From the NCBI RefSeq assembly GCF_026151205.1, contig NC_087073.1:8595411-8659410 (forward strand): 64,000 bases of DNA. The letters are read 5' to 3'. Positions 1 through 64,000 of the stretch are shown here, one piece after another. Position numbers and translations under genes: made by a program. Within the stretch, counting starts at the first letter, position 1; every line of letters starts with the position of its first letter. Source of the DNA: Bolinopsis microptera. Lineage: Eukaryota; Ctenophora; Tentaculata; Lobata; Bolinopsidae. The notes under the pieces were generated by a model. The model did not search any database and was not told the DNA's origin. It saw only the letters and a list, made by a program, of their open reading frames with translations.

Positions 1-554
1 AGACGATTGTTTAACATTTTTGTGGGTTAGACTCGCACCCTTATATCCGTGTGTTCCGTAACGGTCGTGTTTTTATGACTTTGAGTAGGTTATGTGTTTG
101 TAGTGGGCCTGATTTTTAATGAGCTACTCGACTGTTTGTTGTGTGTTTGTAGTTTAGTGGCTCTGATGGACTGTAAATTTAGCTGAGTGTTTGTTTATGG
201 ACATTTGTTGAAGTAAGCCCTGATAGCATGTTTGAAAAAGTTTAACGATCCAGTCAATTCATCAGATTTCAGTAAATTAAACCACACGTGTAGATCAATC
301 AAATCTGATTTGCGAAAATATTCACCATCTTATTCGTGGATCAGATTCATCGAACTGATCATAACAGCGATTCGGTTATACTTTTATAGTTTTTGACTGC
401 TTGTTCGTTTTAATGGTTGTTTATTCGAATCTGCTTATCAGTTAGAATAGTTGATGGTTTAACAAACATGCTATCACAGACAAAATAAAGTGAAGTTATA
501 CACCACAATACACAAAATCACGCGATATCACATGTTATAATGTTATATCCTAAC

Positions 555-3500
555 CTGCCTGACAGTTTCGATGCCAGTTTTAGTTGCTTGTCTCTTGCCA
601 GGTCTGTTGTAAACACTTATTGCAACTCCTCTGTTCGTCCTGACGGTCGTTTCCTCCAAATCAGACATCACAAACGCCACCAAATACGTGCTGAGAGGCA
701 AAGGTCTTATAACAATTCAACAACCAGCGACCTAAAAGCCACCATTGGATCCATTGGTTTCGCTGATGGATTCCAAATGACGCCATTATGAATCCACTGC
801 GGTTTGAGAACCAATGCGCTTAGCGGCGCGAAATGGGGAATTCCGGAAGATTTTTGTCCACCCAGATTGGTCAAAGAAATTGAACTATTAATACTTAACT
901 ATTGATGTTACATTCCACATCTCCCAGTAAATCTTCCCACGGTGGTTAAACAATCATGGAATGTTTTGATAAATTAACTATTTGTTTCCCTTCCTTAACT
1001 AAATATTGAGTTTGTTCGTATGATCAGTAAGTTTCTTGTTAATTTTTTTTATTACACAACCTTAACTAAACATGGGAAAATATTGAACAAAACATCGGAA
1101 GTCACGAAATAAGTTCATTTTAGGCCGCACGTTTTTGTTAAAAACGATAGACATTTATTTTTTCTGGATCATACAATTATTGATTGAGGAGCACTACCGA
1201 GTAACGCCTTAAAATCGTATTATATTGTCAACAGTTTGAGAGTGCCCCCTAAGTTCACTTAAAAGTTAATTGATCAATAAATTATTCATTAAGATTCTTA
1301 AAATTCCTGCGCCTCATAACTTGGCCCACACCCTGTACCTCATAGCTGGGGTAGGTAGGAATTCTGATCGGATAGTCGCACTCCTGACAACTCTGTCGTT
1401 ACTCTTCGGCATGTTCGATATTACTCTGAACTTCGTAGGGTGGTCCACCATTACCGTGAACCTGACGCAGAGAGAACGTCAACGACCTAATAGCACTAAT
1501 AGCCCTTCAAGGCGCATCATTTAAAGAACACAAACTTCGACTTATTCTCGTGGAAGTTTTAGTTTAATTTGGGTTAAATTTGAAATTAATTTCGGGCTTA
1601 CAAATGTCGTATCACAAGGTCTTCAGCTGAATAATCAGTATTGAAACCCACTTAATCAGTATCGTAAAATTCTCCTTCATATATCCGGTGCACATCTCGC
1701 CATGTAACATATTATATATATATATAAAAATACATGACTCACTCAGATTTCAGCTGGGGTTGGTCGAAGCAGGGGAAGGCCTTCCTTGCGTGGGTTGGTT
1801 CAAAGTGTGTAGCTACTATAGGGTGTACTTCACCGTCCTCTGTCTTGTATTCTGTCAGATATATCCCGTTCAGCTGAGAGACATGGGACATTGATTACAT
1901 GGTTAGTATAATGCCTGATAATTGCTAACATTTTGCCTTTAATTTTTTGTAATTAAATCTCAATCGAACTTCCGAATCAGGAGTGCTCTTTATCAATCAC
2001 CTAACGCTACATCAGGCAAGAGTAACGGAAACTATACAGCAACAGAGTGAAAATGTGTGTAGGATCACTATATGTTGTCTGGTTATGATATGTAAATTGT
2101 AAATACATTCCAGTTTCCACACGCGCGCGTTTTCAAACAGTTTCATTGAATAAACCAATCATGGCACAGAAGAAATCACGTGACTGTTCGGTGAACCAAT
2201 AAGATTTAAATGATTGCGCGTCCCTCCTTGTATTGATAATGATGTGATACATCAAACGACTTTCACGCACTATCTACGATGAAGCTAAAGCTATGTTTTA
2301 TTAATGAGCTTATTGATATTCTCGGGTTGGCATTCAGTTGATAAGTTGCAGAGTTGAAAAATACGTATTTTACGAATTTTATAAAATATCAAAAATACGT
2401 TAAATACGGCGTATTTTATTTTCGTTGAATAAAATACGTAAAAAGTGTTATTGTACCATTGATAGCTCCAATAAAGTAATAAGTACTATTGCTTTATATA
2501 AATTTACGATTTTATCAAAACTCGCGTAGCTCTGTCGTTTTTCACCTCGCATATGACTTCAGAGTACTGGGCACGTGCTATACCAAAGCATTAAAGCGTT
2601 GAAGTTAAATAGAAATGTGTCTGAAACGAATGACATAACTTTAGTCTTTGAATGAAATTTCAAGAAAAACGTATTTTAACGTATTTTTGACGTATTTTAT
2701 TTCTAAGCAAAAATACGCAAAATACGGCGTATTTAAAAAATTGTCTCACGTATTTTTCAACTCTGATAAGTTGATATTCCTATTTCTTGATTTCCGGGTT
2801 CAGCCGGAAAGTTTTGTGAAATTAGATTCCGAGATTGCAATTGACATACTAGAAATATTTGTTACATTTTCTTTACTTCAACTCATATTATGTTTTGTGT
2901 ATCCCCTTTAGATAATTTAAAAAGTATGATAAAACCTACAAACCTCCCGTTTCAGTTCAGCCCTGTATTGCATTCTCAGAAAATAGGAATCACTCCTAAA
3001 TCTTTTCTCGTCTGTTCTTGTTAACACTAACTCTTCTTTGTCGTTCAGAGTGTATATCACCGGTATGTTTTCCCTCTCTTTGCCCTGAAAGACGTATTGT
3101 TAACGTCACAGTCAAACAAATTTATACATTTTATGACTAGTCCTATTATGTCGAGACAGGTTTAATGTCATTAGAAATGCCCGTGACGATATGAAACGTT
3201 GGTTTGTTTGATTTCTTTGACACGTGACATATTAATAAAAGACGTGTATTTACCTTGTATATCAGAGCTCTGACAATATTCAGATCCTTACTGTTGAGAG
3301 TCAGTTCCCTCGTGTCCGTCAGCAGCGAGAACTGGATGTCCGTGCTTCCTGCAGAAGGAGTAGAGTAAGCTTTTTAAAAACTTTTTAAACAGGTAGGATT
3401 TTGAAGATATTGAAATGTGGGTCTTGGAGTAAGTCTTAACATTATAAGTAGTTCAATATATTTGAACTATATTTAACTATAGTTAAATCACTGCAGGTCG

Positions 3501-3784
3501 CTTAAATACTTGACTCGTATAAGTCGGGGACCACTGTAATCGTGATAAATTGCTGGGAATAAAATCTAAGTTTTATGTGCACAATTGCAGTCACACCAGG
3601 ACTTGACATTAATTCACCCTCCGTAAAGCATCTAGTTACCTGTGAAAACACCAGTCTCGGGATACACAGAGAACATGAGTGTATACCGCTCAGGGTCAAC
3701 ATCCGATATGTCACCGACCACCAATGATAAGACCAGGAGATAAGAAACTGATAACACGCGCCATCCTGAGTCCATGAGAACCAT
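555..3784 (-). CDS. M1-family (aminopeptidase N-like) zinc aminopeptidase, 5' part of gene
   Basis: Six exons join in frame on the minus strand: 3640-3784, 3254-3348, 2944-3084, 1743-1873, 1339-1461 and 555-690, each bounded by AG and GT and all phases matching. The start is the ATG at 3782-3784, followed by a hydrophobic segment (SYLLVLSLVV) that would be a signal peptide or signal anchor. The product then follows the M1 N-terminal domain: RYTLMFSVYPETGVFTGS, the strongly conserved THFEPTHARKAFPCFDQP, the SNMP turn, and FLPTPAMSTYLVAFV. These are hallmark blocks of membrane or secreted aminopeptidases that trim N-terminal residues from peptides outside the cell. The catalytic GAMEN and HExxH blocks would lie downstream, beyond position 1, so activity cannot be judged. 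About 258 residues are present. The last intron runs off the window edge. Confidence 0.93.
2341..2773. mobile_element. hAT-type MITE with 8-bp target-site duplication
   Basis: The element spans 2349-2765 (417 bp). Its ends are perfect 18-bp inverted repeats, CAGAGTTGAAAAATACGT and the reverse complement. It is flanked on both sides by the same 8 bp, ATAAGTTG (2341-2348 and 2766-2773). An 8-bp duplication plus termini starting CAG is the signature of hAT transposons. The interior is AT-rich, is full of short AAATACG/CGTATTT repeats and has no credible transposase, so it is non-autonomous. It lies in the third intron of the aminopeptidase gene. Confidence 0.92.
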
Positions 3785-4387
3785 CCCCGGGGTGTACTGT
3801 CTTGTCGGAGTGAGGGGTCTACATCTCTTACATTGGGGTCCTGTCTTGATGTGGACTTTAGTGTGTTATATAATGTCTTTGGAAATCTTTATCTTCCTTC
3901 AAGTCAAACGTTTAATAACAAGTCTTATTTTGCTGTCATTATGTTTGTCTTGTGTGGAAATATTAAGGGTCAACAGAAATCAGAAGGAAAAGCAGCAACT
4001 TAATTTGGGTTGGAGAATATTAGATTAAACCCTGTTCTACCTAATATTAATTAAAACGTATTAACTAATGGCCTCAATAAGACGTGATAACTGTAAGAGC
4101 AGCAAATTTTAGTGAACGTAAAACACTGTTAACTCAGAAATAGAACAAAACGAAAATTAACCCGTTTATCAACATCATAGTGTTCAAATTTATAATCGGT
4201 ATTTCATATTGGTTTGTTGTTCATTCGTTTAAATCTCGTTTCCTGAATCAGCTATCAAATTTCAAATTGAAACCATTTAAATTCCTATTTGAAAATTTGA
4301 TCTAATTGTCATTGCTACGGTAATCATAATGATGAATAATTATGATGAATATGTTCTTAAAATACATATTGATATAATGAAGTGATC

Positions 4388-4433
4388 ATTCTCTACATTC
4401 TCTACATTCTCTACATTCTCTACATTCTCTACA
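4388..4433. repeat. 10-bp tandem repeat (ATTCTCTAC)
   Basis: About four and a half head-to-tail copies of ATTCTCTACA. It is a simple microsatellite-like array in intergenic DNA. Confidence 0.85.
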
Positions 4434-6974
4434 CTAACAAGTTCCACACTCCATACTCACAACGAACAACCACAGTCTTACAAATCATGGCTTTTGGAAC
4501 TTTGGAGCGTGTGATTTTATGGTAAAATTGTCAACCGAATAATTAGTAAGGAGCGCAATCTTATTAAGTAATTACAAAATACGGCAAAGTTTTTACCACA
4601 CAACATAATATTCAAAACCACTGACTAATACTGTGCTCATAAGTCTGCACGAAATATGTACATTCCAGAATTTTAACTATTAAACAATCTTACGATCAAC
4701 TAGAGAGAAAATATCAATAGAAAAACACATTATGTGCTATTTGTGACCGACAAAATATGTAAATGCACTATATATCATGTCACTTAAAAGGTCAGTAGGT
4801 ACTGCAATTCCTCAGATAAACACCAAGCAGAATGCAACATATCGCATGTGCAGATAATCACACGATCAGAACAAAAGGTAAAGCTGCGGTTTATGCAGTG
4901 TTAATAAACCTGCACACAACTCGGCTAGTCGGCAAGCAATGACCTGAAGTCTACTTGGAGTACTTATTAAGAATTAGAGTTAAGATACGGATTACGGACT
5001 CAAGTTTAAGTGGAATTGATTGTGTGTTCCGAGCAGTGTGACGCCATTTTGAGAGAGCCTAGGAACCTTAACAAGGTTGTATTTTAAATAGGCGAGCATA
5101 ATTAAAATGTTACAAGACAAATCAGCAAGAATAAACGGTAAACACGGCAAAAGTTTAATTTACAAGCCACTTTAGGTCATGGATATAAGGACCCTTTACT
5201 GATCTTTTGTGTGAAATCATTACCATCCACGTGGCAGGAACTCTTTTCGGTAATTCCACATGTCGGTATTATATTAATTGCACGTGCACTCGGATCTTTT
5301 GTTAATTAATGACACTAGTAAATTAGACCCGTTAATTAAGATTAGGCAGTGGTGCGTGCTCTTTTTCATTGAGAACCGTGCAGATTACATATAATCTAAT
5401 AACGGAGAAAATATGATATATTCATGGTATTGGTTCTAAGAAGTAGGCCTCACATAACTTTACAAAGCCGGTAGAACCTTTAGAGGTGTGGTCAGACCAC
5501 ATAAGTGATTTAATTAACATTTCTACCAGCTTTCTCTTATAACCGATATTTATTATCTAATATTGGTTGCTGAGCGGCCGCCCTTGAAGTTTTTACCGCG
5601 TTCATTAACCATATTTAAGGTTATGCGGTCTTGTACGTCACAGAATAGAGGGCTGACAGCCCACAAGAATGCAAGGGACAGACAGATAGAAACACAAAGA
5701 ACAACTGCTGTTTTAGAACATACAGTGCTAAAATCACTAATATTCAGAAGTAATGTAGGAGCATAAGTACAACGTCCTTTACCATCAAGTAACATAAATT
5801 GCCAAGCACTATAATAAGAGTAAGACAACTGTACAAATACACAGCTACACAATACTTCCGAACAAGTAGTTTAGACATGTCAGTATGACGTTTTAATAAA
5901 CAGGTGGGCCTGTTTAGATTTTAGAAGCGTAGGTGAAAATCAGGAATTAGGAACAATCATCAGTTCGGTTACCGCTATTTGCAACCAGCATGGTAATCAT
6001 GGCAGGTGCAGTAATTAAACGAATATTAGACCCAAACCTTCAGATAAGTACCATTATATTGATATTAGACCGTGTGTGAGTGCTAGTACGGTAACACCCC
6101 CATAGGCCTACCAGTGAGAAGTCCCCGTAATTTGGTTATCCGTGGTCAGTATTAATTCTAATAAGGGGACATTATAGCGGTATTAGGGTCTAGGGATCTG
6201 GTTTAGGTGCTGTTGATATCACGGTTTATGTGGAGGCCCCACTATCAAGGATATCGTGGTAGACTCTTGCTAGCGAGACTACGTGTAACCTGTCAGTCGT
6301 TTAGGTGGATAATCATCACCTGTTGTGTGTATGACCCAAATTTAATCTAGTTCAGCTTAGAGCGTCGAAATTTTGCGAGATAAGTGAGAGCCAATTTGTT
6401 TGTTATTGGTTTATGTCAAAGAAGAAATTTAATTACACAGTTACACGACTTGACAAATATTAAGTAATTGAATGATGGTTTGATGTAAATGAATCCTTGT
6501 CTACATTGAAACGGGTGTTACAAGCTATAACGAAAGTCAGGCCATGATTTTAAAACTGGAGTGAAAATACAACTCACTGCAAAACGTTCAGAAATAAACA
6601 CAGTAAAGTAAATAAACACAGTTAAGTAAATCACAACAATACAGATTGATATGATAGCAGGAATAAAAACAATATCACATTCTCGTCGACAAAAGAATAA
6701 TATAATTACACCAGGAAATCTATTCCCTGACCAAACAATGAAATCTTGCACATCACGAAAATCTTGCACACCACGAAAGTAGGATTAAAGCAGTTATTGC
6801 ATCATGTTGCGCAATAGCACTGGTATGCAGCTGTCCCCGGAATGCGCATAAATTAGGGCGTAGGTATTTACTTTTTGGCAGGCAGCTGAAATTTTACAGT
6901 GAAAATGACACTACAGAAGTTTAAAAGTTGATAGGAGCATACATATTTGTCTAGTAGGTATCTCCCGAGTTAAC

Positions 6975-6990
6975 TCCTCTCTCTCTCTCT

Positions 6991-7030
<40 letters not shown>
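6975..7030. repeat. (CT)n-(AG)n self-complementary dinucleotide repeat
   Basis: A CT run ends in CAAG and continues as a longer AG run, so the two halves are reverse complements and can fold into a hairpin. This usually marks a replication-slippage product; no function is implied. Confidence 0.85.
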
Positions 7031-7031
<1 letters not shown>

Positions 7032-7120
7032 AATACCATTATTCTGCAGTGGAGATGCAAGGTAACAGATACAAGACGTTCTTCTTTGCAAGATTAATGA
7101 GAAAAAGAGTCATCATGACT

Positions 7121-7174
7121 AGATATACACACAAGATATACACACAAGATATACACACAAGATATACACACAAG
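7121..7174. repeat. 14-bp tandem repeat (AGATATACACACAA)
   Basis: Nearly four perfect head-to-tail copies of the 14-bp unit AGATATACACACAA in intergenic DNA. Confidence 0.85.
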
Positions 7175-9648
7175 CACAATATTAGCCCACACTAATAAAC
7201 TGCAGTAACAGCAAGGTTGGGGTTAGCAGGGTTGCACAGGATGGTTATCCTTTAAAAGGAAATGTTGATAATTATACGCCATCTGGTTCTGTATTAAATA
7301 CTGGCATGGTAACTGAAACTAACTGTATGCTCAGTTATCATGTGTGTTCCACATGATAAGGTTTAAACACAGCTGTATCAAGAATGGTCGATTGTTCGGT
7401 GATAAAGGAAGGATTACGCAAGTTTTAACTAACTTCCCGGTTACTTACTAAAGTACTTAAAGTTAAATACTCAAACCTACTTTATATAAAGGAGCATAAA
7501 ATTAGAGTTTAAATTTGCAATGTACGGCAGGTTATTTGTACTCTACACTCTACAGCTGTCTACTTCAACGTCATTTACTAACAGAGACTACATAATATAA
7601 TTTGTCCCGAAGACTCTCCCAATACTTCAACTATAACCGCTACAGGTTTTCAATTCCGATAGCCCAAACTTTTCCGGCCTTTTGTTTTTACGTCCCCAAA
7701 TATCACATACGAGACAACAGTGAAAATTTGGGACCTATCAAGTAACAGGAAAGCACAAAATTTGGAGGAAAATATAGCCAACTTTTAACGGAATATGGAA
7801 AAACCTAAAGTTAATTTTAATCGCAAAATAAATGTTGGGAGTGGCCTATTTCCCACTGCGGTTTAGGTGTGCAGAAGCCTGTCTATATTAGAGCAAATTG
7901 TCCAGCGTTATAGCACAGTGACTCTAAAATCTGTGGGTTCCGTATTTAGAGCAGTAAAGTGGTATGACGAGTGACAAATTAACATGTTTTATTGAACCAG
8001 CAATATGTTGGATATTGCAATTTGTAACGCTATATATTATAAACCTCAATACCAGCCTTTTTCGGAAAAAATTATTCCAGAAATAACGGATGAAATTAAG
8101 AACATCTTAATTAAATGCTCATTACTTTTAAAAGCATAAATTATCTGAATGCGTGTAACTGTGACCAACTTGTAGCCAACATTAGACCAGTTTTAATATT
8201 GAAAGTGTAACAATTCTAAATCCTGCTCCTTAATTTTTAGCTCACTTTATGGGAATGAACTACTCCTGAAACCTGAGCAGGAATAAAACTAGTTTGTAAT
8301 TGAGTCTCGCTATTGTAGCACAATTTAGCAGATTTCTTGCTACATAATTGTCAGTGAGTCGCAAGTTCACTTGGGAACCATGTAAACAAACAAAGAGCTC
8401 GGTTTTAAAACAGTTGTAAAACGAGTCAAAAACAATTTGTAAAAAGATTTCGGGTCCAAAAACAAACAAACAATAAGAAGCTATTAATTGAATAATGATT
8501 AATTTTTATCCGAGCGGAGAGAGGAATTATTTCCATAACTACACATCAAGCTTAGCCCGAAACTAAATTATGTTGTATTTCATTGCCTCCGGTTATATTG
8601 TATGTGTGAGTCTTAGCATACCTTTTTAGGACCGTCCTCTTTTAAACACCAGCTAGTTAAGAGTTGCTAGATCATCACGACAACTCAACCGTTGCGGACC
8701 CCCTGAAATTAACAGGTGTTAGGTCACATTGCTGGCAAGCGTGGCTGTCAAGTTTATAAAATATATATGTTTAAAAACTAATTTGCTGATCTGTGAAGAT
8801 ATGCAGGATACGCAGCACGCGATCACCCGTATTTCCAGGTGTAACTCTGAACTCCGGCTCACTTAACATTGTTGCCCTGCATAATTTGCAGGAATGTGCT
8901 GCAGATATCCCCAGGATTTGCAGATTAGTACTGAGGTGATATAATATACGGTGGTAAATGGTATACACTCTAGTACACCCTACAGCTGTCTACTGTATAC
9001 TTCGTAGAAACTGTGTAGGTACTACTACTTCAACGTATTATACGTCATAATCATTATCCGCTTTGAATTATCCGCTTGAATTATTCGAACAGCTTGTTTG
9101 GTTAATTTATAGTTCCGATATTTTCATTGGGAGTGACTTGTATGAGATGTTAGTTTATTGGCTGTCATCCAAGAGTCGGGGAAGCTGGAAGATGGGTTAA
9201 AAAGAATGAGTAAGGGCAATATATGTTACCATTTTACGCCCCGGCATGGACCAATACACACCAGTTACAACCTACCGCTAGATGATACAATGTAACAATG
9301 CGGTTTTACATCGCATCTCTCCTGTTACGAGGTAATATGAGAGTGCATTGTGACAGTGTCAGCTTGTTGGCATGACAACTATTATAATCTTATAATGATA
9401 GGAAGTCGGGGGATCAATAAAACAAGGGTATTGACTGAACTCATATTTGATATTCTCGCTAATTTCCCTGCAGACGTGCCAATGAACGGTATGTTCCATA
9501 ATTACCCGTTAGAATGAAAACAAATTTACAAAGGTATTCATTTTCCAGCCTACGCACTTTGTGCCCCAAATATCATAATTTTCATTTTCAAGCTTTACCC
9601 AATTCACTTTGTTGCCCTATGTCGTAATCGCTTGTTTTGACTTAACTA

Positions 9649-9779
9649 GAAAACGACCGAACCAGGAATTTTTGTTGAACCCGAACCGGACCGAACTGCG
9701 ATTTTCTTTTGCCGAACCAATCCGAACCGGTCAAAATCATCCGAAACCCGAACTGAACCGAAATTTCGGTCGTTTTTTA
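9649..9779. mobile_element. possible small inverted-repeat element
   Basis: About 130 bp begins with AAAACGACCGAA and ends with TTCGGTCGTTTT, so the ends are inverted repeats. The interior carries many CCGAAC/CGAACC motifs. No clean target-site duplication is visible. It may be a short MITE or a degenerate foldback; the assignment is tentative. Confidence 0.4.
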
Positions 9780-12700
9780 GACTGAACCTGCTAGCTTGCC
9801 AAATGATTTGACCTAGTATTTGAACGTCATTTATAAGTTATTGGATTCGACATGGTAGCTTGCGGCACCGTGGGAAATTGTCATGGTAACCTGCTGTCTG
9901 CTTGTTTTCATGGTAATCTTCTATTTGCTTAATTAATTATAATTATAAATTATGAATATTCCAACGTAGCGAGTAGTGGGCACATTTGACCACAATGACA
10001 TTGAGCCATCTTATTTTGAGGTAAAGACGAACTGAAATGAGTGTTTTATTTTGCTTGTGAAATAAATGTCGGTTTATTTAAAGCTTTACAATATAATCCA
10101 TTATATTTACAATATAATCCACGAAACATTTCTTTCAGTTTACATTTTAACGAGGTTATATCTCTCAATCAAATTACGGACAAATTGACACTTTACCTCC
10201 GGTGCGTAACGTCTAACTCGATCTACATATCTCTTATGTTGACGAGTTTCCGTGGATCAAAGTTTGTGACTGACTGTGCAGAGCCTATAAATCAAGAACA
10301 CTTGATGCTTTTGATAATAAATAGCACAATAATATCCGGATATCTCCCAGTTTCTTTATGACCTTTAAAGTATCGTTTCAGAGGGCATGTATATGACTTG
10401 GATATTATTTTAAGTGCTGTGTATTAACAGCTATGTAATTTTACAGTTCTCTGACTACGATGATCTCTTGCTTCATGTAATTATCAGTTAGAACAATAAT
10501 TTATTAATTAAGTTTTCCAGTGAACTTGATCAATGCGACCTCTAAGTCTAGTACTGCAGGTACCCTTAACTCCTCCGTATCTTCTCCTAATCAGGCCACG
10601 TGCTCCCAAGTAATGACATGCTCAGTATACCACCTTGTATCTCCGACCAGAAGTTGCTTGCAAACTGTTCACATTACGACAAGCAAGCACGCTCTACCAG
10701 CATTCTTCCGACAAGTATCTCATCAGTGTTCTATCCCACAACAAGTACTTAACTACTCAACTATAGCAACACTGTTAAGAAGCGCACACCAGCTTGTCTC
10801 TGAAACACTTGGTCACCTTTCATCTGCGCCTTTTAAAGCGCTAAAATTTGAAGCTTGCACCCTCTTTTAAACCGCTCAAATATCGTGTGCAAAAACTGCA
10901 GTAGCTTTTGAAAGCCGTGCTCTCCGTAACATCTTGCTTGTCAGGGAAATTTGTCCGATCTCAAGCAGGTCGTGAGAAGACGATAGCGCGCTTATTTTGA
11001 TAAAGGAGTGATAGGTACAGATCGGCTTGTCAATCAGGAGCACGTGTTGTGTGTTCTCATCTGCTTCTGCCACGTGCTACTCCAGTTGCAGCTGCTAGGT
11101 ATGCTGACGTTATCTCTCCATTGTCAATCTAGCTGGTTTTCTTTCATCTCTGTTATTCATTGAAGGAGCTCTGGTTACCACTGATGTCTAATCTTATAAT
11201 TGTTAATTCAGCGCATTATTATTATCTTCTTGTCAGTTAATAATCGTTTGTCTTAATAACTCGTTTAACGACTTATCGACCTTATCTTATACAGAGCATG
11301 TGCACTGTGCAGGAATAACAGCCGTTTGTACCGAGTAAGGGTGCGTTAAATGTTCATTTATTAAACGCTCAAGAAGGTGCGAACCCTCTAATGTAAGGTT
11401 TCCTGCGTAAAATACCCCATCTTATTTACCGAATGGTTATCCTCCTTAGCCACTCCCCAGTCCTCATGTCAAGCTGCCAACTGAAAGCGTGTTAGCGCAA
11501 GGCAGGTTCCACATATTTCTGATACAGTTATACGGTATACCTGATGTGGTTATGTGGAATGCTCCTGGCCTACTCCGAGTTCAGGGAGCGAGTTGCCGGA
11601 CCGCAACACGTGTTGGTTAACGGATATGATTTACTGGCACCTCTAACCTAATTGTGCTTATCTTAACCACTTCAACAAACAAGACGTGTGCTCCCCAAAT
11701 CTAATCTCACTGCTGCTGTTCTCTCTCTCCCGGGGCGGGAACAGCACACTTTGCCCAACCTGTATTGTTCCTGCAGAGCATGTCGCAGCTACTGCAGTGC
11801 TACTCGAGTGTGCACGCATGTCTTTTTACCCCGCCTCTATCATTTCATGAAATTTGAAGACCGGACGATTTTAAATGTGCGTTAACGCAAGTGACCGTTG
11901 TTCGTCAGCAGTGCGTCAAGCGTGTCCATTGACAGATTACCAAATTGCTCACAGCCTTATTCCACAGCTCGAACCTATCTCCAGTGCCAAACCCTACAAC
12001 TTAACTCTTATCTCCAACCCTACGACTTAACTTAAATCAGACGGTGTATTTGCAGGCCAACGAATATAGTGTTAGCACTACGGCAGGGTGAACGAGAGAT
12101 TCACAGACAAACTGTGAATACAATAATATCTGTAGCTAAAAATACCCGACACCTTTAAACCGAGTGTAAGGACTCTGAAGCATGCTTCCAATGACCTATA
12201 AATAGATCTCACTAAGGGTTAAGGAATGAGGAGGGTTTTCTATTTATAGTGGGTTGATCAGATATATGTTGAAAGAAGGCCGAAGGGCTTTTGAGTTTCC
12301 CGTGCAGTGTTTCATTTCCAACCCGGCCACGTGATCCCTTTGTCCAGTACAAGCACTAAAAGAGAACGAGTAAATCTAATCGACCTGCTTCGTAATTCTG
12401 TAGACGTTATTCCATTGTCTGTGTCTTGGGTGTCTGGTGTTTGTGTTCCGCCATCTGGTTCTAGAATTGCCCCCCTTCTCTTCCCCTATATTGTCTACAG
12501 AATACAACACCTTGAGCGTATTGTGACGTCATGTCACGTGGTGTGACTTTATATTATCAGATTTAGTGCAAAACAGCGAGTTAGTTTGCTGTCCCACTGT
12601 CTCAGTCTGCCTCACCCTTGAAAACAGGCATATGAACTTTTATATATTGTAATTTTCCTTCGTTAAAAAGTTTTATGCAAACCTTTTTAACGCTCCATTT

Positions 12701-15700
12701 ACCATAACAGTAACATTCTGGTTGTTTTCATAAATCACATAAGCTTAGTTTTTATAGTTTTAATACTACATAATAGTGGTCTGAAGTATTGAGCCTTGCG
12801 TCTGAAGACAACGAGCAAACCTATCAACGTTTTACTTTTTATTCTAGATTGTTGTATAAGTACTACAACAAGAGATTGCTGAGGTCTGTGTGCATGCCTG
12901 ATTTTCAAAGTTGCAGTTTCGAAATAGATCGGAACAGTTTCGTCAGCTGCCTGTGAAATTTCTTGCTTGAGGAAAGAACTGAGGAACGTGTTCTGTTACT
13001 GTAGCTGTGCGTTTTAACTGTTTACACAGCGAGTTTAAACTACATGTTGTTTCTTTTTTAATTGTTTAATAGTTGTTACTTTTTTTTAACAGCTTTTTTT
13101 TCTGTTTGATATTTGTAAATTTTAAAGTTTTACGATAGTGTGCAGAACGCAACTGCGATGCTCGATACTGGTATAGTCGCTACTATTCAATTTAAATTCA
13201 GATACTTTACAAGGCACAGGCGGATGATTCGCAATGCACTATAGTGACTAGTCCTCATTTTTGCTTAACTTATTTATGCTTTATAATCATTCTAAGGAGC
13301 CTTGAATATTTGGGACATATATTTTAGGACTAGAAAAGGCTGCATTTTACCCTCACCTTGTGAATGGAGAAGACTGACATTAGATTAGTAGCAATGTCTT
13401 GACTTTCTGGAAGTGGAGAAGTCCAGTGACTACTTAATTAATTGTGCTTTGATACTTGACGTTTTGTGGCGGCTTCTTATGCAGATCTCACGTGCGATAT
13501 TTCCTGTTTTCGCTGATTTATAGATATTATTATGAGTCATGACTGAACACTTATCAATTACCAATTGTTTTCATATCAAGCACTTTAAGTTTACGACCGC
13601 GACCGTGCCGATCTTAATTAAAAACCATATCCTGTTCTTTCAATATAATCCACCGCTTCTCTTTTTCAATCTGATCTTTAACCGCAAATTTTGATAATTA
13701 AATTGGGAATGGTAAAATAATAGCCATGTTAGGGGCCTCCAGTTTGATGTTCTGACGTTGACTTTACATTTGACATGCATCTTTGTGGTGTTCCATGTCA
13801 GTACCGCCCTCCCTTCTCCTCCTTCTCCTTCTTCAGCCTTCCTTTGTAGTTCTGTAGTTGACTCACGATCTACTCCTACACTTCCTTTATTTCGGGTACT
13901 TTTGGTTAATGCGATGCTGGTTTGATGGAGTTTCAGCTTCAATTCTCCTTGTTTTATGCGCAATTAATTAATTCAAGTTATTTGGAAATTTGTCATGGAT
14001 AAAAAATGTATACCTGTGTTTCGTTATGGGTCAGTAGTGATGACCATGTTTCTACATATATAATTTATCCCGCGGTCCCTTTTTTGTTTTAAATCAGAGT
14101 TTGAATAAATTTAAGTAAAATGAGATCATTACAGATAATTATCAAATTATTTTATTTCAATACTTGTCTGGTCATCATCGAGTGATCTAAGATCTGTTAG
14201 AAAATAAATTTAATTCGAAAAATTTACTTTAAAACAATTGATTCTTAACGATATTCATTTGATTCTTCTCACCGAACTTGTAATAAAATCTTAAAAGTTG
14301 AAACCGGCCATACTCAGCTGCAGACTGCTGAAGTACAATGTTGTATGACTGCAATGTTTAATGACTGACTAAGAATGACATTAACCACCCCCTTCACTAC
14401 TTACCCCCCACTTCATCAGCTCCTTCCCATACGCTCTATAATCGATCATCCCAATTTAAAAATCGTCTGTCCGTGTAATCCGAGCCGTTACTGGTCCTGA
14501 GCTAATCCTGATAACCCACCTCCCTGCTCTGCCCTTTGTTGCTCACACAACGTCCCCCTCAGTTACAACCCCACATTGCTCACCTCGCGGCTGCATTTGT
14601 GCTATTAGAGGTTTGGTTAGGGCGTCTTGTTGAGCGTTTAGTTGGTCGTGTAACCTGTCTGCTGGCGCGTTAGACCTGAAGTTCTGGGCAGTGCGACCTG
14701 CTTTAACTTTACCCTGACTTCTTCTTGTAATTTAATTTGGGTTATCTTCTGTACGTTGTTTATTCTTGTGTTTAGTTTTAGGGTGTTACAAGTTCTTGTA
14801 ATTTTGTTTACATACTGTAAATTCTAAGTTAATTCTTGTATAATTCTGGTCGTCATAAACTGAATCCATGAAGAGGTGAATAGCTTCTGGCCTTCTGAAA
14901 CCAGATTTAACAAACAATATCCACTTTGTAGGGCTCAAGCTGCTTAGGAGATATGATGGTTTGCGATACTACAGACTTAGAGACTCTGATATATCAGCTA
15001 TTGTTCATTCTATGCCGTATAATTGGTATTTCTTGGTATTACCATGCCACTCGGCACACTCAATCTGTGAGCATGTCTAGTTCACCAGTTTACTGGAATT
15101 AGATGAAATCAGGTATCAGACAGCTCCTCTACAGCTAGAGATACCGCTTCCCTCTTGACACGAGTTCACATTTATTTCACCGAGTATCTTGTTAGCTACA
15201 ACTACACATATCAGTTCGGTTTAAGGACATGTCTTATTGACTTAACTTTATAAGTGTTCAGCACCTGCATCAGTAAAACCTACCTTTTAGCCTGTAGTTT
15301 GAATCGTTAGGACTAGTTTCGTTTAACTTGCAGTTTCCACGAATTTAAGTGGAAAATATAAGCAGCTAATCCTCCATTACTTGCGTAATGTGCCAAGATT
15401 TGCCATTAGTGACCATTAGTTTGACAGCTATGATTTGAGTTTTTAGTGGTTTCATTCCCACCGGTAAGCCTGCCGCTCATACTATATTTATCTGTTTTCG
15501 TATCAACTATGTTTTATCAACTATTATAACCGATTAACCGATGGATTTATCAGGTTTTATTATGACATGAGACGATAAAAAGATCACCACATTCTTATCT
15601 TCATTGAATCCCCTTGAAGACTTCCTCGACTTGCTGCAGATCTCCAGCAATCTCTACTCCAGAGTCTTGTCTCTAATTCAGTCTACAACGACTGATTTCC

Positions 15701-15832
15701 CCAATTTTATAGGGTAGAATAACTAGCTACTGTTTGGTACGAACTACCCAACTTAGCGTTATCTCTCAGTTGAGGACTACGAACAGACGGTTTGTCATCT
15801 CGTGTACTTGGTGGCACAGAAACAGAGGGGTC

Positions 15833-18800
15833 ATGTTGAAACTCTTAGTACTCTTACTCTCCCTCCTGCGCTACGTGCATCCTCTAAACACCACGGAGGG
15901 GGAAAGCTACTCGTCACAAAACCAAACAACCAGTTCGCTGATAGAAGATGTCAGGTGGCTGCAGTTCGTGAACACATTCCAAACTAAACTGACACTAAAC
16001 TCAACCATCAGTAGTGTCCCCATGTGCACTACATGGTTATCAAACAATTATCAGACCACGAGGTCACTCGACAAAACAATATCAAATTTGGAGAGATGGG
16101 GTCAGCATTGTGTGTCCAATATAGACTGTGTAAGCGGAAAGTTGAGCTTTCAGAGCCATGGTCTGAGTATAACTGAGCAGCTGAACGCGGGAGTCAGGAG
16201 GTTGGTGTTGGAGCTGCACTATGTGCCGGGCATGAAGAGGAAACTCCGAGTGTGTGCTTCTCTTCAAGGTGGGAGTTCATTTGTTTTTTGGTAATTCTGA
16301 ACTATTTACTTGGTTTTCACGTTCCAGTTAGCTACACCTCGTAGCTAATTGTTTTTCCTCTCTAATAAATCCTATACACTTTTCCATAATACATAATATA
16401 AAAGTGCCTCTCCTTCATGCTTGTAAACAGTTACAACCCCCTTCAGTGGAATGTACAGCAATGAAGAAGAAACTGAAAGTGAAACTAAGATCTAAGAAGA
16501 GGAAAAAGTCAGCTTATAATTGGTGCAAGGGTTTCGAGATGACAAGTAAAGGTGTCCACACCGGGTGCCATTCGGTCAGTTTGATATTATAATAGGAATT
16601 TTAAACAATGATTTATTGAAAAGTGTTTGAGTAGTATTTTTCATAAATTCATATGATAAGCGTTACTGCATATCCGATACGATTCGAATTCAATTTAACC
16701 ACTTTTAAAATCTATGTAAGTATACTACGACACCCCGCTGCTATCTGATTCACAATCCATCTAAACCATTTCATTGCAGGGTTCTCCTGAGTTTAAAAAT
16801 ACGGTAAAAGAAATTATAAAGTGGCTGAACAAGAACCAAGACCAGTTTGTGGTTATAGATCTACTTGACTACATTTCCTCGGAGACAGGGTGCAGGGTGG
16901 TTCCAGAGTTGGATAGTTCTCTGAAACTCTTTGGCTCAAGACTCCTTAAGCCTTCCCACCTGCAGGTATACAAAACGAGATTCTTACACTCTTTACTTAT
17001 CTCCCAGCTTTTAAGAATTGATCAAGTTATAAATTTTTCCCGTAGGAATTATTTGGAGTGTTCCCAGAAAATACTTATCCAGTGATAATTAACTTGGGTA
17101 TTTAAATTCCAATAAACTTAATGACACTTTTCCGGCAAATAAATTAACATTCTGTGTTTGTTCCGAAAACTTGTTTTACAAAGGGACCTTTCTGTCTCTC
17201 TGCTGCTTCGGTGAAAACCTTACAACACACAAATTACTCCGAATTCCTACTAAATGCTGTGTTCACGGAAATTGAGCACGAAAGAAATGTGTATTATTTA
17301 GCCATTAAAACGAGCCTCCCACAAACGAGATTAAATTTGTCATGAGTAATTATTTATGACTCGACGATAGCTTGAATTTATAAGTGCCTTCTAGCTCATT
17401 CACACTATCGAAGGATCGTTGACCTGATTTTTACTGACAGGTACCATAATCGAGCATATTTTCGGCACTCGCCTATCACCACTGTTTCAAAAATAAAGCT
17501 TGTAATTGAATTTCCAGTGTCAAATAAAACTGAAGCCGTCTATTTGATACCGAACGTTAACCGGGTTATCAAATTTAGAATTCCAGACAAAAGCATCGCG
17601 ATTATCAGTCGGTCAAATATTTCAGTCTCAAAAATGGAAATGTATTTTGGTTCCTGACCTGGTTGACTTTAACCCGGCCTGTCTAGACGAGTTTTCAAAC
17701 TGCTGAACTCAGAAAATCAATGAAAAAGTTTCATTTCAAAATACAAACAATTGTATTAATCTTGAAAAGGGAGTTTACTTTTCACATTTATGTTTTCTAT
17801 TAAGTACGTTAGTATTTAATAACGTTAGTACGTTAGTACGTTAGATGGAAATAAAACGGAGAGCTGTTTGGCTCTAGAATTTAACGTAAAAGAACATTTT
17901 ACTTTTCCATTCCTTTTCTCTAGATAGAACGAAAATAGGACTGCTGGGACACTACCCTCGCTGAGAGAGATAAGAGAGATGGGAAGGAACGTCCTGATAA
18001 GAAGCACCTGCACTTTTGGAGGAAACCTCGTATTCCCTGCTCAGGAGAACAATTGTAAGTGTAGATCACGTTTTTTTGAAGAGTAATTTTGGATTTAGGA
18101 GTCTAGGAGATATCCTGAGAGACTGTGACTGTCTGCTTATGTGGTTTATGATTAAAGGGAAGACGGGGATAAATTAGTGATAATCTTACCTCGCCAGCGA
18201 ACGTAACACTATTTGTTTCAGACGTTTCGATAGATGAGTTTAACAGGGATGTATGTCAACAGGAGAATAACTCATTCACCCTCTACTATCACGACAGGAT
18301 CCACGTTAGTCCTTTTGATGTAATCCTAATATGTGGGAGGACACACTGTGACGCCGTGATGCTATGTAGTTTATATAATATGAGTGCAATTTATATAACC
18401 GTATTACTATTAGCCCTTTATCGGCTATCATCATGTCCAGTTTCCAGTGCCAACTTAGCACATTCAGACCCAAAATCGTATTTTGTAATTATCGTGTCCA
18501 ATCTGAAGCCAGAATAATTATTCCACAATTCTTCAATGTCTACCTTATCCCTCTTTTCACGTCTCAGTGCATACAGGCATGAAATCCAATGCGATTAATT
18601 TCCAGGAGCCTTTCCTCTAATTTCACTAGGGTGGGGGCCTGGCAAGATGCCATGTTGTATGGGTAGGTACCGGGTAATTCAATAATAAACGGTGCATTAT
18701 TAACTCCTGTAATCTGGTCCCGCTCATTTTGACTTATTCAAAACAGTATGATTAGGGACTAGAAGCAACACTTGCCCAGTCATTCCTGTGGTTCATATTG

Positions 18801-21800
18801 GAGGATGGGTAGCAGGAGTAGGTTGACAGCAAGCTAGAGAAGAGTGGTATTATGTATAAGGTGTAAAGAGCTTGTAACTATAGACAATTTTACTATTGAG
18901 AATGTTATCCCTTTAGCCGAAAAGTAAAATCAAATATTATTATCAGGTAGATTTGCGATTGTCAGCAAGTAGGAAAGTAAGACAGTACCGAACTTTAAGG
19001 ACCCCAACAAAGTCTGATCAACAACTAGCTACCAGATGTAACTCTCAGATAGCTCTCCAAGCTTCCAACTTCTCAGACCTTTTCGGTAATCTACTCGTGC
19101 ACTTATCTGCAATTTCTTCTCATATTATTTTCTCTTATAAACCGCAGCAGTTCATCACAGAAGGCAGAGTTTCTGAGCATGCTCGCAGTTAAAATCATTC
19201 TAACATTTTTATTTGTCAGGCTGTAGTTGGACATGGTTACCCCACAACTATAATAATGACTGTTCCGGCTGCACTGCATTCCATTTGGACCCCACCACCA
19301 TGACATACGGCTGGGTTAACACTGAGTGCAGCAAAACACTCCATTTAGCTTGTAAAGGACTGGGGGAGGGAGAATTCTCTGTTTCTCCTGACTTTCAACA
19401 TCTTCCTAACAACGGGGACGTTCTAGCTTGTGGGGGACACCTGAGATTTGCTTTGCCTTTATCACCCAGGTAAGATGATACAGATTGCAGGTTTCAGGGG
19501 TGTTGAGTGGTTACTACAACCGTGAGGTCGAGGTTTCGAGAACGAGATGTTCTAGATATAAATGTTCTTATTATTCAAAATAATTGCAATTTCAGGGAAG
19601 CATTCAACCTAGCTGATGGAATGTGGAGACATGGATTATCTCACGTCTGGTTACCTCGAATTGAAGGATACACGTGCACTGATGTCGGTAAGACCTTCCT
19701 TAAAGTTTTATCGTGATATGCAACAATAGTAGAGAAACATACAAAATATATTTCCAAATATTTGTAATTTAGAAATGTCTACCCGTAGTGCAACTGTTTG
19801 ATAGCCTATTGACCAACATGAAATTTCAGCTCCAGACATCCAATGTGGAGAGCCCGATATCCCTACAAACGGCAGTCTTATTGGGGAAGATAGTGGGTTT
19901 GATGCTCTAGTCACTTACCAGTGTGATCTGGGATACAAACTCATTGGAACTGAGACTAGCATGTGTCAATCTAACGGTTCCTGGTCCGGTTCTGTCCCGA
20001 TTTGTCAGAGTAAGTTCAAGCTCCTCAACTTGGAAATTTCTGTAAGGAGTTGAATGTTTGGAAAAAACTTATCACTTTAGGAGTTTTCTTGTTTAAGATT
20101 TACTTGTTTTAAGACCATTTTATCACTTCAGGAGTTGACTGCGGAGTGCCACCCCGAATAAAGATGGGAAGAGTGTACGGGACGAGTACAGATTACGGGA
20201 GTATGTACGGTTACACGTGTAACTGGGGTCACGTGTTCGAAGGACGAGCCAGCATTGTTTCCATAGTTACCACGTGCCAGGAAAATGGACGCTGGTCTGT
20301 CGAAGTTCCCGATTGTATACGTAAGTATTACATTATTTGTAAGTCTGGCAGTTCACTATTTACCACAAAATTATATTTAATATTACGCAGAAGGCGTTCT
20401 TTCTCGCCCCTTCTTAAATCTGAAAAGCTCGATCCGTACTTATTTTCATAACTCCCACTTTCTTCAGAAAGGCAGTGCGAAGTAAGCGAGTGGGGGGAAT
20501 GGGGCGAGTGCTCGGAGTCTTGTGAGGGTGGGACACAGATAAGGTCTCGGGAAATCCTGTCCTCCCACGGGAACGAGATAAACGGGAACTGTCCCTCCCT
20601 GGAGGAAATCAGAGTTTGTAACACCCGGAAATGTGACACGTGCACCACCAAGGTTTACAGAGTCCCCCTGGAGGCTGATCAGTGCAGAAGTGCTGAGCGG
20701 GTCACTAACAGGGTCAGTATTCTTGTTATAGAGTTAAATACTTACAGGATAGGAGGGTAAATCCACATAGACTTATAGTTATAGACTAATAAGAGGGTAA
20801 ATCCAGATTCGATTTTGTTGAAATCTCAATTCTCACTACTTTGATTAATGAGTAAACGCAGAAATTTAAAATGAAGTCCAGCCGAACTTTGCATGATTTA
20901 TCGGAGGACCTATTTTTACTCATTATCCAATCTAGGTAAACTATAGGTAAAAATATAATACTAATCATAAGCTAAAATGTACTAATCTTTGTATTCTAAA
21001 TGGGGAAAAAGAAGAAACATTGTCAGTCAGTCGAGAAAATTGTCAGTCAGGCTATATGGCAGCTTTGTAGATGTTGTGACTATGCTAGTAGTGGTCCCAG
21101 GCTTGCGACTGGAATTGCGGTGTTAAATCGATTTAATGGTATACCAACGATCCACCTCCCACTTGTTGTTTGGTACTTAGCATTAATAGTGTTAGCTGTA
21201 GCCATTTATGGCAAGAATCTTAAAACTAATGGGGATGACAAGGAAAAGAGGAAGGAAAAAGAATAACGGAACAAACAATTAATTAAAGTATTTATAGGAG
21301 CATTAGATATTGTAATTACAAGCTTCAATAATAAATCACTGACTAAAACTTCTAATTTAAATGACACTTGGTACGCTCGCCCATTTTCACTGGTCAGTCT
21401 GAACTTCGGTTTAGCACGTTGTACACTTATTCACCTAAGTTTCAGAATTTGTTCAGTTTAGCAGAGTTAGTACCCGTGTTTCAATAAATCAAAAGATATC
21501 AGGGGAGTTCTTTAATAATGTTATGGTCATCTAGAATACCGAACTTCCTGAAAACGTTATCATATTTCCTCAGACAACGTTTAATGCCTTTAATCAGTCT
21601 ATCACGGCTATATCCTCTATCAATTAGAATTTTGAATATTTTGTGAAGATGGGAGGTAAAGATATCCAATCTAGTGCAAACATTACCATATCTAAGAACT
21701 TGACTTGAAAAAACGTTGTAGCCAACCTCGGTTGGGATGTTACTGTGAGGAAATGTAAGGGATACAACATGAAAATTAAAATCATCGGTTTTGTTATACA

Positions 21801-22180
21801 CTGATATTTCTAGTCCTTCTGTGGAAATATTAATATTTAAATCAAGGTAGTTAATGATTTTATTATTAACTCAGTACTGTGCCGGTACCTGTAGAGAGAC
21901 AGGAATGTGCTGTAAAGCTACTGTTAAAAGCACTAAAAACATCCTCCTCTTTTGTGAGAATTCTCCTCCCAGAAACTTCAAACTTCCGGTGAGTATTATG
22001 CCTGTTTTTTTTTATTATCGTCGTATCTTTATCATGTCTATTATTATTATTTTTATCGACAAATTGACACTTCTGTATCACAGACAGGAGAAATCACAGA
22101 GCATTCTGTCAGTCAGAGTCATTAATAAACATATTAAATTTCAGGTGATAGAAGAATGTGGTTGCATACCATGTGGTTGA
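15833..22180 (+). CDS. Secreted PI-PLC-like / Cys-rich / sushi x2 / TSP1 / cystine-knot protein
   Basis: Thirteen exons read in one phase-consistent chain: 15833-16268, 16447-16574, 16780-16965, about 17970-18054, 18222-18304, 18947-19085, 19220-19469, 19596-19687, 19830-20009, 20132-20320, 20468-20712, 21875-21988, 22145-22180. The fourth acceptor is the least certain. The chosen ATG begins a signal peptide (MLKLLVLLLSLL). Exons 1-5 resemble PI-PLC X domains (ITEQLNAGVRRLVLE; IIKWLNKNQDQFVVIDLLDY), but the usual first catalytic histidine motif is replaced by MCTTWLSNNY, so catalysis is doubtful. Exons 6-8 encode an unrecognised Cys/Trp-rich region. Exons 9 and 10 are sushi (CCP) modules, and exon 11 is a TSP1 module (SEWGEWGECSESC). 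The end of exon 11 with exons 12-13 forms a C-terminal cystine knot (YCAGTC, CC, ECGCIPCG) and the stop. The product should be an extracellular matrix or signalling protein of roughly 720 residues. Confidence 0.85.
21480..21862 (-). pseudogene. Penelope-like retroelement reverse-transcriptase fragment
   Basis: On the minus strand this intronic piece encodes YNKTDDFNFHVVSLTFPHSN, then SNIPTEVGYNVFSSQVLRY and a basic helical tail. In my recollection this matches the C-terminal RT region of Penelope-like elements (vYdKRDDF, FP..SNIP, Y..y.SQl.R). Only about 120 residues remain and no further RT motifs or GIY-YIG domain are seen, so it is a 5'-truncated relic. It lies in the intron between the TSP1 exon and the first cystine-knot exon, ending about 12 bp before the next exon. 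Confidence 0.7.
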
Positions 22181-22689
22181 AGTTAAAACAGTCTTTAACA
22201 AATATCATCTGGAAATCTGCTAGATAATCGAAGAAAGCTAATTCCCGTAAAGAAAACTCATTGAAACTGTATTAGTGAAGATTGAGAAACTTATTTGAAT
22301 GCTGACGCTGTCATTTGTCAGCAAACGGAACTGAAATAGAACAGGAAATTCAGAGGTTGTGACTTAACTTTCATAGTAATAACTAATATATGTGAATGTC
22401 TTACTTCATTAATAATAGTCCTTTTAAGTTTTAGTTAATTAAATAGTTAGGTGAATTAGGATATAGGATTTAAACGATATAATGATGAATACTTAGAGAT
22501 TTCTGATATGATTTTATAGTAATGAATATTGGTTATCACATGTTTTAACCCCATTACATCTTACTGGCCCGAATTATTTCCACTTGGGGTAGATGTGGCA
22601 AATAATTGTAGCGAATTGTTATACATAGATCTCTTCGAAAGATTTTAGTACGATTCATGATATTATACAATAGTTATTTTTAAGTTTAA
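22181..22689. other. Intergenic spacer, nothing recognised
   Basis: AT-rich spacer between the stop codon of the sushi/TSP1 gene and the 3' end of the LINE. It should include the host gene's 3' UTR. I see no coding or repeat structure. Confidence 0.6.
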
Positions 22690-25600
22690 CACTTAACTTA
22701 CTTGTACTTGTACTTGAAAAGGTCTCCTCCTAGTCGTTGGAGTGGCCTGCACCACAAAGTAACTCCTTTCTCCGGTGTATTAGACCTCTCCAGTGAACCC
22801 TGTCTGTAGCTTGTTGTTCTGCATCTTCTATCGTGATGTTATCGACACCTGTGAAGATTGCTGCATCCTCCCGGACACATGACAACCAGTTTTTCCGAGG
22901 TCTACCTCTTGACCTTTTACCATGCTTTGGGATCCAGTGCAGAAGATAGTTGGGTATTCTTTCTTCTGGCATCCTCACCACATGGCCAAACCATCGGAGT
23001 CTAGCTGCTCGTACGAAAGTATCAACAGGGGCGATGTTAGCCCGCTTAAGTACATCAGCATTAGATACATGATAAAACCATTTTATTTTCAGGATCCTCC
23101 TGAGACATCTATGATGGAACACCTCAAATCTTTTCATCTGCGTCTGTGTGGTATTCCATACCTCACTTCCATAAAGCAGTATAGTGAGAACAGCCGCTTT
23201 GTAAATCCTGATTTTAGTTGGAGTCTTGATGTTGCGACTGTACCATATACTGCTGAGCTGATAGAATGCCCCAGAGGCCTTTTGAATTCGAGCTGAAAGT
23301 TCTTTGTCAATTGTTCCATTCGCACTGATGATTGCACCCAAGTAAGTGAAATTGCTGACCTGCTGTATTGGGAGACCTTCCACATTGATGTCCATAGTGT
23401 CGTCTTTAGAATACGGCCTCTGCGATGCACTTTTGCTGACAACCATGCTCTGTGTCTTGCCAGCATTAATCTTCAGACCCGCATAGGCACTGTATTTGCA
23501 GAGAAGGTCAGTGGTTTCCTGCAGCCCCTCTTTTGAGTTATCTAACATAGCCATGTCATCAGCGTAATCAGTGTCCAAAAGATGTTTCTCTTCTACCCCG
23601 GGGGCTGGCAGCTGTAATAAAGCCCCTTTGCTAATGACCTTGTTCAGTTCCATAAGGTATGCCGAAAAATTCAAACAAAAGTTGAAGACTGGTGGTCCCT
23701 GTATATCACCTTGCCCAGTACCCGAGTTGACATCAAACCAACCTGTAACCTCTCCATTGACCCTAACAGCACTAACTGTGTGAGTGAAGAACGCCTTCAT
23801 AATTCTAATGTACTTGTCAGGTAAGCCGTAGTGCTGCATACTTCTCCAAATGAACTGCCTGTCAATTGAATCAAAAGCTGCTTTGAAATCAACAAAATTA
23901 ATATACAGAGGGATATTATACTCAATGCATTGGTGTATAATACAGCGGAGTGAATAAACCTGGTCAATACATGAGCGATTCTGTCTAAAACCACTTTGAT
24001 TTTCCCGGAGGAATCTTTCCATGCCATTGCTAAGTCTCCGCAGGAGTATCATCTGCAGGAGCTTCGAGGCTGTGGATCTTAATGTAATGCCTCTGTTGTT
24101 AGCGCAATGAGAGGTGTCACCTTTCTTTCCAACGATGATAATAACACCTTTGGACCAATCCTCAGGAATCTTCTCATCTTCCCACACTTTCTTGAACAAC
24201 ACAATTAGTTGATCGACCAACCCATCCTGTCCATACTTAAGTTGCTCGTTGGTGATACCATCCACTCCTGGACTTTTGTGATTCTTGAGTTTTTTGAGGG
24301 CATCAACAATCTCGTTTCTTGTAGGAGCTTCATCCGAATCGGAAAGGTCGTCAAAACTGGGTTGCGGAGGGATGTTGTCTAGGTCAGAAATATTGGCCTC
24401 TTGCGGGGGAGGGTTCAATAGCCTAGAGAAGTGCTCTTTCCACCTTTCTTTCTGGGCATGTGGGTCGGCAATCAACTGGCCAGATACGTCTCTAACTGCA
24501 GTTGACTGCTTCTTCTTCTTTCCAGATATGACATTGATCTTCTGCCATACCTCACGTTGCTGACCTTTTCTCGCAGCTTCTTCCAAGTCATTGGCCATTC
24601 TACGTGCCCAGTTGTTATCGTCCACCTTGCTACTTTTTTTAAAGAGCTTATTCAATCTAGAATACTCTGACCTGTTAGCGTTCGAATTAGGGTCTTTACG
24701 CTTAAATTCCTTACGGTTCTTCAATAATTCTTTTGTCTTCTGAGATTGGTGCCTGTCCTTCTTTTTTCGAGGTCTTTGCCCAAGGATTTCCATGGAAACT
24801 TGTTGGACAGTTGTCTTGAAGTTGTCCCACATTGATTCCAGGTCAACCTCAGGTTCCAAACAGTCAAATTTGTTTCTCAGAACAATATTGTATTCGGAAA
24901 CAAGTGAATGATCACGCAGATGCTCAATAGCAGGAATCTCAAGCTTACGTTCCTGCTTCTTTTTCACTGACATAAGCTTCATTCTCAGTCGTGCTCTTAC
25001 CAAATAGTGATCAGACCCAATGTCAGCCCCCCTACAAACTTTTACATTTAGCAAGGAGCCTCCAAACTTCTTACTGATACAGATGTGGTCTATTTGGTTT
25101 ACAGTACGACCATCAGGTGATCTCCACGTACCTTTATGTATATCCTTTTGCTGAAACATAGTGCCCCCGATGGTAAGTTGGTGGGCAATGCAAAAGTCCA
25201 ACAATCGGGTACCATTGTCATTTGATGAGCTGTGAAGCGAGTGTCCACCAATGACACCTGACATAGAACTGCAGTCCGATGTGACCTTAGCATTAAGATC
25301 ACCGAGCAGTAATTTTAAATCATGTCGGGGTAGCTCATCGAATGCACTTGACAACTGCTGGTAGAATTCATCCTTATCGTTATCTGAAGCCCCCTCAGTT
25401 GGCGCATATGCCACAACAACAGAGATGTTCAGGTGTTGACTATGCAGCCTTGCACTCAACAAACGGTCAGATATTGGTAGATAGGAAATTAATGAATTTT
25501 TAGTCCTCTTTGAAAGGGTAAGACCGACACCTCGCCTTCTTATACCGTCCGTCCTCCCTGAATAAATAAGTAAGGAGCCATTATCCAGTAGCTCTGATCC

Positions 25601-26050
25601 TGTACCAGGCATATGGGTCTCAGTTATACCCAGCAAGTCCAACTTATACTCAGAGATATTCTCTGATAGCTGGAACAACTGACTTGAACTACTTGTCAGA
25701 GATAATACATTCCATGTCCCAAATGTAAGACCTGTTTTAGAATAATTTGCTGGCTGTTTCTTATTAGAGTCGGAGTCCACATGGGTGATCTGTGGAGAAA
25801 TAAATCTGCTACAATGACGTGTTCTCCCAACACTCATCTGGCCACGGGGGTCCCTTAGGCTTTGCCCCGCCACCTTCATACTGGTATCATCCGTCCTTGC
25901 AGAGGGAGCCACACACCGTTTCTTGTTGTTACTTTGTGATGTTTCTGCAGCAAATGTTTAGAGAGGAAAAGTTGCCAGCATCTCGCACCCGGTTTTTTAT
26001 CGACCTTTGCCTGTCTAGATCCATAGTGTTTTGTTGCACGTCATCTGTTT
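22690..26050 (-). mobile_element. Non-LTR retrotransposon (LINE), apparently near full length
   Basis: The element reads on the minus strand. Its 3' end carries a short tandem tail, (CAAGTA)n, at about 22690-22720, as seen in RTE-like LINEs. Its 5' end lies somewhere around 25.9-26.05 kb and is not sharply defined. I could not identify a target-site duplication. It contains one long uninterrupted ORF, described separately. The intact frame suggests recent insertion. Confidence 0.88.
22730..25912 (-). CDS. LINE endonuclease-reverse transcriptase polyprotein
   Basis: About 1,050 codons are open without a stop or frameshift. The likely ATG is near 25879; codons upstream of it are also open. The N-terminal third is an APE-type endonuclease (TFGTWNVLSL, LGITETHMPG, LLLGDLNAK, IGSDHYLV). 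The middle is a reverse transcriptase with VDFKAAFDSID, SGTGQGDIQGPP and the catalytic YADD box in DTDYADDMAMLD. The C-terminal part has the thumb and a basic GRPRKNW segment. All key residues are present, so the protein could be active in target-primed reverse transcription. It resembles proteins often labelled craniofacial development protein 2-like and the RTE group; clade assignment needs a tree. Confidence 0.95.
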   Translation of the reverse strand: MAPSARTDDTSMKVAGQSLRDPRGQMSVGRTRHCSRFISPQITHVDSDSNKKQPANYSKTGLTFGTWNVLSLTSSSSQLFQLSENISEYKLDLLGITETHMPGTGSELLDNGSLLIYSGRTDGIRRRGVGLTLSKRTKNSLISYLPISDRLLSARLHSQHLNISVVVAYAPTEGASDNDKDEFYQQLSSAFDELPRHDLKLLLGDLNAKVTSDCSSMSGVIGGHSLHSSSNDNGTRLLDFCIAHQLTIGGTMFQQKDIHKGTWRSPDGRTVNQIDHICISKKFGGSLLNVKVCRGADIGSDHYLVRARLRMKLMSVKKKQERKLEIPAIEHLRDHSLVSEYNIVLRNKFDCLEPEVDLESMWDNFKTTVQQVSMEILGQRPRKKKDRHQSQKTKELLKNRKEFKRKDPNSNANRSEYSRLNKLFKKSSKVDDNNWARRMANDLEEAARKGQQREVWQKINVISGKKKKQSTAVRDVSGQLIADPHAQKERWKEHFSRLLNPPPQEANISDLDNIPPQPSFDDLSDSDEAPTRNEIVDALKKLKNHKSPGVDGITNEQLKYGQDGLVDQLIVLFKKVWEDEKIPEDWSKGVIIIVGKKGDTSHCANNRGITLRSTASKLLQMILLRRLSNGMERFLRENQSGFRQNRSCIDQVYSLRCIIHQCIEYNIPLYINFVDFKAAFDSIDRQFIWRSMQHYGLPDKYIRIMKAFFTHTVSAVRVNGEVTGWFDVNSGTGQGDIQGPPVFNFCLNFSAYLMELNKVISKGALLQLPAPGVEEKHLLDTDYADDMAMLDNSKEGLQETTDLLCKYSAYAGLKINAGKTQSMVVSKSASQRPYSKDDTMDINVEGLPIQQVSNFTYLGAIISANGTIDKELSARIQKASGAFYQLSSIWYSRNIKTPTKIRIYKAAVLTILLYGSEVWNTTQTQMKRFEVFHHRCLRRILKIKWFYHVSNADVLKRANIAPVDTFVRAARLRWFGHVVRMPEERIPNYLLHWIPKHGKRSRGRPRKNWLSCVREDAAIFTGVDNITIEDAEQQATDRVHWRGLIHRRKELLCGAGHSND

Positions 26051-26408
26051 AAACTGGAGTCACCCAGGACAGATTACAATGCTTAATAGTAGCACCTCGA
26101 AAAGGATGTGATTCTTCATCACGCACTATGGTCATTGGAATAGGAGAGGTTATCAGACATCAGTGACACGATCACTATTCCCTGAGATTAAAAATAATCT
26201 CTTGCCACCAAACTTAATATCAATCTAAATGGTTTTTTATTTGTCATTCGTAGCTAGATTCATTATCAATATCACTGTTATGGACTCCATGTTACTCAGT
26301 CATTACATTGATAACTTTTTTCGCAGTTAGTATAATATCGTAAATAAGATACAATTGTTTAATGTGGAAGAAATGTTGGAAATGCAATACGGACATCCAT
26401 ATCGAACT
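26051..26408. other. Spacer between LINE and GPCR locus
   Basis: AT-rich DNA downstream of the GPCR reading frame and upstream of the LINE. No gene is seen. Confidence 0.55.
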
Positions 26409-27401
26409 TTAACGCATTTCAAAACTCTCTGGAAGCCCAAAACTACCCAAACTTGTAAAACGCCGAAAATTACGACACAGTACCCTCCTAATGAATATTT
26501 TGAAACTGGTTATAGAAATATAATAAACAAAAATGTTAGAGATACCGTTAACGAAAATAATATTGAACACAAACTTGTGGACAGTCTCGTCAAAGAAATG
26601 TCGCGCTGCCGGGGACATAATCGTCATAAAAGTGGCATTTTCTAGGTTAAAAGTCACATAGAGTGCCACTGGGAGGAAGGCAATTAGGTAGACACACCCC
26701 ACGTAACCTGCAGTTAAAATGCCCTGTCTGTTTATCCTGCCGGTAGCTTTCTTCACAACACTCAACAAGGTAATGGTAGTGCAGATCACCATGAGATTGG
26801 GAATTAAAACGAATATAAGTCCTTCGATGGGTAACAACCATTTATATATTGAGTTGGTGTAAAAGTAACTGCAATTATAAATCTTGTAATCGAAGTAGAA
26901 ACTTTGACTATTGACTATTATATTAATGATTGGAGGAACAGCTGATAGGAGCTAGATAGAAATGCTGATCAGGTATCCAGACCTATTGGTTCGTCCGATG
27001 GAATGGAGGGGGTAGAGCAGAGAAAGGAGCTTGCTGATGTGCATTGCACTTACCAGAAGGATACCAGAGATACCACATACGTTACCGAGGCTAGCAAACA
27101 GGCTACACAGGAATGTGCCATACGGCCACTTGTCCCAGATAAGGGACACCAGGTTTGGATGCACTGCAAAAACTGCCAGCAGAATGTCACTAACAGCAAT
27201 GTTTCGGATGAGGAGGACGCTACCTCTGTCCAGTCTGATGGCTCTGTAACGGATTGTGGAGAGAAGGATGATGGAGTTCCCTGCTAGGTTCATCACTAGG
27301 ACGGTGACACTCCAGCCGATTAAAATATACCGTTCTACTTTTGTCTTTTCATCGTACTCTAACTCTAGAAGGTCTGAAGCCGACGAGTTTTTGGAAATCA
27401 T
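26409..27401 (-). pseudogene. Intronless rhodopsin-class GPCR with one in-frame stop
   Basis: One continuous reading frame of about 330 codons starts at the ATG 27399-27401 and is broken only by a TAG at 26952-26954, inside predicted TM4; the codons after it stay in the same frame. TM1 (WSVTVLVMNLAGNSIILLS), TM2 (IAVSDILLAVF), TM3 ending HISKLLSLLYPL, TM5, TM6 and TM7 (NGISNIFVYYISITSFKIFI) are all recognisable, as is the TM1 GN motif. The DRY position reads SKL and the NPxxY position is altered, which is unusual for class A. Length and intronless structure fit a class A receptor; the ligand is unknown. It could be a recent pseudogene, a null allele or a base-call error. Confidence 0.82.
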
Positions 27402-28887
27402 CTATGGTGTCGCTTACAATCAGTAATATTTTATTAATGCCATGGTCAACTATAGAACTGAACTCGTCTGGGACTCGTCCGGGACTGTTGTGACTGTTAA
27501 AGTAGGCGTGGAATGACCAGAAAATATGGAACCCGTCACGGTAATAGGTACTCCGACCTGTTAAAAGCTTTGTTTTTAAATTTCATACCTATTGTTTCCT
27601 AAGTGCATATATCTGGAAATAGGAACCATATTTCGATTAACAAGTGACATCGAATTTAGGGTTTTATTGGCCAATGCTGGAAGTGGAAGCTGATTGGTTA
27701 ATCGCGTGTCAAACAAATCTTGGCTCACCAGCATCCAAATTTATTGTTACCTGGAGATCCCACTCCCAGATATGGCGGAGTGACAGACTGAGTGCCACGT
27801 CCAGTAAATTTATAGGTACTACTACTAGGTTGTGACGTAAGAAAATCAGCTCAAAACGGTTATAATGATCAATAAAAGGTGGTAAAGGATATACAAATTG
27901 TTGTTGTGCCCAGACGTAGACATTGTTTTTAATTTGAATATCGTCACATCATTCTCTAAGAACATATTTATAGGACTCTATACTCTACACTAAGGCTTTG
28001 CCTAACAACAGTAACACTAACAGTAACTGTGAACTGTTTAGCGCTATTGTCTACCATTTAGGATATATGAAGTAATTCGATTTTGTATGAAACTGTAAAT
28101 TATGTTAGAAAAAAAAGAAGTCATTATCTTGAGTAAAGTATGATTATAAAGTAATGGTAATTGGTAATAGTATAATTAAATCTGACAACACCAAGTTGTT
28201 ATATACTTTCAATTAAACTTATTTTCGTGCGAAAGTAGGCAAAAATGATTAAAAAGTTAAGCATTATTATTGCTATATTGATACGCCCGATAAAATTAAA
28301 ATAAAAAGTAAGTCATCATTTCTGCTTTCTGATACATAACCTCTTATGTTGAAAAGTTTACATAATAGTTATGCTATACTTATAATTAATAAAATATAAT
28401 CATCGATCGAGGATTGAATTTAAATTAAAAATTAAAGTTATACTTATACCAACTCATGTAATAAGAGTTAAAATAAAAATTAATTAAAATAAAAATTCAC
28501 TATCAGTATCATTGCGATAATAAAATTGTAAAATAGCATAATAAAAATATCAGTTAAAGTAAAAGGTAAAATCACCATATCAGTGGTCTCTACTTAAACG
28601 CAGTCCATCTGTCCATTATTATACTTATAGTCCATGATCAAGACAAGGTAGGGTATCCCAAGGTTGACGAGTTTCAAATAGAAGTGTTTGTACTTGTGTA
28701 GAAGCAATGCGGGATGTCAATACCTACCTCATGTTCATTTCATGTTAATGTCATCTCGGTCCACTCTCTGAAATTGTATCCTTGTGTCAATCAACAATAA
28801 ATAGTTTAAATGATATTGATATAGCGCATTTTAACTAATCATCTTCGATGTAACATCGTACAACTACCATATGAAAATCAACTTCAT
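27402..28887. other. Intergenic AT-rich spacer
   Basis: Very AT-rich between about 28.0 and 28.6 kb, with many TAAAATAAAAAT-like runs. It would include the GPCR 5' region and the flank downstream of the pentraxin-ZP gene. No coding evidence. Confidence 0.6.
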
Positions 28888-28893
28888 TTTATT
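28888..28893 (-). promoter_or_regulatory. Candidate polyadenylation signal AATAAA
   Basis: AATAAA on the minus strand, about 37 nt after the stop codon of the pentraxin-ZP gene, within the expected distance. Confidence 0.55.
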
Positions 28894-28929
28894 AATAAAA
28901 TAAAAACTTACCATAACTTGACGGCTAGG

Positions 28930-30884
28930 TTATTTAGCGTCCCCCTCGCTCTCACTCTCGCTCTCAGTTGCACACGATGTCCATCCTGACTTGCACTTGG
29001 AGTCTTCGTCGTCACTCTGCAAGATCCAAAACGTGTGACATTGGAAAATATTTATATGGATTTTATTGTTATGTTACTGTTAGTGTTACAGTATGAATTG
29101 TAGACAAAATACGAACCAACGGCAACAGTATTGTTTCCAAGTTTTATATCTTAACAAATCAATTATAACATGAACAAACCGGGCACACATCGATGTAACA
29201 GTGCATAAACACCACGGCAGTAGGTCGCTCGTTGAAACGGAACACCTCGAAACTGAATCTCTGGGCCAAACTGTTGGGAGAGTCGTGGTACTGAACTGTG
29301 TCATCAGCCGCGCAGCCATCAGCCAGCAAGTTGTGGTGGGTACTGTAGTCCGGGTCCGAGTCCGGCGTCATCACACACTTCTCTACCCGGATACTTATCC
29401 TGTCTTCTCCTGGTGTTCAAGATGTTGAATTAGCGAAAAGTTTATTTTAGAAGTCAATATTTAGCCACATCCTAATTTTAAAGACAAATCTTAATCAGTG
29501 GCAAAATTATTTAATTTACACAAAGTGTAAAATCTAGCCGATTAAAAATATTCCCGGAGCCCAGAACGATTTTTTAGCTTTTAACATAAAACTTAGAATA
29601 CTATAACTTATAAGTATAAATACCACTGCTAGAAAGTTGGGCTTGAGCAAAGACTCTCTCCTTGGAATCTGCATGTAGTGGATACTCTGCCTCCCGGTAT
29701 GCCGTTTCGTAAGAAGAGTCATGGTATAGCTTGAGTCCGAACGAAAAATCACGGGCCCCCTTTCCCTTCACCGAATATGTTGAAGAAGACACTGCATATG
29801 CTGCTATGGAGTTATGAGGCACGAAATCGTATTTGCATGTCACGAAGAGGCGTGATTCGTCTAGTGCTATTGATCCACGGTTAATGACAGCGTGGACAGT
29901 TTCCTCAGAGTCAGACGTATGATCAGGTGGGTTTAGAATGTCAGGGACAATGTAGTTGGTGTAGTATGCCATAGATTCATTGTAAGTAACGACAGTGCCA
30001 CAGCTAGCCCAATTTGTGGTTACATTTATAAAATTGTCATCTGCAACGACCTTACAACTCGGGTCTTTAAGTGAGGCCCTGGATGGGATGAGATGGGGGA
30101 ATGCAGAGCGGTCGAGGGTCAATGTCATGTTGCTCGAACGACACGTGACGGCTATGTAAGACTGTGTGAATATCTCCAACTCTGGGTATATGACCACGTC
30201 ACCGTTTGCCCCTCCGATGAAGGAACCCCAAGATAGAACCGCTTCAGAATCACTTGTTGCCTTCTTGGAAAGCTTTGCTACATGATCAGACGTGGTGACG
30301 TAAGTAGGATACACATTAAAGTACATGATCTCTCCTCGGAAGGAGTAAGTAGAACTGCTGTCATGTCTCTGTCCTAGCTTCAACCGAAGACCCTTCTCAA
30401 TGACGGACCCTGCAGACAGACCACTGAAAGAGAACACTTCGCTCCGTTGACCCAAATAGACCCTACCCCGTTAGCATCAGCTGTGCCAGACCAAGTCACC
30501 ACGATATGCTTCCTACTACCGGGACGAAGACAGTTGTCGCAATATTTTTCAACCCCATTGACAAATAAATGCAGTCGTTTGACCCAGACGGAGCTATAGC
30601 TACTGACATAAGTATATATTCTATCATAGTAAAGCTGTAGTTCTCTGCCGGGCGTAGAAAAATATGCAATGTAATTATCAGTTACATCATCTACCCAGAA
30701 GGAAATAGTGAACTGGTTCAAATCCATGGGTATCTCTGTGGTTGACTCAACGTACGAAGTGGAGGCTTTCACGGGAAACTGGAACTTCCAGTTATGGTCC
30801 GGCTCAATGGTGGATCTGTTAACTGCTAGAGCAGATGCACAGCCTAGCAGACACAAGAAAGTGCCCACGTGTATCGTAAACATT
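28930..30884 (-). CDS. Secreted pentraxin-like / zona pellucida (ZP) domain protein, frame broken once
   Basis: Exons are 29624-30884, 29180-29409 and 28930-29016; both splice joins keep the frame and the stop is TAA at 28930-28932. The ATG at 30882-30884 starts a clear signal peptide (MFTIHVGTFLCLLGCASALA). Next comes a pentraxin/LamG-type sandwich (MDLNQFTISFWVDD, HIVVTWSG, SIWVNG, RGEIMYFNVY), then ZP-N (SYIAVTCRSSNMTLTLD, WASCGTVV) and ZP-C (FSFGLKLYHD, ECM-type GCAADDTVQYHD, RFSFEVFRF, VVFMHCYIDVC). It ends in a short acidic Ser/Glu tail with no membrane anchor. Within the pentraxin part the reading frame changes by one base between about 30438 and 30450. ZP modules polymerise into extracellular filaments; pentraxins bind carbohydrate or phospholipid. 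Whether the break is real is unresolved. Confidence 0.82.
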
Positions 30885-33185
30885 GGGAAAATCACCGAAT
30901 GGAACAAAAGTTCGAGAATCTTATAAACTGCACCTTGCTCTTATGATGGCCAAAAAGAAGTGAAGAGGTTGAGTTGGTCATGGTGGTTTTGTAGCTGAAA
31001 AAACGTGACTAGTTGCACCAACTCATTCCGTTCCCAGCCCTCTTGTATGTCATCTCCGTGAACGGATGTGATAACAGCTCCTGGAATGATCCTTGGTGAC
31101 GGGAGTTCGTGTCATGTGCTCGATCGGGTCATTATATTTTAGGTCTTAGAGACCTGAGACAATTCCAAATTCAATATAAATCAAGCCACGAAATATTTGT
31201 GTGTAACTATAGAAACTTATTGAATTTGATGGTTCAAAGGTGAACATCTATGGCTGAATCAAAGTGTGTGCACGTTCGAACCAATGCTGTTGTGACTATT
31301 TCAATTAGTATATTATCGTGGAGTCAAAGTAACCGGACACGTGGACGGAGGACAAAAGGGCGGTACTTTTCTTAAACTAAAATGATGTTAAACTAACATT
31401 GTGTTCATTTGCTTTAAACTGAAAGTCACAATAAGGGTTGGACATTTTTGAAAACTTCAAAAACCCGTGTTATTTTATGTTTTACCAGTAAAGTATTATC
31501 ACTATCAGGTGTAGTTTAATTGTTGAACATGGTTTTATTTTATGTGTGGACAGCTACAAGATATTACTATAAAATATAAAAGTAGGTTGACCGTTGACGG
31601 CGTCAACTTGACGCTTATAAACTGCACTGTTAAACAAAAGAATCAGATTGTGTTACAAGTTTATTACTAGTTCATCATTTGAGACAGTGTTTGTATTGGT
31701 CCCACCATCCATTTTATAGTGAGTATCAATATCATGTGATCCGCCCTCCTGTCCACCCTTTTAGGAAAATAACGCCATTGAATTGATCCACAGTCCACAC
31801 TCTCGAGTTCTTCTGTCTTCGTGTCTTATACCGGGAGTCAGACCTTTTGGTGCAGTGTACTGAAAAGTAATTATTAATGGCAATTCCATGTTTTTTTCAA
31901 ATGTTGATATAGATATATGGTCTAACTCTAAATCTTTGACATACGTTGCATGCCACTTTTCGCGCGCCGACGAAACATGTATCAACTAAATCTCTTAAAA
32001 ATGTTTGACTCCAGGCAAAGCTAAAAGCGCATGAGAAAAGTTAACGCGCTCCAGGTCAGTCCAATTAGTTAAACTTAGATAACATTAACAACTATAAACA
32101 ATGCGAATGGGCAAATTTTGTACTATCAGTATCTGTACCGGCACGAATACGGTCCTATACCAATCATCAGGTCTGAATTCATTAATAAAACATTGTTCTG
32201 GAACATGGAATCCGAATAGTAATTCACTGTTTCAGTATTCTCAGTGGGAAAATATAAATTTATATCAGTAATAATTGTCATCGCAATTTATTTAATCTAA
32301 CACAGCCTAGTGTGATATTTGGCGGTGTGCCAATTTGTGTGGGATTTCCCAGATTAACCGTTCTTAGGGTGTCTTAATGAAACTTTGTAGGTGCAGAGGC
32401 TGGCCGTTTAAATTTAATTTTATATTAACGAATCAATATCATATTGGAGCCAATCAACAAAATATAAGTTGACCGTTCCAAATTTCTGAGAAACTTTATT
32501 CATATTGTTGTACTTGTACGATTTCACGTGCCCGGCGAGTACAGTTTTATTTTTAAATTTAATGCTTAAATTTGCCAAATAACTTTTAAAATACGAAGTA
32601 GGACTAGGTACTCGAAGTTATTAGTTAAAGCAAGCTTACGTATAAATATGAACAATCCCTATACCACAGACTGTGCCACTATAAGTGATGCTAAAATAGC
32701 AAAATAACGAACAGGAAACTGGAAAGTTTTCACAACCCGTCAGAAAGGACGCAACATCATGTGCACTTCTCAAAGTACACTTTCAAAATATACTTATAGG
32801 GTCACAGAACTGTGTACGCCAACCGATCGCGATAAAAAATTACATAAAAATATATTATCCAGAATAACAATGATTAAAATATGAACCAGTTTTAACCCAA
32901 ACCGACTTCTTTACACCATCAAATATACTATCAAATAAATTGAAATTCGGTAAAAATAATACAAAATACTTTTTATTTAACATGCGTAAATTTATATACA
33001 ACCGAAAAAAAAGCTTAGTCCCAGAAAAAGTGCGTAGTAACCATTGTATTTAATTAATGTCGTCAAGTAATATTAGCACATGCAGCGTCCCTTGCTTCAC
33101 TGCGCTAATACTTTAATACACATCCTATCATACCCTTTAGTATCATTTTACAGCATCTTATTGCTCCTTACACAAACTCAACCGT
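30885..33185. other. Intergenic spacer with a diverged MULE-type relic
   Basis: No gene is seen. At about 31728-31785 a stretch starting ATGTGATCCGCC closely resembles the subterminal DNA of the transposon at 55259-56182 (there at about 56075-56117). A related GGCGGTACTTTTC motif occurs near 31364. This suggests an old, diverged relative of that element between about 31.3 and 31.8 kb. The rest is AT-rich. Confidence 0.5.
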
Positions 33186-36100
33186 TCATCCACAGTCCTT
33201 ATCTTCAGAGCTACTCTCCTCATCTTGAGCAGTTTTTCTCAGACAGTCCATTACAAAGTCAGACTTCTTGACCTTGTTAGCGTAGTGGCCGAATATCTGA
33301 ACATCAGGACAGAAGGCAGCTACTGCTTCTAGCAGCACCACTGGTATGTTCTGACAACCCCCCAGATGCAGGAACCTCAGACATCTTCTTTCGAGCACTG
33401 AGGGAGGGACTGGATTAGTGGACACAACGTTAACAGTGTTCCTCGGATATGCAGTCATTGCAAGGTGTCTTCACTGTCAATACATGGTCAAAGGAAGGCA
33501 TTCCTGATTCTATTAATGATTAACCTAATACATTTTCATTCATTAATATACAAAACCAAGATAAAATGCATAATAATAAAACTCCCTGTACCTGGTACTA
33601 GAGTAATAAAAGTCCGGACCCCCTTGAGTCCCTTCAAGACTAGACGCTGGAGTCGAGGGCAGCCCACCAGCACAGCACTAAGTCCCACATCTGTGAGTGT
33701 CTGGCAGTACGACTGTGTTAGTTCCAGATCACGCAGGTTGGAACAGTGTCGGCCTATTGAAACTAACCCTCTGTCGTCAACCTGCAATAGTACTGCCATT
33801 ACCCGTGTGCATAATAAGTATAATATGCAGTACATTATCATGGTAACGTGGTATCATTAATCAACAGTGGACTCATCGCGGTAGAGAGCCATTCCCTCGT
33901 TACCATTGTAACCAGTTACCGCTACAACCACCAATTTACCACTTTACCATGGTAACCAGTTACCGCTACATACCACCAGCTTACCACTTTACCATGGTAA
34001 CCAGTTACCGCTACAACCACCAATTTACCACTTTACCATTGTAACCAGTTACCGCTATAACCACCAATTTACCACTTTACCATGGTAACCAGTTACCGCT
34101 ACAACCACCAATTTACCACTTTACCATGGTAACCAGTTACCACTACATACCACAAGCTTACCACTTTACCATGGTAACCAGTTACCACTACATACCACAA
34201 GCTTACCTCAGAACAGTCACTTAAGAGGAGGTCAGTAAGGAAGTGTAGTTTGACAGCTAGCTGACTAACGCACAAACTTGTCAAGTTAAAACTCCTGTAC
34301 AATCTGGGGGATATTCCATTATCAAATTATAGTGGACAATTATTCTTATTGGCACGTTTTTCAGAAAAATTAATAAAAAAAGTAATAGTATAGAGGAAAA
34401 ATACAGTTTACCTGCGAAATCAGCTAATTAATAATTGTCAGTACCGGAGCGCACGTAAATTAGAGAGTTGAGATAACGCCGCCACGCCCGTGTCTGATAT
34501 CTCATCGCAGTACTGAATCTCTAACGACATAAGCGCAGATAACTGTCCTATCTTTGCAACGTCCTCGTCACGGAGATTGCCTCCATCTGGTAGAGGGAAG
34601 TGTTACTATGGTTACTGTTACTGGCTGTGGTTATTGTTATTTTGGTTACTGTTATTTTGGTTACTGTTACTTTGGCTACTGTTACTGGCTGTGGTTACTG
34701 TTATTTTGGTTACTGTTATTTTGGTTACTGTTATTTAGGTTACTGTTACTGGCTGTGGTTACTGTTATTTTGGTTACTGTTATTTGGTTACTGTTATTTT
34801 GGTTACTGTTATTTTGGTTACTGTTATTTTGGTTACTGTTACTGGCTGTGGTTACTGTTACTGGCTGTGGTTACTGTTATTTTGGTTAATGTTATTGTGG
34901 CTATTGTTACTCATACTGTGGTTACTGCCACCATAATTAAAGTTATCACCGTTACTGTCACAAACCAGCACTTATACTATGGTTACTGCAAGAGGGAATT
35001 TTTTATCACGATTTTACTTTTTTCGTCAAGTCACCATGGTAGACAACGAGATTATATATAATCTCATTGTCTACCATGGTGACTTGACGAATACATTATA
35101 TATAAGTATATATAAGTGCATCGGGGAAAAACTTTACTAGGGAAAGTTAATTAATTTCACCTAGATAAAGAGTGTGAAGAGTTTGAGGACAGAAGCTGAT
35201 GAGGTTCTCTATAGTTCTGAGCCTGACGTCCAGGAGGTAACTAGCGTTCAGCTTCCTCAGGGGCCGCTGACTGATTAACATCTCCAGCCCTCTGATTTGT
35301 TACAATTATAAATCTTAAACTCATATCAAGGATTGATGAATTTGATAAGAATCGCCAAATCACCAGGTGATCGTATAGGAAACAATTATTACCGAGTATA
35401 TCTGAGAAAATAAACTGTTCCATTACAAAACTAACGTGATTGACTGAAAACTAACCCGTCAGTGACCCGGTCACAGTTAGCAATGTTCAGAGACGAGAGA
35501 TTCAGGCAGTTAGCCAGCTGACACATCGTGGCATCATCAACACAGGGGTTAGCACTGATGTCAAGGTGAACAAGCGACACGCAGTAGTCCACTATTACAC
35601 TGATCAGGTCTGACGATAACTGAAATGTGTAGTGTCACGTGGTAGATTCTAGAAACCACGTGACGAAATAGACCACGTGATATAAGCTGAAGATAATTAA
35701 CACATGTTTTTTAAAAGCTTCTATTATTAATTGTAGTTTGTAAACTATTGTATCATTTATATGCTTCAAGAACACCTATCCAGCACGTGACATGAAGTTA
35801 CAGACCACGTGACCTGAAGTTACAGACCACGTGACATGAAGTTACAGACCACGTGACATGAAGTTACAGACCACGTGACATGAAGTTACAGACCACGTGA
35901 CATGAAGTTACAGACCACGTGACATGAAGTTACAGACCACGTGACATGAGGTTACAGACCACGTGACATGAAGTTAAAGACCACGTGATATGAAGTTACA
36001 GACCACTTGACATGAAGTTACAGACCACGTGACATGAAGTTACAGACCACGTGACACGAGGTTACAGACCACGTGACATGAGGTTACAGACCACGTGACA

Positions 36101-37354
36101 TGAGGTTACAGACCACGTGATATGAAGTTACAGACCACTTGACATGAAGTTACAGACCACTTGACATGAGGTTACAGTCCACTTGACATGAGGTTACAGA
36201 CCACGTGACATGAAGTTACAGACCACGTGATATGAAGTTACAGTCCACTTGACATGAAGTTACAGACCACGTGACATGAAGTTACAGACCACGTGACACG
36301 AGGTTACAGACCACGTGACATGAGGTTACAGACCACTTGACATGAAGTTACAGACCACGTGACATAAAGTTACAGACCACGTGACACGAGGTTACAGACC
36401 ACGTGACATGAAGTTACAGACCACTTGACATGAAGTTACAGACCACGTGACATAAAGTTACAGACCACGTGACACGAGGTTACAGACCACGTGACATGAA
36501 GTTACAGACCACGTGACATGAAGTTACAGACCACGTGACATGAAGTTACAGTCCACTTGACATGAGGTTACAGACCACGTGACATGAAGTTACAGACCAC
36601 GTGACATGAAGTTACAGACCACGTGACATGAAGTTACAGACCACGTGACATGAAGTTACAGACCACGTGACATGAAGTTACAGACCACGTGACATGAAGT
36701 TACAGACCACGTGACCTATTATACTCACAACATCACAGTAAACCAGGTAGATGTGAGTGAGCGTCTTTCCGCACTGAACAAAGACTCTAGATAATCCTGT
36801 CTCCGTTATTTCACTACTGTTGTCATCTGATAGGCAACAATTTGTTAGTCACCTTTTTTAAAGAGAATTAGTACATCATAGAAGCCAACATTTTTGGCAA
36901 AAGAATAATTGCTTACTTTCAAAACAAAATGATGATCCGTTATATTTATAAAAAGTATAACTTATTGAAAGTAACTCTTTATCTCTACTAAACTCACAGT
37001 TAAAATGAGTCATGAAACAGTGTTTCTCCATAATCTTGTACAATGTCTCGTCTGTAGTTCGCTCATTAGTCGGGACGTACCTCCACAATGACTGTAACAA
37101 TTGTATTCAAACCAGTTGACAAGTAAGGACTACATTCCGATCAAAGTTCTGAAAAACAATGTTGGTTCTCAAAGAAGAGGTTAAGAAACTAACGAATGAA
37201 GTAAGAAATAACCCACATGAATAACACTACAAAAACTGACGTGATCAAGAGCGAGGAAGTGCCAGTATCGAGACAGGAGAGTGACCTGACAGAGATCAGA
37301 GAGGGGAAGGTAGGAGAGGATGTGTATCTTAACCTCCTCAGGTACCCACTCCAT
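33186..37354 (-). CDS. F-box and leucine-rich-repeat protein (FBXL family)
   Basis: Exons 37241-37354, 36998-37091, 36729-36826, 35456-35619, 35161-35270, 34445-34586, 34207-34303 and about 33590-33781 join in frame. A final exon at about 33186-33450 encodes a further LRR and the stop, but I could not find a clean in-frame junction into it. The ATG at 37352-37354 begins directly with an F-box (WVPEEVKIHILSYLPLSDL, then YWHFLALDHSLWR). The remainder is a chain of AMN1/FBXL-type LRRs, for example LVHLDISANPCVDDATM, ISDTGVAALSQLSNLRAL and LTDVGLSAVLVGCPRLQRL, with an acidic C-terminus. Such proteins link substrates to SKP1-CUL1 ubiquitin ligase. The substrate is unknown, and I cannot assign an FBXL number. 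Confidence 0.87.
33890..34206. repeat. about 44-bp minisatellite in FBXL intron 7
   Basis: About seven imperfect copies of a roughly 44-bp unit containing TTACCATGGTAACCAGTTAC, itself partly palindromic. The array runs up to the splice donor at 34206. Open frames across it are artefacts of the repeat. Confidence 0.85.
34600..34960. repeat. GGTTACTGTTA-type minisatellite in FBXL intron 5
   Basis: Repeated blocks of GGTTACTGTTATTTT, interspersed with GGTTACTGTTACTGGCTGT variants. The array starts within about 15 bp of exon 34445-34586. Low-complexity open frames on the plus strand (GYCYF repeats) come from the array and are not genes. Confidence 0.85.
35022..35091. repeat. 70-bp near-perfect palindrome
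   Basis: Two arms of about 35 nt are reverse complements, with one mismatch pair, around the centre ATTATATATAAT at 35056/35057. It starts TTCGTCAAGTCACCATGGTA and ends with the complement. It lies in FBXL intron 5, just after the minisatellite, and can form a stem in DNA or in the pre-mRNA. Confidence 0.88.
35784..36716. repeat. 22-bp minisatellite, about 42 copies, each with an E-box-like CACGTGAC
   Basis: The 22-bp unit starts CACGTGACATGAAGTTAC and is repeated about 42 times in FBXL intron 3. Variants change CACGTG to CACTTG and ATGAAG to ATGAGG, ATAAAG or ACGAGG. Some variants recur in the same order, showing a higher-order unit of about 88 bp (compare 36335-36420 with 36421-36508). CACGTG is the core site of Myc/Max, USF and MITF-type bHLH-zip factors; occupancy here is not shown. 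Confidence 0.93.
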
Positions 37355-38427
37355 AGCATGCGGGTGGGGAGCTGTGGGGTGGTGGCCCCACCAGTGGTGG
37401 TGTGGGTGGGGTGTTAGGTGGAGATGGGGTGGAAGTGGAGGAGATATAGTGAGCTAATGAGGAGTTTGAGGAGTCCTCAGTGAGGAATAGTGGTGTTAGA
37501 AGAGGGTTGTTTTGGTTAGTTCATATCAGGAGAGTTGTTGAGAGCAGCTGAGAGGGGGAAGAGTATTACAGTTCAGTGTGAGAAGTTGGTAGTATATCCG
37601 AGTTCCATGTAATAGCTGGGGAGTATGAAGGTGAGTAAAAGAAACAGCGAATTTAATTATTCAGGTGAGAATAAAAAAGGGTTTTAAAGATTGTTACGTC
37701 GTGGTTTATTTTGATCGGAATAAATTTCAGCCATTCTAGGGTTTTAATTGATTATAATATCACGTATATAGAAAACGTGTTTCGATTACAGCCAAAAGTA
37801 AAGCACGGAGTTTACGAAAATGAATATCTTTGTTGAAATGATGCTATTATAAATATACTATACTAATCTGAATTCTGAAATACTAATCTGAATTCTGGAA
37901 TACTAATCTGAATTCTGAAATACTAATCTGAATTCTGAAATACAATGAATAACAATAACAGGATTTTACCAAATCTGATATTTCTACGCGAGTTTATATA
38001 AATAATTTGCATATGTCACAGATCCAGCTAGCAAGTAATATTAATAAAATTATGTAAAAATTGATTGGACCGTTAAATTGATGAGGTCCACTGCTATTAT
38101 AAACTTATTAACTGAAAAAAAATTATTTGTTATAAAAAATATATAAAAATTTCCTTATTATATATAAAAGTTCCATTATTAAGTTAATACTAAATACAAA
38201 TGATAACTTGAAGAGTTTTAATTTTTGTCATAGTAAAAAATAATAAATTTGTCAAGCATATAACTAACATATTATAACTAAGTTGATTTTGTAATAAGAC
38301 TCAAACGAGCATACTACTCTAACATAATCACAGTTGCCACCTTTAAGATAATCATGATAAAGATTGGCTATAAACACAAACGCTCATCCACAAGTTGTAT
38401 TTAAATCATATTATCCAGATAACAGAA
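37355..38427. other. Spacer between FBXL and sulfotransferase genes
   Basis: Contains the FBXL 5' flank, which is C-rich on the coding strand at about 37355-37620. A perfect-to-near-perfect 20-bp tandem repeat (TACTAATCTGAATTCTGAAA, four copies) lies at 37861-37940. The part next to 38427 is very AT-rich. No gene is seen. Confidence 0.6.
37861..37943. repeat. 20-bp tandem repeat, four copies
   Basis: Four head-to-tail copies of TACTAATCTGAATTCTGAAA, with one substitution in the second copy. Confidence 0.9.
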
Positions 38428-39500
38428 TCACGGCAGATACAACCCTTGTTCCAGGAAATACTCCAGAGCAGAATCCCAGGGACCAGGCATGTCAGTAGGG
38501 AACTCTAACTCCGCAAACAACCCCTCATACACCCCTGCATACTCTGCTCTAGCTGCCATGACCCGTATAGCATGGTAGTACAGCGTCATGTCAAGGTGGT
38601 TCAGATGGATTATCTCTCTATACTGTTTCTCTGTGATGTTAAACCGCTCAGTGAGTCCCTGGTTAAAAGCTAGGCTGTGTTGATCGGTGCCCTGTATGTT
38701 CAACGAGTCGAACAAAAGACCCTCAGAAGCGCTGGCGAACTCATCAATTCCTACGAAAGTAAAGTTCTCCAGGTTCACCATGGCAGAGTCAAGTAAGTAG
38801 CGCTCGATGCGGTGGTCAGGGGGGATACGGGTCAAGGTGCACTGGCCGTAGGCTAGCATCTTGGTGACTCTGTTGAAGGCAGGGTTGTTGGGACACTGGA
38901 GGAAGGAGTCTAGAGAGTCCGGAGGGTCACAGGGGTATCGTTCTCCAACCTTCCTCACATTACACTTCCTCCACCAAGTTTGAGGCCGCTCCTTGTTGGA
39001 CCTGTACTCGGACAGATACCTATGGACAGGATGGCACATTGACAGAGCGTGATGTAGTTGTCCCTCCACCCGGCATATCCATGAAGCTACTGTAAGTAGG
39101 CAGACTTCCAGCAGGTCTCCCAGCTGTTCTCCCGGAGAGTAACCACCTGGACCCACTCTCCCGCTCACACACACTACCTCCTGATACCTTCCTACAGGGG
39201 TACCGTGACCAGGTCTCCAACATGTCCAGGTACCGGGAACTACATCCCGGAATCAGGAGGTAGGCTAAAGTCTGGTTATCATCTGTTATATCAAAGTCAG
39301 GGAAGTGGTCAACTAGGAGTATTTCTACATCGGTGGTGGGAGGGAGAGGGGAGGTGAGGAAGAAGACGAGGAGGAGGGTGAGGGTGATGAAGAGGATTAG
39401 GATGGCATGTTTACAGAGGGAGGTGCTAGAGTTGCGGAGGATGGCTCTGTATGCTATGATGAGTTGGAGTGGTGTTTTATCTGTCTTGAGTTCTAAGTGT
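38428..39500 (-). CDS. HS6ST-like (Sulfotransfer_2) type II membrane sulfotransferase; 5' part unresolved
   Basis: The C-terminal half is clear: HPVHRYLSEYRSN (matching the conserved dPVsRyLSEw block), FLQCPNNPAFNRVTKMLAYG, LDSAMVNLENFTFVGIDEF and LNHLDMTLYYHA. This is the order seen in heparan sulfate 6-O-sulfotransferases, which transfer sulfate from PAPS to glycan chains in the Golgi. Upstream, in a different frame, a single membrane helix (ILILFITLTLLLVFF) precedes a luminal stem and LETWSRYPCRK, as expected for a type II Golgi enzyme. Between about 39060 and 39210 the frame changes. Either a short intron (donor near 39195, acceptor near 39087) or a small indel could explain it. No convincing start codon was found upstream of the helix. 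The stop is TGA at 38428-38430. Confidence 0.7.
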
Positions 39501-40061
39501 CCTGTATTATCTACAGAGGACGCCAGGATATATCAACTGTTGGAGTGTCCCCTGTACTTGCTACTAGTTATATCTGCAACTAAACTACATAACCATCCTG
39601 TAGGGGAGGAGAGGTTAGTTTAACCGTCAAGTTACAAATCAGACATTCTTATCAATTGTGAACCTTAAATTAGTATATTTGAAGGTTTAGCAGGAAAATT
39701 TAAATTTCCTCGGAAGTTTCTATTAAAATCTTACAAGGGTTCGGGATTCTGGAAATTTTGTGTTGGGAATAAAGCACTAAAACAGTTATCTTTCAAAAAT
39801 AGCTAAACAAATAATACTAAGAATCAATATCAATCATTCACCAAACTGACAATCTAAGTCATTAACTTTAAGGTTCACTGCGTCCTCAAATTTCAATTCC
39901 CGTCCCTCAGCCTCAACGATGCGGTCAAGTCCGATACGGAATGTAACTCCCACAATATTGAAAATTATTATCATGCCATGTATGCACATTGCACACCCAA
40001 TCTAAGTCAAGAGTTTCCTAAAACAAGTCCTCAGGTAGATCATTACGTGAAATCACATGGA
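39501..40061. other. Spacer between sulfotransferase and corepressor genes
   Basis: AT-rich DNA with no supported gene. It would contain the sulfotransferase 5' end, if that lies here, and the corepressor 3' UTR. Confidence 0.55.
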
Positions 40062-40160
40062 GCGTGACGTCCTAACACGTGGTGCGTGACGTCATAACAC
40101 GTGGTGCGTGACGTCCTAACACGTGGTGCGTGACGTCCTAACACATGGTATGTGACGTCA
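40062..40160. repeat. 22-bp tandem repeat with TGACGTC and CACGTG, overlapping a stop codon
   Basis: About four and a half copies of a 22-bp unit containing GTGACGTCCTAACACGTGG. The last copy reaches the corepressor stop codon (TGA at 40158-40160). The array therefore forms the start of that gene's 3' UTR. It carries CRE-like and E-box-like cores. Confidence 0.88.
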
Positions 40161-43100
40161 CTTGTCACCCTCTTTACTGGGCTCGGTATTATGAGAGTAC
40201 ATACTGGACGGTATTGGGATCATATCAGGTTGAACGTAGAACCGCGGCATGTACATGTTGCTACCCCCTCCTGCAAGACGAACATAGACAATTAATAATT
40301 AAATTTATTAGCATTAATAATTACTTTAAAACAGGGGATTTATATTGACAGATTTGTGAATTAAGCAACGAGACTAATGTTACATTTGAAACGTATTTCA
40401 AGGTGGAATTATGCAGGATCTGCAGAGTAGAATAGGCTAAAGCTTCTGTTATATCTGCAGCAAGGAATATAACCTAGTAGTAGTACACTTATAACCTACT
40501 ACATTGTAATATAACCTACTACATTTGTAGTTTACAAATAGTAATACTTATGTGATAACTTACCGATAAAACCCTGTTGTTTTCTTATAGCTTCCAACCT
40601 TCGTTCTATCTCCCTCTGATCAGCTCCACTTGACTGTTGAGATCAGGGTTTAGGGGTTTTAAGATTATAACCGGTAAACATATTACTGCAACCTTATGAG
40701 ATTTCTGTGATTGATAGAATAGACTGCTAGGAAGTCCAGATAGGAGATGAGATAAGAAATAGATAAGAGAATTAATGTTAACCTTGTAATGTTGTTGCTG
40801 GTTGGACAGCTGTTGAAGCAAAGCAGGTAACCCAGTCCTGGCCAACAACTCAGGATTAATCTGATCTGTCAGTGCCCTCATCTGTTGCTGTTGCTGCTGT
40901 TGTTGCTGCTGTTGCTGCTGCTGTTGCTGCTGTTGCTGTTGTTGCTGTTGCTGCTGTTGCATCATCTGAAACATTTACAGTTATATATAATATATGAGCA
41001 GAAACCTTTTCTGTTTGCTTTAAACATGATCTGTTCTAGAACACTTGATTGGAATGATATTTTGTCAAGCAGTACGGAATATGTTGGACTTGTTAGACGG
41101 GCTCAAATCTACCACACAGTGTTAAAATACACAGTAAAATACCCCACCACAGTACCTGTTGAAGCTGGTTGGGGGATTGAGTATGAGCTGCCAAAGCTGC
41201 TGCTAACTCCTGATGTAACAGCCTCTGTTGTCTGGCAGCGTCTGCCTGCTGTGACTCTGCTAGAGACCTCGCCACAGCTTGTTGTTGGGATTCCGCTATA
41301 GACCTCGCTACATGCTCTAACGCCTGCATGTCAGTCATTCCCGACACTGATAACCCCCTCAGTTGTGCCTCAGACAGACCAGCAGCTCCTCTCTGTTCGA
41401 TCAGGGACCTCTGCTGTGCCTCAGACAGACCAGCAGCTCCTCTCTGTTCGATCAGGGACCTCTGCTGTGCCTCAGACAGACCAGCAGCTCCTCTCTGTTC
41501 GATCAAGGATCTCTGCTGTGCCTCAGTCAGACCAGCAGCTCCTCTCTGTTCGATCAGGGACCTCTGCTGTGCCTCAGACAGACCAGCAGCTCCTCTCTGT
41601 TCGATCAGGGACCTCTGCTGTGCCTCAGACAGACCAGCAGCTCCTCTCTGTTCGATCAGGGATCTCTGCTGTGCCTCAGTCAGACCAGCAGCTCCTCTCT
41701 GTTCGATCAAGGACCTCTGCTGTGCCTCAGCTATACTCCTCTGTTGTTCTGCGATAGTTCTACTCTGTTGTTCTGCGATAGTTCTACTCTGCTGTTCAGC
41801 TAGTGTTCTGTTCCGCTGCTGCTCTGCTAGTGTTCTGCTCTGTTCTTGTAACCTCTGCCTGTCAACAGTGTATCTGCGCTGTTCAGGTGATGTGGTCCTG
41901 TGTTTCTGTTGTTCTGTTAGATGGTTAACCAAGGTTCTCTGTTCTCTAGATCTCCGCTGTTGGTCCATGATGGTGGACAGATCTTCAGTCCGTGGTATTA
42001 TAGCTGATTTAAACTGGGAGAAAGCTGAACCGCCTGATCCAGGCAAACCTGACCCAGATATAGGTCGCTTCTCAGGGTGCAGAACTCTCGCAGTCGGCAT
42101 CGACCTGGGGGAGCTAGTTTGAGGGGCGTTTGATTATATTTTAAACTGTTGATATCCGGGAAAACACGGCAAATTAGAAAATACATAAACGGAACAAGGC
42201 TGAAAATGAGGAGATGAAAACTGATAACAGTATAAGAAAGTACCTGATGGTTTGATGTTGCTGCCTGGAGGACTCCGGATAACCAGACATCATCTGAACA
42301 TACTGTTGTCCTGCTGCTGACCTGGCTATAGTCTCCTTGTTCTTACTCTTCAAGTATCCTGCATCTGTCTGTATAACTGAAAATATGAGGTTTAGTTCCT
42401 AATCTCTCCAACAATCTGGGATATAGAACAGTACGGTGACTGGGATAACTGGACAATGATTATGGATTTCTCATTATCTCCTACCACAAAATACTAGGTC
42501 CTAGAAGAATATTATGAATGATGTGTGAAAATTAAAGCAATGACTTATCGGATATTTTTCTCAAGAACATACGAGACACTTACACACATACAATACATAA
42601 TTGTTTAAAAATAAATAAATATTAGATCGATGTAACTCGATCACGAAAAGAAGTTTGCATATACATATTATACATGTTATATATACGTTTCCATCACAGC
42701 AAGTACGTTATTTCTAATGTGGTGTGTCGACGTCGTCGTTAACAAATGATTTTATATATAGCTGCTTTATCGTAGCTATAATATAGTCGTTCGTCAACAG
42801 TAACATGAGTACACGTTCAGGTCATATAATCTTTGAAATACTTTAGTGAAGTTTTTTTATTTAGCTAAATTGTCACTTTGAACAATCATTGAACAAGTGT
42901 TCAGTGATATTATGTTACAAGTCTCAACTACAAATACATTGTACATAGTATTAGTACATTCCTGCTAAAATTCTATGGTTTTACTAGTATGTTGTTGTAC
43001 TATGATTCCTTATGTATGCTGCTATCTCTCTATCACGCAGATAAAGTTACTGTTGCATTTTGAGTTTGTCGTTAAGGGTCTGCCCACACTACGCCATGTG

Positions 43101-46100
43101 GCGACGGGCCACATGGCCCGATTCACCTAAACACATTGTGCCACTTGGCGTGGAAACTCTCGGGGAATAGAGGCATGGATTTTTAAAATCCGTGCCAGAA
43201 TTCCTCGAGAGTTTCCACGCCAACTGGCGGGAGCTTTTTAAAATCCGTGCCTCTAGTCCCCTTGCTAAATCCACGCCAAGTGGCACAGTGTGTTTAGAGG
43301 ACGGGCCACATGGCGTGACTACTTACGCCAAGTGGCACAGTGTGTTTAGGTGAATCGGGCCATGTGGCCCGTCTAGTCGCCACATGGCGTAGTGTGGGCA
43401 GACCCTTACATCAGAATCTTTCTAGTTTAGTAGTTTGCAGTGATAACAGTAATACCTGAATTATTATATTCTAATTTTTCACGTGAATCAATCACTCTAT
43501 TTTACAATTTGGTAGCTGGTGCTCAACGATTTAATCTTATTTGGTTAAACTTTTTCTGAAGAGTTTGCTAAGGCGAAATAGTTGCGGTAAACTAAATTTT
43601 GACATGATTATGATAAACTTAATATTTTATTCTCTTATTGGAAACATCGTTCATCAAAATAATCATATTTCAGCAACAAATGACCCATAAAGAAACACAG
43701 TATGAAAAATACCTACGAAATGGAAAGGAGATATTCGATTTCTACTGCTCGAATAGAGACCCACAACCCATCATGCTTCCCAGAGCCCCTCAGCAGCAAT
43801 ATGTTGACTTCTATGCAAACGAAGATGAGCCCACATGTAGTTTTCGAAACGATAAACAACAGCAATTGAACTATGAGGCAGAGGTAATAGTTTACAGGGC
43901 ATTAGAAAGTCAAGACGAAAATTTCATTGTTCTTCATAATTTGGAGTTCACTCACCACCAATTCTATTTGGGTGACACCAATCACGATAAACAAAGATGT
44001 ATGAAGTGCAAAAAGATGGCAGCTAATAGAGAAGGCGAGTGCGATTTTGTGATCATAGGTGCCAACTATTTTGTTATAATTGAAGTCAAAAATATTTGCG
44101 GGCCAAAAATCGGAGCCCAATCAGAATCTTGGTGTACTGAAGAAATGTCACTATCATTGGCCGGTTCATTTAGAAAATCGATCGAGCAAAGAGAAAAGTT
44201 AAAAAGATTTATTAGAAGATTCTGCAAACGCTTATCTATTTTTCAATTTACCGCATATCCTAATTTCCAAAGGAAATACGAGAATAGATTCCAGTTGAAA
44301 AGAGAAGACAAATCAACAGTCCTTTTCGCAGAAGACATTCATGATTTCAAGGTTTGGTGGAAAGACAATGTAAGTGATCTATCCTTGGACGAACCATTAC
44401 ACTCAGAGTTCGCACCAAGCATGAGGAAGTAAGGAACATGTTGCTAGCTGTGTGGTGCACAAAAAATAACACTTGTGATCCATCTAAATGCAGTTTAGGC
44501 AGGTGCATATCAGTCATAGATGAGCAACTGCGCTCAGGAAGATTTACATTCAGGAGCAGTAACCCTGAAGTTATTCCAACAACGGCAACTTTCAAGGACT
44601 TTTTGGGCAGTAGACAACTTGACCAAACAACAGAATGATATAATCAATTCAACTGAGAAGTTTTTGTGGATTAATGGACCCGCAGGAACGGGTAAAACCG
44701 TTGTTATGTCAGCTAAAATATTGCAGCTAGCTTTGTCAAATAAACAAAACAAAGTGGTGTTAAATTGTTTAGTGGAAGATAGAAAGCCCTCAGATCATTA
44801 TCAGAAGGTTCTCCTCAAAGCCGGTGTAAAGGTTTGTATAAAATTTGTTCTGGTCTCCGAGACACCAGTTCAAATATGTTCTGAAATATCTACCTTACTG
44901 CAAGATTTTCAAGTTATCATAGCAGTACCAGCCGGTCTTCAATATAACTTAAAGCTTTTACAAAATACTGAATGGCTGAATGGATTGTTTGATTCATTAC
45001 GGGACATCAACGTACACGTGTTTGTTGATGAAATACAAACAATTCTTGGTTCTCCTGTAGTGGAACAGGACAACTATCAAATCATCGAATCCCTCCTCCG
45101 CCTATCAGACAGAAATTACGTCTGGGTGGCATGCGATTTCATACAAATGGTTTATTCCACTACAAAATCTAATGCGAATTTACCCAATTTTATTCAAAAC
45201 AGATTGTCTCCTCGACAGCAAGTGAGTCTAGTAAAGAACTTGAGAAATACGTATAACTTATCTAAGACTTTTGAAATAATAAGGAATAAAGTGATGGAGT
45301 CGAGAAGTTCAGTGTCAGATGTTATGGATATAATCTTCCCTTTACAAACACCCGGGCATTACATACATGGACCAAAAACCACCATACATGTCCTGGAGAA
45401 CTTTAACAATGATTTGATATATTCTATCTACGCTAAGGAAATGAATCAGTTATCTGCAGATGGCTTAATAATAAGTCAAAGTGACTTAAGGATTATTTAC
45501 ACTGCAATTGATGTTGAAACAAGATCTTTGGTTAAGAACATTGGTAAGGAACTACCAGAAGTTATGAAACCTTTGCCACACGTGTCTACATATTCATCAG
45601 AGTGGCCAGTAGTTATTGTTCTTCAAACGCTCCTAGACTATCATATTGAGACGATTGAGAAACTGAACTTAAATCGGGAATTTATTTTCAGGAAAGCGGC
45701 CGACATAGAGATTCTTTACATAACTATGTCAAGAGCACGGGTGAAGTGTACTGTAATAATGTTCCCACTGGAGGGAATGATATTTGACAATTTTAATCGC
45801 ATGAAAGATTTGTTGGATAAACTTAAAGATTCTGTAACGATACGTCGATACCCTATCACACCTCCATCTTGGACACCTACATCAATAGCAGATAAAAAGT
45901 CATTTAATGATTACCACGACGACAGATTTCCTAAATTATGTCCAGTAAAAGATTATTTTGAGTTGCCATATGATTTAAGAGATTGCTTTGTTCAAAAACC
46001 GATTTAATATCAATCTACATTGTATGGTTTCCATTATATTAGGAATTATTCACTTCATGAGGATTGAGGAATAATGTTTTCATAATTAAAATTTCACTGT

Positions 46101-49100
46101 TTGACTGCATTTTTCATGAAAGGCCATCTAGCAAGGTCACTGAGGATAGCAGGAGACACAATTGTGGTACTGAAAGTTTTATTCTCAAATAAAGCTTTGA
46201 TTAACGGAATATCATTAAAACATAAAATGAGATTTTGGAAGATTTTTGAAGAGAAGCTTTTCTGCCGTCTCCTTGACCCAAATTTTGCGGTTTTGACTGA
46301 TTTTTTGACCAGTGACCAATCAGTGAGGTCGGTGAGAGTGACACAAGTCGCCATCAAGGTACTAGAAGCAGTATGTCCGGAGAAAACTTTGATGCAATGA
46401 GAGAAAATTACCTGAGTTAGGGCTCCTCCTTATGATATGGTCGCCGGAGTTGCCAGGACTAACTGAGGGTTTGAGTCTCATAACATTTCTCTGAGCAGCT
46501 TGTTGTTGAGCTGCATGTTGCTGAGCAGCATGTTGTCCCATACTGGTCTGTAGGTACCTCAGTGTATCCTGCTTCGAGGTATCTTGGAGGGAACAAGTTT
46601 GAGTTAAGGAGAGCCTTGACATGGCGAGAGAGAGGGGAAGCGGGGGCTTATACATTTATTATTATCATGTATATGATTATCCTAATTGCATTCTAAATGC
46701 ATTTTAAGAAATGTGATAAAGACAGTACAAACTCACGGCTGACTGGGAGGCTCATTGAAGAGAGAGCCTGAGCGAGGTGAGGGTTGCTAGCCAGCAGACT
46801 CGCCATCTCCTCTGTCATGACATTTCCTGTAGCTGACACAGCTCCTGCCACTGCTCCTGACATGGCCCCAGACACTGTCCCTGGTAAAGACCCCAGAACA
46901 ACCCCTGAAGATGCAGGTGGTGCGGGTGAGATTGTCACTATCGGACCGTTCTCTTTCTTCATGACGGCGTGTGCTTGCTGCTGTTAGGTGATAGGAATGT
47001 AAGCTGACGTTTGGAAAGAAATGGGGTAGTTCTTGCAACGATCTAAAAAACACAGTTTTCCTAGAAATGTAACTTATGATGAATGTACATTTGCATTGTA
47101 CATTGTACATGTTTGATCAACTCTTTACCTGTTGCTGTTGTTTAACTGATAAGTCTTGCTGAGATTTGAGAATAGTTTTCCTGATAGAGGGCTGTTTGTC
47201 CTCGTGTCTGTTAATTACAGAACTCTTAGTATCTCCTTCTCCCGTCCTGGTTGAATGAGATGTTAGGATTTTAGGGTGTCTGGCTTAGAATATGGTTATT
47301 GGTGGGTGTATGAATGGAGTTGGGGTGAAAGATTACGATGAAACTTGAAGAGTTGAGAGAATCAGATATAATTTAATTTTCAATTGTGGCTACGGAACTG
47401 ATTTTATGCAAGATATGGACAATGGGCATTTAGAATCAGTTTACTCACATGTTGGGTTGGGTGATGTTGGTCTCATCTGACATGTCGTAACAGAGCGGTA
47501 GGTCACAGCTAGAAGAAGATGATGAGGGTCTGCTCACTTTTTTCCTGGCTTCCTCTGTTTCGTCTGCGTCATCCGTTTCACTTCCACCTCCTAGTTGGTG
47601 TGATAACATTGTTAAAGATAGTTACTTGATATGCTATTTATAACTTAGGCCAGATTGATAGACAGGCATTTTCGAAAATGGCATTATAAATGGTCGGTAC
47701 TAGTTTTTGACCCTACTACATTTTAAAACAAATCGCTCGCAAAGATGTATCCCTTACCAATAGATATAGTGCGAGACTGTTTGTTAGCACAGATGTATCC
47801 CTTACCAATAGATATAGTGCGAGACTGTTTGTTAGCTATCTTGTTGGAGAAGTGAGCAGCTATAGGATCGTTACTAGTAGTCTGGTTGGGTACTCTGCCT
47901 ACCACCCTCTTCTTCTCCGTTGTCTTACTCGTCACCGGCTCGTCCTCTGACGAGTCGAAGTCGTATACTTTAAATACGGACGACTTCTTGTCCACTGAGC
48001 CCTTCTCTGTTCCTTTCTTCTTGGGGGTTATCACTTTGTCTTTCACCTGAAGATGGGGGGTTATCACTTTGTTACACTTTTGTGTGACTCATCAAATACC
48101 GGGTTTTATTTTAGCCTATCAAAAGAAAGACATAAACAATAAATATAACAGTGAGATTAATTATTGAAACTATAGATAAGAATGCCTAAGAACAATCTAA
48201 AGCTCTAGCTAACTGCTAAAATAATAAATCGTAGCCCCCCCCCCCCCCCCCCCCCGCCAACATACCACTTCGAAAGTTTCGGTGGTGTTGTGGTCGCCTC
48301 CCCTCATGTGCGACTCCCCAATCCACCCAGCTATCTTTATAGGGTTCCCCATGTTATCTTTAGTTTCTACTGGAGTGAGGATCGTGTATCCTTCTTTCTG
48401 AGACCTGTCAGAGCAACTTTTAGAGTTGACAATTATTATTAATCTTGATGAATGCTTACTTACTGAAACACTGAGTGTTATAGTCAAGGGGTAGCATGAA
48501 AAAAATCCTATTAAAATATTAAACATTTTTCATGCTAACAATGTATTACATAAAACGAATATAGCTCTCCACGTGACGCGACGTAGAGTCAAACCACGTG
48601 ACGTGGAATCAAACCACGTGATGTTTAGTTTCCTCACCTGTTCAACATCATGGTTTTGAGAGCTTTCTCTCCTTGGTCGTCATCAGAGGAGGTTATCTTC
48701 TCTCCCTCCTCAATCTTCACAAACTTGTCTTTAGTTTTACGTCCAGGCCCTGTTCTTAACACGTACTTCCGCTTTGTGGGACCTCCATCTGAGAGGATTT
48801 ATCATTTAAGTGACAAAAATGTTTATAGATTCGAGGTTATAAAGGAACAGGGAAGAAATCGACATTTTTCAATAAGATACACTCGATAGGATTAGATAAT
48901 GAAAAAGTTGCACAAATTATCTTAATAAAGGATGCGCGCCCCTTTTAGAGACCGCTATTTTAAAGTTGTATCCTGAAACCCAGCATAAGTTGCGTACGGT
49001 CAAGAGCAAGAAGGAGCGACCTCCAGAAATAAAAACTTAACCTTGCTGAGCGGTCGTCTCCTCTGCTGTTTCCTCCCCAGCATGAGACTTAGCAGTGAGT

Positions 49101-52100
49101 CGGGGCAGGTTCTTGTAGGCGGAGCTGGTGGTGGAGGGTGGTGGACCAGGGGTCTGGATGTCTGGGGCTGGGGTCTTATTGTCTTCTGTTTCGAACCTGG
49201 ATACGATGTACAAGTAATAAATGACCAATACAAATGGTTTTTTATTTAAATAAACGATTTCAATGCTACTTTTATTTCCGTTACAAAGTTATTGACTTTT
49301 AAACAAGAATCTCCAAACTAAAAAGTGGTACTAACTTGTTCCAGCGCTTCATTGAGGGGGGAGCAGCCTGCCCCACATCACTACCCCTGTGAATCTGAGG
49401 CATATGTGGAGGGAGGGTGTGTGAGAAGAGTGGGGGTGGGTTAGCAGCAGGGTTGTGGAGAGGAGGTGGTGGAGGGTGGGAGGTGGGGGCACACTCCTCC
49501 TGGATACTGCTCACCATAGCTATCACATCTGGCGTGGTGGGGCGGGGCAGGTTACTGTCGTGGTGGGGTTCTAGTGGGGGTAGTGTGTTGCAGGACTCAG
49601 AGTGGGACGTTGCTATGCAGGTTGCTATGGAGCGCACTTCCGCATCACGTGAGTTTTCTATCTCTTCCAGTGTTTTCTGTATCGCTGCTGGGTCGCTCTC
49701 TAGCTTTAGATCGTTACCCTGGGAAAGGAGCGTTAGTTGCGAGGAAACAGGTAGTTACTCAAAGTTAGGCCACATTCTAGACAAATCTATGAAAGGAATA
49801 ATTGAGGGTGAATCAGTTGAATTCTGTGATGTAGTTGGATAGCAGTTGACCAACAAACTAGGACCAGTGACCGAACTTTTGAGGGGGTCCCGGACCCCAA
49901 CCGCCAAACGGTGCCCGCGGGGCAGCCGCGCCCATATTTGGTCCAAATTAGGCCCAATTTAGCCAAATACCCTGAACATGCCGAAAATCCAGATTTTAGG
50001 TGCTTTACTTGTAGCTAGTGGTCCCCTGAACTTGTATATGAATTTTCATCAAGATTGGACAAAAAATAACTGAGTTATGAGCCAAAAACCATATGACCAT
50101 ATTTGGGCATATGCACCAAATTTGATCGATTTTGGCCCATAAATTAGTCAAATATCAATATTTTTGAATGAAACTAACTTTATATGGAAGGTAAGCCTAT
50201 ACTACACATTATCTATGATTATCAGCTCAGTATCTACCTAACTGTGGATTCTGTGGTCAAATAATCGCAAAAAATGAACAAAACTGCCCATATCTCAGTT
50301 CGCGATAATTGCAAAACTGACTTCGCTCAAAACAATAGAACTCAATAGGGTTTCAATATTTTTACATGAAATTTTCAGAATCAACGTAGAATCGCATTTC
50401 GACCTTAAGTTTTGTATTATAATTTTGAGTTAGGCCTTTACAAAAATTTGGCGGCCAAATTCCAAAATTTGCAATGCAAAATTCAGAATTTGTCGAAATG
50501 CGATTCTACGTTGATTCTGAAAATTTCATGTAAAAATATTGAAACCCTATTGAGTTCTATTGTTTTCACCGAAGTCAGTTTTGCAAATATCGCGAACTGA
50601 GATATGGGCAGTTTTGTTCATTTTTTGCGATTATTTGAACACAGAATCCACAGTTAGGTAGATACTGAGCTGATAATCATAGATAATGTGTAGTATAGGC
50701 TTACCTTCCATATAAAGTTAGTTTCATTCAAAAATATTGATATTTGACTAATTTATGGGCCAAAATCGATCAAATTTGGTGCATATGCCCAAATATGGTC
50801 ATATGGTTTTTGGCTCATAACTCAGTTATTTTTTGTCCAATCTTGATGAAAATTCATATACGAGTTCAGGGGACCACTAGCTACAAGTAAAGCACCTAAA
50901 ATCTGGATTTTCGGCATGTTCAGGGTATTTGGCTAAATTGGGCCTAATTTGGACCAAATATGGGCGTGGCTGCCCCGCGGGCACCGTTTGGCGGTTGGGG
51001 TCCGGGACCCCCTCAAAAGTTCGGTCACTGGTCCTAGTTTGTTGGCCAACTGCTATCTCGAAACCAAGTTTCACAAAAAAATCAAGGTGAACCCCCCCCC
51101 CCCCCCCCCCCCCCCCCTTAACACTATCTAGACAATGCACTTTACCGAAGGAACCTTATCATTTTAGTAAACATTACCCTCTTTGACAATTGTTGACGAT
51201 ATCTTAGCGGAATAAGCATTTTCATTCGTGGTCTGAAACCCTGAGTGAATTTTAGTGAATGAGTGAACATGCGAATGAGAACAAACAAGTGGGTGAAAGA
51301 AATAGATTTGTAAGTGAGTGTTTGGGGAATTCAGAGAGTGACTTACGTCCAGGACTCCGTTTTCTATCACAGCGTTCACATTAGACATCACATTAGAATC
51401 AACATCAAAATCGTCTATATTTGATCCTGAATCGTCGGAGGAATCTGCTTTAGAGTTAGACTTCATCTGCTCCTGACTCTTTTGACTCTGAAATAAACGT
51501 GCAGGTCAATGCACTGAAAATAAGAAGAGTGCTTAAGTAAATACAACAACGTCAACAAACGGAGGTAACATGTGATGATCAAGACTGCAAGCAACACACT
51601 TTATGAGTTCCAGTCAACATTGGAAAGTCAAAATGAAAACGAAACTAATTTAACGGAAAGTTAAAGTTTCTGTACGTGAATAAGAGAGGGGTTCTTGAAG
51701 CAATCGTCCAGGGCAAGTCGTTTCCTGTGGTTGTGGAAGTAGTGTTTGACTTGCGCTGCTGTCTTGGTAGGAATCTCCTTAGCAATCTTGTTCCAGTTCT
51801 TGCCCAGCTTCCGCAATACTGAAAATTGAATGATCATTATCTTGGTAATCTGGTACTGATATCCAATCAGACGGTAAAAATCCTGGTGGATTATGGACAC
51901 AAATGCCCAATAATACCAACAGCTGACCAAAAAAACAGACAAAGGACTCACATTCTCGTAGAGTCTCAATATCCTGCTCGTTCCATCCTTTACCAGACTC
52001 AGTTTCGTTCTCAACCCTCTTAGACCTCGTGATACGCGGCGTGGCGGGAGATAACGGGGTCTGCAAGTTGATAGAAGCCTAAGATGAAAACAAAATCTAC

Positions 52101-53454
52101 TAATAGTAATGGCCTTAATCTTGAAGTTTCATGTATTTTCCGTCAATCTACCTGCCAGTAGTTAGTGTTAATCCACCTAAAAACTGCTGCAGAAAGTCCC
52201 GAAATTATACCTGTTCTTTTACTCACGCTTATTTGAGCGACATCTTTAGGAGGTACAATTCCCTTCCTCTTTTTCTTTGGTAGCAGAGCCTTGTAGTTCT
52301 CCTTCTTCTTTGACAGATAGTAATAGTGGACACATTGAGCTACCTAGGAGATTGGGTTCTTCTTTAAGGAAACCTCACATTGCATAAAATATTGTAACTA
52401 ATGTCTAGACAGCACGTAACGCATCACGTAGTTACGCGTTACGCGACGCGTTATGTTCCATCTTAACAATCACTTTCTTATTATCCTTTAATTTTTATCG
52501 GTTTTTCGGCTTTGAAAAAAAAAACAGCGCAGAACCTTGTCTCCGATAATTCGAACGATATAGAAAAAAAGGTACTAACATTTTTAGTAGGAATATTGGC
52601 GGCGATCTTGTGGAACACTTTGCCATGTTGAGCAAACTTTTCCCTGAAGGTCAGTCGCTCACTCTCCGTCCACACATTGTGCACTGTTAAGATGTGAGAC
52701 TTGTGTTGCTGGGCTGGACTGAACTCCCTCCCTGAACGATAATTTACTTAAATTGATAATTTTAAGTTCCACGAGAGGAGGAATCGACTGACTTGGTAGC
52801 GGATTTCAATCCGAATTCAGGGCACATTGCGTGAGTTTTAAAAGGTCTTAAAAATATGTCACAAACCGTTCTCGTTGTAAAAGCGTTTAGCCTTCTCCAC
52901 AGGGTTGAGCATCATGTGGGGGGTGGTGGCTGCTGTCTCCAGCTGCTTGTCCTCACTCTCCTGGTGCTCTGTTAACTGTTCCACTATCTCTGCTAACTCC
53001 GCCTCACTCCGCACTGCGTTACCCGAACTCCGTGCTCTTTAAACATTATCACAGTGAGATGTTATAATGATGAATGTTTTTCCTAATTTATACGACAGAT
53101 TGTAAAATCTCGGCACCGCTCATCGAATGTTTTTTAAATGTAAGAGTTGTGCGTAAAGACGAAACATGAAAGGTGCAAGACGATGAGTACTAAAACTGTA
53201 AAATATCCGGCAGAATTCAGTTGATCTCCTTACGAATTATTGGTTGAGGAGCACAACCCTAGCTTGAAACGTTTTCTATACCTGTTAAAACGTTCCTCCT
53301 GCTCCAGTTTCCGTTTTATGGTCGGGAACATAGTCTCAAAATATTTCCTACACTGCAACAAGTCCTTCTGTCTCTTTGGGTTCTCCTCCAGTATCTTCAG
53401 CTTCTCCTGCCATACCACGTACTTTGTATTGTACTCCTCTACCAGCTGCTTCTC
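40158..53454 (-). CDS. NCoR/SMRT-type nuclear receptor corepressor (3' 21 exons)
   Basis: Exons, 5' to 3': 53282-53454, 52867-53036, 52580-52731, 52227-52343, 51952-52078, 51676-51818, 51347-51487, 49336-49718, 49042-49196, 48638-48788, 48266-48404, 47806-48046, 47449-47590, 47129-47246, 46737-46980, 46412-46582, 42244-42376, 41156-42104, 40783-40965, 40564-40633, 40158-40270. All phases match; the sum is 4,215 nt ending in TGA. The first exon has the basic coiled region before the DAD (FETMFPTIKRKLEQEERF). SANT1/DAD follows (VHNVWTESERLTFREKF, VAQCVHYYYLSKKKENYKAL), then SANT2 (LLRKLGKNWNKIAKEIPTK, QVKHYFHNHRKR). The rest is disordered and Pro-, Ser- and Gln-rich. SANT1/DAD binds and activates HDAC3 and SANT2 binds histone tails, so the role is transcriptional repression. 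The N-terminus lies upstream of 53454 and was not found. About 1,404 residues are present, against about 2,400 in vertebrates. Confidence 0.95.
40882..40960 (-). repeat. CAG/CAA run encoding polyglutamine
   Basis: A mixed CAG/CAA tract on the coding strand gives about 26 consecutive glutamines near the start of exon 40783-40965 of the corepressor, directly after MM. The mixed codons make it less prone to slippage than pure CAG. Polyglutamine is also found in vertebrate NCoR/SMRT, although at another place. Confidence 0.93.
41355..41735 (-). repeat. 51-bp coding minisatellite (17-residue repeat) in corepressor
   Basis: About seven nearly identical 51-bp units encode the 17-residue repeat with core QRSLIEQRGAAGLSEA inside exon 41156-42104. 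Units differ mainly by T/S in GL(T/S)EA. Shorter EQQSRTIA repeats precede it. The period is a multiple of three, so copy changes keep the frame. The plus-strand open frames over this block are mirror artefacts. Confidence 0.93.
43072..43409. mobile_element. MITE with long inverted ends at a TTAA-like site
   Basis: The ends are inverted repeats starting AAGGGTCTGCCCACACTACG, continuing imperfectly for about 70 bp. Blocks such as GCCACATGGC and AAGTGGCACA recur inside, in both orientations. The left border is TTAA and the right border reads TTAC, consistent with a slightly decayed TTAA target site (Kolobok or piggyBac type), but this is inferred. No coding capacity. It lies in the large corepressor intron. 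Confidence 0.8.
43680..46007 (+). pseudogene. NERD nuclease-like / SF1 helicase-like protein, two compensating frame breaks
   Basis: The frame opens at ATG 43680, eight bases after a good acceptor (ATATTTCAG), so a 5' UTR exon may exist upstream. Residues 1 to about 250 include a NERD (nuclease-related) domain: NYEAEVIVYRAL, GECDFVIIGANYFVIIEVKN, with the acidic residue and ExK arrangement of PD-(D/E)XK folds. The frame then shifts by -1 near 44430, giving RNMLLAVWCTKNNTCDPSKC, and shifts back near 44600. The C-terminal part is a P-loop helicase: Walker A GPAGTGKT, Walker B VFVDEIQT, and a motif-VI-like YITMSRAR. NERD-helicase fusions are best known from bacteria. The gene is otherwise intronless and sits antisense in a corepressor intron. 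The two breaks may be real decay or assembly indels. Confidence 0.78.
46008..46411. other. Spacer between NERD-helicase end and corepressor exon
   Basis: Both strands are open for about 90-99 codons here, but neither begins with a convincing start nor shows a recognised motif. I call no gene. Confidence 0.5.
47744..47839. repeat. 48-bp direct duplication spanning a 5' splice site
   Basis: Two almost identical 48-bp copies (47744-47791 and 47792-47839), each containing the exon end TCTATTG and the donor GTAAGG. Use of the first donor ends the exon at 47806. Use of the second ends it at 47758 and adds 16 residues (ANKQSRTISIGKGYIC) in frame. Confidence 0.92.
48235..48255. repeat. Poly-C/poly-G tract
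   Basis: About 21 consecutive C on the plus strand, within 11 bp of corepressor exon 48266-48404. It is G-rich on the transcribed strand. Confidence 0.9.
49838..51057. mobile_element. 1.22-kb foldback element (two 566-bp inverted arms)
   Basis: Left arm 49838-50403 and right arm 50492-51057 are reverse complements around an 88-bp centre at 50404-50491. The same centre, 50447.5, is obtained from the outer ends (GATAGCAG ... CTGCTATC) and from blocks near the middle, so the arms carry no net indel. Only scattered mismatches are visible. No transposase is encoded; open frames inside are spurious. It lies in the corepressor intron between exons 49336-49718 and 51347-51487. No target duplication was recognised. 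Confidence 0.95.
51092..51117. repeat. Poly-C tract
   Basis: About 26 consecutive C on the plus strand, 35 bp beyond the right end of the foldback element. Confidence 0.9.
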
Positions 53455-54029
53455 CTGAAACACAACATAGTCAGTTTCTCCTTCCAAACCACGTACTTAA
53501 TAATCGTACTCCTGGGATATACAGTGAGGTTATAATTTATGTGGGTGTCAGGTTATGTTTAGGATTTATTTTACCAGAAAGTATGGTCGCTTTCATTACC
53601 CAATAGTTATAATGATAAGTCTGCAAAGAATGTAATCTCTGTTTGGTAAACCAAATAGCAAATTTTTCTATTATAAAAGCTGATAACGAATCAGATAACA
53701 GCATCTAAGTTAATCTGCTACCATAACCTTAAACGTCGACTGATGAGTTTAGTGCGACCAATCACAATGACTAATTCTACTGATAAAATAATTCGACCAA
53801 TGGCAACAGCTCAATTTACGGTAATTTATGAAAAAGATAAGACTGATTTAAAAGTATAGTCGCATTGTCCTACATCTCATAATTGTTAAGCTTGTGGCTG
53901 ATTGATCGTTAAATATCGTTTTAATATTCAGTGCAGAAATTAACCTTTTCTATTTTCCCTAGCTCACTTACGATGTTTTAGAACGAAGATACTAACTATT
54001 ACATGATAGGTATGCCCAAGATCACAGCA
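53455..54029. other. Upstream of first detected corepressor exon
   Basis: No further corepressor exon was recognised. Around 53484-53516 the sequence CCACGTACTT ... CGTACTCCT repeats, imperfectly, part of exon 53282-53454, so a short exon segment seems to have been copied into the intron. Confidence 0.5.
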
Positions 54030-54781
54030 ACCACAAGGGACACCATGCAGTATTTTGAAAAAGCCTGGTCTGGAATCTCTGACAACCGATGAGATTCTCA
54101 CAGCGCTAACTAACGACATGGTATAAAACCATCCATCGAATCATCGAAAATGGTTCACTATCCTCCCTATATTGCGGAACAACGATTGTTCGTCTACTTG
54201 AAGGAAGAGAATGGAGTCTTCTACCCTCAGCTTAAACGACGATTTCAAATGAAATTCAACCGACCATCCCCTTGCCGGAAAAGCTGCTTTGATATGCATC
54301 ACAACATCAAGTTCACTTTTTCTGCACACAATCGGCAAAGAGCCGACAGAAGACGAACTGCGAGGATCGAAGAAAACATCACCATGGTTGTTGGTGACGT
54401 GATGGATCTATGGATACACCTAAAATTGGCACCCGAAAACGAGCTCCTGCCTTAGACCTCAGCAGATCATCACTTCAACGAATCCTAAAGCGAGATCTTT
54501 CTAACCGGGCCTATCGGATCACAAAGAAACGCAAACTTTTAGACCGTGATTTCCAATCGAGGATAGATTTTGCCAACACATTCCTGTTCAAGCAAAATGC
54601 GGATCCTTACATTGAGTACGAAATCTGGTACAGCGACGAGGCTCACTGCCACATCAACGGATACGTCAACTCGCAGAATGTAATTCACTGGGGCTCTGCT
54701 AGACCGGATGAAGTGGTGAAGAGAGAAGCTTTTCCTGAAAAGATAAGAAGTCTCCCTCCGTTGCCCTCTTCAAAGTCCTAA
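54030..54781 (+). pseudogene. DDE transposase remnant (Tc1/mariner-like with DUF4817-like N-terminus)
   Basis: The N-terminal part reads YIAEQRLFVYLKEENGVFYP and EENITMV. After a frame change near 54410-54450 it continues SRSSLQRILKRDL, RIDFANTFLF and YSDEAHCHINGYVNSQN. This order (helix-turn-helix, then the first acidic block of a DDE domain) matches transposases found widely in insects and other invertebrates. It stops before the remaining DDE residues, so it is inactive. Confidence 0.72.
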
Positions 54782-55258
54782 AGGATCTTCCAACATGGAA
54801 TTCTCTCGACCTTTCTCATCTCCAGTTTCCTGCTCTTCCTCCTTCTCTCCGGTCTTCAGTTCCTGAACTTCTATCCTTCATCGATCATCGTCTTCTTCCT
54901 GAGAACGAGCACCTCCTTCCTCGCTGCGACTACAAGGAGTTCCTGGAACTGGCAAAGCTATACATTGGTGGAACAATTGAACGCAAGAAGAGGTGGACCT
55001 TCAAGATTTCCCGTCCTGGGGCGAACCACCACGCCAGGTGGATGTCGAAAGCGATCTACATTCTTAAGCTGGCGCTCATCGGTCATCGACTCAACCAATC
55101 AAAACTCTCCTGGCAGAAGAAGGAGAAAGTCCGCCTCCTAGCCCCTTGGATCGTGTTCTGCTACATGCAGTTCTGGTTCCTTTCTCCGTCCCTAGAAGAT
55201 GCAGCAGTAAACGACCTCAAGCTGTTCTTATCTCTACAGAGGGGTATAGCATAGGACT

Positions 55259-56182
55259 CAGTGGCGGAAGTCACTGCGGCGGTGTACAGTCCGGCGGAGG
55301 ACGGTACAGCGGAGGCCGGTACGGCGGTACTTTCCACCGACCTTGGACATCGACGACCTCCTCGTCTACTTCCAGACGACATGGATCCAGGGACTCACCA
55401 CCTCCTCTGGTACTGGACGAGCCAAGTTCCCTCCACTCTCCTGGAACGCTTACGATCGGACCCACTTCCACATGAACAGAACGAACAACTTCGTGGAGTC
55501 CTGGAACAAGAAGTTCTCCGCTATCCTTGGACACTCCAACCCCACCATCTACAACTTCATCACAGCACTTCAGATGGAGCAGAGTTCAACAGATGGGAAA
55601 CACGCAGCCTACCTGGTCGGAGAGAACCCACCGAAGAGGAAGAAAGCTCACAGCGACAAGGACAGGAGGATTCACCGCATCGTGCAGAACTACCACTCTT
55701 ACGAAGATGATGTCTTGGCTTACTTGGATCTGTTCAGAAGTGTTCTGTGAATTATTGATTGCTGTAACTTCTTGATAATGATTTGTGGGATTTAGATATT
55801 ATTGCTATTGAGTGTGTCAAGTTATATTAACTTTTTGATTTTCAACAACTCAATATTCTCGATTTACATTGTCTGCAAAGCCCTGAATAAAAAAAATGAA
55901 CAACTAAACTAACAAGAATTATACAGAATGATAAAGAGAAAATTAAAAAATAAAACTTATAATGCGAATCTAGAACAAAACTTAGAAACAAGTTGAATGT
56001 GTAAGTTCTGTCTTAGGTACAGTTTCTAGTAGTAGTAGTAGTACCGCCGTACTGTCCAAAGTAAAGTGGGTGTCATGTGATCCGCCGTTCCGTCCAACCT
56101 TTTTGGAAAGTACCGCCGTACCGGCCTCCGCTGTACCGTCCTCCGCCGGACTGTACACCGCCGCAGTGACTTCCGCCACAGT
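55259..56182. mobile_element. MULE-type DNA transposon, internally deleted, nested insertion
   Basis: The ends are perfect or near-perfect inverted repeats of about 75 bp, starting GTGGCGGAAGTCACTGCGGC and rich in CGG/CCG. The interior encodes only a C-terminal piece of a MULE-type transposase (listed separately). No clean 8-10-bp target duplication is visible. It interrupts the older element at 54782-56655. GC content is far above that of the flanks. Confidence 0.82.
55336..55750 (+). pseudogene. MULE-type transposase C-terminal fragment
   Basis: One open frame reads FPPLSWNAYDRTHFHMNRTN, NFVESWNKKFSAILGHSNPT and YNFITALQMEQ, ending in a stop at 55748-55750. The pattern RTNN-VE-W...HP-I..FI..L..EQ is typical of the region after the catalytic core in MULE transposases. 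The catalytic DDE part is absent. Confidence 0.72.
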
Positions 56183-56662
56183 GACCGGTTCCCACTTGGT
56201 ACCTCTCAGAAGAGTTGATTCCGATTGCCCTCTTCTCAGATAAAGTCCCGGACGAGGAGAAGGAAGTCCTTGCGGCTAAGATAGGAAAACTGCCGCCTCA
56301 ATCTCTACCTATCCAGAAACCTAAACTGCAACTGCCTACAATCAGTGAGAAGTCTCGTCTAGGTGACTTCGTGGGACCTCGCTCTATCCTCATCTTCCAG
56401 TTACTCGGGGAGTCCCATACCTTCCTATCAACAGATGAGTGGTGGCTTCTACCTCAGTACGACGACATGAAGCGGAGTCTCCGGAATCTTGTGCCTCTGA
56501 ACGACTCCTGCGAGCGGGCTTTAGCGCTAGCCACTCGACTCAACGGGGCTATAACACGGGACGAATACTCATGGCAGGAGCTGGTCAGGGTGGTGGCTTC
56601 ACATCACGAAAAGTTCCCCGTGAAGACAAAGAAAGATCTGAAGAAGTTCTTGTAGTTTTAAA

Positions 56663-57171
56663 TACCTTACAAGACATATTTATAACGTACGAAATGTGGC
56701 GGTTTTCCGAAAATTTCGCCATATTTTCGGACCGCCAAAATTTCGGTCGTCGTAATAGAATCCGTCGCATTATCTTTTAGCATATTTCAATGACTGTGCC
56801 TTCACTGCTTTATTTTGTTTCTAAAAAGTAATATCAAGTAAAATAAATAAATAAATTCTGGCATCTTGGAACAAATTATCACCACACCAATGACCAATTG
56901 AATGTCAAGCAATACAGTTTAAATTTGCATTAAAATACATGTATGTGCTAACATGAAAGTCTTACAGTCTTAATACAGACTAAGTTTGAACATGATTTTA
57001 CCGAATTTCAGAAATTTCCTTACTGCTTACTGTCACAAAAAATGATGAAAAATACCCTTATTTTCTGTGACGTCCGAAATTTGACGATTTTGTTCAATTT
57101 CGCCATATTTTCGGACCGCCAAAATTTCGGTCGTCGCAAATTAGGCCGCCATAAATATGTCTTGTAAGGTA
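56663..57171. mobile_element. TA-flanked MITE with internal direct repeat
   Basis: The ends are inverted repeats CCTTACAAGACATATTTAT, bordered by TA on both sides as in Tc1/mariner elements. A block of about 38 bp starting TTTCGCCATATTTTCGGACC occurs twice in the same orientation (about 56717-56754 and 57099-57136). No transposase is encoded. It sits eight bases after the older element's stop codon. Confidence 0.82.
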
Positions 57172-57880
57172 GATGTTTTAAAGATAGTATTATAATTATG
57201 TATGATTTGATATTCATTACTTTAAACAATACACTGATTGCACAAATTTGTAAACAAAAATATGGGTGTGGCACATAGGGGGTGGTCACAGAAATTTTAA
57301 ATCATGTTTGAACGAAATGCTTGGGTCACATTTATATTCGAGTAGAAAGTCTTAAAGCTCTAAATCAATCCTATCATTTACGTGAGTTATTAAAGGTTTG
57401 CATGTGGGTAGTTACTTTTGGGCCACCCTGTATATATACGATATCTGTACTAAGTTTTATACCTTAGGGCCAATAATTTGGTTCACAATAAATTTGGTTC
57501 ACAATATATTTGGTTACCATAATTTTGGTTACCATAATTTTTGTTACCATAATTTTAGTCACAAATTTCGCAAATTTTTAGTCTACAACAATTTTAGTCA
57601 CAGTTTTCGACTTTTCGAGACCATTTTCCTAAAGAGTAACATGACAATGTTGATTAAGTTATCAACAGACAACAGCCACAGTATTTTTCATTTAATCGAC
57701 TCGGGTTTGTAAATTGACAAATAACTGAAAAATAACAATAAAACAGCCTCTTGATAATAAAATAAGTCACAGACGAATTCAAAATCAACAATACAATGTA
57801 CAAAGAAAATTATTACGTTAACAAGCACAGCTATCACACATTCTACAGTCTACTTCTACCATAACAAAGTCCTAAAACTT
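57172..57880. other. Spacer with short GGTTACCATAATTTT-like repeats
   Basis: At about 57477-57560 there are several imperfect copies of TTGGTTCACAATA / TTGGTTACCATAATTT. The remainder is AT-rich and would contain the 3' UTR of the repeat-protein gene ending at 57881. No gene is seen. Confidence 0.6.
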
Positions 57881-60800
57881 CTAAGGACAAAGGTTAGAGT
57901 CTATAATCCCCATTCTATCTCTCTGAGCACGTCGTTTTCTCAGACTTATATTACCGGTTATATTGAACATACTAAAGTTGTCCCCCGAGTTAAAATCTCT
58001 ACAAACACTCCCTGTCTCACGATGGTTGGTAATTGATGTTTTGTTAGGGGCACTCTTTGGACGTGATATGTGTCCAGTTTGAGTCTGTATGAGAGAAGAT
58101 CGGGTGGCTAAATGAGTCTGGAAAGTAGGGAGAAGGGGTTCTGGGAGAGTTGTGGTAATGTAGGTAGGATGGAAATTAGTTGATAGAGGAGGATGGACAG
58201 GACCAGTGCAAGGCCGGTAAGGGCCAGTATCCCCACCATTAGTGGTTGTATCACATCCTATATAAACTCTGTTAACACACTCCCTATAATTCTGATGGGG
58301 TCTCACTACACATGTCTTCTTCTCGCCCGGTATTGGAGATCTTCTTATCAGTTTCAAGTGAGGGTTATCTTCAGTCCTCATCACCGGGGAACTCCGGATA
58401 TTTGTGATCTCAAAGTTAACCAGGTTGGGGACTTCTTCCGGAATTGGAGAGCTGTGGATGTTGGTGACCTCGAAGTGTTTCACGCTTTCTTCAGGGATCG
58501 GACTGATGATTTGTTTGTTGGGCGAGAAAGCTCTTTCAAGGGAAGGATTATCTGTTTTGATCTTAAGTTGGTTTTCAGGAATGATGTCAAGTTTAATGGG
58601 AACCTGTTTCTTCTTTTTAGTTCTCGTGATATTACTACCGTTCTTTGGTGGCGACGTGGTAATCTCTGGAGGACTGCTTACTTTAGGAGAGCCTGATTTG
58701 CTGCGTTGATTAAGTTTTAAACAGAGTTTGACCTTTCTCGTACCCTTCATCTTGACATTCTCTTGGACACTTTGGGAAAGAGGATCTTCAGGAGGAACCA
58801 TTTTCAGAAGCTCGCTGAAGTTAGGGAAACGAACTTGAGTCTTCGGTTTGAAAGGAAGAAATTGGGCAATAGTGCGGTGAACCACTACATTAGTTCCTAT
58901 GGGAGACGTCTCCTCGCTGACTGATCTTTGTTGAGGTGACCTGGAGGTCACCACGATATCCTTGTTATTTGATCCGGGTACACTCTGCCTAGCTAGCTTC
59001 ACTTTGTCAGCTCTAACTCTGAAGATCTTAGAGCGATACTTAACTTTACAGAACCCGGCTCTGCTTTTGTGTGGTTTAATCAAGCGGCCAGGGATGTTAA
59101 CTACTCTGGGGCCCAGGTTAATGCAGTACAGGTTGTTTTTGTACTCAGGAGCAGAGAATGTAGAGGTGTTTGTCAAGGAGAGTTGCTCGTCTAGTATCGC
59201 TGTTTCGCCTAGCTTTTCTTCAGGAACTCTACTCTCTACTCGATCTTTACTCGTTTTGCCGATGAATGGCTCCAAATCTGTCAGTTTCCACTACATGTTT
59301 CTCGTTTTTGTAGGTGATGGCAATCTTATCATCTTGACTCTTCAGAACTGACATCAAACTCATCGGGACCTTGACCAATCTGTTCTCCAGTTTGGTAACG
59401 TATTTTTCAGGGATGTAGTTAGAACCCAATGGCAGGTTGAGTCTCTTCAACATCGGATAAACTTCCTGCGGGAGGATAAAGATCACTTTACCGTTCCTTT
59501 TCACGTAGTAATTACCCACTTCCTTAGCTGAAGGAGCGAGTTTATCTGCTGGGATTATCTTCCATACTCCGCCCAGTTTTATAGCAACCATGTCCTTCAA
59601 AGATGCAAACTGTTTAGGTGGTTCTATCACCTCAGTAATATGGTCACGCTTGATTTGAGTTAAGACCCCCTCAATTGGGACGAGGAACCCTCCTTGTTGG
59701 CAAGGTTTGATATCAGAACCCAGTACAGAGAACACTCTACCTTGATGAGATATAGAGTAGGTCTTGTTATCACACAGATAAACTAGACTGGTCGGAGAAC
59801 CTACACCAGGGACCCGCACTACTTTCTCAACCTTCCTTCTTGTCTTGTCTATCATCGTCATGAACGTCTCACCATCTTGAGATGTCAGCTCTGTTCCCTT
59901 AGCAGTGAACCAACTGCCCTCAATCAGAACTCTGAAGAAGTCAACAGCCGGCTCTTCAGCACTTTCGATCTGTCGGAACGGGGACCCACCAACATGAGGA
60001 TCACAACCATTCTCACCCAGACTGGAATTCATGGACATCATCTCATCTATCTGTTGAAGAGTGTTAGCCGAGGAGCCCGTGTTGTTCCGACATCTTCCTC
60101 CTCGGAACTTGAGACTGACTGAATCGAACAGATCAGAGTCCGTTACCTCACAGTCCTCACTAGGTACCATAACGTTTAGAGCATCTTTTACAGCCAGAGC
60201 ACTGAACACTTCTAGTCCTGGTAGGTTGCAAAGTTGGTTAACTTTGTCTACAACCTCTATCTCTGAGGAGCACGGAGACATGTCCTCCATTTCCCTCTCA
60301 ATTATCTGCTGCTGTACTGCTTCTATTTCAATCTCTGTTCTAATCCGCTCATTAAGACTGGCTATACCAGGTAGAACTTTATCTTCTAGATTCGAGCCAG
60401 GTTCTACATTCGAGCTAGATTCTACATTTGAGCTAGGATGATTCAGATGGTTTTCCTGTTCGACAGAAAGGGCAATGAAAGCTTCAAGGTGCATCTGCTC
60501 CACTGTGGACGCTTTGTGGCCCAACATGTCGAGTCCTGGTAACTGGGACACTCTCTCTAGCCCATCCTCAGGGGAGGAACTCTCGGATGAAGAGATGGTA
60601 GAGAAGTGAACTTGTTTTCTGTTCTGGACTGGTTTTTTTGGCTCACGTTTCACATTAGGAATCACTTGCGAAAGAAAGGCTGATGGGGAGGCAAATGTTG
60701 CTTTTTGAGATTTATTTGTGATGCTGGCTATGTGATCTAGTTTGATGATGTATTCTTGTATGATATCTTGTCTGGAGGTTGGTCTGGTAGACAAAGAACA

Positions 60801-61703
60801 GGAGGATACATTTATAGGTGACTGCTGTTTAGCGAACCCCTGTTGGGTAATGGGAGGGAATAGAACTTGATGGTCAAACTGGTGAGGAGTGGGCTGATTA
60901 ACTGTCAAATAGTTATTAGTCAGGAAGGTTTGAAGGGGTGAATTCAGGGACTGAATCACACCAGCTTGCGGTAAACTTGTGGCAGACTGACTTGATGGAA
61001 GAGGGTTCTCTACCAGACCTGTCTCACCCTCTACAGACAGCAGATATTTACCAGGCACATCAGTAGGATGAAACATTCCACCAGGCAGAGTTAGAAATCT
61101 ACCATTGAAGATAACATCGTAATTAAGACAAGGGTTGAGATGAGAAGAGGTGGGTCCAGGAGCTACTTCCGAGTAAACACTCTCATCAGTCTCATCCCCC
61201 TCGATATCAGACACTTCCAACAGCTCCCCGTTTATCTCCACCAAGTACCCCTCACTCTCCTCCCCTGCTCTGATAATCTCTCTGCCTTGAACCCTGTACT
61301 TAGTTCCCTCTGCGAGTACAGTGTACACTTTGTCATTCTGTAGAGTCAGTCCCGAGGTAGTGTCTGGTGTAGGTACTACTAAGGAGAGGTCTGAAGAGGA
61401 GAGCGAGTCTGGTTCGGAGGGCTGAGGACCTTGTTCTAGACTCACCTCTTCGTAGGAGAGGACCGGGAACTGTAGCCCGGAGATAGAGCAGGATAGCTGA
61501 CCTGAAGAGCTGAGGTTGAGGTACTCTCGGGGTACAATTACAGGCTGATTGTTGATGAGGACCCTGCAGAACTGTCCTGTTGTGGAGTGTGCTGATATCA
61601 CTGACACACATTCAGGTGAGACACCAGTTGAGACACCCAAGTGCGAGACACTTTGAGACATGCCCTGGTTTTTGAATTGGTGTCCTACTCCCAGCTGCTG
61701 CAT
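57881..61703 (-). CDS. Protein with eight copies of an unrecognised ~45-residue repeat (gene B)
   Basis: An uninterrupted frame runs from the ATG at 61703 to a TGA... region stop at 59247, then continues one base out of frame to 57881. Deleting one T in the TTT at about 59274-59276 would join them (ETDR then LEPFIGKTSKD), giving about 1,280 residues. Repeats begin near 61583, 61328, 61127, 59939, 59762, 59594, 59402 and 59130. Each has the pattern [YF]-x-[VI]...G...[VI]-P...[LI]-x-P...G-x-[YF]-x-[VI]...G....[VI], for example VAIKLGGVWKIIPADKLAPS then GNYYVKRNGKVIFILPQEVY. They should be beta-rich small domains. Between repeats 3 and 4 lies a long Ser/Glu-rich disordered region with an acidic helix. 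No signal peptide or membrane segment. Function unknown; it is a paralogue of the upstream neighbour. Confidence 0.8.
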
Positions 61704-62238
61704 GTAGACGATTGTTGTGCAGTACAACGAAATACAGTAAGCCAAGTACTATTATAAGCAAACCAGGAAGGGCGGGTATAACTGATGACTGACGTTAGTC
61801 ATCCTAATGGCTAATACCCAAGGTTTTCGATTCAAAACCTATAGTTAGAATTGCAATTGTGTAGAACCTTATTTGGGAAAATTTAGTTTATTGATGATTT
61901 ATTAAATGGCATCTTATGGTCAGGTATTTTAAGGGTTCAAGAGAGTGTTTATAGTTTCTTTTTCATATCCAAGTACGATTAACCACAACAGTCTTCAGAG
62001 TCAAAAATAAAATCAACCTTAGCAATAATATCATCTCAATTTTTGAATAGATCACCATATTGAACGTACCAAGCGATTGGCAAATCAAATGATCCTGAAT
62101 TCAGGATACGTAAAGATTTTCAAAAAACACTGCATTCTATAAACCGTTAAAATAGGACAACCACATTGAGCGCATAAAAAGACTTCACTTGTACAGTATA
62201 TAATGAATCTTATGACTTATCAAACCCATTCAGTCAGT
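61704..62238. other. Spacer between the two repeat-protein genes
   Basis: AT-rich, no open frame of note. It should hold the 3' UTR of the upstream paralogue and the promoter of gene B, both on the minus strand. Confidence 0.6.
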
Positions 62239-64000
62239 TCATCTATAATTGTTTTTATTAAATTGATTAAACAGAGTTGACTTCCTAGCAGTAGTAGCAC
62301 TGGATGAGGCGCGAGTAGCACTGGATGAGGCGCGACTCGACGAACTGGTAAACTTCTGACTACTAGAGTAGGTAGATCTCTGAGCAGCTGCTGTCGAGCT
62401 AGCAGCATTCTTTACATTCTCTAAATTCCTGCTGCCAACATTGCACGTGCTCACGTTCTTACTGGTCTCCACATTGCACGTGGGCACGTTTCTATTTCCC
62501 TCATTACACGTGGTCATGGTTTGTACATAAGAGTTGTCTGATAAGGAAACGTCCATGTATGACTTATCAGTGAGGTCCTCTAAGAGTTTGTAGTAGTGAG
62601 GTCCCTTGTTCCTCCTCACATTCACCCATATTGGGGCTCTCACCCCGAACCCATCATCAGCTAACTGCAGGTAATCATCCTCAAATATCACCTGGGCCCC
62701 CTCAAAGTGTGTTCTGATACAAGTTGTTACTTTCCTGATATCCTTGTCGTTAATGTTCCGGGTACCAGAGTTCCTGAGCACGAACACAGGGTCCTCACCC
62801 AGTTCTGTTGAAACTGATCTGATGTAGTCCAGACAGTTTGCAGGGAGTCTCTCTACAAACCAGGTCCTCAGCAACCTCCTACCATCTGCCAGCTTACATT
62901 CCAGGTTTATAACGTCCTCTAGGGGTTTCAGGGGTGCACGTCTCGCTCTAGAATCAAACTAACACTGTCCTTATACTTTACAACCGCGTACCCTGTCTGC
63001 GTTTTAGAGGGTCGCACTGCTTTGGGCCCCACTCTCACCCAGCAGCCTCGCACCAGAGCCAGGAACCCTGGCTCAATGTTATCATCAGACTCAGACACAT
63101 CTTCAGCTGTACACTCCTGACCAGGACATGCTGCAAACTTTACTGTTTTGGTAGGGGACTGAGCAGGAACGTATGGTATAATAGCAGTTCCATTAGGCAC
63201 TATCAGACGACAATCTCCTGCTCTAACTGTGAATTGTCCTGGAACCTGTTTCCTGGGTTTGAACTGTTTCCCAGTCACCACGTACGACACGGACTCTATA
63301 GTCAGGATGTACTGTTTGTCCGGGAACACTAAAGTTCCGTTTATCACCATGGGGATGGGACTAGTAGAGTTCATCTCCACTGCTCTACTGATGTTGTTAA
63401 AAGTGGGGTTGATGTACGGGGTGTTGGCTGTGTCGGTGCGTGCAGGACTCACCGGGGTATCGTTAGGATTGAGAGAGTTGGTTTGTTTGATGTGACTCTG
63501 AGGATTGTATGTAGAGATAGTGAGAGGGTTTGTGAGCTGGCTGCTAAGGTGAGGGTGATTTGCTCTTTCAGTAGGGAGCAGGACGAGGGGATTGGTCCCT
63601 CTTCTTGCAACTTGTTGTCCCACGCCAGGGTCTGTGAGCCCCAGTAGGGAAGCGTACTGTGGTTTGAGTTGTCCCTGTGGATCATACAGTGAACTGAGAG
63701 TCACAACTCCGGGAGGAAGCTCCTCTACTCCAGGAGTAGAATCACTAGAGCTCAGATAGTTGAGGTCCTTCAAACTAGGGTGTAGAGTGTAGTCTGGAGA
63801 CACTGACCTCTGCGTCCGAGCGGCGTGCTGTTCCGGAGAGATCGGGTGAGGGTGTACGGGGGACGAGCATGGAACATGGACTGGAGAAATGGTTGTGTTC
63901 TGAGGGTCAGGATAGTTTCCACCACCAGGCAGTGAAACAGGAACTACACTCACTGCCTTCACGATATACTTCTTGTTGTTGAATATCACCACATACCGTC
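62239..64000 (-). CDS. Paralogous repeat protein (gene A), 5' end outside the window
   Basis: The frame is open from the window edge (RYVVIFNNKKYIVKAV) to a TGA at 62928-62930. It continues one base out of frame to TGA at 62239. Adding one C to the CCCC at about 62931-62934 would join VSLILERDVHP to LKPLEDVINLECK. At least three repeats of the gene B type are present: VVIFNNKKYIVKAV, ILTIESVSYVVTG...GQFTVRAGDCRLIVP, and LALVRGCWVRVGPKAVRPSK...GYAVVKYKDSVSLIL. A long Pro/Ser-rich disordered segment lies between the first and second. After the last repeat comes an unrecognised domain (RTWFVERLPANCLDYIRSV, GAQVIFEDDYLQLADDGFGV) and a low-complexity Ser/Thr/Ala tail. The last codons overlap an AATAAA. 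No function can be assigned. Confidence 0.75.

Follow-up and report, generated by a model that had tools for sequence, protein, structure and literature searches.

The DNA analysed was a 64,000-nucleotide stretch of the Bolinopsis microptera genome (contig NC_087073.1, positions 8,595,411 to 8,659,410 of the forward strand), referred to here as the window. Towards its end, two minus-strand genes, A and B, are arranged head to tail about 0.5 kb apart, separated by an intergenic interval with a GC content of 33% (61749-62238); the coordinates, order and spacing reported in the initial annotation were correct. Gene A runs from 62242 to the end of the window, where it is still open and hence incomplete. 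Its first open frame contains 356 codons (62931..63998, minus strand, open at the window end) and its second 231 codons (62242..62958, minus strand), the latter encoding a C-terminal domain of about 120 residues followed by a Ser/Thr/Asn-rich tail. Gene B (57884-61745, minus strand) likewise comprises two open frames, of 832 codons (59250..61745) and 464 codons (57884..59290), the second of which carries one repeat unit and a long tail. A single frame change, missed previously, was located in each gene, near 62931-62958 in gene A and 59250-59290 in gene B, and since both genes carry one, full-length proteins may not be produced. These frame changes seem likelier to stem from an indel in the assembly or from a genuine mutation than from an intron.

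The tail encoded by the second frame of gene B looks disordered, with basic stretches: Lys/Arg-rich segments were read by eye. Between 57884 and 59275 (minus strand), the tail also carries two copies of a motif (HFEVTNIHSSPIPEE / NFEITNIRSSPVMRTE) that includes Ser-Ser-Pro and may be a site of phosphorylation or docking.

Several other features were recorded elsewhere in the window. A MITE-like element (56663-57171) has perfect 21-nt terminal inverted repeats (mean of 0.00 matches in 100 shuffles) and an internal direct repeat (44 nt, 98%). On the minus strand, a LINE-type element (22733-25957) carries a single open frame of 1075 codons for an endonuclease and a reverse transcriptase (RVT_1, E 3.7e-25), a Myb-like DNA-binding domain (51661-52014, E 1.2e-09) is probably an exon, and an open frame at 41096-42133 contains a 17-residue tandem repeat (EAQQRSLIEQRGAAGLS and near copies), the opposite strand of which is also open for 151 codons (41302-41754). 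On the plus strand, open frames at 19805-20757, probably exons, encode a Sushi domain and a spondin-like TSP1 (thrombospondin type 1) domain. The Sushi and TSP1 frames, the LINE-type element and the Myb-like domain mark the window as eukaryotic and, very probably, animal.

Ten complete, beta-rich units of 41-48 residues were delimited in the two genes, all on the minus strand, together with one hairpin truncated by the window end. The unit boundaries were set by hand, which favours the units somewhat in the tests described below. Gene A contains the complete units A1b (63174..63317) and A1c (62931..63071), as well as A1a (63939..63998), the lone hairpin of a unit cut at the window end; A1a matched the first half of a unit by profile and, by eye, the second half of A1c too, so that it could be either half. 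Gene B contains Ba (61440..61574), Bb (61194..61331), Bc (61002..61124), Bd (59805..59942), Be (59631..59765), Bf (59454..59594), Bg (59274..59408) and, in the second open frame, Bh (58994..59134). At least eleven copies had been claimed: the eight of gene B stand, but the "three or more" of gene A amount, within the window, to two complete units and one hairpin, the first copy counted as a repeat being the single hairpin at the window edge. The best conserved columns of the unit are hydrophobic, glycine or proline; no other residue was common to most of the ten units, and no shared binding residues pointing to a ligand were found among them. The net charge of the units varies from -6 (Bb) to +12 (Bh), with -3 for Bc and +5 for both A1b and A1c. 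Such conservation of hydrophobic, glycine and proline positions together with a variable charge would suit modules that keep their fold and differ in their partners.

For assessment of the repeat against chance, each unit was left out in turn, scored with a profile built from the remaining nine and compared with 500 shuffles of itself. In eight of the ten cases, at least 497 shuffles scored lower (all 500 for six units, 499 for Bd and 497 for Bc), and the result was weak for Bg (468/500) and Ba (461/500). When the other units and A1a were masked, the true site ranked top within genes A and B for seven of the ten units; the site of Bg was second, that of Ba fourth, and Bc ranked only fifth in spite of its shuffle score. 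With A1a unmasked, the true site came first for three of ten, and A1a was the best other place in seven of ten. Smith-Waterman Z scores were also calculated for the 45 unit pairs, each pair against 200 shuffles, and were above 4 in seven of them: Bb-Be (8.4), A1c-Bf (7.2), A1c-Bh (6.3), Bg-Bh (5.1, Bg being weak alone), Bc-Be (4.7), A1b-Bb (4.4) and Be-Bh (4.2). The lowest pair scored -1.5.

Less specific searches gave mixed results. Leave-one-out profiles run against the whole six-frame window placed eight of eleven copies (A1a included), at E values of 8.9 to 87 only; Ba, Bc and Bg were missed, and a site outside the two genes outscored the copy in all eleven cases. An unbiased 10-site motif search reached 61.4 bits, no better than locally shuffled proteins (6 of 12 nulls were higher), with nine of its ten sites falling on unit hairpins. 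The 20-site search (46.0) exceeded all 12 nulls (maximum 43.4), and 11 of its 20 sites lay on hairpins, in register. The units are a real repeat family of divergent modules, and the shared spacing proposed in the initial annotation was borne out by the shuffle, rank and pairwise tests.

The two halves of the unit were compared by aligning a profile of the first halves with a profile of the second halves (hhalign). A probability of 85% and a score of 18.7 were obtained; none of 300 column permutations scored as high (highest 10.8), and the reversed profile scored 9.8. Shared strand alternation could inflate half-versus-half scores, and the reversal controls for part of this effect only. The 10-site motif search also pooled the halves unprompted (six first halves, three second halves and one unrelated site). 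By eye, both halves share the pattern aromatic-x-V-x-x-x-G-x-x-x-x-V-x-x-x-x-hydrophobic-x-P, and the only mostly aromatic columns of the unit, 3 (8/10 units) and 29 (6/10 units), occupy equivalent positions of the two halves. Because the halves resemble each other, the basic building block is probably a hairpin of about 23 residues, doubled in each unit. The beta-rich repeat of about 45 residues described earlier exists, but two hairpins of about 23 residues are a better description of it than a single repeat.

One of the ten units, Bf, was modelled with AlphaFold2 from ten paralogous rows (Bf included). The best model had a pLDDT of 90.0 and a pTM of 0.67, and mean pLDDT ranged from 83.9 to 90.0 over the five models. 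It contains six strands (E5-10 E13-18 E22-24 / E32-36 E39-43 E48-50), arranged as two consecutive strand-strand-short helix-strand halves, and has the five or six short strands and the short helical turn before the last strand that characterise SH3-like folds. A Foldseek search of the PDB returned 975 matches at E up to 10, and the best 50 of these were Sac7d and its derivatives, integrases, Hfq, the PHF1 and TDRD2 Tudor domains, PWWP and SH3 domains. We take all of these 50 to be SH3-like small barrels. No match was significant at E 0.001 or better, either in the PDB (best E 0.15) or in BFVD (best E 0.051). Its structural neighbours suggest that the Bf model closes as an SH3-like barrel, and the earlier guess of an SH3-like or Tudor-like fold agrees with the nearest Foldseek neighbours among the matches listed, none of them significant. 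The unit probably belongs to a known, SH3-like, fold class. A probable fold class and not kinship with SH3-like families is claimed, because PMC5906684 cautions that convergence has produced SH3-like shapes.

Among the matches listed, the retroviral integrase C-terminal domain, Sac7d and Hfq/Sm were nearest to the Bf model (E 0.15-0.55, TMq 0.41-0.58). The units differ from these domains in the likeness of their halves and in being present many times per chain, on long linkers, and no sequence similarity was found. When genes A (incomplete in the window) and B were scanned with Pfam, no integrase family, and hence no catalytic core linked to the units, was detected. The PHF1 Tudor domain aligned with a TMq of 0.59 and an rmsd of 2.9 over 54 columns (E 0.46), whereas the identity is 9% and the units do not have a conserved set of aromatic columns. 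The G..hhIP...L....G motif of the unit, its two hairpins and its spacing also resemble the AbrB/SpoVT swapped-hairpin domains. This candidate was dropped: Pfam and NCBIfam gave no match to it, none appeared among the best 50 of the 975 PDB matches, and the confident Bf model is a single chain.

All four open frames were compared with family libraries. A Pfam scan at E up to 10 gave one match, which lies in the low-complexity tail of gene A (E 1.1), and no Tudor or chromo-like family. NCBIfam yielded nothing credible (lowest E 0.014, with 14.6 bits where the cut-off is 445) and neither did PHROGs (lowest E 0.035); both of these lowest matches, taken as chance, lie on parts of protein P0003 that extend into the low-complexity tail of that protein. 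PADLOC, applied to three of the four frames, found nothing credible. In PDB sequences, the ten-unit profile had no match below E 0.3, and the single proteins P0003 and P0001, the only two submitted, had none below E 1.2. Six peptide patterns per protein recovered no relatives from viral contigs (P0001-P0004) or genome contigs (P0001), and tblastn in phages gave one match at E 0.6 for P0003 and none for P0001. The absence of relatives says little, because the collections searched were viral and prokaryotic. A narrow-term literature search found no account of the family, which does not mean that none has been published. The family is apparently uncatalogued in Pfam, NCBIfam, PHROGs, PADLOC and PDB sequences; the proposal of an undescribed family holds as far as the absence of credible matches in those libraries reaches; the fold class is probably known.

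In pairwise comparisons, A1c was closest to Bf and Bh, and A1b to Bb, consistent with common descent of A and B. Unit order agrees only in part between the two genes. The tandem duplication suggested in the initial annotation is plausible from these unit similarities: the A1c-Bf and A1b-Bb scores (Z 7.2 and 4.4) favour it, but A1b-Be reaches only 2.4. The separate C-terminal domain of gene A had no clear counterpart in BLASTP comparisons with gene B, the best E values being 0.016, on its low-complexity tail, and 0.084. A single-sequence model of this domain was poor (pLDDT 55.2, pTM 0.47) and gave, at low confidence, the order strand-strand-helix-strand-helix-strand-helix. RadC and APOBEC chains led its Foldseek list, in which the best E was 0.019 and no TM among the 50 matches listed exceeded 0.40; these matches are untrustworthy. 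A doublecortin or ubiquitin-like fold for this domain was considered and is unsupported.

We propose that genes A and B are tandem paralogues encoding modular scaffolds, with SH3/Tudor-like modules, each made of two similar hairpins, on disordered-looking linkers, a reading that we consider evenly poised between right and wrong. The two frames of each gene could instead be linked by short introns, with no frame error at all. GT-AG pairs of 25-159 nt that join the frames without a stop are available in both genes (37 in A and 39 in B), but each listed pair would, at a minimum, cut off the final residues of A1c or Bg, whichever adjoins it, and by eye the splice sites look weak; we regard introns as unlikely. 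That A and B are decaying pseudogenes, which formerly coded such proteins and are now broken, is very unlikely in our judgement: each gene does have one frame change, but one change per gene is also expected from assembly error, and the 356, 231, 832 and 464 codons are otherwise open and coding-like in composition, although the latter point is largely circular because three of the four frames served to train the codon model.

A further reading bears on the units themselves, which could belong, as strongly diverged members, to a known SH3-like superfamily, either chromo-like/Tudor or an integrase-type C-terminal domain; the proteins would then act on chromatin or nucleic acid. The presence of integrases, Sac7d and the PHF1 Tudor among the Foldseek matches listed (TMq up to 0.59), the basic charge of Bh (+12), A1b and A1c (+5 each) and the lysine/arginine-rich stretches seen by eye in the gene B tail are consistent with such an origin. 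Against it, neither structure nor sequence searches returned a significant match, the conserved columns include no set resembling an aromatic cage (a cage in single units is possible), two of the units are acidic (Bb, -6; Bc, -3), and SH3-like shapes can come from convergence (PMC5906684). We hold this origin to be possible but doubtful.

The scaffold proposal has as its observed parts the repeat, the likeness of the halves and the confident all-beta model of one unit. Duplication of a hairpin of about 23 residues would have produced a small SH3/Tudor-like beta module, and all other units would fold like Bf. The modules may bind short peptides or nucleic acid, several modules per chain would allow multivalent binding, and gene A may gain from its C-terminal domain an activity that gene B does not have.

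The broader claim is of an uncatalogued domain family, probably of animals, whose SH3-like barrel formed by duplication of a hairpin of about 23 residues, the duplication being still visible in the sequence, and which is spread across tandem scaffold genes; it is advanced only tentatively. If true, it would provide a living example of a small barrel arising from a hairpin, and if the hairpin duplication is real, a natural case for small barrels growing from repeated hairpins. For the organism, genes A and B would represent an unnamed family of multidomain scaffolds.
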